DNA from: Alphaproteobacteria bacterium
Lineage (GTDB): Bacteria > Pseudomonadota > Alphaproteobacteria > Micavibrionales > Micavibrionaceae
Direction: 5' to 3'
Length of the DNA stretch: 64,000 nt
NCBI GenBank assembly: GCA_021775965.1
Contig: JAJFGV010000109.1
Location: forward strand, 1 to 64,000
Shown: positions 1 to 64,000 of the stretch, in pieces
Numbering within the stretch: the first letter of the stretch is position 1
How the letters are laid out: every line of letters starts with the position of its first letter
The notes under the pieces: model-generated
What the model saw: the letters and a program-made list of their open reading frames with translations, nothing else
Database searches by the model: none
Told to the model about the DNA's origin: nothing
Translations under genes and position numbers: made by a program

Positions 1-249
1 GCCTTTTGTTGTATCAAAAACATCTGTGAGCGATAGGCTCAAATGATCTGCATGATATCCTGCACAGGTAGGTCCTAAGGGTTTTTCTATGGCCTTACCA
101 CCACGGTATTCAAGGCCGATATAAGCCGTATTGCTATTTAAAGGATTGCCACATTGATTGGCACATTTAGTGCCTGGATCAACATAATCTCTTTTGAAAA
201 ATGCATGGACCGTCGTTTTTATTTTACCTGCAAGTTCGCTCTTACGCAT
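1..249 (-). CDS. N-terminal part of an unrecognised protein, cut by the window edge
   Basis: An open frame starts at an ATG at 249 (minus strand), preceded by an AAGGG ribosome-binding-like stretch, and runs off the left edge after 83 codons without a stop. The visible part is basic at the start (MRKSELAGK) and has Cys29, Cys33 and Cys62 followed by His66 and His69 (CAGYHADH). That spacing would suit a metal site, but I do not recognise the family. It is divergent from the 922-residue repeat protein at 418 and shares its intergenic region. Function unknown. A small zinc-binding or HNH-like fold is only a guess. Confidence 0.5.
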   Translation of the reverse strand, partial: MRKSELAGKIKTTVHAFFKRDYVDPGTKCANQCGNPLNSNTAYIGLEYRGGKAIEKPLGPTCAGYHADHLSLSLTDVFDTTKG

Positions 250-417
250 AGCATGCCCTTTTACTCAGTAATTCAGATTTGGCCAATTTACACTATTTCT
301 ATGCAAAAGTGTTATAGAAAAAGGATATTTGATGTTCTCCTTCTAATTTTGCCATAAAAGCTTGCTTTTATTAACATAATTATATAAGTTAGGGCACATT
401 TTCAGGAATAATGCGTC

Positions 418-3186
418 ATGACCAAGACAAAGACTAAATACATTCTCTCGGATACGGAGAAAACTGAGTATCACGGGCTGGTTTCAGGGGCCTTTGAAGC
501 TGCTAGTGGTTTTACGGGATCGGAAGCAACCTACGAAGACCTGATGAACAAACTCATCCTGATGGAAGCATTTGTCAGGGCGCGCAATGGTGATGGGTAC
601 GACGAGAAATTAGAGGCTGATTTTGCTAAGCAAGCAGGATTTTTAGCTGGCCAGTTTAATACAGTTTCCAACCTGATGGACCATGCCGTTGATGTGGTCT
701 ATGGGATGATGGGGAGGTTAAAAGAATTAAAGGAACTTCTTAATGTCCTGGCTTTAGGCGGAGCGCATATAGATCAATCAAATCTTGTTTATGTTTTGAA
801 TGATGGATCATATCCTTCGGGCGAAGGAGAAGAGAAGCGTGAAATCACCGAGTTTCATCAACAACCACGCCTTTCTGCTTTGGTTAAAGAACTGAGCACT
901 ATAGGTATCTACATAGATGACCTTGTTATTCGTGTTGGTAAAGTTTTTGAACATACCATCCGGCGCTTACCCTATGTCGTTGTCGAAATCCCGCGCCTTG
1001 GAAAACAAGTAGCGGTATGTGACCAGTATGGGGAAACTACTTTTGTCAGCCAGAACATTTTGCATCCGCATGTCTGGGCGTCATATACCAAAAGCCAACT
1101 TAAAGCCATGGATGGAGTGCAGGATGTAGCATATAGGGCAAATTGGCCATTTAGAGTATGCAATCTACTGGAGCATGGCACCGATGAAATGACACCACAA
1201 CAATTTCAACAGCCACCCAAGGTGAATGTTCACAATTACGAGAGGAAAAGGGTGCAAGAAAGCCCTAACTTGACAGAGGATATGATTTTTAATCATGAAC
1301 TACTTTACCTAAAGAAACATAATAGATGGCCAACAATAGCACCCAAAGAAGTGGATACACTGCCTAAAGAACAATGGGGAAGATGGAACGATTGTTTATC
1401 AAAAGGTCGAAGAACTTTATCAGGCGGTAACAGCTTGTTTCAACTCGCCAAGAACAAGGTTGCGGAGCAGGCTAAAAGATTTAGGGAGAAAGCTGGTCGC
1501 TTACCAGTCAGAGAAGATGGCCCTTTGCCCGATTATCCTGACGTGACTTGGAAGATAGTGGATGATGGGTTTTTTGCTAATAAAGGTGCGCGAACAACTC
1601 TTGAAAAAGTACTGATTGAGGCAGGGCTAAAAGAAGGCGAGATAAATCTTAGTGAGAGTGCAATTTTTGACCATGCGCTTCTTTACTTAAAGAAACATAA
1701 ACGCTGGCCTACTAGGAGTAGCAAGATGGTAGAAACTATGCCAGGGGAAACGTGGGCTGCCTGGAATTCCAGCTTAATAAAGGGTTTTAAGGGCTTGTCA
1801 GGAGGTAGCAGTTTTTTTCTGCTTTTTAAAGATAAAGTTATTGAGCAAGCTAAAAAATTTGAAGAGATGGCTGGTCGTTTACCGACCAGAGAAGATGGCC
1901 CCTTACCCGACTACCCTGACACGACCTGGGAAGTCATAGAAGATGGGTTTTTAGCTTATGCAGGCGCCCGCACAACCCTTGAAAAAATACTGATTGAGGC
2001 AGGGCTAAAGGAGGGTGATCTAAATCTCAGTGAAGATTTAATCTATAGCCATGCACTTCTTTTCTTAAAGAAACATAAGCGCTGGCCGTCTGTAATTAGT
2101 GGAAATGTAGTAACTATGCCAGGAGAAAAGTGGATGAACTGGCAAGCGGCTTTACAAGCTGGGGTGCGTGGGTTGCCTAAAGATAGTAGCTTGTTTCAAA
2201 GCCTCAAGGGTAAGACCGTTGAACAAGCTAAAAAATTTGAAGAGCGCGCTGGCCGTTTGCCGACAAGAGAAGATGAATCGTTGCCTGATTATCCTGATGT
2301 AACCTGGGAAATGATTGATGACGGCTTTTTGGCCAACCAGGGTTATCGCACCACGCTTGAAAAGGTTCTGATTGAGGCAGGGCTTAAAGAGGGAGAACTA
2401 AACCTTAGTGAGAATTTGATTTTTGATCATGCCCTACTGTATCTGCAAAAGCATAGGCGCTGGCCTAAACAGAACTCGGGCGACGTTGAGACATTAAAAG
2501 GAGAAAGATGGGGCGCCAGTTTAAATAATTGTTTAAGGAAAGGAAGGCGTGGCTTGCCAGGTGGCAGCAGTCTACCTCTTCTCATTAAAGATAAGGTTGT
2601 AGAACAAGCTAAAAAATTTGAGGAAGGAAGGGGTCGTTTACCAACTAGAGAGGATGGTCCTTTGCCCAACCACCCAACGGTAACTTGGGAAATGATAGAT
2701 GATGGTTTTTTAGGCGGCAAGGCTAGTGCATGGACAACTCTTGAAAAAGTATTGAGAGAGGCAAGTCTAAAGGAGGGTGAAACCGCTCTCAGTGAAGATT
2801 TAATGTTTAACCATGCCCTGCTTTACCTGCAAAAGCATGGGCACTGGCCTAAACAAAGATCGGGAGAGGTTGAGACGTTAAAAGGAGAGAAATGGCGTGT
2901 TTGGGACGGACGCTTAAGAAATGGATTACTTGGCTTGCCAGGTGGCAGCAGTCTACCTCTTCTCATTAAAGATAAGGTTGTAGAACAAGCTAAAAAATTT
3001 GAGGAAGGAAGGGGTCGTTTACCAACTAGAGAGGATGGCCCTCTACCTAATTACCCGAATGTCACCTGGGCAATGGCGGATGATGGATATTTAAGTAATA
3101 CACCCCATAATACTTCTATTAGTGCTCTTTTAGCTGAAAACCTAAAAAATGGCAGCTCTTCTCCAGAGACACCAAAAGAGCCGTAG
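418..3186 (+). CDS. 922-aa protein with five tandem ~126-aa repeats, function unknown
   Basis: Residues 1-283 are a unique, mostly helical-looking N-terminal region. From residue 284 the protein is five tandem units starting near 284, 410, 536, 662 and 790. Each has two related halves: one with H-x-RWP followed by a W-containing segment and RGLPGGSSL, the other with GRLPTREDGPLPDYP, VTWE and a DDGFL segment leading into TTLEKVLIEAGLKEGE. No signal peptide, membrane segment or catalytic motif is visible. The conserved Trp/Gly pattern recalls small helical modules such as helicase-associated repeats, but I cannot assign a family. AGGAATAATGCGTC precedes the ATG. It lies at the outer side of the island, convergent with the NACHT-HEPN operon. 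Possible roles are nucleic-acid or protein binding; this is inference only. Confidence 0.75.
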   Translation: MTKTKTKYILSDTEKTEYHGLVSGAFEAASGFTGSEATYEDLMNKLILMEAFVRARNGDGYDEKLEADFAKQAGFLAGQFNTVSNLMDHAVDVVYGMMGRLKELKELLNVLALGGAHIDQSNLVYVLNDGSYPSGEGEEKREITEFHQQPRLSALVKELSTIGIYIDDLVIRVGKVFEHTIRRLPYVVVEIPRLGKQVAVCDQYGETTFVSQNILHPHVWASYTKSQLKAMDGVQDVAYRANWPFRVCNLLEHGTDEMTPQQFQQPPKVNVHNYERKRVQESPNLTEDMIFNHELLYLKKHNRWPTIAPKEVDTLPKEQWGRWNDCLSKGRRTLSGGNSLFQLAKNKVAEQAKRFREKAGRLPVREDGPLPDYPDVTWKIVDDGFFANKGARTTLEKVLIEAGLKEGEINLSESAIFDHALLYLKKHKRWPTRSSKMVETMPGETWAAWNSSLIKGFKGLSGGSSFFLLFKDKVIEQAKKFEEMAGRLPTREDGPLPDYPDTTWEVIEDGFLAYAGARTTLEKILIEAGLKEGDLNLSEDLIYSHALLFLKKHKRWPSVISGNVVTMPGEKWMNWQAALQAGVRGLPKDSSLFQSLKGKTVEQAKKFEERAGRLPTREDESLPDYPDVTWEMIDDGFLANQGYRTTLEKVLIEAGLKEGELNLSENLIFDHALLYLQKHRRWPKQNSGDVETLKGERWGASLNNCLRKGRRGLPGGSSLPLLIKDKVVEQAKKFEEGRGRLPTREDGPLPNHPTVTWEMIDDGFLGGKASAWTTLEKVLREASLKEGETALSEDLMFNHALLYLQKHGHWPKQRSGEVETLKGEKWRVWDGRLRNGLLGLPGGSSLPLLIKDKVVEQAKKFEEGRGRLPTREDGPLPNYPNVTWAMADDGYLSNTPHNTSISALLAENLKNGSSSPETPKEP
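2550..3038 (+). repeat. 108-bp perfect direct repeat inside the repeat-protein gene
   Basis: Bases 2550-2657 and 2931-3038 are identical over 108 bp, 381 bp apart. They code the GLPGGSSLPLLIKDK to TREDG part of units 4 and 5. Other units differ at many silent sites, so these two were duplicated or homogenised recently. Confidence 0.9.
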
Positions 3187-3371
3187 GTATTTCTTGGTGA
3201 TAAGTTTTTGGGGTACGGGAGGGGGTACAGAGAAGCCCTTTAAAAGGGAAGTCTCAATCAATACAAATGGATACTTAAAGTATTAGGTTGCTACTCCCGC
3301 AACCAAAATCGTACAGGACCCGAATTGAGCACGTAAGTGATTGAGATTACTTAGATGTGAAAAAGGGCAGA

Positions 3372-3405
3372 TCAAATCTGCCCCCATATGTGCCCCAAGT
3401 TTTTG
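3372..3405 (+). repeat. Left copy of a 34-bp imperfect direct repeat shared with the integrase end of the island
   Basis: Bases 3372-3405 match 13599-13632 at 28 of 34 positions in the same orientation (TCAAAT, TGCCCCCA, GTGCCCC and TTTTTG blocks conserved). The right copy sits between the integrase start and tRNA-Glu. The pair brackets the NACHT-HEPN to integrase segment, as expected for element ends or integrase arm sites. Confidence 0.55.
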
Positions 3406-3459
3406 TACCTTATGCTATCGCACAATTTTATAACTATTTTTGCAGTTTTTCATTTAGTA

Positions 3460-3485
3460 AGTATGTACAAAACATACTAATTTTT
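3460..3485 (+). terminator. Hairpin plus T-run between convergent genes
   Basis: AGTATGT-ACAAA-ACATACT forms a 7-bp stem with a 5-base loop, followed by AATTTTT on the plus strand. It sits just before the stop of the HEPN-like gene and can end plus-strand transcripts coming from the repeat-protein gene. Confidence 0.5.
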
Positions 3486-3492
3486 CTGAGTT

Positions 3493-4278
3493 TTAGGCGC
3501 GTATCGGCACATAGCCGACGCCTCCCTCCATAGAAAAACCAACACTCTCTTCATAATGAATTTTCCATGTACTTTCAGGTTCTTGATCCGTGAGAAAACC
3601 CTTCACTATCTTGGGTTCATTATAATATTGTAGGTTTTCAGAAAGCACAGATGTAAAGACCCTGTAAAAATTTACTGCCCTGTCAAGAAGATCATTAAAC
3701 TCATCCCAACTTATTATACGCTCGCTTTTATATCTTGATCCGACGCAAATTCCATCGTCTAATAAGGCATAATCCGCATGAGCATATCCATTCCTCAAAT
3801 CTGCATCAAATGCATCTCTAAAAACCTCTGCAAGTTCTTGATGCCCTAGTTCTTGTGAATACTTCATAAGACTACGCATAACTTTATTTGCATTAGGCCC
3901 AATCGACCCCTCTGCTCCACCGTATTTTTTTACAAGATCAAAAAAGGGCATAAGGCTGTATTTATTTCCATCAATTATATTTAAAAGATTTTTAGGTATT
4001 TCCCAAAAACCACTGGCCTCAGATATGTGACTATAAAGAGCTAAAGAAATTCTTGCATGTATTGAGCTTTTTTCATTTTCTTGAAGAAATTTTATATAAT
4101 CATCAAACGCATTTCGAGCATCCAGCGCAGTATTAATTTTATAAGGCCTGAATTCAGGACTTAGAGAAAGGGCAAAATGAAGCTCATCTTCTTGCTTTGC
4201 TGCCGAAAATAATTTTTTAAATGCTTCTTCTGCCTTTTGAAAAAACTCTTTATTTTTTAACGTTGTATTTGTGGCCAT
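3493..4278 (-). CDS. HEPN-like protein, candidate ribonuclease effector paired with the NACHT ATPase
   Basis: This 261-residue, largely helical protein has no membrane segment. Its best motif is LRNGYAH (Arg162, Asn163, His167), which fits the R-x4-6-H signature of HEPN ribonucleases with the usual polar residue after Arg. HEPN domains are frequent RNase effectors in abortive-infection, toxin-antitoxin and CRISPR systems (established for the family). The ATG lies inside the 3' end of the NACHT gene with a 22-bp overlap, so the two are co-transcribed and probably translationally coupled. A weak GAGAGTGAG precedes the start. RNase activity is inferred from the motif alone; it could instead be an inactive HEPN-fold partner or sensor. 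Confidence 0.65.
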   Translation of the reverse strand: MATNTTLKNKEFFQKAEEAFKKLFSAAKQEDELHFALSLSPEFRPYKINTALDARNAFDDYIKFLQENEKSSIHARISLALYSHISEASGFWEIPKNLLNIIDGNKYSLMPFFDLVKKYGGAEGSIGPNANKVMRSLMKYSQELGHQELAEVFRDAFDADLRNGYAHADYALLDDGICVGSRYKSERIISWDEFNDLLDRAVNFYRVFTSVLSENLQYYNEPKIVKGFLTDQEPESTWKIHYEESVGFSMEGGVGYVPIRA

Positions 4279-7200
4279 GGCTTCTCACTCTCAATACAAG
4301 GGTGGCGCGGCTCCCTCGGGGGTCTCCCATGCTCGTCTCTTAAATCGTCAATGTCTTCAAGAATTTTTCTAGCAATAACATTCCGCTCTTCATCTTCACA
4401 CATTATTTTGAAGAGTTTCTGACGTAGACCTTCTATCTTATGAGGCATGATTTTGTACATATGATACATGCCATTATTGCCCCCGATCGACTCATGACGT
4501 GTAGCAATTTTACAGACCATCTCCCGCACATATCTGTTTGTTGTTCCATTTTCATTCGAAAGCATATTGAGAGCAGAAAATAAAATTTCGTCGTCCTTAT
4601 CAAGCTGCCCCACAATTTTTGTAAGCGCATACACCGTACTGTCCGCAAGAGGCTCAGACATTTTCTGTTTTAAATCGGTATACGCTGCTGCATCATCGTT
4701 GAAGATAGATACCATAATTTTTATGAACGTATCTCTATCAGCATTGACGGACGTTACTCTTCCAAGTTTTTCTACATCCCACAGAACATCCAAAAAGAAG
4801 GTTTTTAATTTCTCCGTCATTTGACTATGGCAGGTTCTAATCCAATAACGTTCACTAGTCACATCGGGAAGTATATCCCACAAGCCGAGTAACACCGCAT
4901 CTATCCAGTCACATGGGCTGCACATTAAAGCACTACACAATTCCCTTAAGTGGTATGTGCGTAAGAGGTTAGGCGGCAACTCCTGCAAAATCTCCAAAAT
5001 CTTTTGAGGATTATCTGAAAATGCTAAAAGATCGAGCCACTCTCTTACTTGATACCAGTCATTGTCTTTATTCCATGCATCAGGCAACCACTGCTCCAAC
5101 ACCTTACGACAAGCCGCTTCGATGATTTCACTGTCCAGTTTTTCTCCGTTCTCAGCTAACTTTGTCAAACAACTCCTTTTGGAACGGTTATTTCCTTCCA
5201 AATGCATTGCCTGTTCAATTAAAGCGTATCTGTTGCCGTAATTCATATCTGCCACGGCAGCACATAGACTTATCAGTATTCCGGTATTCTCTTGTTCACC
5301 ATCGGCAGGCATAAGCTCTTCAATTCTATCCAGAATAATGGCTGACAAATAATCGGGTGTTAGACGTTCTGCGCCACTTTCGAGTATCCGGGCTTTCTCA
5401 ATGGCTTTCGAATAATCAGGCCGACTGGAAAAAATTGTGCCTTGCTCTTCCTCTTCCCAATTCCTGTTCTCCTTAATCCAACGATCACGCAATATATATG
5501 CGGCTTCCTTTGCAAATTCAGGAGTTCGTAGATATTCCGCCATTGTTTCAGGAAGATTAGGATGAGCCGCCATCATCTCAAAAGCTTGCTGGTAACGGTT
5601 TAAATAACACGCAGAAACGCCGGGAGGTCTTCTGGACTGATCGCATCCAATGGCTTCCCATTCTTCTCTTTGCCGATTTTTTGTTTCTATATTTTTATCT
5701 AAAAGCTGGCGGATCACAGCCAAATCATCGTGGTTACTGATGCGCCCTAAAATAACGGCAATATCAGCCAATCCGCCTAAACTCGTATCAACGGCTCCAT
5801 TCAGTACTTCAATCCACCTCTTAAGCTCAGCACGAAATCTATTTTCAATATCTGCAGGAACCAGAAAACGGCTCCTTCTATTCTCATCGCCATGCCAAGA
5901 GAGCAGGCTAGCCATAGCAATAATTTTTTCTGGATCATTCAGTGCATCCAGATGAAGAACGGTTTCTATTAAAGCCGTGGAGTCAGCGTCCCGTAAAATA
6001 TCTCGCAAATGTTGGTAATTTCCATTCTGGTTTGCAGTAACATCCAAGAATGTATTCAGAAACGGCAAAATTTGCTCTGGATGCAGCAATTTGACAACAA
6101 TTTTCTGAGAATGTCCCTTCAGGGCCCCATCATAAACTAGTTTCGCAAGACTGGTTCGTTCATCATTATTGGCATCAACAAGAAACTGTTCCCAGCCATG
6201 CTTGATTTGTTGCCCATTCATCATCCTGTTTATGATTGCGGAGGATGTCTTTTCAGCGTCGATCTGTGATGCCTCCTTTAGAAAATAATAAAAGAACTCT
6301 CTATCATCTTTCTCTTCGTTTAAATCAGAAAAGCTATCAAAAATCTGAGGCCAGACATCAGTATTACCCCAATCCACAAGTCGTGAAAGAATACGTAATC
6401 TGTCTTTAGGCTCTGTAGTTCTATCCAATTTTCGTAGAAGAGTTTGAATGATTTGATCCCTTAAGGCAGGATCATCACCAATATCGTCCGGCGCTATTCT
6501 ATCTGTGAGTTTTTCATGTGCTTCATCCTGAGCACTTTCTAAGAGCTTTTTTATATGCTGTCTTGACTGACGAAAGCTTAGGGCATCCAAGGCATCAATT
6601 TTTGTAAGCGTACAAGGCGTAGAAATCGCCGCTTCCGTCCCTGCATTAATTCCGTTCCATCCCCCATTGGATATGATTTGGCTAACAACAGTTGCTCGAA
6701 CCCTATCACCTAGAACATCTAATTTTGCGACCCAATCATCACCAAGAACAGAAACACGAAACGGCTCGTAACGCCGTAATGCTCCCAATCGTATCTGACT
6801 ATCAAGATCGGTAATACAAGCCCAAACCAAATCGGAGAACTCCGGTTTTCCTGATGCAATCATAAAAGCTAATGCCCGATCATCTTTTCCCGGTGTATGC
6901 CAAGCGTTCACAAACTCAATAACGTCGGTTTTGATCGCTTCCCAAACATCACTATGGGAGCGGTATATAATTTCGGCTGACAGAAGAGGGTCTATCTCCA
7001 ACCCCCATCGGACAAGTTGCGCAACCGCTTGAACACCCTCACCATCTTGGCGGGAAAGCCGCTCAGAAGCGAAAAGAACGGCCTCTTCCCATCTTGGTAC
7101 ATTCAAGCATATGTGACGGACTTCTTTTTCAGCTGCCGCGTCTTTTTGGGAGACAGCAGCAACTAGTCTGCGTTCTACGTGTTTTGATAAGAACCATTCC

Positions 7201-8723
7201 TGAAACTGATGATGCTGAAATCTCCATGCAATATCGCCATCCCTGACAATCAAATGGTGCTCCGCAAGGCAATTCAGAACGCGATCCAAATCTGGTATCT
7301 GCGAAATTTGTCCATGACTTTGGAGCTCTTCAGCTGTCCTCTTAACAACAGGCCGTGCTTTTGCATTATCCAGCGCCGTGGAGTCGGCCTCCATAATCGC
7401 AACGGCGAGATTTTCAAGATACGCCTCATGATCTTCCGAGAACATTGCGGTTAGAGCATCTTTGTGTTCACGAAGATTTTCGTGTTTTCGTATAAACTGA
7501 CATAGCAGTTGTTCTTTTGTTTCCGGCATTACACCTTCATCAACAACCTCCAGTAAAATAGTCAAATAGAGAGGGATGCGGGTGATCTGATCCAATTCCC
7601 TGTTTTCATAGATTTGTTGAATAATGGCTTCCCCTTCACTTTGCCCCATGTGATCTTTAATTAACTTTCCCCTGTGTTCATCGCTAAGACCATCAAGTGT
7701 TAAGTGAATGGTTTTTTCTTCTATTGTGGGGGGCGGCGCAGTTTTCCGTGTTGCTATGACGACACCAATATTCGGATAGTCACGGCATAATTGTATTACA
7801 GCGTGTTTTGCTTTTTTCAAAGGCTCTCCCGCCAATTCATTCCAACCATCAAGCAACAAGACCAAATGCCCGTGCCTTGCTAACTCCTGCACATTCTTAA
7901 TAGAAATTGCCTGATTAAATGCTTCACGACGTTGGATGTATTCAAAAGGATCATACCCATTTGCCTCCCATTCGGGCAAAGGAACAAACACGGGAATACA
8001 CGCCGTGCTCGTTTCAAGAAGTTTACTCGCAAGGCTTAACAGGGTTGTCGTTTTACCCGCACCCGGCCCTGCTTCCAGTACGATTGTTTTTGAGGCGATG
8101 AGAGAGAGAAATAACTCACCATCTTCAACATATCTTCGATCACCATTTTCTGATCTGAACAGAGATAACGGGACGGTGTCTTCAAAAGATAAAAAACCAC
8201 GGTCGGAAATAAATTTTTCTATGTCTAGAATGGATGCTTGATGTGCTTTTGCATCAATAGAGGCAATATCTTCAACGATGTTTAACTGCTCACACAGGGT
8301 TTTAATGTCTTCCTTGACACCAAGAGCCGTTCGTAGAGTTTCAATTATGAGAATATCAGGCTGCTCGGAAAGCTCTTTTCGTACATATTCAAAAAAATAT
8401 TTCAGACCCTCAATGACTTCATCATCATTCAAGCCATCAACGGGCGAAACTATTTTTGCAATTTTACGAACATCTGGTTTACCGCCGGTACTTGGGTCCA
8501 ACAGGAGGGCAATTTCTTCTTCGGCAGCTTCCCAGCAACTTTCCTGATACAGTTTCTCCCATAAATTCTCATAACGCTTTTTAAGTTTCTTTCTGGCCTC
8601 TATAAAAACCCGTTTAACCGTGCGCTCTTGTAAGTCGCCAAAAGCTTTATTGCCCAGAACACCTGATAACTTATCAAGACCCTTTCCTGCTGCCCAAGAT
8701 GCTAAAATTCCTTCCAAAACCAT
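4257..8723 (-). CDS. NACHT-domain STAND NTPase (NLR-like), probable antiphage sensor
   Basis: This is a 1488-residue soluble protein. Residues 1-~210 form a helical N-terminal region without a recognisable catalytic motif. The NACHT core follows: Walker A GPGAGKTT at 219-226, a Walker B of NACHT type LVLLLDGWNE at 287-296, and the sensor-like VVIATRK at 321-327. Residues ~350-560 fit the helical and winged-helix part. The remaining ~900 residues look like HEAT-type helical repeats, suiting ligand recognition. Bacterial NACHT/STAND proteins of this layout (bNACHT, Avs) sense phage products and then trigger an effector (established). Here no effector is fused, but an HEPN-like gene overlaps its 3' end by 22 bp. 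AAAGG lies ~10 bases before the ATG. It sits on a tRNA-linked integrative element, as is common for defence genes. Confidence 0.88.
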   Translation of the reverse strand: MVLEGILASWAAGKGLDKLSGVLGNKAFGDLQERTVKRVFIEARKKLKKRYENLWEKLYQESCWEAAEEEIALLLDPSTGGKPDVRKIAKIVSPVDGLNDDEVIEGLKYFFEYVRKELSEQPDILIIETLRTALGVKEDIKTLCEQLNIVEDIASIDAKAHQASILDIEKFISDRGFLSFEDTVPLSLFRSENGDRRYVEDGELFLSLIASKTIVLEAGPGAGKTTTLLSLASKLLETSTACIPVFVPLPEWEANGYDPFEYIQRREAFNQAISIKNVQELARHGHLVLLLDGWNELAGEPLKKAKHAVIQLCRDYPNIGVVIATRKTAPPPTIEEKTIHLTLDGLSDEHRGKLIKDHMGQSEGEAIIQQIYENRELDQITRIPLYLTILLEVVDEGVMPETKEQLLCQFIRKHENLREHKDALTAMFSEDHEAYLENLAVAIMEADSTALDNAKARPVVKRTAEELQSHGQISQIPDLDRVLNCLAEHHLIVRDGDIAWRFQHHQFQEWFLSKHVERRLVAAVSQKDAAAEKEVRHICLNVPRWEEAVLFASERLSRQDGEGVQAVAQLVRWGLEIDPLLSAEIIYRSHSDVWEAIKTDVIEFVNAWHTPGKDDRALAFMIASGKPEFSDLVWACITDLDSQIRLGALRRYEPFRVSVLGDDWVAKLDVLGDRVRATVVSQIISNGGWNGINAGTEAAISTPCTLTKIDALDALSFRQSRQHIKKLLESAQDEAHEKLTDRIAPDDIGDDPALRDQIIQTLLRKLDRTTEPKDRLRILSRLVDWGNTDVWPQIFDSFSDLNEEKDDREFFYYFLKEASQIDAEKTSSAIINRMMNGQQIKHGWEQFLVDANNDERTSLAKLVYDGALKGHSQKIVVKLLHPEQILPFLNTFLDVTANQNGNYQHLRDILRDADSTALIETVLHLDALNDPEKIIAMASLLSWHGDENRRSRFLVPADIENRFRAELKRWIEVLNGAVDTSLGGLADIAVILGRISNHDDLAVIRQLLDKNIETKNRQREEWEAIGCDQSRRPPGVSACYLNRYQQAFEMMAAHPNLPETMAEYLRTPEFAKEAAYILRDRWIKENRNWEEEEQGTIFSSRPDYSKAIEKARILESGAERLTPDYLSAIILDRIEELMPADGEQENTGILISLCAAVADMNYGNRYALIEQAMHLEGNNRSKRSCLTKLAENGEKLDSEIIEAACRKVLEQWLPDAWNKDNDWYQVREWLDLLAFSDNPQKILEILQELPPNLLRTYHLRELCSALMCSPCDWIDAVLLGLWDILPDVTSERYWIRTCHSQMTEKLKTFFLDVLWDVEKLGRVTSVNADRDTFIKIMVSIFNDDAAAYTDLKQKMSEPLADSTVYALTKIVGQLDKDDEILFSALNMLSNENGTTNRYVREMVCKIATRHESIGGNNGMYHMYKIMPHKIEGLRQKLFKIMCEDEERNVIARKILEDIDDLRDEHGRPPREPRHPCIESEKPWPQIQR

Positions 8724-8962
8724 CTTTTTTAACCTTTGTAATGCGTACTATGTTTTTTTATTTCTGTTTTTATGGCGAAACTGTTCGAGTCTTCTGTGCA
8801 ATCTCCCAAGAATTTCTTTATCCTTAACTTCCACATATCTGTTTTGATCTTCCGTTTATTCACGTTACTTTTTTGCATGAAAGCAGATTATCATACTCGT
8901 TATAAGGGAATGACTCTTTTCTTGCTTGATGCTTATCCTGTAAAGAGCTAACGTCCTGCTGT

Positions 8963-9151
8963 GAATGCAATTTAGCATTCTCCGGGGCTTTATAACCCTG
9001 CACAAAGCGGCTGATATCGCCGTCATGATGTCGCCTTTCGGTCCTATGACCGGGAGGCGGCGATGTATGTCCAAGCCTCGCGGCTAAAGATCGTCGCGGC
9101 TGTCTTTGTGCAGTTTATAAACTCCCGGTCACCAAGAGCAATCTTGGTGAC
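8963..9151 (+). ncRNA. Candidate structured RNA with closing helix, internal 14-bp stem and terminal hairpin
   Basis: Several nested inverted repeats fill this gene-free stretch. GAATGC/GCATTC forms a hairpin at 8963-8980. CTGCACAAAG (8998-9007) pairs perfectly with CTTTGTGCAG (9104-9113), and weaker pairing continues outward to 8982 and 9128. Inside it, 9030-9043 pairs with 9048-9061 as an uninterrupted 14-bp stem with loop CTAT that needs three G-U pairs, which favours an RNA over a DNA structure. A perfect 10-bp hairpin at 9128-9151 follows, then CTTTTCATTT. It could be an independent small RNA ending at that hairpin, a leader of the gene at 9184, or a MITE-like cruciform. No known family is recognised. 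Confidence 0.45.
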
Positions 9152-9157
9152 CTTTTC
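9128..9157 (+). terminator. Strong hairpin followed by a T-rich tract
   Basis: GTCACCAAGA, loop GCAA, TCTTGGTGAC: a perfect 10-bp stem, then CTTTTCATTT. It lies only 26 bases before the next gene start, so it may end the candidate RNA upstream or attenuate the gene at 9184. Confidence 0.5.
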
Positions 9158-9183
9158 ATTTAAAACCGAAGGGAGTGAGTAAT

Positions 9184-9870
9184 ATGATTGAAAAGTTTTG
9201 GATTTTGGTTGCCTGGGTTGTTGGCGTTTTTATTTTTCTTGTAGCGTTAATAACTCTGATTGCATCATATGATGATCCAGCTGCATCGTGGATATCTGTA
9301 ATTTTTATTGTTTTAAGTTTTTATATTATCCCAAAAACACGAAAGTTATTTCCTCAAATTTTTACAAGAGAGAAACATAATGCAACCTTGAAGAACGTGA
9401 GTATCTCAGCATGCAAAACTTGCGGGGATACAGTTTCTAAAACAGCTTCTACCTGTCCTCATTGTGGGCAACGCAGTCCTTATAAAAAACCCTCTTCTAA
9501 TATCGTCGCCAGATCTCTTATTATATATGCAGTCGTTAGCGCTATTTTGGTTTTTGGTTTCAAGACTACACCAGTATCTACAACCAGTATTAATTCCAGC
9601 ACGTCTGCGTCATCATCTAACAGCTATGAACTATCTGCGCGAAATGATTGCGAAGACATGATTAAACTGTCTGCAAACAATCCTTCCACGTTAAAAATTC
9701 ATAGTATTCTAGGCTATGCCTCTAAAAAACTTCCTGATCAATCCTGGGCTATTACACAAGAATTCTCTGCAAAAAATTCTTTTGGCCTAGAAAAGAAAAT
9801 GGTTGCATATTGCAAAGCGTCATCTAAAGGGGAATTAGAAAATATTAATATTGTGGAACGGGACTACTGA
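9184..9870 (+). CDS. Membrane protein with a cytosolic zinc ribbon, function unknown
   Basis: I use the ATG at 9184, because GGGAG lies 8 bases before it; an in-frame GTG at 9175 is too close to that site. The ~228-residue protein has two N-terminal membrane helices, then a C-x2-C-x10-C-x2-C zinc ribbon (CKTCGD ... CPHCGQ), a third membrane helix, a Ser/Thr-rich linker and a C-terminal domain of ~85 residues. Zinc ribbons followed by a membrane helix and an extracytoplasmic tail occur in many uncharacterised bacterial proteins. It lies between the NACHT operon (divergent) and the integrase-side genes (convergent), and it is AT-rich like the rest of the island. Role unknown; as a neighbour of a defence-like operon it could be cargo or an accessory membrane component. 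Confidence 0.65.
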   Translation: MIEKFWILVAWVVGVFIFLVALITLIASYDDPAASWISVIFIVLSFYIIPKTRKLFPQIFTREKHNATLKNVSISACKTCGDTVSKTASTCPHCGQRSPYKKPSSNIVARSLIIYAVVSAILVFGFKTTPVSTTSINSSTSASSSNSYELSARNDCEDMIKLSANNPSTLKIHSILGYASKKLPDQSWAITQEFSAKNSFGLEKKMVAYCKASSKGELENINIVERDY

Positions 9871-9888
9871 AAAGAGGGGGGGTATCTT

Positions 9889-10017
9889 TTGTCGTCATTG
9901 TCCCTTGCGCGCATGGATGTAAATACACACTCTTAAATTTTCTTTAGTTTATTTCTATTCGTCCAGATAAAAAGTTCTAGTTACGCATATCGCGCGCGCA
10001 AGGGACAATGACGACAA
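9889..10017. repeat. 24-bp perfect inverted repeat around an 81-bp AT-rich spacer
   Basis: Arms 9889-9912 and 9994-10017 are perfect reverse complements, containing GTCGTCATTG, TCCCTTGCGCGC and their complements. The 81-bp centre is AT-rich. The repeat sits between the convergent zinc-ribbon and DUF3987 genes. It may be a large bidirectional terminator, a replication or excision site of the element, or the remains of a small insertion. The loop is longer than in typical terminators. Confidence 0.75.
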
Positions 10018-10068
10018 CATACGATTAATCTCATATCAAATGGGGTGTTTGCGCTCGCAAAGCATAGA

Positions 10069-11529
10069 TTATTTCCGATGAAAACATTCTTGCATAACTT
10101 TACGTGCCCCTTCTCGCCGTATTCTTTCGCGTTCACCTCGCTGTGAATACAGATGATGCACGTAAGGATTCACGATAAAGATAGGATCACTGCTAGCGCG
10201 TGGCCCCTGCTCTTCAGCAAGCCAGTTGAAAGCTACCAATTGTTGCAAAACTGGCAAAACATCTGGCTTACTAATTTTTCGCATAGCACGAGTGCCTCGC
10301 TGCACATCACGCACCGTAACCTTCTCAAGGCGATGGGCAAGAACATGTGCGGCTACAGCCTTTATTCGGTCATAATCGTCACTATATCCCAAGCTGCTAT
10401 AAAAGCATGCAACATGGGGAACAAGAAAATTTTTCATGAATTTATCAACACGTTCCGCTGTCTCATATGTGACTATACTTGGTAAAAGTATTTGACCGCA
10501 ATTTTCTATGGCATGCCATAGAACGCAAAGGCGTGCAAATAATCCATCGAATTTACCAATATGCGATGCAAACTGAGGCGAAATAATCTCTGCTGACATA
10601 AGCCTATTATTTTCTTTTTCCCGTACTTGCCTCAAGATTTGAGCATCTTCATCAAAACGAAGGGGGCCATCCTGCACAACAACATTGACTAGTGTTTGTA
10701 TTGTAAAATCGTAAGTACCCTGCACATCTGGTATCGGTCTATCCATTCCTGTGCCGCACGGATGAAGCATAATCGGGATCATTCTCTGTATGAGACCATC
10801 ATCTACAGCCTCTGTTGCAATTTTACGTAAGGGTCCCGGTTGTATGCCGCCCAAAAGCGAAATAGATAAGTTTTCAATCAATGCATCGCCGCGACCTACA
10901 CGATTAAGAGAAAACTCTCCACCATTATATGCTCGTAACCAGAAAGCTCTGTCTGCAGCCGCCCCTTTTGCCGACCCATATTTTTCCATCATGCCAAACC
11001 AACCCGACAACTCGTCTTGTGCGCAGAGGATTCCGTTCAAGCTCCCCTTTAATACTTCTTGGGCTGCTTCAACAGTTGTATCCTCAATACGCAAGCGACG
11101 CTGCAATGGTTCAGGGGCATGCAATCGCTCTTCTTTCTTCAAGGCAGCCCAAGCCTTATGTTGTTCTTGCCATTGCCTAAATAGAGAACTATCCATTCGC
11201 GCTAAAGGGCTAATTGCTGAAGAAATAATAGGACTCTTTTTTGATGAAGGCGGCCCAATCAACATCGTCCAAAGTCGCGCTGATTCCAACCACCCAGCAT
11301 TGTGCTTTTTTACCTGAATTTTTATTCGATCAGGAATAGCAGCACTCATCACTGTAAGAGCAGACATGGCTATGCCGGATGCTGGTGCTCCCATGTGATA
11401 AGCCATCGTTACAGCATAATTTTCAACTATCTTGGGCAAGACATCTAAAGGGAATGGGGGCGGGCCAACGGTATCCCACAGGTCAATAGGATGATTTTCA
11501 GGGGCGAGGAGAGGGGGTTGCGGAGGCAT
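10069..11529 (-). CDS. DUF3987-family protein of an integrative element
   Basis: The 486-residue protein matches the DUF3987 type found in phages, plasmids and integrative elements, often in place of or next to a primase/helicase. The N-terminus is Pro-rich (PPQPPLLAPENHP). A Walker-A-like LIGPPSSKKSP lies near residue 91, followed by the characteristic EDTTVEAAQEVL and LCAQDELSGWFGMMEKY segments and the LLGGIQPGPL segment. The family is probably an ATPase linked to element replication or mobilisation (partly inference). The ATG follows the alpA-like stop by 2 bases, with AGGGG inside the upstream gene, so the two are coupled. It is the last gene of the integrase-side operon. Confidence 0.75.
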   Translation of the reverse strand: MPPQPPLLAPENHPIDLWDTVGPPPFPLDVLPKIVENYAVTMAYHMGAPASGIAMSALTVMSAAIPDRIKIQVKKHNAGWLESARLWTMLIGPPSSKKSPIISSAISPLARMDSSLFRQWQEQHKAWAALKKEERLHAPEPLQRRLRIEDTTVEAAQEVLKGSLNGILCAQDELSGWFGMMEKYGSAKGAAADRAFWLRAYNGGEFSLNRVGRGDALIENLSISLLGGIQPGPLRKIATEAVDDGLIQRMIPIMLHPCGTGMDRPIPDVQGTYDFTIQTLVNVVVQDGPLRFDEDAQILRQVREKENNRLMSAEIISPQFASHIGKFDGLFARLCVLWHAIENCGQILLPSIVTYETAERVDKFMKNFLVPHVACFYSSLGYSDDYDRIKAVAAHVLAHRLEKVTVRDVQRGTRAMRKISKPDVLPVLQQLVAFNWLAEEQGPRASSDPIFIVNPYVHHLYSQRGERERIRREGARKVMQECFHRK

Positions 11530-11531
11530 GA

Positions 11532-11723
11532 CTAAGCCCCTGTATTTTTAGAAGCATAGGATTGAAGATTGCTTAAAAATGTATCGAGATCATCTTTAAG
11601 GATGATTGTCCGTTTGCCGATCTTATGTGCTTTTAATTCTCCAGAATTTATAAGCTGATAAAGCTTAGTTCTACCCAGTCCAGTCGCAGCGCAGGCTTCT
11701 TCAACAGATAATGATAATTGCAT
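11532..11723 (-). CDS. AlpA/excisionase-like helix-turn-helix protein
   Basis: This is a 63-residue winged-helix protein: SVEEACAATGLGRTKLYQLI, then GELKAHKIGKRTIILKDDLDTFL, the standard layout of MerR-like helix-turn-helix DNA-binding proteins (excisionase family). I chose the ATG at 11723 because AAGGAG lies 7 bases upstream; an ATG five codons earlier lacks such a site. Next to a tyrosine integrase these proteins act as excisionase or AlpA-type activator of the integrase (established for P4-like elements). It is directly followed by the DUF3987 gene. Confidence 0.8.
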   Translation of the reverse strand: MQLSLSVEEACAATGLGRTKLYQLINSGELKAHKIGKRTIILKDDLDTFLSNLQSYASKNTGA

Positions 11724-11819
11724 TTGTATCTCCTTCAATTATTTAAAAACAGTGGTGAATCACCGAATGCTTTAGAAGATACTTGGTTAGTTTATTATCA
11801 GCACGGATGGCTCTGCAGT

Positions 11820-12350
11820 TTATTTATCCGCTTTCCTTCTGGCCCTTGTTTTATATCGATCGAGAGCATGTTCTCTTGTTGACCAATCACGAAAATATCG
11901 CGCCAGAGTTTCTGGTTCTATTTCGGTATTGTTTTGTTCATTCAAAGCCATTTCTGCGACTTTTATTTTAGAAATTTTTTTGTCTTCGACAAGAATGGAA
12001 GCCATTGTGTTGAGCAATTCATTTCTTTCTATCTCTTTCTTATATTGCTCCGCAGAGTTTCCTTTTTTAGGCTTTGAGCGCAATCCAAAAGCAGAATCAA
12101 GGCTAAGTGATGTTCCTTTAATGTAGTTTTCAAAGTTACAGGAAATCCAAGATAATGTTTCATCATCTGGAAGTCTTCCATTTTTTATGCATTTTATAAA
12201 ATGGTTTATTTTTTGAACGTTTTGACTGTCTTTAATATAGGAATGATAAACGAAAGGACGTTGTACAAAGGTTTTTTGCTGTGAGCTAAGGTGTGTTTCC
12301 CATTCTTCTTGAGAGCCTGTAAACCAATCTGGCCTTTTATTAGTATCCAT
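11820..12350 (-). CDS. Hypothetical element protein, 176 aa
   Basis: The start is 2 bases after the integrase stop, with AAGG of the integrase 3' end placed 8 bases before the ATG, so it is co-translated with the integrase. It is a soluble, charged, helical protein starting with DTNKRPDWFTGSQEEWETHL and ending in a basic tail (DRYKTRARRKADK). The central part has a helix-turn-helix-like stretch (KISKIKVAEMALNEQNNTEIEPETLARYF), so DNA binding is possible. No family recognised. Confidence 0.65.
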   Translation of the reverse strand: MDTNKRPDWFTGSQEEWETHLSSQQKTFVQRPFVYHSYIKDSQNVQKINHFIKCIKNGRLPDDETLSWISCNFENYIKGTSLSLDSAFGLRSKPKKGNSAEQYKKEIERNELLNTMASILVEDKKISKIKVAEMALNEQNNTEIEPETLARYFRDWSTREHALDRYKTRARRKADK

Positions 12351-12352
12351 CT

Positions 12353-13573
12353 TTATGCCTTAGCTAAATTGATCTTGACCACTTCACCGTGATTGGCTAG
12401 TTGATCCAAATAATCAGACCAGTCCTGCATCATAATTTTACGCTCGTCCAGAAACATGGCGCGATCATAGGCTTTATTTACATCACCTTTCTTACTATGT
12501 GCGAGCTGACGATCCGGCACTTCAAAGCGATAGCCCAGTTTTTCCATGATCGTGCTCATGGCCAGTGAACGAAATCCATGACCGGTCATTTTGCCACCAT
12601 AGCCCATACGCCGCAGGGCCATCAGGATTGTGTTATTGCTCATATGGCTGCTTGGGTTGTCTCGGCTTGGAAACACATAGGTCTTATTGCCATGAGCTTC
12701 GCGGATCTCTTCTAAAATTTTAATGGCCTGATCAGACAACGGAACAAGGTGGTCTTTCTTCATCTTCATGCGAGATGCGGGAATGAGCCAAATCTTTTCA
12801 TCGAAATCAATTTCGCGCCATTCGGCCTTAATCATCTCTCTAGTGCGCACAAAAGTGAGCATCATAAATTGGACGGCTAAATGCGTAAGGGGCATAAGGC
12901 GGGCTTTATTTGAGTAAAGTGCCCCCAAAAACTCTGGTAGCTCTTTGTGATCGAGGGCTGCAAAGTGTGACTTGGGCTTTGGCTTGATTAAACCTTTCAA
13001 TGGTTCAGCAGCGTTCATATCGGCCCTACCGGTAATAATGGCGTACTGAAAAATATGTTTGCTCATCTGTATGACACGTTTAGCCAGTTCATTGGCTCCG
13101 CGTTCTTGTATGGCTTTTGCCATGTCCAAGAGCATCTTCGGGGTGATGTCTTTAATGGGAATGTCTCCGACAGTTGGAAACACATCTTTTTCCAGCCGGT
13201 TGATGATATTTTGGGCGTGATCAGGCTTCCAGCCGTCCTTATTATGCTCATACCACTCTCTGGCGATTTTCTCGAAGGTATTACCGGCCTCCTGCATGGC
13301 CTCAGTTTTCTGCCGTTTCTTGATGTATGAGGGGTCTTTGTTCTCGGCGATGAGCTTTCTGGCCTTGTCGCGCTTCTCTCTGGCCTCTTTGAGGGACACT
13401 TCAGGGTAAACACCAAAGGCCAGGCGTTTCTCCTTACCGAAATGCCTGTATTTCATGCGCCAGTACTTGCGACCAGTGGGCGTGACCTCAAGGTACAGAC
13501 CCTGTCCATCTGACAGTTTCCGGGCTTTTGCCGCAGGCTTGGTGTTTTTACAACTCATTTCGGTGAGTTTCAT
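12353..13573 (-). CDS. int: Tyrosine recombinase, P4-type integrase
   Basis: Numbered from the ATG at 13573, the protein has 406 residues. Residues 1-~90 form the DUF4102-type arm-binding domain (LSDGQGLYLEV, RLAFGVYPEVSLKEAR), ~95-190 the SAM-like core-binding domain, and ~205-390 the catalytic domain. The catalytic set is visible: Arg243 in VRTRE, Lys near 273, His332 and Arg335 in HGFR, His359 in QLAH and Tyr369 in AYDR. GGAG lies 10 bases before this ATG; the 40-codon upstream extension overlaps the arm-like repeat and is unlikely to be coding. The gene is transcribed away from tRNA-Glu, whose 3' end is the usual target of this family. All catalytic residues are present, so it may be functional. 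Confidence 0.93.
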   Translation of the reverse strand: MKLTEMSCKNTKPAAKARKLSDGQGLYLEVTPTGRKYWRMKYRHFGKEKRLAFGVYPEVSLKEAREKRDKARKLIAENKDPSYIKKRQKTEAMQEAGNTFEKIAREWYEHNKDGWKPDHAQNIINRLEKDVFPTVGDIPIKDITPKMLLDMAKAIQERGANELAKRVIQMSKHIFQYAIITGRADMNAAEPLKGLIKPKPKSHFAALDHKELPEFLGALYSNKARLMPLTHLAVQFMMLTFVRTREMIKAEWREIDFDEKIWLIPASRMKMKKDHLVPLSDQAIKILEEIREAHGNKTYVFPSRDNPSSHMSNNTILMALRRMGYGGKMTGHGFRSLAMSTIMEKLGYRFEVPDRQLAHSKKGDVNKAYDRAMFLDERKIMMQDWSDYLDQLANHGEVVKINLAKA

Positions 13574-13598
13574 CTGGGGGCATCTCCGAATTCGACTT

Positions 13599-13632
13599 TC
13601 AAATATGCCCCCACTGGTGCCCCCAATTTTTG
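13599..13632 (+). repeat. Right copy of the 34-bp imperfect repeat, probable integrase arm/att region
   Basis: It matches 3372-3405 at 28 of 34 positions. It lies between the integrase start codon and tRNA-Glu and includes the doubled TGCCCCCA/GTGCCCCC motif often found beside P4-type integrase genes. Confidence 0.55.
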
Positions 13633-13749
13633 AGGATCTAGGCGAAGACATGCGAACATGAGGAATCATATACGAATTCTGTAACCCTTGCAAACAAAGG
13701 GCTTTGCGGCCGCAAATGAACGTGAGTGAATGTGTACGAAGAGATAAAA

Positions 13750-13825
13750 TGGCGTCCCGTACGGGATTCGAACCCGTGTTGCCGCCGTGAAAGGGCGGTG
13801 TCCTAGGCCTCTAGACGAACGGGAC
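13750..13825 (-). tRNA. tRNA-Glu(TTC)
   Basis: Full cloverleaf on the minus strand: acceptor GTCCCGT pairs with ACGGGAC, discriminator G, encoded CCA, anticodon loop CTTTCAC with anticodon TTC, and a T-arm with GGTTCGAATCC. Its 3' end faces the integrase and is the probable attachment site of the island. Confidence 0.96.
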
Positions 13826-14221
13826 GCAAGAGATATGCCTTTAAAAGACAAAGCTTTATAATGTTTTATAGGCCTTTAAGGCAAGTGTTTCTTTTATAAG
13901 ACGCGGTTTTTTGTAATAAGGCTATAATAATGCTGAGAGGAACTATTCAAAGTTGGCTGGTATTAAAAAAGTCACTCAGTTGGCCAATTTAACGCAGCCC
14001 AAATCCCTATATTTGGAACGGATCGTAGCGTTTTATACGATAGGGTATTGCGCGACACTATACTAGACATAATTAATTTGTAAGGCGGAGTGATCTCTGG
14101 GATACTCCCAGCCAAAATGGGGGCAAAAAGATGCAAGCCTATGAAAATCAATTTGACTTAACCCATTGATATAATTATCTTCCGTTATTATGGTTGTTCA
14201 TGGAAATCCCATAGGAGGGGT
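13826..14221. other. Gene-free stretch between tRNA-Glu and a tRNA fragment
   Basis: No credible reading frame is seen. Near 14115-14135 there is an ATGGGGGCAAAAAGATGC motif of the integrase-arm kind, and a GGGATACTCCC inverted repeat just before it. The rest is AT-rich. It is best read as decayed mobile-element DNA plus the tRNA-Glu promoter region. Confidence 0.35.
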
Positions 14222-14265
14222 TTTGTAATCATCAGGTCCCGGGTTCGCTCCTGGTTGCGGCACCA
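14222..14265 (+). pseudogene. 3' fragment of a tRNA (Thr-type anticodon loop), copy 1
   Basis: This contains an anticodon-loop-like TTTGTAA (TGT), variable region, T-arm and acceptor 3' side ending GCGGCACCA, but no 5' half. It matches copy 2 at 16020-16064 except for one missing base in the T-loop (TTCGCT instead of TTCGACT). Such 3' fragments are what integrases leave at element ends. Confidence 0.7.
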
Positions 14266-14425
14266 CTCCCACCAAGGCTTACAGGCCTTTCCTCTTTTTT
14301 TACAGACAGGCAATGGTGCAAATATAGGGTCCGCTGACCTGAATTAACTCTTAGTACGGCAATCGCAGTCTTGTGTGTAGTTTTTCAAGAATGTCTTTAG
14401 GTTCGGTTTGTCTTTTAGAAAAAAG

Positions 14426-14677
14426 GGTGCCGCCTCACTTGAGGAACAAAACGTAGCCTCAAAAGAAATAGCCTCCGGTGCCGGAAAGGCTTCTGATGGA
14501 ACAACTTTTGTAGCTGGTAACGTAAAAGCTATTAGCCAAAGCATTGGCTAGGTCGATGAAGCCGCACAGCAAGTTTTAAGCGTTACCGGGGAACTTTTTG
14601 ATCAGGCCACACAAAAAGTTCAAGCTTTATTAGTCAAAATGGGTGTGTTTATGGAGGAGCTCAAGAAAATTGCTTAG
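14426..14677 (+). pseudogene. C-terminal relic of a methyl-accepting chemotaxis protein
   Basis: The plus strand reads GAASLEEQNVASKEIASGAG, then a segment with AISQSIG, an in-frame TAG at 14549-14551, and DEAAQQVLSVTGELFDQ ... ELKKIA, stop at 14675. This is the typical end of a chemoreceptor signalling domain (EEQ...A..EI, then A..VL..A.EL). There is no start, sensor region or HAMP part. It overlaps the moeB stop by 4 bases on the opposite strand. A dead fragment, probably carried in or trimmed during element turnover. Confidence 0.75.
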
Positions 14678-15747
14678 GCGCAGGTGCACCAGGCTTCATA
14701 ACCACCTGCCATGTTACTGATGTTGAGATATCCGTGCTCTTTAAGAAGTTGTGCCGCTTGCTGCCCGCGTTTACCTTTTTGACAATATAGAATAATCTTG
14801 CAATCTGTTGGCAGATCAGGGGTATACCCCTGCATAAGACGGGATAAGGCAATGTGCTGTGCGCCTTTGATATGTTCTGCATCCCATTCCTCAGTTTCAC
14901 GCACATCGATTAATAATGCGGTTTTATTTGAGCGGGCTTGTTGAGCCGTGATTTCCGGGATGGCGCCGCAAACCGGCGACGAGTATTGCAGGGCGATGTC
15001 CTCTTTTGCTTTTGAACAAACCGGGCAGTCAGGGTTTTTAGGGAGAGAGAGCAACCGACTTTCCATGCTGTGCATGTCTACAGCCCAGAGTTTACCCGAG
15101 AGAGGCTGAAGACTTTCATGGCTGACGATAATCTTTATGGCCTCCATTGCCTGCGCCGTACCGATCATACCTGCGACGGCCCCAATAACGCCCGCTTCGG
15201 CACAATTGGGAACATGCCCTTTAGGAGCTTCCGGGAACAGGCAGCGGTAACACGGACCGCCTTCATAATTGAAAACAGCAAGCTGTCCGTCAAAACCGAG
15301 GATAGAGCCATAGATAAAAGGCTTTCCTGCTTTAATCGCCGCATCGTTAATCAGGAATTTGGACACAAAATTATCCGTGCCATCGATAATGATATCGTAA
15401 TTATCAAACAGGGTTTGCGCATTCTGATCGGTGAGTTCTTCCGGGTAAGTCTGAATATCGACTTCTGGATTAAGTGCACTCAAACGTTCTTTGGCCGCTT
15501 CGGCCTTATTTTGACCAATTTGATCTACGGTAAAAAGTACCTGGCGCTGCAGGTTCGTTTCATCGACTGTATCGAAGTCAATAATGCCAATGCGGCCCAC
15601 GCCTGCGGCGGTCAAATAAAGCAAAGACGGACAACCCAGCCCGCCTGCGCCGACGCACAGGACAGATGCACCGGAAATTCTCTCCTGCCCTTTCTTGCCG
15701 ATTTCCGGCAATACAATCTGGCGCTCGTAGCGACGTTCTTTGTTCAT
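14674..15747 (-). CDS. moeB: MoeB/ThiF-like adenylyltransferase fused to a rhodanese domain
   Basis: The 357-residue protein has an E1-like N-terminal domain (to ~245) and a C-terminal rhodanese domain (~265-357). Nucleotide-binding GAGGLGCP lies near 32-39, IIDGTDNF in the middle, and the E1-type cysteine region at VPNCAEAGVIG. Zinc cysteine pairs are CYRC and CPVC. The rhodanese loop is YCQKGKRG with the active Cys. Proteins of this MoeZ/MoeB-rhodanese type adenylate the C-terminal Gly-Gly of a ubiquitin-like sulfur carrier (MoaD or ThiS) and supply sulfur for molybdopterin or thiamine (established). No sulfur-carrier gene is nearby. It stands alone between two tRNA fragments. Whether it serves Mo cofactor, thiamine or tRNA thiolation cannot be told. 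Confidence 0.85.
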   Translation of the reverse strand: MNKERRYERQIVLPEIGKKGQERISGASVLCVGAGGLGCPSLLYLTAAGVGRIGIIDFDTVDETNLQRQVLFTVDQIGQNKAEAAKERLSALNPEVDIQTYPEELTDQNAQTLFDNYDIIIDGTDNFVSKFLINDAAIKAGKPFIYGSILGFDGQLAVFNYEGGPCYRCLFPEAPKGHVPNCAEAGVIGAVAGMIGTAQAMEAIKIIVSHESLQPLSGKLWAVDMHSMESRLLSLPKNPDCPVCSKAKEDIALQYSSPVCGAIPEITAQQARSNKTALLIDVRETEEWDAEHIKGAQHIALSRLMQGYTPDLPTDCKIILYCQKGKRGQQAAQLLKEHGYLNISNMAGGYEAWCTCA

Positions 15748-16019
15748 GCCTTGTATATTAAGGTTTATGAGTAATTTTGACAGGGGCTTTTTTGGCTCAA
15801 AAAGCTATATTTTTGTGGAAAGTGGCAGGGTCTACCCATTAACACAGTTGGGCAGATAGCCTTTAAAGACAAATGGTGCAAATTTGGTGCAATTCATTCG
15901 GAATAACAACAAAGCTCACCGAATGCAGGGGATAGCTGCCGACAATTAACTTACTGGTACAATTACCTTTATCAGTCGGTTTGATTCCGCTCTGATCTTG
16001 TTTTGTCAGAAGAATACAC
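15748..16019. other. Gene-free stretch with arm-site-like repeats
   Basis: Apart from the moeB promoter region no gene is seen. At 15872-15893 a doubled GGTGCAAAT/GGTGCAA motif resembles integrase arm sites; AATGGTGCAAAT also occurs at ~14312, just after tRNA fragment copy 1. Confidence 0.35.
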
Positions 16020-16064
16020 TTTGTAATCATCAGGTCCCGGGTTCGACTCCTGGTTGCGGCACCA
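16020..16064 (+). pseudogene. 3' fragment of a tRNA (Thr-type anticodon loop), copy 2
   Basis: A 45-base direct repeat of copy 1, with intact T-arm (CCGGG / CCTGG around TTCGACT) and GCGGCACCA end. No matching 5' GCCGCAA acceptor strand exists upstream, so it is not a working tRNA. Together with copy 1 it brackets the moeB segment. Confidence 0.7.
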
Positions 16065-16198
16065 TCTTTTTCTAAAAACCCTAGAAATTAGCGCTTTTCA
16101 GAGTATCGAAAGATGGTCCCTGTATAGATAGAGCTGCGCTTTATTATTTTCCTTAATAAAAATACAACCCTCTGTTGTTAGGACAAGGGCAAAATGTT

Positions 16199-16477
16199 AT
16201 GTTATTTGTCATGAGAAACGCATTGTTTTTGATATCTGCACTTGCTCTTTTTGTAACCGGCTTCGTTTCACTGGTGGATGCACATGTTGATGGTCAGGGT
16301 TTCGGGCTGCACATTGAATCCACTCAGGATATTGGTGAAGAAAAAGACAGTGACGAGGCTAATGCTTTTTACGATGTTCCCAGCTTTTCGGTAGATGATA
16401 GTGAGATGTCTGCTTTGGCTTCAGAAACCCCTGTGTCCTTTTTCGATTATATTCAGAAACGTCCGCCCCGAATTTGA
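16199..16477 (+). CDS. Small membrane-anchored or secreted hypothetical protein
   Basis: I start it at the ATG at 16199 (92 residues), after AAGGGC; an upstream TTG at 16175 and a later ATG at 16211 are alternatives. The N-terminus has a hydrophobic helix (NALFLISALALFVTGFVSLV) that may be a signal peptide or anchor. The rest is acidic (DIGEEKDSDEANAFY) and ends basic (QKRPPRI). No family is recognised. It lies 140 bases upstream of nhaD in the same direction. Confidence 0.5.
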   Translation: MLFVMRNALFLISALALFVTGFVSLVDAHVDGQGFGLHIESTQDIGEEKDSDEANAFYDVPSFSVDDSEMSALASETPVSFFDYIQKRPPRI

Positions 16478-16618
16478 TTTTCAGGGATGATGTGCGCCTT
16501 GATTCAGGCAAGCTACGCCGGGACTCATTTTTCAACACAGCATCATAGAAGCCGTAACGCTTTCGCGGTTTTTTAATTTATGGCGTAACAAAACTTTAAA
16601 GAAAGAACGGTAAGCGAC

Positions 16619-17995
16619 ATGCAGTACATACTATCTTTTCTTCTCATACCTATCATAATCACCATCGTTCCATCCGCTGCGTGGGCCTCTTCTGGCGCGG
16701 AGTCTCACCCGATTATTCATGTGGGAATGCATCCGGCAGGCATATTTTGTATTGCCGTGTTTGTGCTGTCCTACATTGCGGTTTTGTTAGAAGAAAAAGT
16801 GCATCTCCCTAAATCAAAGCCTGTCATGCTCGGAGCCAGTATTATATGGGTCACCATCGCTATTATCGCGCCATCCTATGATGTCGATCATGGCATGTTA
16901 CGCGACGCGGTTTTTACGGGATTGGAAGAGTATGCCAGCTTGCTTTTATTCTTGTTAGCGGCCATGACCTTTATCAGCGTCTTGCAGGAAAGAATGGTTT
17001 TTGAAACTCTGCGCTCTAAACTTGTTCAATCGGGTTTTAATCTCCAACAACTATTTTGGATTACCGGCATATTATCTTTTTTTCTGTCACCCATAGCAGA
17101 TAACCTCACAACAGCTTTGGTTATGGGGGCTGTGGTTATATCTGTTGGAGCAAATAATCCGAAGTTTGTAGCGATTGCATGTATTAACGTTGTGTGTGCA
17201 GCCAATGCAGGGGGCGCTTTTAGTCCCTTTGGAGACATTACGACGCTCATGGTTTGGCAAGCCGGTCATGTCGACTTTTTTGGTTTTTTTGCTTTGTTTG
17301 TTCCATCCGTTGTGTGCTTTCTCATACCGGCAACCATCATGAGTTTCTTTATTCCAAAGGATAAACCGCCAGCTGTAAAAGAGGCCATTGTCATGAAACG
17401 GGGCGCAAAATTTATTATTCTCCTTGGGTTGTGTACCATTGCCATGGCCGTTGGATTTGAGCAAGTGCTTGGTCTCCCCCCGTTTATCGGTATGATGGCC
17501 GGACTTTCCCTGCTTATGATTACAGCCTGGTTTATTCGTCGTAGCGGCGTTAAAGCTGATACGGATTTTAATGTTCTGGAGCAGGTTGCCCAATCTGAAT
17601 GGGATACACTTTTGTTCTTCTTCGGGGTGATCTTCAGTGTCGGCGGCCTAAGCTTTTTAGGCTATATGGAGTTGGCATCATCAACTATGTATGACGGTTG
17701 GGGCGCGAGTATAGCTCATATTTTTCTAGGCGTTGTCTCTGCGCTCATAGACAACATACCTGTGATGTTTGCAGTGCTCAGCATGGAACCAGAGCTGGAC
17801 AGATTCCAGTGGCTTCTCATTACGCTAACAACAGGCGTTGGCGGCAGTCTGCTCTCTGTCGGTTCTGCGGCAGGTGTTGCCTTGATGGGAACAGCGCGCG
17901 GCCAATACACCTTTTCCTCACATCTGAAATGGACTCCTGTTATTGCATTGGGCTATGTCGCTGCTATTGGCACGCATTTTTTAATAAACGGGTAG
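16619..17995 (+). CDS. nhaD: NhaD-type sodium/proton antiporter
   Basis: The 458-residue protein has an N-terminal signal-like helix and about 12 further membrane segments. It belongs to the ArsB/NhaD ion-transporter superfamily. Typical segments are FFLSPIADNLTTALVMGAV, NAGGAFSPFGDITTLMVWQAG and, in the second half, ALIDNIPVMFAVL. These duplicated half-repeats with Asp-Asn and Ser/Thr residues line the ion path in this family. It exports Na+ (or Li+) in exchange for H+ at the inner membrane. The ATG follows AAGAACGGTAAGCGAC, which is a weak site. It is flanked by the membrane spermidine-synthase-like gene (convergent). Confidence 0.9.
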   Translation: MQYILSFLLIPIIITIVPSAAWASSGAESHPIIHVGMHPAGIFCIAVFVLSYIAVLLEEKVHLPKSKPVMLGASIIWVTIAIIAPSYDVDHGMLRDAVFTGLEEYASLLLFLLAAMTFISVLQERMVFETLRSKLVQSGFNLQQLFWITGILSFFLSPIADNLTTALVMGAVVISVGANNPKFVAIACINVVCAANAGGAFSPFGDITTLMVWQAGHVDFFGFFALFVPSVVCFLIPATIMSFFIPKDKPPAVKEAIVMKRGAKFIILLGLCTIAMAVGFEQVLGLPPFIGMMAGLSLLMITAWFIRRSGVKADTDFNVLEQVAQSEWDTLLFFFGVIFSVGGLSFLGYMELASSTMYDGWGASIAHIFLGVVSALIDNIPVMFAVLSMEPELDRFQWLLITLTTGVGGSLLSVGSAAGVALMGTARGQYTFSSHLKWTPVIALGYVAAIGTHFLING

Positions 17996-18084
17996 CGTGC
18001 GGTCAAAGCAGTAAACTTAGCGGTACTTCGAGACTGATCTCTCCCTTGCTACTATTGAGAGTTATGCCTGGAAGGCCGTACGAT

Positions 18085-20355
18085 TTAAGGCGGGTTCGTG
18101 TGTTGGCGCGCCTTAATTTCGTTTAAAAGCTCGTGATTTTGAGCGTTTGTGTTGTCTTTATTGCGCAGCATGCGAGAGCCCTTTCCGTGGGAAAGAAGCA
18201 GGTTGTCATCGGTTATAATGGCGCCGTGAGAGCCGTATTGCTGCAGGTATTGTGCATTTAAAAGTATGGCGTCCTGCACTTCCTTTTTTGATAAATCGCG
18301 CTCGATATTTTTTCTGTTGAAACCCGGAAGAGATTGGCCAAGTTTTTTGTCGTCATTCGCCGATCCGATAAGGATGCCGGTTCCCGATGGCGGGTCAATC
18401 CAAAGCAGCGCATTTGGAAAAACATCCTGAAAAGTTTTTGCAATAGAGGCGCCGTAATATGGCGCGACAAGGTGGAAGGGAAGCCATTGGGCGATCACAC
18501 CCTCGGGACCGAGACTGCCTCGGGCCATCTGGTAAAATTCTTTGGAATATAATGCATTCACGCCGGAAAATGTTGGCGGCATCGGTTCGAGTGTGATGAC
18601 GTCATATGTTTTGCCTGTTCGGCGCATATAAGCGCGCCCATCCATGACAATGGCTGTTACTTTGTCATCACCGAGCACATTTTCATTGGCCGTAAAGTTG
18701 TGTGCCAGTTTGAAAACGTTTTTATTGATGTCGACGATATCAAGAGACTTTGGGTTTTCTTTTCTTACAGAATTGGCTGTCTGACCGGTGCCAAAGGCAA
18801 TCACAAGTGCATTTTGAGGGTCAGGGTGTAGGAGCATGGGGAGGTGACCCATCCATGGCATGTAGTGCCCTGAATAGTCAAATTCATCATTTTCTCCGCT
18901 TTGTTCTGTTGTCGAAAAGCCGTCTATGAAGAGAATTTTGCGGCCGCTTTCATATTCGACTGCGGAAACTGTCACATCTGGCCCTTCATAGACTTCAAGA
19001 ATCTGGCTTGGGTTTATACTATTATAGCTTGAAGCGCCCTGGACACGTGTCCTGCCGACACCGGATTCAAATAGCACTGCAATGAGCAATGACGCTATGC
19101 CCAGGATACATAGAGCGGGCCGTCTTTGTTTGGGCGCAAATAAAATTCCTGTGACAACAACAAGCGTTCCAACCATCCATACGGTTCGCGCAAAACCGAT
19201 TGTCGGCAAAAAAAGCCATGCTGTTGTTATGGCGCCGATGATGGCGGCGCAGGCGTTGAGGCCATAGAGTATACCCCATCGGCTGGGCTTTTTCTGATCA
19301 TCAAGGATCCAGGGGAGTGCAACCCCCAGCAGTAGAACCGGTGGGCCGATCACATAAAAGGTGACGGCAAACCATTGCGCAAAGACGATCAGGGCATGGT
19401 TGGCATGTGTGTACATAAACAAATCAAAGCGTTCTACCAAAGGTGTCACAAGCAGTATGAGTATTCCGGCACCGGCGATTAGCAGGCCAAGGGGCACTTT
19501 GTTCTTTTTCAGGTAAGGAACAAGATGAGCGCTTAGGCCAAGGGCAATGAGGACGCAAGACAGCATAATTGCAAAGGCTTCCGAGGTGCTCATGAAGGCG
19601 GCGGTTAATGAGCGAAACCAGGACACTTCAAGGACAAAAGTAGCAAGACCGGTGATGAATGAAAGGAACAAGGCCGCGCGGTAGCTGATGAGGGGGGGTG
19701 GATTTTGTTTTAAGTTTTTGGCCGGTTTTTGTGTGGTTTTGTGGGGGGCGCTGGCGCTCCAGGCAATAATCCCGACCACAATATTGGCGGAAGCAATGAC
19801 CCAGGTTGCGCAAGTAATGCCCGACAAAGGTATTAAAACAAAGGCAGCGAGCAAAACGCCGGTGGCAGCCCCCAGGGTATTCAGCCCGTATAATGTGGCG
19901 ATGGATGTTTGGAATTTCCGGGATATAAGTCCCAGCACAGGAAGTGTTGCGCCCATACACAGTGTCGGAATGCCAAGGGATATGACGATGCCTGTGATGT
20001 GCACGCCGATGGTCATTTCAGGGGCGGCTGCGTAAGCCCAGCTATCGAGATGTTCAACCGTTCGGAACGCCAGGTTTAGAAACAATCCTGAAATCCCTAT
20101 TATGCATTCCAGAACGCCATAAATTCTGAGAGGGCGTGCAATGTTTTTATTTCTAAGCAGATAACCCATGAGGAGGGCGCCTATAGACATGCCACCCATC
20201 GTGATGGCAAGTGTTAGCGCCGTCCCCCAGGCAGAGACCCCGAGTGCCAAAGAAGACTTAATCTGCCAGATTGACTCCCATGACAGCGCCGCCATACCGG
20301 ACAGAAAAATCAGAAAGAAAATATGTTTATGAGATGTAACGAAATGATGACCCAT
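18085..20355 (-). CDS. Membrane spermidine-synthase-like protein
   Basis: From the ATG at 20355 (GGAG ~13 bases before) the protein has 756 residues. About 14 membrane helices (MFS-like, with repeated GATLPVL and GVALPW loops) fill residues 1-~470. A soluble C-terminal domain resembling spermidine synthase or SAM-dependent methyltransferases follows: VIAFGTGQTANSV, LDIVDINKNVFKLA, YDVITLEPMPPTFSGVNALYSKEFY. In true spermidine synthases the glycine motif is GGGDG; here it is AFGTGQT, so the substrate may differ. Fused membrane versions are widespread but mostly uncharacterised. An upstream in-frame extension of 43 codons lacks a ribosome site and is not used. It stands alone. Confidence 0.75.
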   Translation of the reverse strand: MGHHFVTSHKHIFFLIFLSGMAALSWESIWQIKSSLALGVSAWGTALTLAITMGGMSIGALLMGYLLRNKNIARPLRIYGVLECIIGISGLFLNLAFRTVEHLDSWAYAAAPEMTIGVHITGIVISLGIPTLCMGATLPVLGLISRKFQTSIATLYGLNTLGAATGVLLAAFVLIPLSGITCATWVIASANIVVGIIAWSASAPHKTTQKPAKNLKQNPPPLISYRAALFLSFITGLATFVLEVSWFRSLTAAFMSTSEAFAIMLSCVLIALGLSAHLVPYLKKNKVPLGLLIAGAGILILLVTPLVERFDLFMYTHANHALIVFAQWFAVTFYVIGPPVLLLGVALPWILDDQKKPSRWGILYGLNACAAIIGAITTAWLFLPTIGFARTVWMVGTLVVVTGILFAPKQRRPALCILGIASLLIAVLFESGVGRTRVQGASSYNSINPSQILEVYEGPDVTVSAVEYESGRKILFIDGFSTTEQSGENDEFDYSGHYMPWMGHLPMLLHPDPQNALVIAFGTGQTANSVRKENPKSLDIVDINKNVFKLAHNFTANENVLGDDKVTAIVMDGRAYMRRTGKTYDVITLEPMPPTFSGVNALYSKEFYQMARGSLGPEGVIAQWLPFHLVAPYYGASIAKTFQDVFPNALLWIDPPSGTGILIGSANDDKKLGQSLPGFNRKNIERDLSKKEVQDAILLNAQYLQQYGSHGAIITDDNLLLSHGKGSRMLRNKDNTNAQNHELLNEIKARQHTNPP

Positions 20356-20533
20356 TAAGCTTAGGTGCTCCTTTTGAAAACCTTTGTTACTATACCTTAA
20401 AATAGGGAAAACGGCATCTAATGATGATTTGGTGCTCTTATTACAATGGTAGTCCTGATAGAAATGACTGGCCCCAAAAATCAATCTCTAGTTTAATAGA
20501 ATGTAACGATATCAACTATAGGGGGTATCCTTT

Positions 20534-21271
20534 ATGACGTCGCGACTATCTTTTCTTCCACTCTTTGTTTGTTTTCTTTGTTTCTTTCCTCATTCAGCTT
20601 CTGCGCAAATTTTCGACTGGCATACAAGCAATGCCCAGCTTCTCAGAGGGTTTGATTACGAATTGGGCAGTGAAGAGCGCACCATTCTTACGCTGGAGCA
20701 TGCGCATGGTCATGCTTATGGTGACACGTTTATCTTTATGGATTGGACATGGCCGGATGAAGGCAAGCCCGGTTATTACATAGAAGCATCGCCGCGCCTT
20801 TCGCTCAGTAAGATTTTTGATACCGGTCTTTCAGTGGGAATCATTAAGGATGTGCTGATTTCTACAACATGGGAAAAGCCAAAACATATGGGGCCGCGCT
20901 ATTTGTATGGTGGCGCGATTGATTTAAACCTGCCGGGGTTTAAGTTTTTCAAAGCCAATGCTTATATCCGTGACGATACGCAGCTTAAGGGCGATACCTG
21001 GCAGGTTACAATGGCATGGAATCGTCCGTTTGAAATTGGTGAAACCGGTTTTTTGTTTGAAGGATTTGCCGATATTTATGGAGCCGAAGGTCCAACAAAA
21101 ACGAACAACCAGCTGGTTGTTCCACGTTTTTTGATGGATCTTGGTGATCTGGCTGGATACCAGGAGGGCAAATTATGGGTCGGTGTCGAGTACTCATATT
21201 GGCACAATAAGTTTGGTGTTGCAGGCAAAACAGAAAGCGTGCCGCAGCTGCAGGTAAAATGGGTCTTTTGA
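20534..21271 (+). CDS. Tsx/OmpK-like outer-membrane channel protein
   Basis: The 245-residue protein has a clear signal peptide ([20 protein letters not shown], cleavage before QIF). The mature part is rich in alternating aromatic beta strands ([39 protein letters not shown]) and ends in a terminal Phe (QVKWVF), as outer-membrane barrels do. The pattern fits the nucleoside-specific Tsx/OmpK family. It precedes the hybrid kinase with a 1-base gap, so both are in one operon; a kinase gene coupled to a porin suggests a shared signal or nutrient, which is inference. Confidence 0.7.
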
Positions 21272-21272
21272 T

Positions 21273-24116
21273 ATGGAAGAAATTCCATCCTCGGTAAAAT
21301 GTGTTCTACAGGTTCTAGGCCTGGCAGCGGCGTATCTTGCCTTTGGTAAATTGGGGTTGCTTCTAACCATGCCACCGGGTTTTGCCAGCATTATCTGGCC
21401 GGCATCAGGTGTGGCGCTTGCCGGTGTTTTGATGTGTGGCAACAAAGTATTGCCGGGTGTTTTTTTGGGTGCGGCCCTGACCAATGCCTATATCGCCATT
21501 GACGCCGGCAATGATCCTTTTTCGTCTACATCTCTTATTCTGGCGGCCAGTATTGCCAGCGGTGCGACGCTGCAAGCTTTGCTTGGTAGTTTTCTAATCC
21601 GCCGCGCTGTCGGTTTTCCAACAATGTTGGAACAGGAAAAGGATATTGTTCGTTTCCTTGTGCTTGGCGGTCCGGTCAGTTGTGTTGTATCGGCTTCGTT
21701 CGGTATCACCACGCTATTCATGCTGGGCTTTGTTTCGCCGGAAAACTTTTTGCCGAGCTGGGGGAAATGGTGGGTTGGCGATACGGTTGGTGCGCTGGTT
21801 TTTACACCGATCATTATCATCGGCCTGGCCGGAAGGCAGCATATCACCATGCTCAGGCGGTTTTCGGTTGTCCTGCCTTTATGCGCAATATTTGCCTTTG
21901 TCGTTGTTCTTTTTATGCTGGCGCGGGATTCCGAGCGGGATACCATTCATTTCCGGTTTGAACAGCGCGCGGCAATATTGGCGCAATCCATACAAAAGCA
22001 TTTTGAGGACGGGCTGGATGTTTTGTATTCCATTGAAGGTTTTTACGCGGCCTCCAATTATGTGGACAGGGAAGAATTTAGAAAATTCGTCCAAAACCCC
22101 TTAAAGCGCACACCGGGCATTCAGGGGTTAGGCTATAATCAGAACGTAACCTTTGAGCAAAAGGACGCCTTTATACAATCAATTCGTGATGAAGGTTTCC
22201 CGGATTTTAACATTAAAAACCCTGGGGACGCCGCTCTGGAACCTTCAGCGGAAGGTTTGGTCGTTGTCGTTTATACAGAGCCCTATGAAACCAACAAAGC
22301 TGCTTTTGGCCTGAATGTCGCCTTTGAGGAAAAGCGCCGTAAAGCGTTCAATCAAGCGCGCGATACCGGTGCGATCATCATTACCGGAAAAATAAGACTG
22401 GTACAGGAAACAGGAAGCCAATCAGGGTTTCTTGCGTTTCTCCCTATTTATACCAACGATGAGCCACATGAGACACTCCAGCAACGCCAGGAAAATCTGG
22501 AAGGGTATGCTGTTGGCATTTTTCGTGTTGGTGACATGGTGCAGGCCGCGTTGGAGGATATGGAACACGCAGGAATCAATATCTCGCTACACGATAAGAG
22601 TGCCGAGGAATCTGACCGCCTTTTATTCGGTGAGGAAGAGCATTCAAAAGGCTTGATATGGGATTATAGTTTCGACGTTGGTGGGCGAAAATGGGCTTTG
22701 TATTTTTACCCGACGGAAGAATATTTGATTGAAGCACAAGGCTGGGGGACATGGATTGTTCTGGTTGGTGGATTGCTGTTTAGCACATTGCTTTGTGCCT
22801 TTTTACTGTTAATAACCGGGCGTACTGCCGCCGTGCAACAAATTGTTGATGATAGAACAGCCGAGCTTAAACACTCTGAAGCAAAACTGAACAAATATAC
22901 CCAGGAGCTTGAATGTCAGGCATTGGAATTGGCCGATGAAACACAAAAGGCTGAGACAGCAAACAAGGCCAAGAGCGAGTTTTTAGCCAATATGAGTCAT
23001 GAAATCCGTACGCCGATGAACGGCATTATCGGCACCACCAGTCTTATGGCGGAAACGGATCTTTCGAAAAAGCAAAGGGATTATCTTGGGACGATCCGCA
23101 CGTCTTCGGAATCGCTGTTGGAGCTCATTAATGACATTCTTGATTTTTCAAAAATTGAGGCAGGGAAACTTGATTTCGAAATCCTGCCCTTTGATCTGAA
23201 GATGCTTGTGGAAGAAGCGCGGGATGTCATGTCTGTTGATATTAAGGATGGCGTGGATATCCAAGTTTCCTGGTCCCTGGACACGCCGCGCTATGTACAA
23301 GGTGATCCCGGACGTATCAGGCAGGTGCTTTTTAATCTTCTTAGCAATGCCATTAAATTTACGGACGGTGGGTATATCAAGATTAGCGTTGAACCTGCTG
23401 AAGAAAAAGACGGGCGGCAGGAATTTATTATTGCCGTTGAGGATACAGGGATTGGTATTGCCAAAGACAAGCTGGATTATGTTTTTGATAAGTTTGGTCA
23501 AGCCGAAGAATCAACAACGCGGCGTTTTGGCGGCACAGGTCTGGGGCTGTCGATATGTTCTGAACTGGTGCATATCATGGATGGGGACATCCATGTTGAA
23601 AGCGTGGAAGGAAAGGGTTCTAAATTCTGGTTTACGATGCTTTTGCCGCTTTCAAATGCGGATGATGTCGTGGATCCTTCAGATCATAACGATATGATAG
23701 ATATAGAAAGCCTTCAGTTTGATAAAGTTCAGATCCTGGTTGCTGAAGACAACCGTGTTAATATGATGATTGCGACAGAAATACTCGAACAATATGGGTG
23801 CAACGTTACACCAGCAGGAAATGGTCTTGAGGCCATTGAGCGTGCGTCAAGTCAGCGATTTGATTTGATCTTTATGGATTGCCGCATGCCGGAAATGGAT
23901 GGTTATGAGGCCACCGGCGTTATCAGGGAACATGAAGGAAAAGAACATTCATTGGCCGTGCCTATTATTGCGCTGACGGCCAATGCTATGAAAGGCGATC
24001 GTGATAAATGTATTGCTGCCGGTATGGATGACTATGTGACCAAGCCAGTTAAAAAAGAGGAGCTTGCTGCTGTGCTTCTCAAATGGTTGCCCAAAGAGAA
24101 GAAAAAAGCGGCATAG
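21273..24116 (+). CDS. Hybrid sensor histidine kinase, MASE1-CHASE-HisKA-HATPase-REC
   Basis: The protein has 947 residues. A MASE1 multi-helix membrane sensor (~1-215) is followed by a periplasmic CHASE domain (~230-485, with [20 protein letters not shown]), another membrane helix (~490-515) and a coiled coil. HisKA follows with phospho-acceptor His576 in [12 protein letters not shown]. The HATPase has [15 protein letters not shown] and [11 protein letters not shown]-terminal receiver carries phospho-Asp869 in [11 protein letters not shown] and Lys in VTKPVK. All key residues are present. CHASE domains bind small extracellular ligands such as cytokinin-like molecules or peptides; the ligand here is unknown. 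The start follows the porin stop by one base. Confidence 0.92.
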
Positions 24117-24156
24117 TTTTTTAACCTGTCTAGGGCGGAGAAATACGGTCAGGATA

Positions 24157-25977
24157 TTACTCCGCAGCGCGACCAGCCTTTTTACGATCATGCGGGCAGA
24201 GATCTTTTTTACGCAGGCGCATGTTGTTCGGCGTTACTTCCAAAAGCTCATCGTCATTGATGTAGGACATCATCTGCTCCAGCGACATCTTAACCGGCGG
24301 CGTGCATGTGGTCGCTTCATCCGTACCCGAAGCCCGCACATTGCTCAGCTTTTTCCCTTTGAGGATATTCACTTCCAGATCATTGTCACGACTGTGTTCG
24401 CCGATAATCATGCCTTCATAAACAGGTTGCTGATGTTCAACAAACATAATCCCGCGATCTTGTAAGTTAAAGATCGCGTAAGCCACGGCTTGGCCTTGCG
24501 CGTTGGAAATGAGAACGCCTTTGGCTCTTTGCGGGATGTCACCTTTATAAGGTGTGTAAGAATGAAAGACCCGGTTCATGACGCCTGTGCCGCGCGTATC
24601 GGTCATGAAGCGGCTCTGATAGCCGATCAGGCCGCGCGATGGTGCATGAAAGACAATACGTTGCTTGCCGGCGCCGGAAGAGCGCATATCAACCATATCA
24701 GCCTTACGGCGGTTCATTTTATCGACAACCGTGCTGGCATATTCTTCGTCGACATCGATGGTGACTTCTTCGACGGGCTCGGTACGGCCTCCACTTTCAT
24801 CTTCTTGATACAAAACGCGTGGGCGCGACACGGTTAACTCAAATCCTTCGCGGCGCATGGTTTCGATGAGAACGCCAAGTTGCAATTCTCCGCGCCCGCC
24901 AATCTCGAACGAGTCTTTTTCTGAACTTTCACTAAAGGTAATGGCAACATTGGTTTCCGCTTCGGCGAGAAGGCGTTCGCGGATCATCGTCGAGGTTACC
25001 TTTTTGCCATCCTGCCCGGCAAAAGGAGAGTCGTTCACAGAGATGGTGACAGACATGGTCGGCGGATCAATCGGCGTTGAGGTGATGGGTGTTTCAAGGC
25101 TCGGTGCGCCAATCGTATCGGCTACAGACGCTTTGGTCAGACCGGCGATACATATAATGTCACCGACATTGACGACATCAACAGGCACACGCTCGGTGCC
25201 ATCAAATTTCAACAGCTTGGTCATGCGGCCGGTTTCAACACTTTCTCCGGTAAGGTTGATCGCTTTTACCGTGTCGTTCACCTTGGCGGAACCTTGCATC
25301 ACGCGTCCGGTTAGACAGCGCCCAAGAAACGGATCGGAATCGAGCAACGTTGCCAGCATCGCAAACGGCGCATCCTTGTCGCCTTTCGGCGATGGCACAT
25401 GTTCGAGAACCAGATCCAGTAGCGGATGTAAATTGTCGCGTGGGTCTTCCAGCTCACGCACGCACCAGCCATCACGGCCTGATGCATAAAGAATGGGAAA
25501 GTCTAACTGCTCATCGTTCGCATCGAGGGAGACGAACAAATCAAACACTTCGTCGACAACTTCTTCGGCGCGCTCATCGGCGCGGTCGATCTTGTTGATG
25601 ATCACGATAGGCTTTAGCCCCTGTTTCAGCGCTTTGCCCAAAACAAATTTCGTTTGCGGCATTGGTCCTTCTGCCGCATCGGTTAGCAGGATCACACCAT
25701 CGGCCATGTGCAACACGCGCTCAACTTCGCCGCCAAAATCGGCGTGGCCTGGCGTGTCGATAATATTAATGCGAACATCACCCCATTGAATAGAGGTCGG
25801 CTTGGCAAGAATGGTAATACCGCGCTCTTTCTCCAGATCACCGCTATCCATGACGCAGACATCGACTTGCTGATTATCACGGAACATGCCGCTTTGCTGC
25901 ATCATGCTGTCGATCAGCGTGGTTTTGCCATGGTCAACATGGGCAATAATTGCAATATTTCTGAGCTCTTGGGCCAT
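24157..25977 (-). CDS. typA: Ribosome-associated GTPase TypA/BipA
   Basis: This is a 606-residue translational GTPase of usual length. G1 AHVDHGKT near residue 13, G2 in KERGITI, G3 DTPGHADF, G4 NKID and the TypA-specific C-terminal domain (RGLIGYQSRF, FNLQDRGIMFVEHQQPVYEGM) are all visible. It binds 70S ribosomes and helps large-subunit assembly at low temperature or under stress (established). It is convergent with the hybrid kinase and divergent from the lipase-like gene. Confidence 0.96.
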   Translation of the reverse strand: MAQELRNIAIIAHVDHGKTTLIDSMMQQSGMFRDNQQVDVCVMDSGDLEKERGITILAKPTSIQWGDVRINIIDTPGHADFGGEVERVLHMADGVILLTDAAEGPMPQTKFVLGKALKQGLKPIVIINKIDRADERAEEVVDEVFDLFVSLDANDEQLDFPILYASGRDGWCVRELEDPRDNLHPLLDLVLEHVPSPKGDKDAPFAMLATLLDSDPFLGRCLTGRVMQGSAKVNDTVKAINLTGESVETGRMTKLLKFDGTERVPVDVVNVGDIICIAGLTKASVADTIGAPSLETPITSTPIDPPTMSVTISVNDSPFAGQDGKKVTSTMIRERLLAEAETNVAITFSESSEKDSFEIGGRGELQLGVLIETMRREGFELTVSRPRVLYQEDESGGRTEPVEEVTIDVDEEYASTVVDKMNRRKADMVDMRSSGAGKQRIVFHAPSRGLIGYQSRFMTDTRGTGVMNRVFHSYTPYKGDIPQRAKGVLISNAQGQAVAYAIFNLQDRGIMFVEHQQPVYEGMIIGEHSRDNDLEVNILKGKKLSNVRASGTDEATTCTPPVKMSLEQMMSYINDDELLEVTPNNMRLRKKDLCPHDRKKAGRAAE

Positions 25978-26164
25978 TTCTCGTTATTCTCGCTTTCGGC
26001 GTTATTTCGTGAACGGCAAGTCCTATAGAAGTGTAGCGCAAAAGGGAAGAAAAATCGTCTGTTTACGGGTGTTTCCTAATGATTAATTGGAGGGATTTGC
26101 CGACTGTATTGTTGGTGATACACTTTATGGGGAAGATATATCGCGTCTTAAAGGAAACCTGACC

Positions 26165-26851
26165 ATGAGTGATGGAGAGTGGAGCAGTAAGGAAGGCGAC
26201 GTTGTTGTGCTTTTGCATGGAATTGGCCATTCGCTGTGGAACATGGCGCTCATGGAGAAAAGATTGCGGCGGGAGGGATATAAGACCGTTAATCTTTCTT
26301 ATCCCTCGCGCAAGCATAACATCGAAGCGTTGTCTGTCTGGTTGAATGACAGGTTGCAATCAGAAGATGTCTGGTCTTGTTCCGGCAGGGTGCATTTTGT
26401 GACTCATTCGATGGGTGGGCTGGTTACGCAGCATTATTTAGATACAAACAAAGAGGGTTTTCCGTCAGGTAAGCTGGGCCGCGTTGTTATGTTGGGGCCG
26501 CCGCATAGGGGCAGTGAAGTGGCTGATTTTCTTCATAAGGTTCCCCTTTATAGGTGGGTGTTCGGTCCGGCTGGTCAGGAATTGACGACCAGTGTCAGGG
26601 CCAAAGTGAAAATAACGCCCTGGTATGAATTGGGAGTTATCGCCGGAACAAAAAACTGGATGTATCCATTGGGTGTTTTGACAATGAAGGGCGTCAATGA
26701 TGGTTGCGTTAGTGTTGAAAGTACAAAAATAGACGGTATGAAAGAACATATTACCCTGCCGCTTTTGCATGGATTTATGGGTTGGAATAAAACGGCGCAG
26801 AGCCAGACAGCTAATTTTTTAAAAACAGGTGGGTTTAATCATGTCCGATAG
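26165..26851 (+). CDS. Lipase-like alpha/beta hydrolase
   Basis: From the ATG at 26165 (AAAGGA ~10 bases upstream) the protein has 228 residues. VVLLHGIGHS holds the oxyanion region and HSMGG the nucleophile serine; ML(G)PPHRGSEVAD follows, as in PGAP1/EstA-like lipases, with His in PLLHGFMG near the end. No signal peptide, so it is probably cytosolic. It overlaps the start of the acyltransferase fusion gene by 11 bases, which links it to phospholipid repair or remodelling. An upstream TTG at 26087 would add 26 residues but lacks support. Confidence 0.8.
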   Translation: MSDGEWSSKEGDVVVLLHGIGHSLWNMALMEKRLRREGYKTVNLSYPSRKHNIEALSVWLNDRLQSEDVWSCSGRVHFVTHSMGGLVTQHYLDTNKEGFPSGKLGRVVMLGPPHRGSEVADFLHKVPLYRWVFGPAGQELTTSVRAKVKITPWYELGVIAGTKNWMYPLGVLTMKGVNDGCVSVESTKIDGMKEHITLPLLHGFMGWNKTAQSQTANFLKTGGFNHVR

Positions 26852-29800
26852 TCAATTTGCACTGCTCAAACAAAAACGTTTTCTACCGCTTTTTATCACG
26901 CAGTTTCTTGGTGCGTTTCACGACAATTTGTTCAAGAATGCGCTGGTTGTTCTGTTGCTTTATAGTCTGACTATTCATACCACAATGGACCCGAAGCTCC
27001 TGACGACGCTGGCGGCGGGGATTTTTATTCTGCCTTTCGTGTTGTTTTCGGCGCTGGGTGGGCAGTTAGCAGACAAGTACCGCAAGAATAAAGTGATCCG
27101 CGTGATCAAGGCTGTTGAGATTGCTGTTGCCGGGCTGGGGACGGTTGCGCTGCTCAGTGGCTCGATAGAGCTTTGTTATGTTGCGTTGTTTGCATTGGGG
27201 ACGCAATCAGCGTTTTTTGGGCCGAGCAAATATTCTATCCTGCCGCAGCATTTGAAAAAACACGAGTTGATTGGCGGCAATGCGTTGCTGGCGACGGGTA
27301 CGTTTTTGGCTATTCTTGTTGGGACGATGGTTGGTGTGACGGTGGTGACGCTTGAATCAGGTACGCTGATGATTTGTGGCGGGTTGGTTGTTTGCGCCGT
27401 GCTGGGTTATCTGGCCAGTCGTTTTATTCCCGAAGCGCCGCCTCAGGCGCCGGATTTAAAGCTTAATTTCAACCCGATCACCGAAACCTGGCGTATTTTG
27501 CGTTATACGTTTACGCAAAAGCGTGCGGTTGTACGCTCTATCCTTGGTATTGCCTGGTTTTATTTTATGGGCGGTATGTTCATGGCGCAGTTCCCGAATT
27601 TTACGGAGGAAACGCTTGGCGCCAATGAGCATGTGTTGGCGCTTTTTCTGGTGATTTTTTCGATCGGGATTGGGTTTGGTGGGTTGCTGAACAATCGTTT
27701 GCTGCGTGGCCGCGTCGAAGCGGTTTATGTGCCGATGGCGGTGCTTGGCATCACGCTGTTTTCTTTTGATCTTACCTGGGTGAGTAGCGGTAGAATTTTG
27801 CCTGGCGAGCTTATATCGCTCAGCGTCTTTATTCATGAGTCGGGCAACTGGCGCATTTTGTTCGATATTATGATGATTGCGGTTTGTGGCGGTTTGTTTG
27901 TTGTGCCGCTCAACGCCATTGTCCAGCACAACACACCTGAAGATCATCGCGCGCGCGTTTTGGCCGGCAGTGCGATCATGGATGCGTTGTTTATTGTCGC
28001 GTCTTCGGTTATTTCGGCTGTGTTAATTATGAGGGGCTGGGGTGTAACAGAACTGTTTTTTGTTTTTGCGATCGCTAACGCATTTGTGGCGGTCTATGTC
28101 TGTAGACTTCTTCCTGATTATCTGTTCAAAAGCGCTTTGCAGGGTTTGTTTAAGCTTTTCTATCATGCTGAAATTCGTGGTCTTGAAAATTTTGAGAAAG
28201 CTGGAAAGCGGATTGTAATTGTTAGCAACCATGTCTCTTTTCTTGATGCGGCTCTTTTGGCGGCGTTTTTGCCGGGGCGGCCGATGTTTGCGGTCAATAG
28301 TTATGTGGCACAGAAATGGTGGATAAGGCCGTTTTTAAAGCTGGTTGACGCGTTTCCACTGGACCCGACCAATCCATTTTCTTTGAAGGGTCTTATCCGC
28401 AAGGTTGAGGAAGATCGGCATGTCGTGATCTTCCCCGAAGGGCGTTTGACCGAAACCGGAGCGTTGATGAAAGTGTATGACGGCCCCGGCATGATTGCTG
28501 ATAAATCTGACGCCATGATTTTGCCGATACGTCTGGATGGTGTGCAGCATACGGCTTTTGCACGGCTTAAGGGCAAGGTGCCGTTGCGTAAGTTTCCTAA
28601 AATCACGATTACAGTATTAGAGCCGCGCAAATTTAAAATTGATGATGATATTAAAGGTCGCACGCGCCGCGCCGCCGCCGGGCGTCAGCTTTATGATGTG
28701 ATGGAAGAGATGATGTTCCTGACCGGTGATCGTGAGCAAACATTGTATCAGGCTATGCTGCGTGCGCGTTACGTGAACGGTGATAACGCGGAGATTGCCG
28801 AGGATATTGAGCGCAAACCGATGAAGTTTAAAAAACTGATACAGGGATCATTGGTGCTGGGGCGTAAATTCGCAAAGATAACCAGGAAGGGAGAGAATGT
28901 TGGTGTGTTGTTGCCAAACTCTGTCGGTGCGGTTGTCACGTTTTTTGCGTTGCAGGGATTTGGGCGTGTGCCGGCGATGCTGAATTTTTCTGTTGGTGCG
29001 GCTTCATTGGTGTCAGCGTGTCAGACGGCGAAGGTCAAAACCGTTTTAACATCACGGCGTTTTATAGAGCTGGGTCGTCTGGATGACGTGATTGAAGAAA
29101 TCACCAAGCATACCGATATTGTCTATCTGGAGGATATCAAAGAGAGTATAGGTTTTGGCGACAAGCTTTATGGGTTGCTGGCGTCACCCGATCGCGTTCA
29201 TAAAAGGCACAAAGTCGATCCGCATGATCCGTCTCTGGTGTTGTTTACCTCGGGCTCTGAAGGGATGCCCAAGGGTGTAGTGCTTTCCCACGGTAATATC
29301 ATGAGCAATATTGTGCAGCTTTCCAGCCGCGTTGATTTCAATAGTCAGGATATTGTTTTTAATTGCCTGCCGATGTTTCATTCTTTTGGTTTGACGGGTG
29401 GGACGTTGTTGCCTGTTTTGTCCGGCGTGAAGACATTTTTATATCCCAGTCCGTTGCATTACCGGATTGTTCCTGAGTTGGTTTATTCATCCAATGCGAC
29501 CATTATGTTCGGCACAGATACGTTTTTGAACGGTTATGCGCGCATGGCTGACCCGTATGATTTTTACCGTATGCGTTATATTTTTGCGGGCGCGGAAAAG
29601 GTGAAGGAAGAAACGCGCCAGCTTTATATGGATCGCTTTGGTGTGCGTGTTCTGGAAGGCTATGGGGCGACTGAAACCGCACCGGCCCTGACGCTCAATT
29701 CCCCCATGCATATGCAGGCCGGGTCAGTTGGGCGGTTATTGCCCGGCATTGAACACAGGCTAGAAGATGTGCCGGGTGTTGGTATTGGCGGACGTTTATT

Positions 29801-30263
29801 CGTGAAAGGCCCGAATGTTATGTTGGGTTATTATCGCGCCGATAATCCGGGTGTGATCGAGCCGCCCGTTGATGGCTGGTATGACACCGGCGATATCGTC
29901 GATATCGACGAGCAGGGCTATGTAAAGATTTTGGGTCGTGCCAAACGTTTTGCCAAAATCGCCGGCGAGATGGTTTCGCTTACCAGTGTTGAAGTGATGG
30001 TGCAGGCGGTTTATCCGGACGGCGAACATGCTGTGGTGAGTATTCCAGATGCGCGCAAAGGGGAGCAGCTTATCCTGGTGACAACGCAGACAGGGACGAA
30101 AAGGGTGGACATATCATCTTATGCCTCTCAAAACGGTATGACAGAGCTGGCGGTGCCCAAGACCATTCTTGAAATTGAAAAGATGCTGGTGCTGGGGACT
30201 GGAAAGACCGATTACGTTAGCGTACAATCTTATGTAGAAGAGAAACTGGAAAAAGCTGCGTGA
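26841..30263 (+). CDS. aas: Fused lysophospholipid transporter / acyltransferase / acyl-ACP synthetase
   Basis: The protein has about 1140 residues with three domains. Residues ~1-415 are an MFS transporter like LplT (FITQFLGAFHDNLFKNAL). Residues ~435-640 are a PlsC acyltransferase with catalytic HVSFLD (His464, Asp469) and FPEGRLTETG. The rest is an AMP-forming acyl-ligase with LFTSGSEGMPKGVVLSHG near 802 and GYGATETAP. In E. coli LplT and Aas are separate proteins that bring in lysophospholipid and re-acylate it; here all steps are on one chain (fusions of this kind are known in other proteobacteria). The start at 26841 has AGGTGGG upstream and overlaps the lipase gene. The next gene follows after 10 bases. 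Confidence 0.9.
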   Translation: MSDSQFALLKQKRFLPLFITQFLGAFHDNLFKNALVVLLLYSLTIHTTMDPKLLTTLAAGIFILPFVLFSALGGQLADKYRKNKVIRVIKAVEIAVAGLGTVALLSGSIELCYVALFALGTQSAFFGPSKYSILPQHLKKHELIGGNALLATGTFLAILVGTMVGVTVVTLESGTLMICGGLVVCAVLGYLASRFIPEAPPQAPDLKLNFNPITETWRILRYTFTQKRAVVRSILGIAWFYFMGGMFMAQFPNFTEETLGANEHVLALFLVIFSIGIGFGGLLNNRLLRGRVEAVYVPMAVLGITLFSFDLTWVSSGRILPGELISLSVFIHESGNWRILFDIMMIAVCGGLFVVPLNAIVQHNTPEDHRARVLAGSAIMDALFIVASSVISAVLIMRGWGVTELFFVFAIANAFVAVYVCRLLPDYLFKSALQGLFKLFYHAEIRGLENFEKAGKRIVIVSNHVSFLDAALLAAFLPGRPMFAVNSYVAQKWWIRPFLKLVDAFPLDPTNPFSLKGLIRKVEEDRHVVIFPEGRLTETGALMKVYDGPGMIADKSDAMILPIRLDGVQHTAFARLKGKVPLRKFPKITITVLEPRKFKIDDDIKGRTRRAAAGRQLYDVMEEMMFLTGDREQTLYQAMLRARYVNGDNAEIAEDIERKPMKFKKLIQGSLVLGRKFAKITRKGENVGVLLPNSVGAVVTFFALQGFGRVPAMLNFSVGAASLVSACQTAKVKTVLTSRRFIELGRLDDVIEEITKHTDIVYLEDIKESIGFGDKLYGLLASPDRVHKRHKVDPHDPSLVLFTSGSEGMPKGVVLSHGNIMSNIVQLSSRVDFNSQDIVFNCLPMFHSFGLTGGTLLPVLSGVKTFLYPSPLHYRIVPELVYSSNATIMFGTDTFLNGYARMADPYDFYRMRYIFAGAEKVKEETRQLYMDRFGVRVLEGYGATETAPALTLNSPMHMQAGSVGRLLPGIEHRLEDVPGVGIGGRLFVKGPNVMLGYYRADNPGVIEPPVDGWYDTGDIVDIDEQGYVKILGRAKRFAKIAGEMVSLTSVEVMVQAVYPDGEHAVVSIPDARKGEQLILVTTQTGTKRVDISSYASQNGMTELAVPKTILEIEKMLVLGTGKTDYVSVQSYVEEKLEKAA

Positions 30264-30273
30264 GTGAATCTAT

Positions 30274-31068
30274 ATGAGTGAAAAAGACAAAGAGGTTATT
30301 GCTTCGATTGATCTCGAAACCATGAGCTATGCCGAGAAAGCCGAGCCGGGTTTCTTATCTTTTGGCAGGCGTCTGTTTGTTACCTCCATCCTGGTGGAGA
30401 TTTTGCTGTCATTGGGTCATATATGGGTGACGTGGTATCCTGCGCTGGAGCATCACAGAAAGCTTGTCCGGTTTTTTCATTTTGACCGCGAAGGCAATTT
30501 GCCCACCTGGTTTTCATCAACGCAGTTTCTGGTTCTGGGAGCATTATTCGCTGCGTTGTATTTTCTTGAGCGTCATAAGCGTATAGGAAAAATCTGGCTT
30601 ATCTGTATGGCTGCGGCTGTTTTTCTTTCATTGGACGAGGCTGCGGCCTTTCATGAGCTTTTGGGGACGTATTTTGGTATATGGTCCAGAGGGGCGCCAG
30701 AGGGGACATGGCTTAATAATCTGCAGTATTTTCCATCTTATTACTGGATGTTGATTTATCTCCCCATCGTTTTGCCTTTGTCGATTCTAATCTTGAGAGT
30801 TTTATACAAGGAATTAGGCCATGAATTTGGCAAGGTCTTAACCGGCGGCTTTATTTTTATTCTGGGTGCCGTGGTTTTGGATTTCCTTGAGGGGCGCTAC
30901 GGCATGGACAATCATAAAGGGATTCTTATCCACGGTAACAGCGGCACAGCGTTGATTGATACGGCGCTAATTGAAGAATTTATGGAGATGTTTGGCGTTA
31001 GCCTTATTATCTATGCTTTTATCAGGCATTATGCAAAGATGCGGGCTGTGAGCAACTCCGCGACTTAA
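30274..31068 (+). CDS. Multi-pass membrane protein, function unknown
   Basis: The 264-residue protein has about six membrane helices after a short cytosolic N-terminus (SEKDKEVIASIDLETMSYAEK). Conserved-looking charged residues lie inside the helices (FLSLDEAAAFHELLG, VLDFLEGRYG, EEFMEMFGVS). Acidic residues with His in membrane helices could bind a metal or lipid headgroup, but I do not recognise the family. It starts 10 bases after the aas-like gene in the same operon, ahead of a fatty-acid desaturase gene, so a lipid-related role is plausible. Confidence 0.65.
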   Translation: MSEKDKEVIASIDLETMSYAEKAEPGFLSFGRRLFVTSILVEILLSLGHIWVTWYPALEHHRKLVRFFHFDREGNLPTWFSSTQFLVLGALFAALYFLERHKRIGKIWLICMAAAVFLSLDEAAAFHELLGTYFGIWSRGAPEGTWLNNLQYFPSYYWMLIYLPIVLPLSILILRVLYKELGHEFGKVLTGGFIFILGAVVLDFLEGRYGMDNHKGILIHGNSGTALIDTALIEEFMEMFGVSLIIYAFIRHYAKMRAVSNSAT

Positions 31069-31134
31069 TATTGCAATTATGGCCGTGGTTGTTAACATTA
31101 GGGTAGATATACAACACAATATAGAGGGTATTGC

Positions 31135-32211
31135 ATGCATCCACTTGATTTTAACGTCCCCAACGCAGTCGGTAATGACGGCGTCATACAAGTCAAAGAA
31201 ATAGCAGAACATTGCAAAACTTATAAAGGCTCTGATACCAGACGTAGCATTTTCCAGCTTGTTACGACGCTGGCCCTGTTTATCGGAACTTGCGCTGTGA
31301 TGTTTTATAGCATGAATATATCCTATTGGATTACCGCTCTTTTGGTTGTGCCGGCGGCGGGGCTGCTGACGCGAATTTTTATTTTTCAGCATGATTGCGG
31401 GCACGGGTCGTTTTTTAATTCCAAAAAGGCCAATGACTGGACGGGTCGTTTGCTCGGTATTTTGACTGTGACGCCGTATGATTTTTGGCGGCGCGCGCAT
31501 AACAAGCACCATGCCACATCCGGCGATCTGGATCGGCGCAGCATTGGTGGTATTGATACAATCACCGTGCGTGAATATCAGGCCATGTCAAAGTGGCATC
31601 AATTGGGCTATCGGATTTACCGCAACCCGTTTGTTTTACTTATTTTGGGGACGCCTTTCTATGTCATGATTTTGCAGCGTTTCCCGTTCAATCAGGCCAC
31701 GAATTTTTACGATAACTATCAAACGATTTCGGTGTCTTCGATTTGGAAGAGCATTATGCTGACCAATATCTCTATTGCGGCCTGCTATGGTGCCGTTTCT
31801 ATGATCACAGGACTTGGTCCGCTTTTGGCGATTTATATACCAACCCTGATTGTGACGTCATGGATTGGCGGTTGGCTGTTTTATATTCAGCACCAGTTCG
31901 AAGATGCATACTGGGAAGAAAATGAAAATTGGAACATACAGGAAGCGGCTCTTTTGGGCAGTTCCTATTATGCGTTGCCGAAGATCGTGCAATGGTTCAC
32001 CGGCAATATCGGGCTTCATCATATCCATCATCTGTGCAGCAGGATTCCAAATTACAAGCTTCAGGAATGTATGGATGCGCGGCCCGAGCTTGAAAACATC
32101 AATAAGCTGACATTTCTTGATAGCTTGAAATGTGTTTCTTTTAAGCTGTGGGATGAGCAAAAAGAGAAGATGGTAAGTTTCAAGCAAGTTGAGCCTGTTG
32201 GCGCTTTATAA
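31135..32211 (+). CDS. Membrane fatty-acid desaturase
   Basis: The protein has 358 residues with four hydrophobic helices. The three His boxes of the membrane di-iron desaturases are present: HDCGH (QHDCGHGSFF), HNKHH (RAHNKHHATS) and HIHHL (GLHHIHHLCSR), plus a further FYIQHQFED. The pattern fits acyl-lipid omega-type desaturases. It introduces a double bond into phospholipid acyl chains. It follows the acyltransferase fusion and an unknown membrane gene in the same direction, which together look like a membrane-lipid remodelling cluster. Its 3' end overlaps the convergent formyltransferase gene by 6 bases. Confidence 0.9.
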   Translation: MHPLDFNVPNAVGNDGVIQVKEIAEHCKTYKGSDTRRSIFQLVTTLALFIGTCAVMFYSMNISYWITALLVVPAAGLLTRIFIFQHDCGHGSFFNSKKANDWTGRLLGILTVTPYDFWRRAHNKHHATSGDLDRRSIGGIDTITVREYQAMSKWHQLGYRIYRNPFVLLILGTPFYVMILQRFPFNQATNFYDNYQTISVSSIWKSIMLTNISIAACYGAVSMITGLGPLLAIYIPTLIVTSWIGGWLFYIQHQFEDAYWEENENWNIQEAALLGSSYYALPKIVQWFTGNIGLHHIHHLCSRIPNYKLQECMDARPELENINKLTFLDSLKCVSFKLWDEQKEKMVSFKQVEPVGAL

Positions 32212-33039
32212 AATTTCCTGAAATTCCTTAAGGCAAACGAAGCCGTTAGAAGCGGCAATCACGATATGGCGGCTCATGCGGAGCGCAATCGTGCCGGGCT
32301 TGAGTTTGTGTTCTTCTTGCCAGGCGGTGAAATCATAGACGGCCCAGTTGAGATCATCAAAGTGGGCAAGCGAGCCGTAACGACCAAAGGCGCGGCCGGT
32401 CTTGTCTATTTCCCCGACCGTTTTGTTCCAGTCAAGAAGACGCATGGTATCATCAGGTGGTGGGAAATATGTGGCTTCGTCTTCGTCCTGCGGCTCTGCT
32501 TTTTTCCACATATCTGGCAGGTCTTCCATGACCATGGATAAAACATCTGGCGCGCGCATGGCGATGCGGGCCGAGAGCGATTCAACATCCTCGCGTTCGT
32601 TTAAAGGCAGTTCTTCCTGATACAAAATATCGCCCTTGTCGAATTCGTCGGTCATTTTATGAACGGTGATGCCGGAGGATTCGGGAGTCTGTGTAATGAT
32701 ATAAGGTGTTGGCATCAGGCCGCGGCATTTGGGCAGAAGCGAGGGGTGAAAATTAATGCCGCAGGCTTTGGTGGTATCAACCGGTGGGATTTTATACGGA
32801 TAGCCAGCGGCAAGAAAACACCCGGCGCCTGCCTCTGTGTATTCCGCGATATGATCGGGTGTGACCTGATCGAGAATAACCGGGATGTTGTTTTGCGCGC
32901 CGTAAGCCTGCATGCGTGTGTTGAAGTTAAAGATATTGTCGCATTCAAAACTCATTAGCGCGAGCGGTTCATGGCCGTCATCGACCAGCCGCTCGACGGT
33001 ATCCATCATAAAGTCATAGCCGAAGAAAACGAATTTCAT
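32206..33039 (-). CDS. Formyltransferase, methionyl-tRNA-formyltransferase-like
   Basis: I start it at the ATG at 33039 (MKFVFFGYDF, the normal N-terminus of the fold); an 18-codon upstream extension is hydrophobic and unsupported. The 277-residue protein has the folate-binding INFHPSLLPKCRG motif (Asn and His of the active site) and GITVHKMTDEFDKGDIL with the catalytic Asp. It is shorter than Fmt and lacks its tRNA-binding C-terminal signature, so it is probably not the housekeeping Fmt; sugar-amine or other N-formylation is possible. It is convergent with the desaturase. Confidence 0.75.
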   Translation of the reverse strand: MKFVFFGYDFMMDTVERLVDDGHEPLALMSFECDNIFNFNTRMQAYGAQNNIPVILDQVTPDHIAEYTEAGAGCFLAAGYPYKIPPVDTTKACGINFHPSLLPKCRGLMPTPYIITQTPESSGITVHKMTDEFDKGDILYQEELPLNEREDVESLSARIAMRAPDVLSMVMEDLPDMWKKAEPQDEDEATYFPPPDDTMRLLDWNKTVGEIDKTGRAFGRYGSLAHFDDLNWAVYDFTAWQEEHKLKPGTIALRMSRHIVIAASNGFVCLKEFQEIL

Positions 33040-33103
33040 GACTATTACTATCTGGCAGATAACAAGCAATAACAAGGGTATAAGCTGTAACACATACTAT
33101 ATG

Positions 33104-33132
33104 TTGACATAACAATTGGCTGTTGTTATATC
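33104..33132 (+). promoter_or_regulatory. Sigma-70 promoter with overlapping inverted repeat
   Basis: TTGACA at 33104-33109, 17-base spacer, TATATC at 33127-33132. A perfect inverted repeat ATAACAA-N7-TTGTTAT (33109-33129) covers the spacer, where a repressor would block polymerase. A similar ATAAC/GTTAT pair occurs in the promoter at 38919. Confidence 0.6.
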
Positions 33133-33179
33133 TAAGCACTTAGTGAGTATATGGGTAATTATAATAAAGGAACTTAACC

Positions 33180-33767
33180 ATGGATATCAGGGAAAGTTTG
33201 GATTCTTGGAAGAATCAACTGCACGACCTAGCAAAAAATTTAAAGGGTAAGGTGCCGGAGCCTTTAAGGTCAGAAACAGCCATTAAGTTTTATAAAATAG
33301 GTGGTGTAGCTGTAGGTGCATGTGTGGCATGCATAACATTTGTGGGGTTTGTCTTAGAAGTTGGGCCAAAAAGTTTCTCAAATAGTCTTCAATCTTTTGT
33401 TGATCAGCGTTTTGTAAAGAAAGACTCTTTTAAATCTGGGGAGTGTTATTATAGAGCTCCAAACCAGGAGATAAAAATTATATTTAGCGAATTTCCTGAC
33501 GAAGAATTTGTCTTGGTGTCTTTATTTCAGGGTAAGCTTATTGACCATGAGATTGGTACAGCACCTGTACTAAGAACCGTTCACGATAGTTTTAGAGGTG
33601 TTGCTGGAGAGTTTCCCTGTGGTGTTATAGACGAAGAATTCAGAGTAATTGATGTAACTAAAATGAAAGAAGACTTTATGCTTTCGCAACAGGCAAATAT
33701 CCAAAGCTTGGGAATAAGTAGAGGCATATTCCTCACAGAGGTTGTTGATATAGGGGAACCAAGTTAA
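33180..33767 (+). CDS. AT-rich hypothetical protein with one membrane helix
   Basis: The 195-residue protein has an amphipathic N-terminus (DIRESLDSWKNQLHDLAK), one membrane helix near residues 43-60 (IGGVAVGACVACITFVGFVL), and a ~130-residue tail that looks beta-rich. No family recognised. It has its own promoter at 33104 and is clearly more AT-rich than its flanking genes, which suggests a recent single-gene gain. It ends 1 base before the end of the convergent FlgC-like gene. Confidence 0.6.
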   Translation: MDIRESLDSWKNQLHDLAKNLKGKVPEPLRSETAIKFYKIGGVAVGACVACITFVGFVLEVGPKSFSNSLQSFVDQRFVKKDSFKSGECYYRAPNQEIKIIFSEFPDEEFVLVSLFQGKLIDHEIGTAPVLRTVHDSFRGVAGEFPCGVIDEEFRVIDVTKMKEDFMLSQQANIQSLGISRGIFLTEVVDIGEPS

Positions 33768-33768
33768 A

Positions 33769-34182
33769 TCAGGCTTTTTCGTCGAGAATGCGGAGGAGTT
33801 CCTTGTCCAGTTCCTGCGCCGTTTCAATCGATTTCAGGTTGGCCTTGAAGGTAATCTCCGCCAGGAGCAGATTAACGGCTTCTTCGGTCAAATCCACATT
33901 CGGTACGCCAACCACGCCATTTTCATCGGCAAAAGGCGAATCAGGTGAGAAGGCCGGAACGAAAGGCGTGTTCTTGGGGATAATTTGTGTGACCACGCCG
34001 GCGGCTTCGCCTTCGCCAGCGGTTTGCGCCGAAGAGGTCGTGGTTACGGCGCTATAAGGCGCCTGGCCACCTTCTTCGAGAGAGCCCACCGTTTGCAGAT
34101 TGGCGATGTTGGCAGCGCTTGCGTTTAATCGCTGCGTGCTGGATGTCAAACCGCTTAATGCTATGGATATGGCACTTGTCAT
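33769..34182 (-). CDS. Flagellar rod-type protein (FlgC-like), short
   Basis: The 137-residue protein begins like flagellar rod/hook proteins (MTSAISIALSGLTSSTQRLNASAANIANLQT, with the NIAN signature) and ends with the conserved C-terminal helix (VDLTEEAVNLLLAEITFKANLKSIETAQELDKELLRI). This matches the FlgC family in size. No other flagellar gene is in the window, so it is an isolated copy; it may be a real FlgC in a scattered flagellar set, or a paralogue with another use. The promoter side faces the lipoprotein gene at 34269 (divergent). Confidence 0.75.
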   Translation of the reverse strand: MTSAISIALSGLTSSTQRLNASAANIANLQTVGSLEEGGQAPYSAVTTTSSAQTAGEGEAAGVVTQIIPKNTPFVPAFSPDSPFADENGVVGVPNVDLTEEAVNLLLAEITFKANLKSIETAQELDKELLRILDEKA

Positions 34183-34268
34183 CCTTTTAAGGTACCATGA
34201 AAAGGGTTAAAATCGTATTGAAAATGGCCCTGTTTTAGGGGGTTTTCAGGGCAAAAGGGGCAGAAAAT

Positions 34269-34727
34269 ATGCGTTTTTTAAGTGTTTGGATCGTTTTTAT
34301 CGCCATAGGCGTGGTTTTACTGCTCTCTGGCTGTGATAGCAAAAGCATGATGAATGAACGGGAACATTCCGAAACTCAGCCTTATCTCGATGATTCCAAA
34401 ATCCCGCATAACACGCAATGGGAACGCGATGATTGGGAGCCTGAAGACTGGATTGCCAGCAAGGGTAGCGCCAAGCGGGTGGTGGATGGATTGTATGCGG
34501 GCAATATCATTACCAAGCAATATGAAGACGGCAATGACACGCCAATCCTCGAAGTTGGACAGGGCTTTATGGATCTTTCAGCGCAGGACAAACGCCGCGT
34601 TGTGATGTTCGTTGATCATGCGTTTCAGGTAACAAGCACCGCGCCGGACGGGATGTTTTATATCTATCATCAAAAATCAGATGAGCCGCTTGGGCTGTAT
34701 ACGAAGCAGGGTTTGCAGTTGCAGTAA
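34269..34727 (+). CDS. Predicted lipoprotein, function unknown
   Basis: The 152-residue protein has a signal peptide with lipobox LLSGC (Cys22), so it is probably lipidated. The mature part is acidic and Trp-rich at first (WERDDWEPEDWIASKG), then a small domain ending FYIYHQKSDEPLGLYTKQGLQLQ. No family recognised. It ends exactly where the convergent DUF3179 gene ends. Confidence 0.65.
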   Translation: MRFLSVWIVFIAIGVVLLLSGCDSKSMMNEREHSETQPYLDDSKIPHNTQWERDDWEPEDWIASKGSAKRVVDGLYAGNIITKQYEDGNDTPILEVGQGFMDLSAQDKRRVVMFVDHAFQVTSTAPDGMFYIYHQKSDEPLGLYTKQGLQLQ

Positions 34728-35699
34728 TTATTCCACATGAATTTTTCCGTTCGGGTGAAACGCCATAAAGGCGAAGGCGAATGTTACGTCGTGGACTTCG
34801 TCGGTTGAAGATCCGTCTGCATTTTTCTTTTGTACCGAAACAAAGCCGATATCGCGGCTTTTCTGTATGCTGGATTTATCAAGCGCTGAATTCATGCCGC
34901 CTTGCCAGGTGATAATGATGTTACCACTTTCAACTTTTCCTTTTTTACGAATAGCGGCCAGTGGCCAGGCATTTTTTCCAACGGCGACAACATAGGCTAG
35001 CGGCGGCACTGGGCCATTATATTTACCATTGTAAAGAAACGGTTTTTTCAAGCTGTCGTAGCCTGCGTAAGGGTTGGCGCCGTAAGCGCGTGTGGTGGTG
35101 CTGTTTGGTACGAGGACCTGTCCATCCGGATGTGCGGCCTTGAATTGAGAAAAGGGGATGACGCGAGAGGGAACCATTTTAAGTTGTTTGCCGTTCATCT
35201 CGCCGACGATTCCTTTGCCAAGGAATTGCTGCCACCAGCTTTCGGTTTGGCGGTCATACATCACCATATCGGAATAACGCAGCTTGCCTGATACGCCGAA
35301 ATCCAGAACTTTACCATCAAGGCGGCGGTCAAAAACAATTGAGGCATTACAAAGTGGGCAATAGGTGACGGTAATCGGCATGTTGTCTATCGTATCATTG
35401 GCGATTTCATGCCACATCAAAACGCGCAAAGGATAGGCTTTGGCGATGTCGTTATGTGTGACGGTAATGACAGGTTCCTGATCGCCGATATCTTTAATTT
35501 CCGAGGCTGGTTTGAATTTTGGATTATCGATAGCCGGAATGCCGTCTTTGGGTGGGCCACCGGACAGGATGTCGTTAAAATCGACGGAGGATTTTCTGAA
35601 ATCGGTGCGTGGCCATTCATGTTGCCAGCGCGTAGGGTCGGCATGCGCCGGGCCGGGCACAAACATTATTAAGGCTATTATCGTTAGAAATATGCGCAT
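34728..35699 (-). CDS. DUF3179-family secreted protein
   Basis: The 323-residue protein has a signal peptide (IFLTIIALIMFVPGPAHA). Hallmarks of DUF3179 are PLRVLMWHEIANDTI and VTYCPLCNASIVFDRR, followed by SDMVMYDRQTESWWQQFLG and a second half with QVLVPNSTT. The conserved CPLC pair and His suggest metal or redox chemistry, but the biochemical function of the family is not established. It acts in the periplasm or is exported. It is followed upstream by the DMT transporter gene, with a 6-base gap on the same strand, so the two form an operon. Confidence 0.85.
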   Translation of the reverse strand: MRIFLTIIALIMFVPGPAHADPTRWQHEWPRTDFRKSSVDFNDILSGGPPKDGIPAIDNPKFKPASEIKDIGDQEPVITVTHNDIAKAYPLRVLMWHEIANDTIDNMPITVTYCPLCNASIVFDRRLDGKVLDFGVSGKLRYSDMVMYDRQTESWWQQFLGKGIVGEMNGKQLKMVPSRVIPFSQFKAAHPDGQVLVPNSTTTRAYGANPYAGYDSLKKPFLYNGKYNGPVPPLAYVVAVGKNAWPLAAIRKKGKVESGNIIITWQGGMNSALDKSSIQKSRDIGFVSVQKKNADGSSTDEVHDVTFAFAFMAFHPNGKIHVE

Positions 35700-35705
35700 G
35701 ATGAT

Positions 35706-36611
35706 CTATTCGTGATCCGGCGTGGCAGGGTTACTTTTGAGCCTATGCTCTCTGTAAATAATAAACAGATTGCTGCCAATAATAATTGTACCGCCGAGAA
35801 AGACCGGCCAGCCGGGGATATAGCTCCAGATGAGAATATCAAAACCTGTCGCCCAGATGAGGCCGGTGTAATTCAGCGGCGCAATAATCGCGATGGGTCC
35901 CTTGCTAAAGGAACTGGTCAAATAATATTGTGCAACCCCACCAAAAACCCCGACGCCCAAAAATAACAGCCATTCATCCGGCTCTGGCGCGCGCGCGATA
36001 AACGGCATGAAAATCGCGGGAATCAAAAAGCCGCCGAGGAAGAAATAAAATGTGACCGTCAGCGGGGATTCCGTTTTGAGGTGCCGTAAGAAAAGGTGAA
36101 TAAGGGCGTGCATGAAGGCTGCGGCAAAGGCGATGGCAATGCCGAGTGCCTTGGCTTCACCGCTGGGCGCGGCCATGAGGATGACGCCGAAAAAACCAAT
36201 GATAATCGCGGCCCAGCGATAGAGCCCGACATGTTCCTTTAGAATAAAAAACGACAAGGCCGGCGCCAGAAGCGTCGCCGTAAAAAAGATGACCGTGGCG
36301 TCAGATAACGGCAGATGTTTAAACGCAGCAAAGGTGATAATTAATCCTGCTGTGCCAACGAGAACCCTAAAGAACATCGCGACGGGTTTTGTGGTTTTCA
36401 AAAGATGCGTTTTGCGCGTAGCGGCGATGTAAATCATCAGCGGGATGAAGGCGATGACATTGCGGTAAAAGGCAATCTCAATAACGTGATGGTTTTCGGA
36501 TAGGAGCTTGGCGCAAACACTCATGAGGGCGAGCAGGAAAAACGCCAGTAGGCCGTGAATGACGCCGAGGATGATCTGGTCCTGATGGGGGCGGGGTGTT
36601 TTTTCGGTCAT
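35706..36611 (-). CDS. EamA/DMT-family transporter
   Basis: The 301-residue protein has ten membrane helices in two EamA repeats (SDATVIFFTATLLAPALSFFILKEHVGLYRWAAIIIGFFGV is split by the first repeat boundary). It is of usual length for drug/metabolite exporters such as RhaT/YdcZ-like or S-adenosylmethionine-type carriers. The substrate cannot be told. It starts the operon that continues into the DUF3179 gene. Confidence 0.85.
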   Translation of the reverse strand: MTEKTPRPHQDQIILGVIHGLLAFFLLALMSVCAKLLSENHHVIEIAFYRNVIAFIPLMIYIAATRKTHLLKTTKPVAMFFRVLVGTAGLIITFAAFKHLPLSDATVIFFTATLLAPALSFFILKEHVGLYRWAAIIIGFFGVILMAAPSGEAKALGIAIAFAAAFMHALIHLFLRHLKTESPLTVTFYFFLGGFLIPAIFMPFIARAPEPDEWLLFLGVGVFGGVAQYYLTSSFSKGPIAIIAPLNYTGLIWATGFDILIWSYIPGWPVFLGGTIIIGSNLFIIYREHRLKSNPATPDHE

Positions 36612-37056
36612 TTTATGCGTGTTAGCCTTTTGGTTTTAAAGGGAAAAGCGGTTTTTCTTTAGTTCGGTCGCAAATTTTGGGGGGAGGGGGCCTCCTTCAG
36701 TTCGGTCGTCATTTTTTTGTTTCCCCCGGGGGTGGTATTCAGTGGAATCAAAGGCTTGGGCGTTTTGTCCTTCAGTTCGTTGGTGTTTAGGAAAAGGGCA
36801 GGTTTGCGCGCCTTTATTATTTTACATAATTCAAAGGTGGGAATCATGGAGCCGGTTGAGTTATGTGATGGGGCGAGGGGCAGACCAGAATGCTCTGGCC
36901 CTGGGTTTGTGGTGTTTTTGACGGCGGGGTTCATGGGGACATTATAGGAAAAAAATCATATTTTGTCAAGGGGTAGAGTTGACCGCACATTTTGTTGACA
37001 TAAGATTTTTATATCTATAGAAAGATACCATATTTCAATTTTATAAGGGGTAATTG
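36612..37056. other. Gene-free stretch with three short repeats and a promoter
   Basis: No credible gene. The motif (C)TT(C/T)AGTTCG(G)T occurs at 36657, 36695 and 36770. G-runs and a CCCCCGGGGG palindrome (~36723) lie between. The right end carries a promoter-like TTGACA at 36995 with TATAGA at 37016. The reading frames here look random. Confidence 0.4.
36995..37021 (+). promoter_or_regulatory. Promoter of the 216-aa gene
   Basis: TTGACA (36995-37000) and TATAGA (37016-37021), spacer 15. The -35 region reads TTGACATAA, as at 33104 and 38919. A short AGAT/ATCT inverted repeat lies in the spacer. Confidence 0.45.
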
Positions 37057-38816
<1,760 letters not shown>

Positions 38817-38918
38817 TTAAGCGCAAAACGGCAGAATGTATAGTATTTTTTGATTCTAGTATCCGGAATGCCGCCCGGCCCAGGTGAAATTCCCCTAGAC
38901 CTATATTCTTGACATAAC

Positions 38919-38947
38919 AAACTAATTATGGTTATAACCTATATTCT
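38919..38947 (+). promoter_or_regulatory. Sigma-70 promoter with inverted repeat, upstream of the LuxR-type gene
   Basis: TTGACA at 38919-38924, 17-base spacer, TTATAA at 38942-38947. ATAAC (38924-38928) and GTTAT (38941-38945) form an inverted repeat placed as in the promoter at 33104. Confidence 0.6.
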
Positions 38948-38967
38948 GAACAACAAGGAAATAGATA

Positions 38968-39459
38968 ATGCTGTCGGTTAAATTTGATATTCTGGTCAAA
39001 CGAAACGATCAGGGGGCGCTTCCGTTACCCAATGGTGCGCACTTTACCGAAAGGGAAGTTGATGTCCTGACCTGGATCAGCAGAGGAGCCAGTAATATTG
39101 AGATAGAGCAACAGATTGGAATAAAAAGAGGCACTATACTAAATCATATTAAGGCCATGAAAAATAAAACGGGAATGCCAACACCGGGCGCTCTTCTTTT
39201 ATATGCTGTGCATGAAAAGCTTATCGGTATCTCGCCCAGTCATGACTCGCATAAATACGTAGAAAATTTTGCTTCTATATTTAATAACAGCCTGAATGAT
39301 AATCAAAGAAACACTATTCATAGAATATCATCAACAGGAGAATTTGCGTATATGCAGCCACTTCTTAAAAAGATGGGTCTTCAAACACAAGAAGAGGCTA
39401 TTCTTTTGATGAATTTTGTCAATGGCTGGCCGCAAGAGAGTCCCAAACCGCGTTTCTAG
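38968..39459 (+). CDS. LuxR-type helix-turn-helix regulator without an obvious sensor domain
   Basis: The 163-residue protein has a LuxR/GerE-type DNA-binding region at ~25-80: FTEREVDVLTWISRGASNIE, then IGIKRGTILNHIKAMKNKTG. Unlike standard LuxR proteins the HTH is N-terminal-central and followed by an ~80-residue helical tail with no known domain. It is AT-rich, stands between ilvC (divergent) and a hydrolase (convergent), and has its own promoter with an inverted repeat that could be its own operator. Target genes are unknown. Confidence 0.75.
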   Translation: MLSVKFDILVKRNDQGALPLPNGAHFTEREVDVLTWISRGASNIEIEQQIGIKRGTILNHIKAMKNKTGMPTPGALLLYAVHEKLIGISPSHDSHKYVENFASIFNNSLNDNQRNTIHRISSTGEFAYMQPLLKKMGLQTQEEAILLMNFVNGWPQESPKPRF

Positions 39460-39467
39460 GCCCTCTT

Positions 39468-40223
39468 TTAATGTCCCACATACCGCCCGGCCCAGGCAGA
39501 AATTACATGGCCGGCGTATTCGGCGTGTTCTTTCCCGCGCAAAAGGTGATCGGCGTCATCGAGGGAGACGAAGCTTTTTGGGTGTTTGGCTTGCCGGAAA
39601 ATATGTTCGGCGTTTTCGATGCCGACGGTGGAATCGAGTGGCGCATGCATCACCAGCAACGGGCGTTTTAGATTGGCAATCGCTTTGTCCATGCTTTGCG
39701 CTTCGATGTCTTCAATGAATTGTTTTTGAATGCGAAACGGTCGCCCGGCAAGTCTGACTTCCGCTTCGCCTTTTTCAAGGATTTCCGCGCGGTCCTGTTC
39801 AAAGTGATGGGCGACATGCGCGCTATCGGCGGGTGCGGCGAGGGTTACAACCGCTTTGATGCTTGGGATTTGATCGGCAGCCATCAGCACCGCCGCGCCA
39901 CCAAGCGAATGACCGATGAGGATCGAGGGTGCCTGGAGGTTTGCGGCCATATATTCGGCGGCTTTGACGAGGTCGTTTACGTTGGATGTGAAATTGGTGT
40001 TGGCGAAATCGCCTTCGCTGGCGCCAAGGCCGGTGAAATCAAAACGCAAAACGGCAATACCGTCCTCTGTCAGCGCTTTGGCAATGCGCCCGGCGGCGTA
40101 AATGTCTTTGCTGCAGGTAAAACAATGGGCGAAGAGGGCGTAGGTTTTGGGCTCGCCGTCTGGTTTGTCCAGTCGCGCTGCTAATTTGTGGCCCTGAGAG
40201 CCTTCGAATTCAATTTTTTCCAT
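39468..40223 (-). CDS. Alpha/beta hydrolase
   Basis: The 251-residue protein has HCFTCSKD near the oxyanion loop, FDFTGLGASEG, nucleophile GHSLGG, Asp in HAPLDSTVG and His in DADHLLRG: a complete catalytic set. It resembles the hydrolase half of the hydrolase-OsmC fusions of proteobacteria, but here the OsmC part is absent. Cytosolic; substrate unknown. Convergent with the LuxR-type gene. Confidence 0.85.
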   Translation of the reverse strand: MEKIEFEGSQGHKLAARLDKPDGEPKTYALFAHCFTCSKDIYAAGRIAKALTEDGIAVLRFDFTGLGASEGDFANTNFTSNVNDLVKAAEYMAANLQAPSILIGHSLGGAAVLMAADQIPSIKAVVTLAAPADSAHVAHHFEQDRAEILEKGEAEVRLAGRPFRIQKQFIEDIEAQSMDKAIANLKRPLLVMHAPLDSTVGIENAEHIFRQAKHPKSFVSLDDADHLLRGKEHAEYAGHVISAWAGRYVGH

Positions 40224-40265
40224 GTGTTGTATTCGTTCGGTGTCGCCTAACCGTTACCGGCAACT

Positions 40266-40754
40266 TTAGCGGCTCATGGCGCGTTCAACAATTTCGGTGA
40301 GTTTTAGGTGATCTTTGAAGTCGCCTTTGATTTTGCCGCCGACATTGCCGTATTCCTGATCATTGACCTTGAGTTGGTAAATCGTTGCATCGTGGTTTGC
40401 ATTGAAGAGGCCAAAGCTTTCGGCAAACACACATTCGTATTGCTTGTCGGTATCAAGCCAGCCATCGGATTCAACGGCTTTTATAATGACACTGCGATAG
40501 CCGCTGCCGAATTCTTTGGATTCCTTAAAGAGCGTGTCTTTGATTTCCTTGATCTTGAAGCCTTCGTCGAGAAAGATTTCAACCCCGGCGGCGCAGCCAC
40601 GGGCGATACGGGCATCGGCATCTTCGCGGGTGACGCAGCCGGTTAGGAGTAAAACGCACAACAATGTCATCCCGGCGAAAGCCGGGATCTTGTTCTTTGA
40701 AGCGGGAAGATCCCGGTCTTCACCGGGATGACGGCTGTTGTTATTGTGTTTCAT
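40266..40754 (-). CDS. Predicted lipoprotein with a repeat-derived N-terminus
   Basis: The 162-residue protein starts at 40754 behind a very good AGGAGG site. After MKHNNNS comes a stretch RHPGEDRDLPASKNKIPAFA encoded by a palindromic repeat (40666-40732), then the signal-peptide core TLLCVLLLTGC with lipobox Cys. The mature domain (DADARIARGCAAGVEIFLDEG ...) has no known family. The start inside the repeat (40670) has no ribosome site, so the repeat is probably translated as part of the leader. It precedes ilvN on the opposite side by only 4 bases and shares its strand. Confidence 0.7.
   Translation of the reverse strand: MKHNNNSRHPGEDRDLPASKNKIPAFAGMTLLCVLLLTGCVTREDADARIARGCAAGVEIFLDEGFKIKEIKDTLFKESKEFGSGYRSVIIKAVESDGWLDTDKQYECVFAESFGLFNANHDATIYQLKVNDQEYGNVGGKIKGDFKDHLKLTEIVERAMSR
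40666..40732. repeat. 67-bp palindromic repeat inside the lipoprotein gene
   Basis: Outer arms GTCATCCCGG (40666) and CCGGGATGAC (40732), with inner CCGGGATCT/AGATCCCGG. This is the REP-like type whose translation reads RHPGEDRDLP ... IPAFAGMT. It lies in frame within the coding region. Confidence 0.85.
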
Positions 40755-40758
40755 ATTT

Positions 40759-41334
40759 CTATCCTCCTATGGCGCCTTCACCGCGGGCCAAAGCGGCCAC
40801 GCCGGTACGGCTGGCATCAACAAGGCCGAGCGGGCGCATGAGATCAATAAAGGCATTAATTTTTCCTGTGGTGCCGGTGACTTCGAAGATGAAAGACTCG
40901 AGCGTGGAATCAACAACGCGGGCGCGGAAGATGTCAGCGATACGCAACGCTTCGATGCGTTTATCGCCCTTGCCCGTCACTTTAATCAGTGCTAACTCGC
41001 GGTCAACATAGGCGCCGAAGGTGGTGAGGTCGCGCACGCTTTTGACCGGCACGAGGCGGCCGAGCTGGTTTTTAATTTGCTCAATCACCATCGGCGTGCC
41101 GGAGCAAACAATGGTAATGCGCGAGAGATGTTCGTCGTGATCGGTCTCGGCAACGGTGAGGCTTTCGATATTATAGCCGCGTCCGGAAAACAGCCCAATG
41201 ACGCGGGCCAGCGCGCCCGGCTCATTATTAACCAGAATCGCAAGCGTGTGGGTTTCGATTGTCTGATCCTTGGGACCAGGCGCATAAACCGATTTGCTCT
41301 TTTTGCGGCGCGTTTTTTTCTGTGCTGTAGCCAT
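40759..41334 (-). CDS. ilvN: Acetolactate synthase regulatory subunit
   Basis: The 191-residue protein has an N-terminal ACT domain (HTLAILVNNEPGALARVIGLFSGRGYNIESLTVAETD) and the ALS small-subunit C-terminal domain (VDRELALIKV ... FIDLMRPLGLVDASRTGVAALARG). It binds valine and tunes the catalytic subunit IlvB (established). A basic tail of ~20 residues (TAQKKTRRKKSKSVYAPG) precedes the ACT domain. It is separated from ilvB by an inserted PLP enzyme and a cupin gene. Confidence 0.95.
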   Translation of the reverse strand: MATAQKKTRRKKSKSVYAPGPKDQTIETHTLAILVNNEPGALARVIGLFSGRGYNIESLTVAETDHDEHLSRITIVCSGTPMVIEQIKNQLGRLVPVKSVRDLTTFGAYVDRELALIKVTGKGDKRIEALRIADIFRARVVDSTLESFIFEVTGTTGKINAFIDLMRPLGLVDASRTGVAALARGEGAIGG

Positions 41335-41392
41335 AGGGACGGTTATAGCGGGGTTTAATAGATAGGGGTAGAGAAAATTTATTTACATAAAC

Positions 41393-41421
41393 TTGACTTT
41401 TGATTGGGAATTAGATAGCAT
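41393..41421 (+). promoter_or_regulatory. Promoter of the PLP-enzyme gene
   Basis: TTGACT (41393-41398), 17-base spacer, TAGCAT (41416-41421). This places the transcript start between the box and the ATG at 41450 and argues against the earlier in-frame starts. Confidence 0.45.
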
Positions 41422-41449
41422 GTCCCAAATAATTTATAGACGGAATCAA

Positions 41450-42157
41450 ATGACTATTAGCGAACCACAACCAATTATCGAGAAAATTGGCAGATTTAAT
41501 GTCTTAAGAGACGATTTGTTCCCAGGTGGTACAAAGGCGCGAATCCTGCAAAAGTTACTTTATGATATACCCCATAAAGAAATCGTATATGCAGGTCATC
41601 CATACGGCTATGCATGTTTAGCATTAGCAAAAGCGTGTGAGAGCCATGGGAAAACAGCCACAGTATTCTTGCCTGAGATAGATGTTGTACCGGAACCGCT
41701 TCGTCTGACGCTGGCATGTAGTAGTACAAATGTAATAACAGTCAAAAATACAAAAGCACAGCCTGCCCTATATAAGGTGGCAGAACAATATTCCCAAAAA
41801 AATGACGAATGCTATTTATTTCCAATTGGTTTTTGTACATCCGCATTTCAAGAAAAGTTGGTTGAATATGCGCGCAGCTTGCCGGTGAGACCTAAAGAAG
41901 TTTGGGCTTTGGCAGGCTCGGGCTGTTTGGTCCGTAGTTTGAAACAAGCATGGGCCGATGCGCAAATCAATGGCGTAAGCCTTGGTTTTTCACATCTGGA
42001 TGCTCAAGGTGTAAAACTCTATTATGCGGATGAGCTTCCGGAGGAAGCTGCAAAAAAACCGCCGCCTTATCCTTCTGCTTCATATTACGATGCAAAGATA
42101 TGGAGATATGTAGATGAGTACGGGAGCGATGATGCACTTATATGGAATGTTGCTTAG
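41450..42157 (+). CDS. PLP-dependent enzyme of the tryptophan-synthase-beta fold
   Basis: From the ATG at 41450 (GGA 6 bases upstream) the protein has 235 residues. FNVLRDDLFPGGTKARIL carries the PLP lysine (GGTKAR), as in ACC deaminase and D-cysteine desulfhydrase (RDD...GGNK). The glycine-rich phosphate loop may be AGSGCLVRS. It is shorter than those enzymes (~330 residues) and lacks a full C-terminal domain. It could be a small phage-type relative, possibly acting on cysteine or an amino-acid derivative. AT-rich, with its own promoter, and inserted between ilvN and ilvB. Confidence 0.65.
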   Translation: MTISEPQPIIEKIGRFNVLRDDLFPGGTKARILQKLLYDIPHKEIVYAGHPYGYACLALAKACESHGKTATVFLPEIDVVPEPLRLTLACSSTNVITVKNTKAQPALYKVAEQYSQKNDECYLFPIGFCTSAFQEKLVEYARSLPVRPKEVWALAGSGCLVRSLKQAWADAQINGVSLGFSHLDAQGVKLYYADELPEEAAKKPPPYPSASYYDAKIWRYVDEYGSDDALIWNVA

Positions 42158-42168
42158 ACGTTTGTGAC

Positions 42169-42573
42169 TCAGATAGGAGTCATACGTTCTTCAGAATCCA
42201 TGGGACGGTAATTATTACCAACAACAAACAAAGTAAGTTCTGTTTCAGCGTGGATGGCATGAGGGACATTGCCCTTAACGAAATATACAAAACCAGGATG
42301 CATTCTATGCTTCTCTTTGTCGTATGTAAGCCATCCATGACCCTTCTCGACTTTTAAAATGTGATCTCCTTCATGGATATGACTTTGAACGCCTTTTCCA
42401 GGAGCGAAACGAATAACGCCAGCGCCGAGGCCATTTTCTTCGACCAGATCAATGCCCGTGCCATCACTGTTTTTCATTTGTAATGGAAAATCGCCTGCCC
42501 CAACGTCAATCAAGCCATCTGGTGTTATTTTCCCATATTGGGCAAATTGTAGATTCATATCTTTCTCAGTCAT
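42169..42573 (-). CDS. Cupin-domain protein
   Basis: The 134-residue protein is a single cupin: VIRFAPGKGVQSHIHEGDHILKVEKGHG (motif 1, with His-x-His and Glu/Asp) and motif 2 GFVYFVKGNVPHAIHAET (His). The metal ligands are present. Small cupins of this kind are oxygenases, isomerases or regulators; no substrate is evident. AT-rich and convergent with the PLP enzyme gene at 11 bases, suggesting that the two arrived together. Confidence 0.8.
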   Translation of the reverse strand: MTEKDMNLQFAQYGKITPDGLIDVGAGDFPLQMKNSDGTGIDLVEENGLGAGVIRFAPGKGVQSHIHEGDHILKVEKGHGWLTYDKEKHRMHPGFVYFVKGNVPHAIHAETELTLFVVGNNYRPMDSEERMTPI

Positions 42574-42617
42574 GAGTATTACAGTAGCAAAAAATGTCTA
42601 TGGAAGGCAAAAAGTGA

Positions 42618-44429
42618 TTAAACCAACTTCTTATCAAACTTTTCCGCCTGCGGTGACAGGATCATTTCATTATGGCCCTTGCCGGACGGGATCATCGGGA
42701 AGCAGTTTTCTTTTTGGTCGACGCAGACATCGACAATTGTGACTTTATCGGTTTTCATCATTTGGTCGATCACGTCATCCAGCTCATCCGGTGTTTCGGC
42801 GCGCAGGCCGATCCCGCCATAAGCTTCGGCGAGTTTGACAAAGTCGGGCAGGCTGTCGGTGTAGCTTTCGGAATAACGCTCACCATGGAGCAATTCCTGC
42901 CACTGGCGAACCATGCCCATCCATTGATTGTTGAGAATAAATATTTTCACCGGCAGGCGGTATTGAACGGCGGTGGACATTTCCTGAATGTTCATCAGGA
43001 TCGAGGCTTCGCCGGCGACATCAATCACCAGCCCGTCCGGGTGGGCCATCTGCGCGCCGATTGCGGCGGGAAGGCCATAGCCCATCGTGCCGAGCCCGCC
43101 CGAAGTCATCCAGCGATTGGGTTTGTTAAAGGGCAGGAACTGCGCCGCCCACATTTGATGCTGGCCCACTTCGGTGGTAATAAACTGGTCGCGTTTGTCC
43201 TTTTGGAGGGCTGCGTTTAGACGCTCGAGCGCATATTGTGGCTTGATGATTTTCTTGCTGGGCTTGTAAGCCAGGCATTTAATGGCGCGCCACTCGTCGA
43301 TTTGCTTGTGCCATTTTTTGAGCGCTCTGGTTTGTGGTTTATGGCCTTTTTTCTTCCAGATTCGAAGCATTGCTTCCATGGCTTTGCCCGCATCGGCGAC
43401 AATCGGAATATCAACGGCTACGTTTTTGTTGATTGAGCTGGGGTCAATATCGATATGAATTTTTTCTGAATCCGGGGAAAATAAATCAAGGCGGCCTGTA
43501 ACGCGGTCGTCAAAACGCGCGCCGATACAAATCATAACATCGCAATCATGCATCGCCCAGTTGGCTTCGAACGTGCCGTGCATACCGAGCATGCCGAGCC
43601 ATTGATCGTTATCTGCCGGGAAGGCGCCAAGGCCCATCAGGGTTGAGGTTACCGGAAAGCCGGTTTCCTTTGCGAGCTCGCGCAGGGCTTTGCTGGCTTT
43701 TGGTCCGGCATTGATGATGCCGCCGCCGGTGTAAAAGACAGGTTTTTTGGCGTGCGCCATAAGCTCGACTGCGGCCTCGATGGCGTCCATATCCGGGTTG
43801 ACCTGTGGCTGGTAGCGTTTATGGCCGGTGTTTTTGTCGCTCTTATATGTGCCTTCGGCGAACTGGATGTCTTTGGGGATATCAATGACAACCGGGCCGG
43901 GGCGTCCGGTGCGCGCAACATGAAACGCCTCGTGAATGGCGCCGGCCAGTTCGTTTTGATCCTTCACCAGCACGTTGTGTTTTGTACAGGGGCGGGTAAT
44001 GCCGGTGGTGTCGGCTTCCTGGAACGCATCGGTGCCGATGAGAAAAGTTGGGACCTGGCCGGTGATGCAGACAAGCGGAATGGAATCCATCAGCGCATCG
44101 GTCAGGCCGGTCACCGCATTGGTTGCGCCGGGGCCGGAGGTCACGAGAGCCACGCCGACCTTGCCGGTCGAACGCGCATAACCTTCGGCGGCGTGCAGGG
44201 CGCCGCCTTCCTGACGCACAAGGACGTGTTTGATTTTGTCCTGGTTTTTAAAAATCTCGTCATAGATCGGCAGAACTGCGCCACCGGGATAGCCGAAGAT
44301 CACCTCGACGCCCTGGTCGATGAGGGCCTGTATGATAATTTCCGCGCCGGTCATTTTGTCCGGCTCGGCTTTTTTGACTTTTTCGGGCGGCGATTTTTTC
44401 GCCTGCTTTTTTGAATCTGCTGTGCTCAT
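42618..44429 (-). CDS. ilvB: Acetolactate synthase catalytic subunit
   Basis: The 603-residue ThDP enzyme catalyses the first common step of valine, leucine and isoleucine synthesis. N-terminal GAEIIIQALIDQGVEVIFGYPGGAVLPIYDEI with the catalytic Glu region VRQEGGALHAAEGYARSTGK, the FAD-binding central domain, and the ThDP motif from GEASILMNIQEMSTA to ILNNQWMGMVRQWQE. A ~25-residue Lys-rich tail at the N-terminus (SKKQAKKSPPEKVKKAEPDK) precedes the domain. It begins directly after the DUF805-like gene, with its ribosome site in that gene, and belongs to a leucine/valine block with ilvN and ilvC on the same strand. Confidence 0.96.
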   Translation of the reverse strand: MSTADSKKQAKKSPPEKVKKAEPDKMTGAEIIIQALIDQGVEVIFGYPGGAVLPIYDEIFKNQDKIKHVLVRQEGGALHAAEGYARSTGKVGVALVTSGPGATNAVTGLTDALMDSIPLVCITGQVPTFLIGTDAFQEADTTGITRPCTKHNVLVKDQNELAGAIHEAFHVARTGRPGPVVIDIPKDIQFAEGTYKSDKNTGHKRYQPQVNPDMDAIEAAVELMAHAKKPVFYTGGGIINAGPKASKALRELAKETGFPVTSTLMGLGAFPADNDQWLGMLGMHGTFEANWAMHDCDVMICIGARFDDRVTGRLDLFSPDSEKIHIDIDPSSINKNVAVDIPIVADAGKAMEAMLRIWKKKGHKPQTRALKKWHKQIDEWRAIKCLAYKPSKKIIKPQYALERLNAALQKDKRDQFITTEVGQHQMWAAQFLPFNKPNRWMTSGGLGTMGYGLPAAIGAQMAHPDGLVIDVAGEASILMNIQEMSTAVQYRLPVKIFILNNQWMGMVRQWQELLHGERYSESYTDSLPDFVKLAEAYGGIGLRAETPDELDDVIDQMMKTDKVTIVDVCVDQKENCFPMIPSGKGHNEMILSPQAEKFDKKLV

Positions 44430-45011
44430 CTAAGCTTCCTGTTTCCTTAGTCGATATTGCTCACCTGGCCATAATGTTAAAACAACAATTAAAAGGCAGG
44501 TATATATCTGTACAGCTATTAAAACGTAGATTAGATCATCTAAAAAGTTATTGATGATACCAAGGATATCGTTACCTACGGCTTGTGCAAAAAGATCTAT
44601 ACCTCCCGGGTAGGCAAGGCCCAATAACCCCACAAAAATAAAATATACGAAAAAAACCGGTGCCCAAAGCCACAAGGGTTTGGATATATCCCGAAGACGC
44701 CGTAGGGCAAAGGATGATATACTGAAAATAGCTACCACATAGGTCAGACGCAATATTTTTGAACTCATGATTGCAGATTTGGCTGTCGCATGAAGTTCAT
44801 TTATTTCTGAAAGGCTAGGGTTTGCATCATAAGAAAGTGCCGCATCTTCAACTGTACTGCTTTCCGGCGCTGAAATCATAAGATCTAGGATGATAGGGGT
44901 TGAGAGCGCAATAATGTATATAAATCCTAGCCAACCAACTAAGGCCAAGAAGAACTCAAGTCTTCCGGCGCTGTCTTTTATAGAGAATAGGTATTTCAAA
45001 CGATCAATCAT
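44430..45011 (-). CDS. DUF805-like membrane protein, AT-rich
   Basis: The 193-residue protein has about four membrane helices. DRLKYLFSIKDSAGRLEFF is the N-terminal DUF805 pattern and LRRLRDISKPLWLW the middle RRL.D motif. Function of the family is unknown. It lies directly upstream of ilvB on the same strand (stop and start adjacent), in an AT-rich segment. A structured leader at 45037-45094 precedes it. Confidence 0.7.
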   Translation of the reverse strand: MIDRLKYLFSIKDSAGRLEFFLALVGWLGFIYIIALSTPIILDLMISAPESSTVEDAALSYDANPSLSEINELHATAKSAIMSSKILRLTYVVAIFSISSFALRRLRDISKPLWLWAPVFFVYFIFVGLLGLAYPGGIDLFAQAVGNDILGIINNFLDDLIYVLIAVQIYTCLLIVVLTLWPGEQYRLRKQEA

Positions 45012-45036
45012 CGTAAATTTTTTTGCTGTTTAAAAG

Positions 45037-45094
45037 TTAAAGCGCGATGGCCAACGCCGCTTTTGGGGGAGACGTTAGCTCAATCGCGCTTTAA
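45037..45094. repeat. 12-bp perfect inverted repeat in the leader of the DUF805-ilvB unit
   Basis: TTAAAGCGCGAT (45037-45048) and ATCGCGCTTTAA (45083-45094), with a 34-base centre containing a further AACG/CGTT pair. Downstream on the minus strand there is CTTTTAAAC, a weak T-tract. It may be a terminator after miaA or an attenuator before ilvB. Confidence 0.6.
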
Positions 45095-45215
45095 AGGCCA
45101 CTATTTTGTGGCGTATTTCCTGTTCACCTAGCTAGAATCCGCATATCACAAATCGTAATTCTGTAAGGTCTATGTTTATATTTGAGCATGTTTATTACGT
45201 TTAGTCAAGAATAAA

Positions 45216-45230
45216 GGTAACAAAGTTACC
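45216..45230 (-). terminator. Short hairpin after miaA
   Basis: GGTAAC-TTT-GTTACC on the minus strand, followed by TTTATTCTT. It lies 42-56 bases past the miaA stop; short stem, so weak. Confidence 0.35.
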
Positions 45231-45271
45231 AAAAACGAAACAATATTATAATTTTTAGTTAGATTGTTGCG

Positions 45272-46135
45272 TTACATCTGATTTCTAAACCACGTTACCT
45301 GGCGTTTGGCGTAGCGGCGGGTTTCGCCTTGGGACAGGGTGATGGCGTCTTCTTTGCTTATATTGCCGCGCTGGTATTCGCGTAGGTGATTAAAGCCGAG
45401 GGCTTTGGCGAGCGGGACGTGAGAGTCAACTTCGCCGCTTTCGAGTTTTTTGCTGAAGGCCTCGACTTCTTCTAGCGCGCCGATCTTTAGCATTTGTACG
45501 AAGCGATCATTGCAGCGGCGGTAAAGGTCTTCGCGTTCGGGCATAATAATTTCAAGTTCAAAATTCCAGTGTGCGGGCGGGGAGATCCTGTCCAGTTCTT
45601 GCCACTCGGCCAGGGATTTTCCTGTGGCCTCGAGCACTTCCCAGGCGCGGACAAGGCGCGCAGTGTTGGAGGGGTGTAAACGTTCTGCCATCACAGGGTC
45701 GCGTTTTTGTAGCTCTGCGTGAAAGGCGGGATTGCCGAGCTGTTTTTGTTTTTTGATTGTGGCCTGGCGGATGTCTTCGGGTATATCAGGAATGGGGGAG
45801 AGGCCTTGCATCAGGGCTTTAATATACAGCCCGGTGCCGCCGGTGATAATCGGCGTTTGATCGGCGGTAAGTGTTTCTTCGATCAGCGGTTTGACAATTT
45901 CACACCAGTTTCCGGCGGAGCAGATGTCGTTGGGGTGCAGCGCGCCGTAGAGTTTATGCGGCGCTTTTGCTTTGTCGTCTTCGGAAGGTTTGGCCGTGAG
46001 GATGGGGAGCCCTTCATAAAGCTGGATCGAGTCACAATTGATGATGACGCCGTTTTTTTGCTGCGCCAGCTCTAACGCCCGCGCCGATTTGCCGCTGGCT
46101 GTTGGGCCGGCGATGATGTGAACGGTTTTGTTCAT
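45272..46135 (-). CDS. miaA: tRNA dimethylallyltransferase
   Basis: The 287-residue enzyme transfers the isopentenyl group to A37 of tRNAs reading U-starting codons. P-loop GPTASGKS at 9-16, DSIQLYEGLPI, GGTGLYIKAL and the C-terminal RYAKRQVTWFRNQ. Slightly short for the family (~300). Start overlaps the GNAT gene stop by 4 bases, so it is the last gene of the degP-GNAT-miaA unit. Confidence 0.95.
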   Translation of the reverse strand: MNKTVHIIAGPTASGKSARALELAQQKNGVIINCDSIQLYEGLPILTAKPSEDDKAKAPHKLYGALHPNDICSAGNWCEIVKPLIEETLTADQTPIITGGTGLYIKALMQGLSPIPDIPEDIRQATIKKQKQLGNPAFHAELQKRDPVMAERLHPSNTARLVRAWEVLEATGKSLAEWQELDRISPPAHWNFELEIIMPEREDLYRRCNDRFVQMLKIGALEEVEAFSKKLESGEVDSHVPLAKALGFNHLREYQRGNISKEDAITLSQGETRRYAKRQVTWFRNQM

Positions 46136-46644
46136 GACTTTTGCAATTTAAAAAGTCTGGAAGAGCGCATGCTTCCATCCGGTAAGGGTACATCCTTCGT
46201 GCCGGATTCAACAAATCCTGCTTTGGTTAGAACTTTCTCCGAGGCCGGGTTGTCTTGGGCAGTTGTCGAAAATAACTCTTCAAAGCCAAGATCGTTAAAC
46301 GCGAAATCAACAATTCCCTGCGCCATTTCTGTGGCCAGCCCTTGTCCTTTGTATGTTTCGCTAACCCAGTACCCGATTTCAGCGCATTCGGGTTTGTCAT
46401 TTTGACTGTGTAGCCCGATATAGCCGGCGGGTGTATCGTTGTCATGGGCCAGAAACATATAATCGGACTTGTTTTGAAAGCCCTGTGCAGATTTCTGGCA
46501 CCAGTTTTCTGCCTGCTTTCTTGTCATGGGCCAGTGTAGGAAAGAAACGGCTTCAGCAGTTTGCTGGTTGTTCATGGTTATGAAGACATCGTCAACATCG
46601 TTGGCCGTGATAATAGAGTACGTCAGAAGCGCAGTTGAAAACAT
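46132..46644 (-). CDS. GNAT-family N-acetyltransferase
   Basis: From the ATG at 46644, which shares one base with the degP stop, the protein has 170 residues. It has the RimJ/RimL-like pattern: ITANDVDDVFITMNN, IGYWVSETYKGQGLATEMAQ (acetyl-CoA loop) and NPASEKVLTKAGFVE. It acetylates an amine of a protein or small molecule; substrate unknown. It takes the place serB often has between degP and miaA in related genomes. Confidence 0.85.
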   Translation of the reverse strand: MFSTALLTYSIITANDVDDVFITMNNQQTAEAVSFLHWPMTRKQAENWCQKSAQGFQNKSDYMFLAHDNDTPAGYIGLHSQNDKPECAEIGYWVSETYKGQGLATEMAQGIVDFAFNDLGFEELFSTTAQDNPASEKVLTKAGFVESGTKDVPLPDGSMRSSRLFKLQKS

Positions 46645-48110
46645 CACTCACTTTTTTTCAGTCGCAGAGCGACAAAGCGGACATCGCCTTCGCGGTTGAT
46701 GAGTAGGAGAACGGAGCTGCGGCCGTTCTTTTCAGCTTTCGCGATGATCTCTTTGGCTTTTTCGGGGTCGGTGATTGGTTGCTGGTTGATCTCAACAATC
46801 ACATCGCCTTCGATCAGACCTTTTTTGGCGGCCTCAGACAGGTGCTTGACGGTGGTGATGACAACGCCGTTGACGTCTTTGGGGATGTCGTATTCTTCAC
46901 GCAAGGCGGCGCTCATCGTGCTGAGTTTGACGCCGGCGCTTTCAACTTCGGTGCCTTTGTCTGTGCTGCTGGGGCCGGTTGCGAGCAGGCCATCTTCTTC
47001 GGCTTTTTCAAGCTCGCCAATGACGACTTTGGTTTTCTTTTCTTTTCCATCGCGCCAATAGGTGACTTCGGCTTTTGAATCTATTTTCGTTTCAGCAACC
47101 GCGCGCGGCAATGTGCGCATTTCATCAATTTCCTTGCCGTTGAATTTGGTAATGATGTCGCCGGCTTCGATGCCTGCTTTTTCTGCCGGTCCGTCTTCGG
47201 TGACGCTGGCGATGAGCGCACCTTTGGTTTCCTTGAGGCCGAGGCTTTCGGCGATTTCATCGGTGACACTTTGAATGCGCACGCCGAGCCAGCCGCGCCG
47301 CGTCCGTCCGTACTCGATGATTTGGTCGATCACAGGTTTGGCAAGGTTGGATGGAATGGCAAAGCCGATACCGACCGAACCGCCCGATGGTGAGAAGATG
47401 GCCGTGTTAATGCCGATGACTTTGCCGTCGAGGTTAAACATAGGCCCGCCGGAATTGCCACGATTGATCGAAGCATCGGTTTGGATGTAATCATCGTAAG
47501 GTCCGGAATCAATGTCACGCTGGCGCGCGGAGACGATGCCCGCCGTTACTGTTCCGCCAAGTCCGAACGGGTTGCCGATCGCGACGATCCAGTCGCCGAC
47601 GCGCAGAGTTTCGCTGGGGCCGAACTCGACAGCCGTCAGTTTTTTATCGGTTACGATTTTAAGAACAGCCAGGTCGGTTTTTTCATCGCGGCCGATGATT
47701 TCTGCCGGGATAGATTCATCATCATGAAGAATCACACGCACTTCATCGGCGTCGCGGATGACGTGGTTGTTGGTGATGACATAGCCTTTTTCGGCATCAA
47801 TAATAAAACCGGAGCCAAGAGAAGCCGCCGGGGTCATCGGCATGCCGCCGCCGCGGCGCTCCATGAATTCCTCGAAGAAATCTTCGAATGGTGAGCCTTC
47901 GGGGAATTGCGGAAGCTCGGGGAAATCTTCTGGCGCTTCCATTTTTTGCGTGGAGGAAATATTGACCACAGCCGGGATCAGCACTTCAACCATGTCGGCG
48001 AAGCTGCCTGTCTGTGCGCCGGGCACGGGAAGCGGGGTTTTGGCCGTTGTTGTGATAGGGGTAAAAACAAGGCAAAAGGCTAAAATCAGTGATGCTGTTA
48101 TTAAGCGCAT
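46644..48110 (-). CDS. degP: DegP/DegQ-type periplasmic serine protease
   Basis: I use the ATG at 48110 (AGAGG 9 bases before); upstream in-frame starts extend a poor N-terminus. 488 residues: signal peptide (LITASLILAFCLVFTPITTTA), trypsin-like domain with His116, Asp146 and Ser220 (GNSGGPM), then two PDZ domains from ~280. It degrades or refolds misfolded envelope proteins. Its neighbours hflK, hflC and DUF2065 upstream are the usual alphaproteobacterial partners in membrane quality control. Confidence 0.95.
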   Translation of the reverse strand: MRLITASLILAFCLVFTPITTTAKTPLPVPGAQTGSFADMVEVLIPAVVNISSTQKMEAPEDFPELPQFPEGSPFEDFFEEFMERRGGGMPMTPAASLGSGFIIDAEKGYVITNNHVIRDADEVRVILHDDESIPAEIIGRDEKTDLAVLKIVTDKKLTAVEFGPSETLRVGDWIVAIGNPFGLGGTVTAGIVSARQRDIDSGPYDDYIQTDASINRGNSGGPMFNLDGKVIGINTAIFSPSGGSVGIGFAIPSNLAKPVIDQIIEYGRTRRGWLGVRIQSVTDEIAESLGLKETKGALIASVTEDGPAEKAGIEAGDIITKFNGKEIDEMRTLPRAVAETKIDSKAEVTYWRDGKEKKTKVVIGELEKAEEDGLLATGPSSTDKGTEVESAGVKLSTMSAALREEYDIPKDVNGVVITTVKHLSEAAKKGLIEGDVIVEINQQPITDPEKAKEIIAKAEKNGRSSVLLLINREGDVRFVALRLKKSE

Positions 48111-48144
48111 GTACATAATCCTCTTTAAATTATTGAGGGGTAAA

Positions 48145-48345
48145 CTACCAAGCCTGTAGCATCCACACAAGGCCAAAACCTGTGGCGGCCATCACAAAAC
48201 CAAACATTCGCAGTTTTTCGGATGGCAGGTGGACGGCCATGGCCATTATTTTGCGGACACTGTCCGGGAACAGGGCATATATAAGGCCTTCAATGACAAA
48301 GACCAGAGCAAAAGCGGTGAGGATGTAGAGCGTGAAATTTGTCAT
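48145..48345 (-). CDS. DUF2065-family small membrane protein
   Basis: A 66-residue protein with two membrane helices (LYILTAFALVFVIEGLIYALF and MFGFVMAATGFGLVWMLQA) and the FPDSVRKIM linker typical of DUF2065. Start at the ATG at 48345; a GTG four codons earlier is possible. The family is regularly found between hflC and degP, and may be a small partner of the HflKC-FtsH complex (inference from context). Confidence 0.85.
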   Translation of the reverse strand: MTNFTLYILTAFALVFVIEGLIYALFPDSVRKIMAMAVHLPSEKLRMFGFVMAATGFGLVWMLQAW

Positions 48346-48350
48346 TTTTT

Positions 48351-48481
48351 TAACCACAGATGGACACAGATAAAAATTGAAACACTAAGACCACTAAGAT
48401 CACTAAGTTTTTATATATAATTTCTTCTTAGTGTTCTTAGTGCGCTTAGTGTTTAAAATATTCGTGTTCATCCGTGATTTT
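48351..48481. repeat. Long imperfect palindrome between hflC and DUF2065
   Basis: AACACTAAGACCACTAAG pairs with CTTAGTG(C/T)... arms on the right, and the outer CACAGATGGACACAG pairs with TGTTCATCCGTG. The whole ~130 bp folds into one long hairpin with an AT-rich tip (TTTTTATATATAATTT). It belongs to a common type of bacterial intergenic repeat; no coding frame. Confidence 0.7.
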
Positions 48482-48498
48482 TTATAAGAATTATTGCT

Positions 48499-49458
48499 TT
48501 ATGGCTGGAAGTGGCGGAAAAATTCGCTGTCCGGGGACAGGATTAGCCGCGTTTCCGGATTGGCCATCGTCTTTTTATAAGCCTCCATTGAGCGAATGAA
48601 GGAGTAGAACTCTTTATCCTTGTTAAAGGCGGTGGCGTAGAGCTTAATGGCTGTCTTGTCGCCTTCCCCGCGTAGCCTTTGCGCATCGCGCTGCGCTTCG
48701 GCGATGAGGACCGTGCGCTCTTTTTCAGCTGTTGAGCGGATTTTGAGGGCCTGCTCTTCGCCCTTGGCGCGGGTTTCTGTGGCGCGCTCTTTGAGTTCTG
48801 ACTTCATCCGCTGCACGGTTGAGGTGCGCAGATCAGCCGTGAGGTCAGCGCGGACAATGCGCACATCGACGATTTCAATGCCGAGAGCATCTTGCTGTGT
48901 TTTGCGGTTCACGCGTTTACGGATTTCTGTCATGACGTTTGTACGTTCTTCGGAGAGCAGCTCTTTGAGCGTCGTGCGGCCCAATACGGCCTGTGTGGCG
49001 TCATTCAGAATTGTTTGAATGCGTGAATTTGCGCTGCTGATGCTGCGCAAAGTTTTCATGAATTGCAGCGGGTCCGTGATTTTATAGCGCGCAAACGTAT
49101 CGACGATGATGGGCTCCCCACTGACATTTTCAATCACAGGGCCGTCATCTGCTTTGTCTTCTTCTTCACCTTCTTTGTTTTCTGCGTCCTCAGGTTTTTT
49201 CTTTTTGCTCAGGCTTGAGCTGGCAATGTTGACCTGTTCCGGGCTGGGGTCAACGGAAAGAATGCGCCGATCAAAATACCGCACATCCTGAATGAAAGGC
49301 GTTTTTATATGCAGGCCGGGTCCGCGCGGCTCACCTTTGGGTTGCCCCAGTTGTAGAACAATGGCTTGTTCTGTTTGCTCAACTGTAAAGAAAGCCTGCG
49401 AGGCCAGGATCAGTCCAAAGGCTGCAACAGCAAGAATGGTAAGAAGAACTTTGTTCAT
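48499..49458 (-). CDS. hflC: FtsH protease modulator HflC
   Basis: Start at the ATG at 49458, one base after hflK ends. 319 residues: N-terminal membrane anchor (LLTILAVAAFGLILASQAFF), SPFH domain and C-terminal coiled coil. Oddity: residues ~79-110 form a Lys/Glu/Asp-rich insert (SLSKKKKPEDAENKEGEEED) within the SPFH domain, absent from standard HflC. With HflK it forms a cage around FtsH in the inner membrane (established). Confidence 0.94.
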   Translation of the reverse strand: MNKVLLTILAVAAFGLILASQAFFTVEQTEQAIVLQLGQPKGEPRGPGLHIKTPFIQDVRYFDRRILSVDPSPEQVNIASSSLSKKKKPEDAENKEGEEEDKADDGPVIENVSGEPIIVDTFARYKITDPLQFMKTLRSISSANSRIQTILNDATQAVLGRTTLKELLSEERTNVMTEIRKRVNRKTQQDALGIEIVDVRIVRADLTADLRTSTVQRMKSELKERATETRAKGEEQALKIRSTAEKERTVLIAEAQRDAQRLRGEGDKTAIKLYATAFNKDKEFYSFIRSMEAYKKTMANPETRLILSPDSEFFRHFQP

Positions 49459-49459
49459 T

Positions 49460-50575
49460 TTATTGCCCTGCCTTTTTCTGTCCGGCTTGTAATTCATTCA
49501 GTGGCAAATAAGGGACAACGCCCTGTTGGTTTTCACCGCCGAGAATAATTTTTTGCGCATTGCCGAGAACATCTTCCATGGTTTCAATGAAAATGCGCTC
49601 TCTGGTAACATCTTTGCCGCTTAAATAGGCTTCGTAAACCGAGTTAAAACGATCGGCGTCACCATTGGCTTTGGCGACTTGTGATTGTTTGTAAGCTTGT
49701 GCCTGCTGCATCATTTTGATGGCTTGCCCGCGGGCTTTCGGGATGATGTCATTGCGGTATTGATTGGCGCGGTTCTGGACGTCCTCGGCATCTTGCTTGG
49801 CGGATTGCACATCCTGGAAGGCGTTTTGTACTTCCGGATGCACCTGCGCATTTTTCATGGCGACCTGGGTAATATTCACGCCGGATTTATATTCATCCAG
49901 ATTTTGTTGAATAATCGCTTTGGCGCGGTCCACGACTTCCTTGCGGCGATTGGTGATAATCGGGAATAGTTCCATTTGTCCGGCGACTTCGCGGATGGCA
50001 CTTTCCGCAACTTTTTTGATGGTGTTTTCCTGACCACGGATTTCAAACAGATATTCCTCGGCAGCTTTAATGTTCCAGTGAATTTCCAGATCCAGATCAA
50101 CGATATTACGGTCCGAGGTCAGCATCAGACTTTCTTCGGGGATGTCTTGTCTCTGGCTGGAGCCGGTGCGGGATGTTCGTTCCACAAAGCCGATCGACAT
50201 TTTGCGGATTTCTTCAACATTGATGATGGTCGCTGTTTCGATGGGGCTGGGCAGGCGGTAGCCGATACCGGGCTCTGCCTGGGTCCGTGACCAGGCGCCA
50301 AAACGTTGGATAACGGCATGTTCCCCCGGGTTTACGATATAAATGCCGCTGGCAGCCCATAGGAGTAAAACCGCCAGAAAGACGAGGGCGAGGACTTTGC
50401 CGCTGCCGAAATTGCCGGGCATGATATCGCGGAAGTTTTCCTGCGCTTTACGCAGCATTTCATCAAGATCGGGGGGTTCCTGCCCGCCGCCGGAGCCGTT
50501 CCATGGGCCGCGGCCACCGTCATCGTTGCCGGGTGCGCCCCAGGGGTTTTTCTTTGATTTGTCGTCGCGTCCCAT
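49460..50575 (-). CDS. hflK: FtsH protease modulator HflK
   Basis: The 371-residue protein has a Gly/Pro-rich cytosolic N-terminus (WGAPGNDDGGRGPWNGSGGG), one membrane helix (~60-80), SPFH domain (IYIVNPGEHAVIQRFGAW) and a coiled coil. It partners HflC; the two genes are adjacent with a one-base gap. Divergent from mrp with ~90 bases between. Confidence 0.95.
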   Translation of the reverse strand: MGRDDKSKKNPWGAPGNDDGGRGPWNGSGGGQEPPDLDEMLRKAQENFRDIMPGNFGSGKVLALVFLAVLLLWAASGIYIVNPGEHAVIQRFGAWSRTQAEPGIGYRLPSPIETATIINVEEIRKMSIGFVERTSRTGSSQRQDIPEESLMLTSDRNIVDLDLEIHWNIKAAEEYLFEIRGQENTIKKVAESAIREVAGQMELFPIITNRRKEVVDRAKAIIQQNLDEYKSGVNITQVAMKNAQVHPEVQNAFQDVQSAKQDAEDVQNRANQYRNDIIPKARGQAIKMMQQAQAYKQSQVAKANGDADRFNSVYEAYLSGKDVTRERIFIETMEDVLGNAQKIILGGENQQGVVPYLPLNELQAGQKKAGQ

Positions 50576-50668
50576 TGATTATGTTTTCTTTCGGCTTTGC
50601 AGTTGATTCTGAAAGGAGATATAACAATATTGATTTCGTAAGGGAAAGCAAGGACTGAAGGCGATTTT

Positions 50669-51739
50669 ATGAGTGCTTTAACGCAAGACAAAATTCTGGA
50701 AACGCTTGGCGGGGTGGTCGATCCCGATGGTGGTGATATCGTCAGCCGTCATATGGTGTCGGGCGTGCAGGTCAATGACAATGGTGAGGTACTGTTTATG
50801 ATCGAGGTTGATCCGCAGCGCGGGCCGAAACTCGAGCCGCTTCGTCAGGAGGCCGAGCGTGCTGTACGTGCGTTGCCGGGCGTGACGAAAGTAACGGCGG
50901 TTTTAACAGCGCAGAAGAAACAGAAGAAAGCTGCCGTCAACGATCCGCATGGCATGGAGAAGAACCCGAAACTTGATTTACCGATCCGTCATATTATCGC
51001 GGTGGCCTCTGGCAAGGGGGGTGTTGGTAAGTCAACTGTCGCCGCGAATTTAGCGATTTCATTGGCCAAGGATGGCCAAAATACCGGCCAAAGAATTGGG
51101 CTTCTCGATGCTGATATTTATGGTCCGTCCGTGCCGAAGCTTTTGGGTGTCGAAGGACAAAAGCCGGAGCAGGTTGATGGAAAACTTATCCCGCTTACTG
51201 CTCAGGGCGTACGCATTATGTCCATCGGATTTATGATTGAGAACGAAGCGCCGCTGGTCTGGCGCGGGCCGATGGTGCAGACGGCAATCTATCAGATGTT
51301 GCGCGATGTGGCTTGGGCCGAAAAAAATGAAAAGGGTGAAGAGGATCCGTTGGATATTTTGGTGGTTGATATGCCGCCGGGCACGGGTGATGCGCAGTTA
51401 ACGCTGGCCCAGAAAGTGCCGGTGACAGGGGCGGTTATTGTTTCAACGCCGCAGGATATTGCCCTTATTGATGCGCGCAAGGCGGTGGCAATGTTTGAAA
51501 AGGTGAATGTGCCTGTGCTTGGGATTATTGAGAATATGAGCACGTATCAGTGTTCTAATTGTGGCCATGAAGACCATATCTTCGGTCATGGCGGGGCAAA
51601 GCTTGAGGCCGAGAAGCTTGGTGTGCCGTTCTTGGGTGATATCCCGCTGCGGGCTGATATTCGCGCTAAATCAGATGCGGGCGAGCCTTTTGGGATGGAT
51701 GAGGCGATTGCCGAGAAGATTATTTCCGCTCTAGCGTGA
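50669..51739 (+). CDS. mrp: Mrp/ApbC-type Fe-S cluster carrier ATPase
   Basis: The 356-residue protein has an N-terminal MIP18-like domain (DKILETLGGVVDPDGGDIVS) and a ParA/MinD-type ATPase with deviant Walker A GKGGVGKST, then DADIYGPSVPKLLG and VVDMPPGTGDAQLTL. The CSNCGHEDHIFG motif near 290 has the CxxC for a bridging [4Fe-4S] cluster. It moves Fe-S clusters to apoproteins. Divergent from hflK and convergent with folA. Confidence 0.95.
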   Translation: MSALTQDKILETLGGVVDPDGGDIVSRHMVSGVQVNDNGEVLFMIEVDPQRGPKLEPLRQEAERAVRALPGVTKVTAVLTAQKKQKKAAVNDPHGMEKNPKLDLPIRHIIAVASGKGGVGKSTVAANLAISLAKDGQNTGQRIGLLDADIYGPSVPKLLGVEGQKPEQVDGKLIPLTAQGVRIMSIGFMIENEAPLVWRGPMVQTAIYQMLRDVAWAEKNEKGEEDPLDILVVDMPPGTGDAQLTLAQKVPVTGAVIVSTPQDIALIDARKAVAMFEKVNVPVLGIIENMSTYQCSNCGHEDHIFGHGGAKLEAEKLGVPFLGDIPLRADIRAKSDAGEPFGMDEAIAEKIISALA

Positions 51740-51780
51740 AGAAAGTATTTTAGATGATGTGGTTAAAGAGCTTATATGTT

Positions 51781-52353
51781 CTATGAAGCTCTAGGCAGCT
51801 CAGTCTTTTCCAATACTTCAAAGATGCATTCAACCTGTCTCTCAGTGAATTTTTCTTCAAGAAACTTTGTTTCAGAGCTAACTGGTTTCAGATGAGTTGG
51901 TATCCATTCATCTTTTAGCCATGCATTTGCTTTTTTAAAAGCACCCTTTTTTCCAGTTGTTTCTCCATCAATCCTTGTTAAATAAACTCTTTCAGCGAGT
52001 GGCAAGGCTTGTTTAAAAAGTTCACTTCCCCCAATAACAAATAGCTCATTAGCGTTAGTTTCGATAGCAACCCTTTTAGCTTCTTCAATAGCCTCCTCTA
52101 AGCTGAGACAAGAAATTGCATCTTTGTAGTTACGTTCAGAGCGGCTAACTACAATATTTGTGCGTTGCTCAAGGGGAGCACCGAATTCGTTGATAATAGA
52201 TTCAAAGGTTTTTCTGCCCATGATCACGGGTTTATTCTTAGTTTGGTTTTTGAAATATTTTAATTCTTCTGGGATACGCCAAGGTAGCCCATCAGAGCAA
52301 CCAATACCCTGATCTTTGGCTCTAGCAACAATTATTGAGATGTGAGGTTCCAT
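51781..52353 (-). CDS. folA: Dihydrofolate reductase, AT-rich copy
   Basis: The 190-residue protein has the DHFR signature: IIVARAKDQGIGCSDGLPWRIPEELKYFK, IMGRKTFESI, NIVVSRS, and ELFVIGGSELFKQALPLAERVYLTRI. It reduces dihydrofolate made by ThyA. Longer than E. coli FolA (159). Base and codon use is far more AT-rich than mrp, folB and thyA around it, suggesting replacement by transfer while keeping the usual place next to thyA and hflK. Its promoter leaves a leader of only about 5 bases. Confidence 0.9.
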   Translation of the reverse strand: MEPHISIIVARAKDQGIGCSDGLPWRIPEELKYFKNQTKNKPVIMGRKTFESIINEFGAPLEQRTNIVVSRSERNYKDAISCLSLEEAIEEAKRVAIETNANELFVIGGSELFKQALPLAERVYLTRIDGETTGKKGAFKKANAWLKDEWIPTHLKPVSSETKFLEEKFTERQVECIFEVLEKTELPRAS

Positions 52354-52364
52354 GGATATATTCT

Positions 52365-52392
52365 ATTATAGAAAAGAAAAATTTAAAAGCAA
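52365..52392 (-). promoter_or_regulatory. folA promoter giving a near-leaderless transcript
   Basis: On the minus strand TTGCTT (52392-52387), 16-base spacer, TATAAT (52370-52365). The ATG at 52353 lies 12 bases past the -10 box, so the transcript would start ~5 bases before it, and no ribosome site fits. The box is exact. Confidence 0.55.
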
Positions 52393-52553
52393 TTTAAGAT
52401 TCGATATATTCTATTTTGAAGATTGTACAAGAGTAGTACAAGAGGTACACCTGTGCAGGAACATAGGTTTTCAACAACAATATACACAAAAAATGGGTGT
52501 TTATCCACTGCTAGTCGCAGAGATTAACAGCTTATATGGCTTTGGAGCTAATC

Positions 52554-52937
52554 ATGGAAAAAGACAGCCACATTAAACTTGTCCTGAAAGAGATGCGCGT
52601 GAATTTGCGCATCGGTTTGCTGCCGGGTGAAAAGGGCGCGGCGCAGCCGGTTGTGGTCAATGCTGCGCTTTATACCAAAGCCGGTGATTATCTTAAGGAT
52701 GTTAATGCCGATAGCATTATTAATTACGCGCCGATGTTTGAAATAGTCCGAGGCTGGCAGGAGCGCGAGCATACGGAGCTTATTGAAAGCTATATCAATG
52801 AATTTCTGGATGTGAGTTTTAAAGACCCGCGTATTGAAGCGTGCCGCGTGTCGATTTTGAAAGCCGAGATTTGCGAAGAGGCGGAAGGTGTTGGTGTTGA
52901 GGTGTTTATGAAGCGCGAAGACTGGCAGAAAAGTTAA
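52554..52937 (+). CDS. folB: Dihydroneopterin-aldolase-like protein
   Basis: From the ATG at 52554 (GGAG 6 bases before) the protein has 127 residues. It fits Fol[64 protein letters not shown] (with the conserved Glu), and [21 protein letters not shown]. It would make hydroxymethyldihydropterin for folate. It is convergent with thyA with a 4-base overlap. The catalytic Lys position cannot be confirmed by eye, so the call is moderate. Confidence 0.75.
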
Positions 52938-53728
52938 ACCGCGACCTTGCCCTTGATGTGGGGGTGGGCTTCGTAGCCGACCAGTTCGAAATCCTCGAAT
53001 TTGAAATCAAAGATATTGGTGACGTGCGGGTTTATGTGCATTTCGGGCAGCTTTTTGGGTTCGCGGGAAAGCTGGAGTTCCACCTGTTCGAGATGGTTGG
53101 AATATAAATGCGCATCGCCCAATGTATGGATGAATTCACCGGGCTGCAGACCTGTGACCTGCGCCACCATCATGGTGAGTAAAGCGTAAGAGGCGATGTT
53201 AAACGGCACGCCCAAAAATATGTCGGCGCTGCGCTGATACAGCTGGCAGGATAATTTGCCATCTGCGACATAGAACTGGAAGAAGCAATGGCAGGGCGGC
53301 AGCGCCATCTTGCCGATCTCACCAACATTCCAGGAACAGACAATCATGCGGCGGTCATCGGGGTTGGATTTGATGCGCTCTATGACGTTTGAAATCTGAT
53401 CGATTTTGTGTCCGTCAGCACTGGGCCATGACCGCCATTGATGACCGTAGACCGGGCCGAGATTACCGTCCTCATCAGCCCATTCATCCCAGATGCGCAC
53501 GCCGTTTTCTTTTAAGTACGCGATGTTGGTGTCGCCGGTCAGGAACCAGAGCAGCTCATGCACAATGGATTTCAGATGGCACTTTTTGGTGGTGACCATC
53601 GGAAAGCCTTCGGCCAGATCAAAGCGCATTTGATGGCCGAACACGCTGAGCGTGCCCGTGCCGGTGCGGTCTTCTTTCTTTGTGCCGTGGTCGCGCACAT
53701 GGCGCATGAGGTCTAAATACTGTTTCAT
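52934..53728 (-). CDS. thyA: Thymidylate synthase
   Basis: The 264-residue protein is of the E. coli length. RRMIVCSWN and catalytic Cys146 in PPCHCFFQF, with [17 protein letters not shown] and the folate/nucleotide segments [19 protein letters not shown] and [12 protein letters not shown]. It methylates dUMP to dTMP using methylene-THF, producing dihydrofolate for folA. Divergent from the tmRNA gene. Confidence 0.97.
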
Positions 53729-53837
53729 GGTGGCTATAATATGGGTGATTCACCTTCAAATATGAAGGTTTGCGTGTGAAATTGCCCACAAGAAGGGCAA
53801 AATATTTGAAAATTAAGGATTTTACTCTATAATTAGA

Positions 53838-54200
53838 GGTGCCGGCTTGTCCGGCTATGACGCTAAACGTTTGACGGAATAAGCGTTGTGGACCCGGGGG
53901 CAGTACCCGGCGGCTCCACCATTTAAGATCTGGAACCGAAGTGTTCTTAGAGTATGGGGCCGAAACAGGATCGACACACGTGGTAAAGGTTATAACTTGC
54001 GTTCGGCATTGTATCCGCCGTTATCGGGCTATTTTGATAGTTGCAAATGACAACTCTCAGTTCGTAGCATCCAATGACAACTCTGTTGTTGATGGAGAAG
54101 GTCGCATCGCTGCCTAATTTGGCAGTAGCGACAGCTACAAATTAATTCCTCGCCCTTAACCCGGTGAGGTGGGGCCCGCGGCGAGCCTCGCAACAGAATC
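53838..54200 (+). ncRNA. ssrA: Two-piece (permuted) tmRNA
   Basis: The acceptor piece comes first and ends at 53921 with an encoded CCACCA. The coding piece starts at 53956 (GGGGCCGAAACAGGATCGAC). GGGGCCG pairs with CGGCTCC as the 7-bp acceptor stem. The spacer 53922-53955 is removed in the mature form. T-stem CCGGG/CCCGG closes a GGCAGTA loop. The resume frame starts at GCA 54043 after TAGTT and ends at TAA 54115-54117, giving a 24-residue tag that starts ANDNS and ends GRIAA. AATGACAACTCT occurs twice, 27 bases apart, so the tag contains a 9-residue duplication. The outer ends are approximate. It tags stalled nascent chains for ClpXP. Confidence 0.92.
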
Positions 54201-54275
54201 GCCGCATTTTCTAAATGCGAACAACGCTACGCGTTGCTTCGCGGGCGCCTCGCAACAGAAGCCGCCCACTTTCTT
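54187..54275. repeat. Short repeats and hairpins after ssrA
   Basis: GCCTCGCAACAGAA occurs near 54185 and near 54246. GCATTT-TCT-AAATGC and GCGAACAACGC/GCGTTGCTTCGC form hairpins between them. A T-rich tract follows (CTTTCTTTTTT). This may end the ssrA transcript. Confidence 0.45.
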
Positions 54276-54359
54276 TTTTACTTTTATGTTTTTCCAAGTC
54301 TTGTACTTTTTCTTTTGTGGGGGCATGGTGCTATCAGCATCACCATAAGGAGAAATCTC

Positions 54360-54734
54360 ATGAGAATTTTATTTATCGCTGCGTTGTTCACATTGTTGAT
54401 GGTTCCGGTTTCGGCGCAGGCCTGCAAAGATGTGCAGACCACAAGCAAAATGTGTTTGCATGATCCTTATTGTGACCCGAAGCTGGACAGCGGATCTGTG
54501 GTGCGGCCGACCTATGATAATGGTCGGGCATTTTGCAATGAAGAAACGCATACATTGGTGAAAGTCAGCTCCGTTGATAATGCCTGCGAGACGGCCAAGG
54601 GTTTGCGCCAGCCGTTGAATTGTGCGCTGGGCTGCACGCCCGGTAATATCAGTGAAAATTCAACGACTGATGCCAAATGTTGCAGCATTGTTTCCGAGCG
54701 AGTATGCAAAGCGGCGCCCATCGGTGGGGATTAA
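54360..54734 (+). CDS. Small secreted cysteine-rich protein
   Basis: Start at the ATG at 54360 with AAGGAG 7 bases before. 124 residues: signal peptide (ILFIAALFTLLMVPVSAQA), then a mature part with ten cysteines (including KCCS), likely disulfide-bonded in the periplasm or outside. No family recognised. Just downstream of ssrA, and 12 bases before the next gene in the same direction. Confidence 0.65.
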   Translation: MRILFIAALFTLLMVPVSAQACKDVQTTSKMCLHDPYCDPKLDSGSVVRPTYDNGRAFCNEETHTLVKVSSVDNACETAKGLRQPLNCALGCTPGNISENSTTDAKCCSIVSERVCKAAPIGGD

Positions 54735-54746
54735 ACTGGTACGCTG

Positions 54747-55424
54747 ATGAATGTGTCTGCATTCCAAACTCCACTTGTTTTAAGCGGCTTTTGTTATTTA
54801 AGTGGCATGGCGATGTTTTTGGCCGTGTTGTTTTGGCAGTGGCGGCTTTATAGCGGTGAGGGGAGTATAGGCGCGCTCGGAAGAACCGTGAATATGTGGT
54901 TGTTGCGGATATTGGTGGCGGTGACGCTGGGATCGCTGGTTTTTATGGTGATACAAAAGCCGGATAATCCGGTGGCGTTTATTCCCGAACTTTCTCTACT
55001 CTTTTTGATAGCGGCGCTTTATTCAATGGCGCGTGCCGATAAAAGTTTGGCGCGTGTTTTAAAAGATCTGCCGCTTGAGCTGTTTAAAGTGATTGGTGTT
55101 GCCATTGCCTGTCTTGCGGGGTGGGCATTATCGCTGGGGCTTGGCTGGCTGGTTTTTACGCTTGTTGCAAAACTGCCGGGCAATCCTGACGCTCTGGCTG
55201 TTGTTGTCATCGGTCTGTTGTGGAATGCGCCGTTGGTGCTGCTGTATCGCGGCATACAGACGAAATCAAAGAATGTTCCGGACGGGATGAAGTTTTACAA
55301 GCTGCTATGGCCGGTGCTGGCGGCTTATTTGCTAATCATGTTGCCGGAGTTTATCGAGTTGGTGGCCAATGCGCCGAAAATTCAGCAGATGATGCAAGCG
55401 GGCCCGCCGTTACAGCGCGTTTAA
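54747..55424 (+). CDS. Multi-pass membrane protein, function unknown
   Basis: The 225-residue protein has about five to six membrane helices (LSGFCYLSGMAMFLAVLFW, LLRILVAVTLGSLVFMVI, LLFLIAALYSMA, VIGVAIACLAGWALSLGLGW ...) and no charged motif suggesting catalysis. No family recognised. Follows the cysteine-rich secreted protein in the same direction. Confidence 0.6.
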   Translation: MNVSAFQTPLVLSGFCYLSGMAMFLAVLFWQWRLYSGEGSIGALGRTVNMWLLRILVAVTLGSLVFMVIQKPDNPVAFIPELSLLFLIAALYSMARADKSLARVLKDLPLELFKVIGVAIACLAGWALSLGLGWLVFTLVAKLPGNPDALAVVVIGLLWNAPLVLLYRGIQTKSKNVPDGMKFYKLLWPVLAAYLLIMLPEFIELVANAPKIQQMMQAGPPLQRV

Positions 55425-55551
55425 CAGCCTTTTCCACAGTATAGTGAAGACGAAGGGCCGCAAGGCTGGATTTGTTGTCCGGAAATATGTCATTGATATT
55501 AGGTGGATGTCCCACTTGATTTTCTTACCTCTTATCTGCCAAACATAATAG

Positions 55552-56055
55552 ATGACTGACGACGACGAAGATATTTTGCGCTATGACAAGATGGTTGAAG
55601 GCGCCCTGCGGGGCGTCGTGCGCCGCGCTGTCGAGGAAGTCATGGAACATGGCTTGCCCGGGGACCATCATTTTTACATTACATTTTTGACGGATTATCC
55701 CGGCGTTAAGATTCCTGATTATTTACGCGACCGTTATCCGGGCGAAATGACAATCGTTTTGCAGTACCAGTTTTCCGATCTTGGTGTTGATGATGAAAAC
55801 CTGAATGTCACTTTGTCGTTTAACAATGTGCCGGAGCGTTTGGTTGTGCCGCTGAGCGCGATCAGTATTTTTGCCGATCCGTCTGTGAATTTCGCGCTGC
55901 AGTTTCAGCCTTTGGGTGAAGAGATTGATGAAAGCGATTTTATTCTCGATGAGGATGAGCCGGATGATGACGGTAGCGGTGGCGGCGGTGCCAAGAAGAA
56001 GGCCAGCGATAAAACCGGAGAGGTTGTGTCTCTCGATAAATTCAGAAAAAAATAG
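55552..56055 (+). CDS. sspB: ClpXP adaptor, alphaproteobacterial SspB type
   Basis: The 167-residue protein has the SspB core at ~1-125 (YDKMVEGALRGVVRRAVEEV, GDHHFYITFLTDYPGVKIP, ALQFQPLG), a flexible acidic/Gly linker (EDEPDDDGSGGGGAKKK) and the C-terminal ClpX-binding tail VVSLDKFRKK. SspB binds the ssrA tag and delivers tagged proteins to ClpXP (established). Its gene lies 1.4 kb from ssrA, whose tag here carries a duplication; the adaptor must recognise that tag. Confidence 0.9.
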   Translation: MTDDDEDILRYDKMVEGALRGVVRRAVEEVMEHGLPGDHHFYITFLTDYPGVKIPDYLRDRYPGEMTIVLQYQFSDLGVDDENLNVTLSFNNVPERLVVPLSAISIFADPSVNFALQFQPLGEEIDESDFILDEDEPDDDGSGGGGAKKKASDKTGEVVSLDKFRKK

Positions 56056-56060
56056 AAGCC

Positions 56061-56996
56061 ATGTTGTTTTGGCGCCCTGACATAGAGCCGGAGACAGAGC
56101 CTTTTAAGGTTTTGCTTAAGCGCGGTGAGTTTGTCGATGAAACTCGTGATGGCCGTATTGTTCCCTTTAAAATTTATTATCCTACCGATCACAGTTTAGA
56201 CAAAATTCCTGTGGTTTTGTGGAGTCATGGTTTTGGTGGCAATCGCGATGGCGCGTCATTTATTTCGCGTTTTGTGGCTTCGCATGGCTATGCGCTTGTT
56301 CATATGACGCATGACGGGACGGATAGTTCGCTATGGGAGGGCAAGCCGGGTCATCCCTGGGATATTCTCAAGAAAACAAAAGTGCCACGTGAGGTGACGT
56401 TGAACAGGATGTTCGATGTGTCGTTTGTGCTGGATCAATTGCCGGGCTGGGCGACGGAAAATTCGGATGTTGGTGCGCATATGGATTTATCAAATGTTGG
56501 TATGTCGGGGCATTCTTTTGGGGCGCTGACGACGCAGGTGATGGCCGGGCAGATGGTTCCGAATGTGGAGGACGAGTTGACGTCTTATAAAGAGGAGCGG
56601 ATCAAGGCGGGGATTTTATACAGTCCGATCCCGATCCGGCATTTGAGTGACGCGCCGGATGAGCAGGTATACGGGCCGATTGATATTCCGTTGTTTCATA
56701 TGACGGGGACCGAGGACGATTCCCCGATTGAAGGTTTTGATTATACGCACCGTCTGGTCGTGCATGAGCATTCAGGTCATGAAGAAAAACATCTGATGGT
56801 TTTAAAAGATGGCGATCACATGGTTTATAACGGCACACGCGGCAAGCTTGGCAAAAACCCCAATCGGGAGAAGCACGAGGAGGTTATCAAGGTCTCGAGC
56901 CTGGCTTTTTGGGATGCTTATTTAAAAAATGATGCTGCGGCGAAAGAATGGCTGGATGGGCAGGGCATGAAGGCCTATATAGATCAACATGGATAA
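56061..56996 (+). CDS. Alpha/beta hydrolase, PAF-acetylhydrolase-like
   Basis: The 311-residue protein starts 6 bases after sspB. VVLWSHGFGGNRDG holds the oxyanion region, GMSGHSFGALTTQ the nucleophile Ser, FHMTGTEDDSPI the Asp and DGDHMVYNG the His. The pattern resembles platelet-activating-factor acetylhydrolase isoform-II-like dienelactone hydrolases of bacteria. No signal peptide. Substrate unknown. It overlaps the ABC gene start by 8 bases. Confidence 0.8.
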   Translation: MLFWRPDIEPETEPFKVLLKRGEFVDETRDGRIVPFKIYYPTDHSLDKIPVVLWSHGFGGNRDGASFISRFVASHGYALVHMTHDGTDSSLWEGKPGHPWDILKKTKVPREVTLNRMFDVSFVLDQLPGWATENSDVGAHMDLSNVGMSGHSFGALTTQVMAGQMVPNVEDELTSYKEERIKAGILYSPIPIRHLSDAPDEQVYGPIDIPLFHMTGTEDDSPIEGFDYTHRLVVHEHSGHEEKHLMVLKDGDHMVYNGTRGKLGKNPNREKHEEVIKVSSLAFWDAYLKNDAAAKEWLDGQGMKAYIDQHG

Positions 56997-57918
56997 CGCA
57001 CTCGAAATTACCGGTCTCAATAAAACCTATCGTGGGTCCAAAAAAACGCCGGAAAAGCGCGCGTTAATTGATGTTGATTTGACCATTCCCAAAGGCTCGA
57101 TCTTTGGGTTGCTGGGGCCGAACGGGGCCGGGAAGTCGACGATTATCAACATTATGGCCGGGCTGACGGTTAAAACATCGGGCAGCGTTAAAATCTGGGG
57201 TCTGGATATCGACAAAAATCCACGAAATGCCAAATCGGCGATTGGCGTGGTGCCGCAGGAAGTAAATGTTGACTGGTTTTTCACGCCGCAACAAACTTTG
57301 AATTTGCAGGCCGGGATGTATGGCGTGCCGAAAGCCGAGCGGCGCACCATGGAAATTTTGGAGACGGTTGGGCTGGCCGATAAGGCGGGTGCCTATTCGC
57401 GTTCACTCTCTGGCGGGATGAAGCGGCGGCTGATGATTGCCAAAGCGATGGTGCATAATCCGCCTATTCTGGTGCTGGATGAGCCGACCGCCGGGGTGGA
57501 TGTCGATTTGCGGCGCCAGCTTTGGGATAATGTGCGGGCCCTCAATGCGCGCGGCGTGACGATATTGCTGACTACGCATTATCTGGAGGAGGCGGAAGAG
57601 CTGTGTGATCGGATTGCGATTATCAATCATGGCAAGGTGATTGTATCCGAGGACAAGGAAAAACTGCTGGGGCGGATTGATAACAAGGTCATTCGTTTTC
57701 GTCTGGATCGGGAGGTCGGCGATATTCCTGAAAGTCTGGAGGCTTTGTGTGGCAAGAAAGAGGGGTCGCAGAGCCTGGTGTTTTGCTATAGTCCCGGCGA
57801 GCAATCCGTGGGGGATATTATCGAAAAAATCGGGGAATCAGGTTATGGGATCAGCGATATTACAACTGAAGATAGTGATTTAGAAGACGTGTTTCTTCAG
57901 CTTACACGTGCTGCATAG
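56989..57918 (+). CDS. ABC transporter ATP-binding protein
   Basis: The 309-residue protein has Walker A GPNGAGKST, Q-loop PQEV, signature LSGGMKRR, Walker B ILVLDEP and the H-loop TTHYLEEAEE. It fits the ABC-2 (drug/polysaccharide exporter, YadG/CcmA-like) class. C-terminal ~70 residues form an extra regulatory-type domain. No ABC-2 permease gene follows, so its partner lies elsewhere. Start overlaps the hydrolase gene. Confidence 0.9.
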   Translation: MDNALEITGLNKTYRGSKKTPEKRALIDVDLTIPKGSIFGLLGPNGAGKSTIINIMAGLTVKTSGSVKIWGLDIDKNPRNAKSAIGVVPQEVNVDWFFTPQQTLNLQAGMYGVPKAERRTMEILETVGLADKAGAYSRSLSGGMKRRLMIAKAMVHNPPILVLDEPTAGVDVDLRRQLWDNVRALNARGVTILLTTHYLEEAEELCDRIAIINHGKVIVSEDKEKLLGRIDNKVIRFRLDREVGDIPESLEALCGKKEGSQSLVFCYSPGEQSVGDIIEKIGESGYGISDITTEDSDLEDVFLQLTRAA

Positions 57919-58041
57919 CCTTTAAAATGGTGGTTTTAGCCACATTAGGCGGCCCTGATTTGTGTTTTCCACAAAATTATGCTCTTATGGCCTCAATTCA
58001 AAAGCTAAATAAATGTGTGAAGTTGAAAGGGGAGGTTAGAA

Positions 58042-58503
58042 ATGACCCAAATACGTGATGTTATGTCGAGGGATTTTAAATGGGTCCCGCCAGAGACAAC
58101 CCTGCGGGATGCTGCCCGCACAATGCGTGATAATGATATCGGTTTTTTGCCCGTTGGTGAAAAGGATCGCATGGTTGGTATTATTACCGATCGTGATATT
58201 ACGGTTCGTGCCGTAGCGGAAGGATTTCATCCACAATCAGATACGGTTCGTTCCGTTATGACGCCTAGTCCTTTTTACTGTTATGAGGATCAGAATGTTG
58301 CCGAAATATGTGACAACATGTCCTTTATAAAAGTGCGCCGCCTGCCGGTGGTGAGCAGAGACAAGCGTCTTGTTGGCGTTGTCTCTCTAGGAGATTTGGC
58401 ACAGGTCTGTCAAAAGGCACAGGCTGGTGATGCGTTACGGCAGATAACAAATCATGGTCAGGCTAAAGTAGAAGACAAAGTGGGCCGGGCCAAAGCTGCG
58501 TAA
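58042..58503 (+). CDS. CBS-domain protein
   Basis: The 153-residue protein is two CBS motifs: RDVMSRDFKWVPPETTLRDA ... GIITDRDITVRAV and SVMTPSPFYCYEDQNVAEI ... GVVSLGDLAQV. This Bateman module binds adenosyl nucleotides and usually reports energy or SAM state to a partner; no partner is fused. AAGGGGAGG lies 10 bases before the ATG. A good terminator follows at 58555. Confidence 0.88.
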   Translation: MTQIRDVMSRDFKWVPPETTLRDAARTMRDNDIGFLPVGEKDRMVGIITDRDITVRAVAEGFHPQSDTVRSVMTPSPFYCYEDQNVAEICDNMSFIKVRRLPVVSRDKRLVGVVSLGDLAQVCQKAQAGDALRQITNHGQAKVEDKVGRAKAA

Positions 58504-58554
58504 TTATTGTTGCTAAGCAAACTTAAGTATCTTGTCCTAGGTTGACATGAGAAT

Positions 58555-58588
58555 GTGTCCGGTGATTTATTGCCGGGCACATTTTTTT
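58555..58588 (+). terminator. Rho-independent terminator after the CBS gene
   Basis: GTGTCCGG pairs with CCGGGCAC (one U-G) as an 8-bp stem with a 10-base loop, followed by ATTTTTTT. Confidence 0.85.
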
Positions 58589-58628
58589 ACTACCATTTTT
58601 GTTTTTCAGCTATATGTTGGCTGATCTA

Positions 58629-58704
58629 GCGCCCGTAGCTCAGTGGATAGAGCACTGGTTTCCGAAACCAGGGGTCGCAGGTTCGAGTCCTGCCGGGCGC
58701 ACCA
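58629..58704 (+). tRNA. tRNA-Arg(CCG)
   Basis: GCGCCCG pairs with CGGGCGC, discriminator A, encoded CCA; anticodon stem CTGGTTTCCGAAACCAG gives anticodon CCG; T-arm GGTTCGAGTCC. Flanked downstream by the higBA module. Confidence 0.97.
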
Positions 58705-58776
58705 CTTTACCTAATAAATTATACGTGGTTTTTTCAGGGCAAGTTCGACGATGAGCTTGCCTGCTTAGAGCAATGT

Positions 58777-59088
58777 CTACGCCTCGGCATGCACATAGGG
58801 CGCAACTTTTATTTTTCTGGACTGTTGGCGCATTTCACTGGAATCATGCCAAGCCTGCATGCGTAAGAGCATATCCATATCGAGGCTAAATGCCTTTTCT
58901 AGTCGTAGCGCCATTTCAGGCGAGAGCGCAGATTTTTCGTGCAGTAAGTCAGACAGAGTGGCACGGCGCACGCCCAGAACATCCGCGACCTTCGTGATGC
59001 TTAAGCCAAGCTCATCCAGTATCTCTGTTTTAATAAACGCGCCTGGGTGAGACGGTTTCATGCCAACTTTAATCGGTTTCTTTTTCAT
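58777..59088 (-). CDS. higA: HigA-type antitoxin
   Basis: The 103-residue protein has a helix-turn-helix of the HigA family: HPGAFIKTEILDELGLSITKVADVLGVRRATLSDLLHEKS, with LSPEMALRLEKAFSLDMDMLLRMQ. It binds HigB and represses the operon. Its start shares one base with the toxin stop, and the order toxin-antitoxin is usual for higBA. A C-terminal basic stretch follows. Confidence 0.93.
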   Translation of the reverse strand: MKKKPIKVGMKPSHPGAFIKTEILDELGLSITKVADVLGVRRATLSDLLHEKSALSPEMALRLEKAFSLDMDMLLRMQAWHDSSEMRQQSRKIKVAPYVHAEA

Positions 59089-59378
59089 TAGTGATAGTCC
59101 TCCAAATCCAGTAAATCGATATGCCCATCTTTTTCTATAAAGGTGATCCGCCAGTTACCAGATGTCGATACACTCCATGTATCCTGACGGTCGCCTGAGA
59201 GTTGATGGACCCGCCATCCTGGAGGGGCAGAGTTACGAAACGCTGCCATATCATCCGCCAGAATGAGCGCGGTGATGATATTTCGTATCCTGTTCACCAG
59301 ATCGGACCGAATGCCCTTGATCTGGTTATCTTCAATGAGGCGCTTTAATCCTCGGTGGCGAACGGAACGAATGATCAT
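59088..59378 (-). CDS. higB: HigB-type ribosome-dependent mRNA interferase
   Basis: The 96-residue RelE-superfamily toxin begins MIIRSVRHRGLKRLIED and has GWRVHQLSGDR, WSVSTSGNWRITF and HIDLLDLEDYH. It cleaves mRNA on the ribosome (established for the family). Transcribed first, from the operator at 59390, and overlapping higA by one base. The module lies just after tRNA-Arg. Confidence 0.93.
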   Translation of the reverse strand: MIIRSVRHRGLKRLIEDNQIKGIRSDLVNRIRNIITALILADDMAAFRNSAPPGWRVHQLSGDRQDTWSVSTSGNWRITFIEKDGHIDLLDLEDYH

Positions 59379-59389
59379 CTATTTATAGT

Positions 59390-59406
59390 GTACGGCATTA
59401 CCGTAC
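59390..59406. promoter_or_regulatory. Palindromic operator of higBA
   Basis: GTACGG-CATTA-CCGTAC is a perfect 6-bp inverted repeat 12 bases before the higB start; TATAAAT (minus strand, 59387-59381) lies directly next to it as a -10 box. HigA-type antitoxins bind such palindromes. Confidence 0.7.
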
Positions 59407-59497
59407 GCATTGCAAGTATTTTTTTGATGCTCCGAACTAAGGCCGACCGAAGTGCCCTGGAGAATTTGGTTCCATTCTTCCAAAATTTTGAAGAATT

Positions 59498-59529
59498 GGT
59501 TCGAGGTTAGTCCGCTAAGGCGCACCACT
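59498..59529 (+). repeat. Degenerate copy of the tRNA-Arg 3' end
   Basis: GGTTCGAG, a gap, TCC, GC and GGCGCACCACT resemble the T-arm and end of tRNA-Arg(CCG) (GGTTCGAGTCCTGC and GGGCGCACCACT). It lies ~0.8 kb after that tRNA, beyond higBA, in the same orientation, as an old attachment-site copy would. Confidence 0.4.
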
Positions 59530-59538
59530 CACTTTGGC

Positions 59539-60723
59539 TTAATCAACATTGATCCAGTCGGTGCCATCACAATATTGCATTGTATTGGTGGTGGAATTAT
59601 AGAGCATCGTGCCGGGTTTACCTGTCGGTGTAGAGCATCCAGCGCCGCCAGCGCCGGGGGCAGGCCCCATCAGAACTTCTTTGGCGCCGTCGCAATACTT
59701 GTAAACATTATTGGTCGAGTCATATTGCATTTCGCCCTGTTTGGTGCAGGATGAGCCACCAATCTGATGAAGCAGACTGACTTCTGCCGCCGATAGGACA
59801 CGGTCGTAAAGGCGGGCATCATCAATCAGGCCGTCAAAACCCCTAAAAGTGCCAGCATCGTTACCTATATACAAATCCCGTGTGTCGGTGAAAGAGCCAA
59901 CTCCATTCGTGGCGGTTATATAAGTTGCCTCTACGCCATTTATATAGATATGAACATTGGTGGCTGTTGTAGATTTATCCCATGTGACCGCTACATGATT
60001 CCATTGATTCAAAGAAACTGTCTCTGATGTAATGCGATCCAGATCGGTTGTTGCATGTTCCGCTATAAACCTCACTCTATTATTTATGCCAACATCGGTG
60101 ATAGTAAAACGCCATCCGTCATGTGTGGCACTTCCTCCATCAGCCTTGTCGATAATGCGGCCATCGCCGGATTCCCCGCCAGTTCGTGGATATATCCAGG
60201 CAGCGGCCGTTAATCCTGTAAAATTATCTGCATCAATGTCGGCATGATTGGTGACACGAACACGATCATCGTTGCTGCCGGCTGTGCCTTCAAAATCAAG
60301 CGCGCCATAAATAGTGCCACCCGTCGCCTTCCAGTCATTGACCGGGTCCATATTGGTCAGGGTGCCATTATGGGAGTTGACGGCATCGACTGCCGTGGTT
60401 GTGCTGCCGGTTTCATCCAGTTTCCAGTGACCAACCAGACCGCTTGCGGTTGAGGTCCCGGTGCTGATCCAGTTTGTGCCGTCGCAATATTCGTACCGGT
60501 CATCGGTGGCGTCGTATTCGAACTCGCCAGCGATACCGGCGGGGGCGGAGCAGACGGCGTAGGCAGCAGGGGCAGAGATCAGGAAACAGAAGGCGGTAAG
60601 CAGGAGAAAGAAACCACTATTCTTTGTCATTCTGAGCGAAGCGAAGAATCTTTTTAATTTACGAGATCCTTCGCTGGCGCTCAGGATGACAGCTGTAGGA
60701 AAGAGCGAAGGCTTGCGCATCAT
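59539..60723 (-). CDS. Secreted LamG-domain surface protein
   Basis: The 394-residue protein has a leader containing a palindromic repeat (VILSASEGSRKLKRFFASLR), then the signal core FFLLLTAFCFLISAPAAYA. Module 1 (CSAPAGIAGEFEYD ... YEYCDGTNWI) is followed by a LamG/concanavalin-A-like domain (GLVGHWKLDETG to LYIGNDAGTFRGFDGLIDDARLYDR), then two more C-x-x-x-G...YCDG modules at the end. LamG domains bind sugars or proteins. Its start overlaps the stop of the S74 protein gene by 4 bases, so the two are one operon. Confidence 0.82.
   Translation of the reverse strand: MMRKPSLFPTAVILSASEGSRKLKRFFASLRMTKNSGFFLLLTAFCFLISAPAAYAVCSAPAGIAGEFEYDATDDRYEYCDGTNWISTGTSTASGLVGHWKLDETGSTTTAVDAVNSHNGTLTNMDPVNDWKATGGTIYGALDFEGTAGSNDDRVRVTNHADIDADNFTGLTAAAWIYPRTGGESGDGRIIDKADGGSATHDGWRFTITDVGINNRVRFIAEHATTDLDRITSETVSLNQWNHVAVTWDKSTTATNVHIYINGVEATYITATNGVGSFTDTRDLYIGNDAGTFRGFDGLIDDARLYDRVLSAAEVSLLHQIGGSSCTKQGEMQYDSTNNVYKYCDGAKEVLMGPAPGAGGAGCSTPTGKPGTMLYNSTTNTMQYCDGTDWINVD
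60626..60690. repeat. 65-bp palindromic repeat in the leader of the LamG gene
   Basis: Arms GTCATTCTGAGCG and CGCTCAGGATGAC with inner GCGAAG/CTTCGC. In frame within the signal-peptide N-region of the LamG gene; different from the repeat at 40666. Confidence 0.85.
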
Positions 60724-63700
60724 CCCTCCCGGCGGTGGGTTCGTAGTGCAAGGCCGCCAAAGAAGATCATGAAACCCATGCCTCCCATACCAACAAGTAC
60801 CCAGACACCAATCTCGGCCTTGTTTATGCCGTAACCTGTATGGGCTTTCAGAGCTTTGACGTCGTGGCGTAGATCGTTAATATCGCCGAGCTTCGTTTTA
60901 ACGCTGTCGAGTTCGGCCTTCAGGGCTTCGTTCTCGGCTTTGAGCTCTTTTGTGGCTTCGATCATTGGCGCGATCAAACCAATATAGTTGACGGACTTGG
61001 TGCCCATTTCATCTTCGGCGGTTTTCACCAGCTCGGGGAAGATTTCTTCTAACTCTTGCGCAAGGACGCCGTATTCCATTTTGCGCTCGATGTCATCCTT
61101 CATGTGGTAGGAGTAACCGTTCACGTCACTGACTTTGTCGAGCATCGAGCGAAGTGGTTTGATATCTTCCTTCAGACGCATGTCCGATACGTCAGTGAGA
61201 TCGCCGGTATAGTCGATGTCGCCGTCAACATAAAGATTACCGCCAGAGATATAAAGAAGCTCGGTCGGAGCCGTTGTGCCGATACCGACAAAACCTGCGC
61301 TATCAATCCGCATTTTTTCGGTGGCTGTGTTGGAGCCGACGCCGGCATCAGTGCCGAGTGTGTAGAACCGAAGCGACGCATCTTTGGACGCATCTGTGGC
61401 ATCATCGAGTACAGATTCAATCCGTGCAATTTCCGGGTAGGTGCCTTCAGTTGAACTTTCGGCTTCGAACCTTATATGAGAGCCAATGCCGTCTGAGCCA
61501 GCGGAATTTGAATCTTCATGGGAAAGGCGCAGGATTTCTAATGACGTGTTACCGGACGTGTCTTTGTCATTCACATCGAGAGAGCCCTCAATAATGTCCA
61601 TGCCGCCGGTGTTGACCGTTGCCATATTTCCGCCGCTGCCCATTCTGAAATTGATTGCGCCGGTTGTGGGGTTGTTAATTGTCAAACTATCGCCCACAGA
61701 CAGCCACATAACCTGTCCAAGGCTGCCACTATTGGTTTTCCATCGCAAGGACTGGTCATTGTCCAGCAGCATATCGCCGCCGCCGACATGGAGGGTGGCC
61801 TCTGGTGTCGCAGTGCCGATGCCGAGGCGACCGACGGAAGTGTAAGTAAAGGTGGATTCCGCGGCAAAACCGCCACCGGAATTAAACTGCACGCCACGGT
61901 CGGGGGCGGCGACCGTTGCGCCCGCAACACCGGCTGCGGTGAAGCAGTTATTGCCGTCTTCGTCACAATAATTGATCGCGCCGATATCGCCTTCGACGTC
62001 GAGCTCAAGAGCTTGTGCGCCGGTGCTGGGGAAGAGCGTGGTCGCCGGCACAGCCGGGTCAATCACCATCCGCCCGCCGAACAAGCCGAGCGTGCTGGCC
62101 GAGGCAAAATCAACACCGTTGTGATCACCCATAAAGATCCCATATGAGGACTGCCCTGAGACGACAGGGGTGGTGCCGGTGGATTGGCCCAACCCCCAAA
62201 CAGCCGAATAATCACCGGTGACGTCGGCGCGGCGTCCCATTGAGAAGGAGTAAACGCCGTCCGCATCGGTATTAAAGCCCAAAGAAACGGCGCGCGTGCC
62301 TGTGGCCGTTCTGTCAACCCCGATGGCGACGGCCCCATTAGCGGTGGCTAACGCGCCATCGCCGATAGCGACGGCATCTTCGCTGGTGGCAGAGCCGTGA
62401 ATTGCAACGCTCGTCTGGCCGCTGGCCGTGGCATTGCGTCCCATCGCGACGCTGAAATCTCCGACGCTGCCATCATCCCATTGCGTGCCGGATACACTAC
62501 CGGCGCGGAAGGCGGATTTTGATTTATCAAAATACATGCGGGAATCTTCGTTGCCGGTGCCGGTGTCGCCCGTTTGATAAGAGCCAACGATGAAATCACC
62601 GGTGGATGTGTAGGTGAGGTCCGCACTGGCGTAGAAAACGCCGCCGGAGTTGAGTTGTATGCCGCGGTCGGGGGTTGCGGGGGTACCGCCCGCGGTGATG
62701 AGGTCCTGCCAGCTGCTGGCCTGGAAGCCTTCAAATTTATTGGTGTCGGAGTTATAGCGCAGCATACCGTTATCGCCGGTTGGGCGCTCCCCCGTTGTGC
62801 CGGCGGGGATGTCGAGCGCGGCGGTGGAGCTGATATACGCAACGCCAGTGCTGAGATCACCGGTGAGCAGGTTCCCGATATTGAGGTAATTGCTGGTGCT
62901 CGCGGTCGGAACATCGACATTATAACCAAGCAGGATATTATCCGTACCTGTGGTTAGCGCCGTTGCCACGCTATAGCCAATCGCCACGTTCCTGTCCGCT
63001 CCGGTCTGAATAAGTTCTGCTGCGGTGGTGCCTATGAAAACATTCTGCGATATATTCGAGCTGCCGCTCACGCCCTTCGCAGCATTTGAGCCCATAATAA
63101 CATTAAAGTGGCCGCTGTTGTTTCCTAGCCCGGCACCAGCTCCGACATTGGTGTTTTGCAGCCCAGAGATGGCATAGCGTCCTGCGCTCACACCAATATA
63201 TGTATTGCTTGAGCCGGCTGTATTTTCAGTCCCAGCCAAATAACCAACAAAGACGTTAGCCGCAGCCGTTGCGAGAGATTTCGCTCCCGCTTGATAGCCA
63301 ATAAGAGTATTCTGTGCGCCCGACGTCAAATCCCGCCCGGCCTCGACCCCAAGGATGGTGTTGAACCCCCCCGTCATGGTTTCATTTCCGCCGGTGATAA
63401 CGACGCTGCTGCTTCCGCTGTCGAGCAGTAGCCGTCCGGTAGAGGTATAGGTCAGACCCGCGCTGGCATAAAGCAGGCCGCCGGAGTTGAGTTGGATTTC
63501 TGTGTCGGACCCGCCGGCGCTGGCGACGCCGCCGCTGCCCCAGTCGATCCAGGTGTCGGTGCTGTCGCAATATTTGAACGTATCGTCACCGACAAAGAAC
63601 TGCAGCGATCCGACGGGTGCGGTTGGCGCGGCGCAATCGGCATAGGCTTTGCCGGGGGTCAGGAGGCAGAGGGCGGTGAATAAAAGACAGAAGAGCGGAA

Positions 63701-63857
63701 GGAGGGCGGTCTTTTTCCCCCTCACCCAGCTTCGGCTAGGCTCACTTCGCTCGCCAAGCCTGCGCATCCCTCTCCCACGGGGAGAGGGTGGCCGAGCAAG
63801 GCGAGGCCGGGTGAGGGGATAGATCATAATCCTAAAGATATCTCTTTCGTGCTTCAT
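60720..63857 (-). CDS. YadA-head/peptidase-S74 surface protein with C-terminal membrane anchor
   Basis: The 1045-residue protein has a long leader with a palindromic repeat, then signal core LLPLFCLLFTALCLLTPGKAYA. It starts with a C-x-x-P-x-G...YCD module shared with the LamG neighbour. The middle is YadA-head-like (AIGDGALATANGAVAIG, FSMGRRADVTGDYS) with repeated RGIQLNSGG blocks (GLLYASAGLTYTSTGRLL). The C-terminal ~155 residues are a peptidase S74 intramolecular chaperone domain starting at Ser891 (VSDMRLKEDI), followed by a coiled coil and, unusually, a membrane helix (VWVLVGMGGMGFMIFFGGLAL) and a basic tail. S74 domains normally fold trimeric fibres and then cut themselves off after the Ser (established). 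Here cleavage would leave the released tail in the membrane. Confidence 0.82.
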   Translation of the reverse strand: MKHERDIFRIMIYPLTRPRLARPPSPRGRGMRRLGERSEPSRSWVRGKKTALLPLFCLLFTALCLLTPGKAYADCAAPTAPVGSLQFFVGDDTFKYCDSTDTWIDWGSGGVASAGGSDTEIQLNSGGLLYASAGLTYTSTGRLLLDSGSSSVVITGGNETMTGGFNTILGVEAGRDLTSGAQNTLIGYQAGAKSLATAAANVFVGYLAGTENTAGSSNTYIGVSAGRYAISGLQNTNVGAGAGLGNNSGHFNVIMGSNAAKGVSGSSNISQNVFIGTTAAELIQTGADRNVAIGYSVATALTTGTDNILLGYNVDVPTASTSNYLNIGNLLTGDLSTGVAYISSTAALDIPAGTTGERPTGDNGMLRYNSDTNKFEGFQASSWQDLITAGGTPATPDRGIQLNSGGVFYASADLTYTSTGDFIVGSYQTGDTGTGNEDSRMYFDKSKSAFRAGSVSGTQWDDGSVGDFSVAMGRNATASGQTSVAIHGSATSEDAVAIGDGALATANGAVAIGVDRTATGTRAVSLGFNTDADGVYSFSMGRRADVTGDYSAVWGLGQSTGTTPVVSGQSSYGIFMGDHNGVDFASASTLGLFGGRMVIDPAVPATTLFPSTGAQALELDVEGDIGAINYCDEDGNNCFTAAGVAGATVAAPDRGVQFNSGGGFAAESTFTYTSVGRLGIGTATPEATLHVGGGDMLLDNDQSLRWKTNSGSLGQVMWLSVGDSLTINNPTTGAINFRMGSGGNMATVNTGGMDIIEGSLDVNDKDTSGNTSLEILRLSHEDSNSAGSDGIGSHIRFEAESSTEGTYPEIARIESVLDDATDASKDASLRFYTLGTDAGVGSNTATEKMRIDSAGFVGIGTTAPTELLYISGGNLYVDGDIDYTGDLTDVSDMRLKEDIKPLRSMLDKVSDVNGYSYHMKDDIERKMEYGVLAQELEEIFPELVKTAEDEMGTKSVNYIGLIAPMIEATKELKAENEALKAELDSVKTKLGDINDLRHDVKALKAHTGYGINKAEIGVWVLVGMGGMGFMIFFGGLALRTHRREG
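63718..63818. repeat. 101-bp palindromic repeat in the leader of the S74 gene
   Basis: Arms CCCCTCACCC (63718) and GGGTGAGGGG (63818), with inner CTCTCCC/GGGAGAG and several CTTCGCTCG-type units. Translated as PLTRPRLARPPSPRGRG ... RSWVRG within the signal-peptide N-region. Confidence 0.85.
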
Positions 63858-63888
63858 TTTATGTGTGCCTCGTGATTCTTATTGTTTA

Positions 63889-64000
63889 TCATTTTTTCCG
63901 CCTCCGGCGAAGAGCGCCGCCCATGAAAAACACCAGTAATACAGTTCCAAAGGCACTCACCACCGCGATCACCGCGGTGCTGCCCATGGAGGCTTTGTTG
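63889..64000 (-). CDS. C-terminal end of a paralogous anchored surface protein, cut by the window edge
   Basis: The last 36 codons of a minus-strand gene are visible: NKASMGSTAVIAVVSAFG, a membrane helix (TVLLVFFMGGAL) and a basic end RRRRKK, stop at 63891-63889. The NKA...GGLAL/GGAL-Arg layout is the same as the end of the S74 protein (NKAEIG ... GGLALRTHRREG), so this is a tandem paralogue, 31 bases upstream of that gene on the same strand. Confidence 0.7.
   Translation of the reverse strand, partial: NKASMGSTAVIAVVSAFGTVLLVFFMGGALRRRRKK

Follow-up and report, generated by a model that had tools for sequence, protein, structure and literature searches.

A second candidate SspB docking motif in the tmRNA tag of Micavibrio-like Alphaproteobacteria

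The peptide tag encoded by the tmRNA of Micavibrio-like bacteria contains the tripeptide Asn-Asp-Asn (NDN) twice, and the second NDN is under strong selection at the protein level. The tmRNA tag is the textbook example of an adaptor-dependent degron and is usually taken to combine a single adaptor motif with a single protease signal. The window, that is, the whole stretch of 64,000 nucleotides analysed here (Alphaproteobacteria bacterium, family Micavibrionaceae, assembly GCA_021775965.1, contig JAJFGV010000109.1), carries a gene that is probably an ordinary alphaproteobacterial two-piece tmRNA with the docking motif of the adaptor SspB present twice in its tag. The components are all of known kinds: alphaproteobacterial tmRNA, a degron of the ssrA type and SspB. 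The doubling is an old design; almost all relatives keep it and it recurs in the Rickettsiales, so that a function of the second motif is very probable.

The gene lies on the plus strand at 53829-54208 and was located by both ARAGORN and Rfam. Its match to RF01849 covers the full length of the model (positions 1-355) with 238.6 bits and an E value of 5e-68, the gathering score being 50, and RF04321 also matches it. The gene order is permuted, the acceptor piece with CCACCA (ending at 53921) preceding the coding piece; cutting into two RNAs and charging with alanine are predicted from the RF01849 class. The features are as follows.

53829..53921, plus strand: acceptor piece, ending in CCACCA (ARAGORN, RF01849 and sequence; mature ends putative)
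53922..53955, plus strand: intervening segment, probably removed in the two-piece tmRNA (placed by the RF01849 alignment)
53956..54208, plus strand: coding piece of tmRNA (ARAGORN and Rfam, whose 3' limit is used; start at about 53956)
54043..54045, plus strand: resume codon GCA (Ala) (ARAGORN and codon reading)
54046..54054, plus strand: first NDN motif, whose 43 codon changes over 103 doubled tags leave the amino acids unchanged
54064..54068, plus strand: GTAGC, 5' strand of the helix-5-like pairing (the Val codon and two bases of an Ala codon)
54073..54081, plus strand: second NDN motif, with 43 codon changes and 1 amino-acid change in 103 tags
54073..54114, plus strand: second tag unit NDNSVVDGEGRIAA, with the C-terminal ClpX-type end IAA
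54115..54117, plus strand: tag stop codon TAA
54134..54138, plus strand: GCTAC, 3' strand of the helix-5-like pairing
55552..56055, plus strand: sspB, ClpXP adaptor (PF04386, E 1.5e-43)

The tag, read in the frame from 54043 to the stop codon TAA at 54115-54117, is ANDNSQFVASNDNSVVDGEGRIAA and has 24 residues. An earlier note on this DNA had given the same frame and length, and both ARAGORN and the codon reading bear them out. The tag is indeed long, as that note held, single tags in the same order having mostly 12-15 amino acids. It shows the degron pattern ANDN...IAA, with both the Ala-Asn-Asp start and the small hydrophobic-Ala-Ala end. On a tagged protein the first motif reads AANDN: the charged tmRNA contributes one alanine and the resume codon the other. 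In the window the second NDN follows Ser (ASNDN) and not Ala, and the first unit ends in VAS. The gene sspB, placed by the note at 1.4 kb, was confirmed at that distance downstream. In the surroundings, genes for DHFR, FolB and thymidylate synthase (folate/thymidylate) occupy 51781-53728 directly upstream of the tmRNA gene, and two adjacent small genes on the minus strand at 58777-59378 resemble what we take to be a toxin-antitoxin pair of the HigB/HigA type.

The earlier note explained the long tag by a 27-base in-frame duplication. Its coordinates are all right, and AATGACAACTCT stands at 54046 and at 54073 as claimed, an exact 12-base match found nowhere else in the window. This match is what favours a recent duplication that enlarged the tag in the window genome, and it is there because both copies code for NDN-S. 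Over the 27 bases, however, 16 match, and beyond the first 12 only 4 of 15 do; Tandem Repeats Finder reported nothing for the repeat in the window tag. Of the 104 doubled tags, 5 share 12 identical bases between their two motifs; pairing motifs from different genomes gives an expectation of 2.4. Third-base identity between the two NDN is 1.64 of 3 positions within a tag, the same as between random genomes, and for the bases that follow the motif the agreement is 0.380 within a tag and 0.387 between genomes. Because the likeness within a tag equals that between genomes, the two motifs have long evolved apart and it is the coded protein that keeps them alike. Comparison with relatives, a check which the note itself had named, found the motif doubled family-wide (98 of 99 tags), so the doubling is older than the window genome. 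With copies that are unlike beyond the selected motif and a doubling present in relatives, a recent duplication was rejected and is almost certainly not the explanation. What is really repeated is the tripeptide NDN, usually within (A)ANDN.

The tmRNAs were read in 104 genomes from 39 genera of the GTDB family, in 142 genomes of the order and in a class sample of 385 genomes, of which 352 had a match. Two ND[N/D] motifs are present in all but one of the 99 readable family tags, and 97 have two exact NDN; the sole single-motif tag is ANDNFAQDEKVALAA (L002, genome G032). The family is Micavibrio-like according to named matches in a second collection, among the matches listed, and the nearest of those listed, Micavibrio sp. 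DHS20C02 (L209), has a tag identical to that of the window. Elsewhere in the order the tag is doubled in both genomes of family f7 and in one genus of f5, while the remaining f5 tags and those of f2, f4 and f6 are single and mostly of the 12-15 residues mentioned above. The spacing from motif to motif is 7-12 codons (9 in 68 of 104 tags), and this variation speaks for two separate binding motifs and not for one rigid longer motif. The residues before the second NDN are VAA in 72 of 104 tags, VVA in 14 and VAS, the window form, in 9; since these are mostly Ala-Ala, the tagged protein usually shows AANDN at both motifs. Candidates for a natural loss, possibly by decay of the second motif, are L124 (G104; ANDNNVAANGGFQESDLRLVA, second motif NGG), L096 (G058; ANDNIVLRVAANDDF..., second motif NDD) and the lone single tag of L002. 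In addition, ARAGORN starts at the second motif in L057 and L132, doubled tags which it calls single and which codon reading corrects, and it likewise begins the tag at the second motif in L194 and L211. Databases of tmRNA that are based on ARAGORN may therefore understate tag length in the Micavibrio-like group.

To follow selection on the motifs, codon changes were counted by parsimony along a tree of 130 tmRNA rows from which the tag had been removed. In the second NDN the three codons show 14, 17 and 12 changes, of which 0, 0 and 1 alter the amino acid; in the first NDN they show 16, 12 and 15, none of them altering it. The codon directly following the second NDN has 56 changes, 47 of which alter the amino acid. 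The rows were chosen by two ND[N/D] motifs, and only one readable family tag fails that criterion, so the choice of rows cannot produce the result. The second motif is almost certainly functional as protein. The conservation means that it matters as a peptide, and SspB as its reader is a further, proposed step. The second NDN lies 7-12 residues from the C-terminus (mode 11), and the only NDN of the order's single tags lies 8-11 residues from it in 27 of 28 cases, also with a mode of 11. The suggestion of the earlier note that two adaptor sites might exist thus gains support: the second NDN changes almost only synonymously, it stands at the C-terminal distance of the single NDN of relatives, and sspB is found in nearly all of these genomes, usually adjoining the tmRNA gene. 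Both motifs are treated here as candidate adaptor sites.

SspB (PF04386) is encoded in 125 of the 142 genomes of the order and in 91 of the 98 good ones, and in 22 of the 28 family loci in which both genes were located, sspB follows the tmRNA gene in the same orientation at a distance of no more than 4 kb. In the Neoehrlichia family, 35 of 37 genomes have SspB, and its gene starts as little as about 35 bases past the tmRNA match (for example in G537). The two genomes of that family without SspB, G534 and G545, are also the only two of the 37 without a tmRNA match, a double absence which reflects either incomplete assembly or joint loss. Among genomes with doubled tags outside the order, 12 of 13 have SspB, the exception being a metagenome-recovered assembly of 1.0 Mb. 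The window SspB ends in VVSLDKFRKK, a motif like that which binds ClpX, and a VVSLDxFRKK-like motif is kept in 102 of 109 SspB proteins. Solved relatives of the window protein are PDB entries 2nys, 2qas and 2qaz, which we take to be from Caulobacter and Agrobacterium (E 1e-31 and 2e-38, respectively). The presence of SspB was also considered as a predictor of doubling and is useless as such, because SspB is nearly everywhere and is equally present in relatives with single tags.

For the Val before the second NDN the codon is GTA in 87 of 116 cases; at other Val positions of the tag it is GTA in 17 of 193. The resulting GTAGC is complementary to a GCTAC about 16 bases past the stop codon. The downstream GCTAC is present in 71 of 87 rows with GTAGC and in 1 of 17 without it, and deviating rows pair with other letters (GCAGC with GCTGC, GCATC with GATGC, GTAGTT with AACTAC). 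Most rows share identical helix letters, and the tests used the deviating rows and pair counts. Of 5000 permutations of the partners among 16 of the deviating rows, 37 reached the observed pairing. Ten rows of one register have 98% of their cells paired, against 6-68% in slid-partner controls; they have two-sided changes in five cells, in two of the five pairs, several of the changed cells being from one genus, which leaves about three independent events. For the other register, 21 rows show no variation in the 5' strand of the helix. The loop of the helix would hold the whole second unit, 33-48 bases including the stop codon, and in the window a local GTAGC at 54125-54129 could compete for the GCTAC partner. 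Helix 5 of tmRNA has a loop that contains the stop codon, and its earlier support by base changes was weak (PMC1168896); the pairing described here fits helix 5. What is new is a covarying helix between the Val-Ala codons before the second motif and the RNA after the stop codon. It adds comparative support to helix 5 and reveals a place at which a tag can grow without breaking the RNA.

This helix accounts for the Val codon and not for the NDN codons. Another idea is that RNA structure, and not the peptide, preserves the second unit. In its favour, the covarying helix takes in the Val-Ala codons immediately preceding the second NDN, and GTA is preferred as given above. But the NDN codons are outside the helix, their third bases vary freely while the amino acids are fixed, the tag region shows weak consensus pairing (-1.0 kcal/mol) and RNAalifold found no structure for the whole region; we consider this idea very unlikely.

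Doubled tags are also met outside the order, for example in L148 (ANDNVAFVAANDNNVVEVRAAA) and L152 (ANDNFVACNDNYGDAISVAA), and those of Candidatus Neoehrlichia, among the matches listed, are L246 (ANDNLVAANDNYGYANLAAA) and L259 (ANDNIVAANDNYSYANLAAA). Of 28 tags read in the Neoehrlichia family, 15 are doubled and 13 single, and many other Rickettsiales families have doubled tags with varied spacing. Five doubled tags of the Neoehrlichia family (L356, L360, L368, L371 and L372) have NDD first and NDN second (ANDDFVAANDN...) and offer a natural test of which motif matters.

As to origin, the first unit of L004 and L010 (ANDNFAPVAVAA) is the whole tag of L098, which belongs to another family of the order, and family f5 has the single tag ANDNFAPATALAA alongside the doubled ANDNFAPMTAA-NDNGTIAAVAA. 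Tags start and finish with Ala codons, and we infer that an exchange between the last Ala codon of one tag and the first of another could have joined two tags in frame with loss of the stop codon. The second unit is most likely an old insertion of a second tag in the loop of helix 5 and not a recent local duplication. On a tree of the short tmRNA sequences, which has weak support, the single and double states need 4 changes, and this fits one gain with losses or several gains alike. Lengthening by loss of a stop codon is not supported, the sequence after the stop codon of single-tag relatives coding for no NDN. A second resume site at the second unit, prompted by the ARAGORN starts in L057 and L132, is not favoured either: the six bases before the second unit (GTAGCA, GTAGCC, GTCGTA) are unlike those upstream of the true resume codon (ATAAAT, ATAGTT), and the register varies.

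The working proposed here is that of a degron with two docking sites for SspB, of which the second stands at the distance for delivery to ClpX, and we consider it likely; that SspB reads both motifs has a similarly good chance of being right. The tagged protein would end in A-ANDNSQFVASNDNSVVDGEGRIAA, tagging adding both motifs at once. SspB would dock at either NDN, and the C-terminal IAA would be handed to and gripped by ClpX. The second NDN would be at the canonical delivery distance, and the first, beside the resume codon, would be an extra, outlying docking site. Two sites may give a higher effective affinity for SspB, or one may be free while the other is blocked, and delivery to ClpXP would be faster. 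In Escherichia coli, SspB binding depends on AANDENY and degradation on ALAA (PMC8512704). A bolder form of the proposal is a bivalent degron in both Micavibrionales and Rickettsiales, perhaps built more than once, in which a second complete tag in the helix-5 loop provides two SspB sites that cooperate, either through the two grooves of one dimer or through two adaptors on one ClpX ring; we put it forward tentatively, as a possibility that is more doubtful.

It is rather unlikely that only the second NDN is a working SspB site and that the first is kept because tmRNA needs that sequence by the resume codon. Such a division would suit the canonical C-terminal distance of the second NDN, the abutting of the first motif on the resume codon in every tag and the five ANDDFVAANDN tags of the Neoehrlichia family, which alter the first motif and leave the second intact; the 43 codon changes in the first NDN without any amino-acid change, however, mean that it is held as protein and not as RNA letters, and L096 keeps the first motif and alters the second. 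The first unit, which ends in VAA or VAS, might instead be a complete tag that becomes a new C-terminal degron once the second unit is clipped off. The identity of the first unit of L004 with the entire tag of L098 from another family would agree with this, as would the conserved V and A before the second NDN, but the RNA helix better accounts for the V and its GTA codon, the first unit of the window ends in VAS, and we know of no protease here that clips at that place. This last reading is highly improbable, and two docking sites for SspB are preferred.

The tag of the two-piece tmRNA of Caulobacter crescentus is AANDNFAEEFAVAA. It shares with the window the permuted two-piece gene, the Ala resume codon, the ANDN start, the hydrophobic-Ala-Ala end and the presence of SspB and ClpX in one cell, but it has one NDN and is shorter. 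The Anaplasmataceae tags ANDNFVFANDNNSSANLVAA and ANDDFVAANDNVETAFVAAA, presumably from Ehrlichia and Anaplasma, have a second (A)NDN after the first and an SspB encoded beside the tmRNA gene; unlike the tag here, their spacing is 7 codons and not 9, and they belong to another order with a possibly separate gain. The E. coli system of AANDENYALAA and SspB likewise has the adaptor motif at the start and the ClpX signal at the end, but with one adaptor motif, a one-piece tmRNA and a gammaproteobacterial SspB. Engineered tags AANDENYSENYALAA (PMC8512704) resemble the window tag in a longer distance from the outer adaptor motif to the ClpX signal; they are synthetic, however, and their insert has no complete second docking motif.

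No description of a conserved doubled adaptor motif was found in the open-access literature searched, and an earlier mention elsewhere may exist. A tmRNA database of 2025 holds 97,179 sequences with 10 as the commonest tag length, and the available part of that paper does not mention doubling (PMC11915505); doubled tags as raw entries must already be in such databases. Here, then, is a natural and strictly conserved two-motif tag in about 40 genera and in another order, with which the relation between adaptor valency and the speed of proteolysis after ribosome rescue becomes directly testable.
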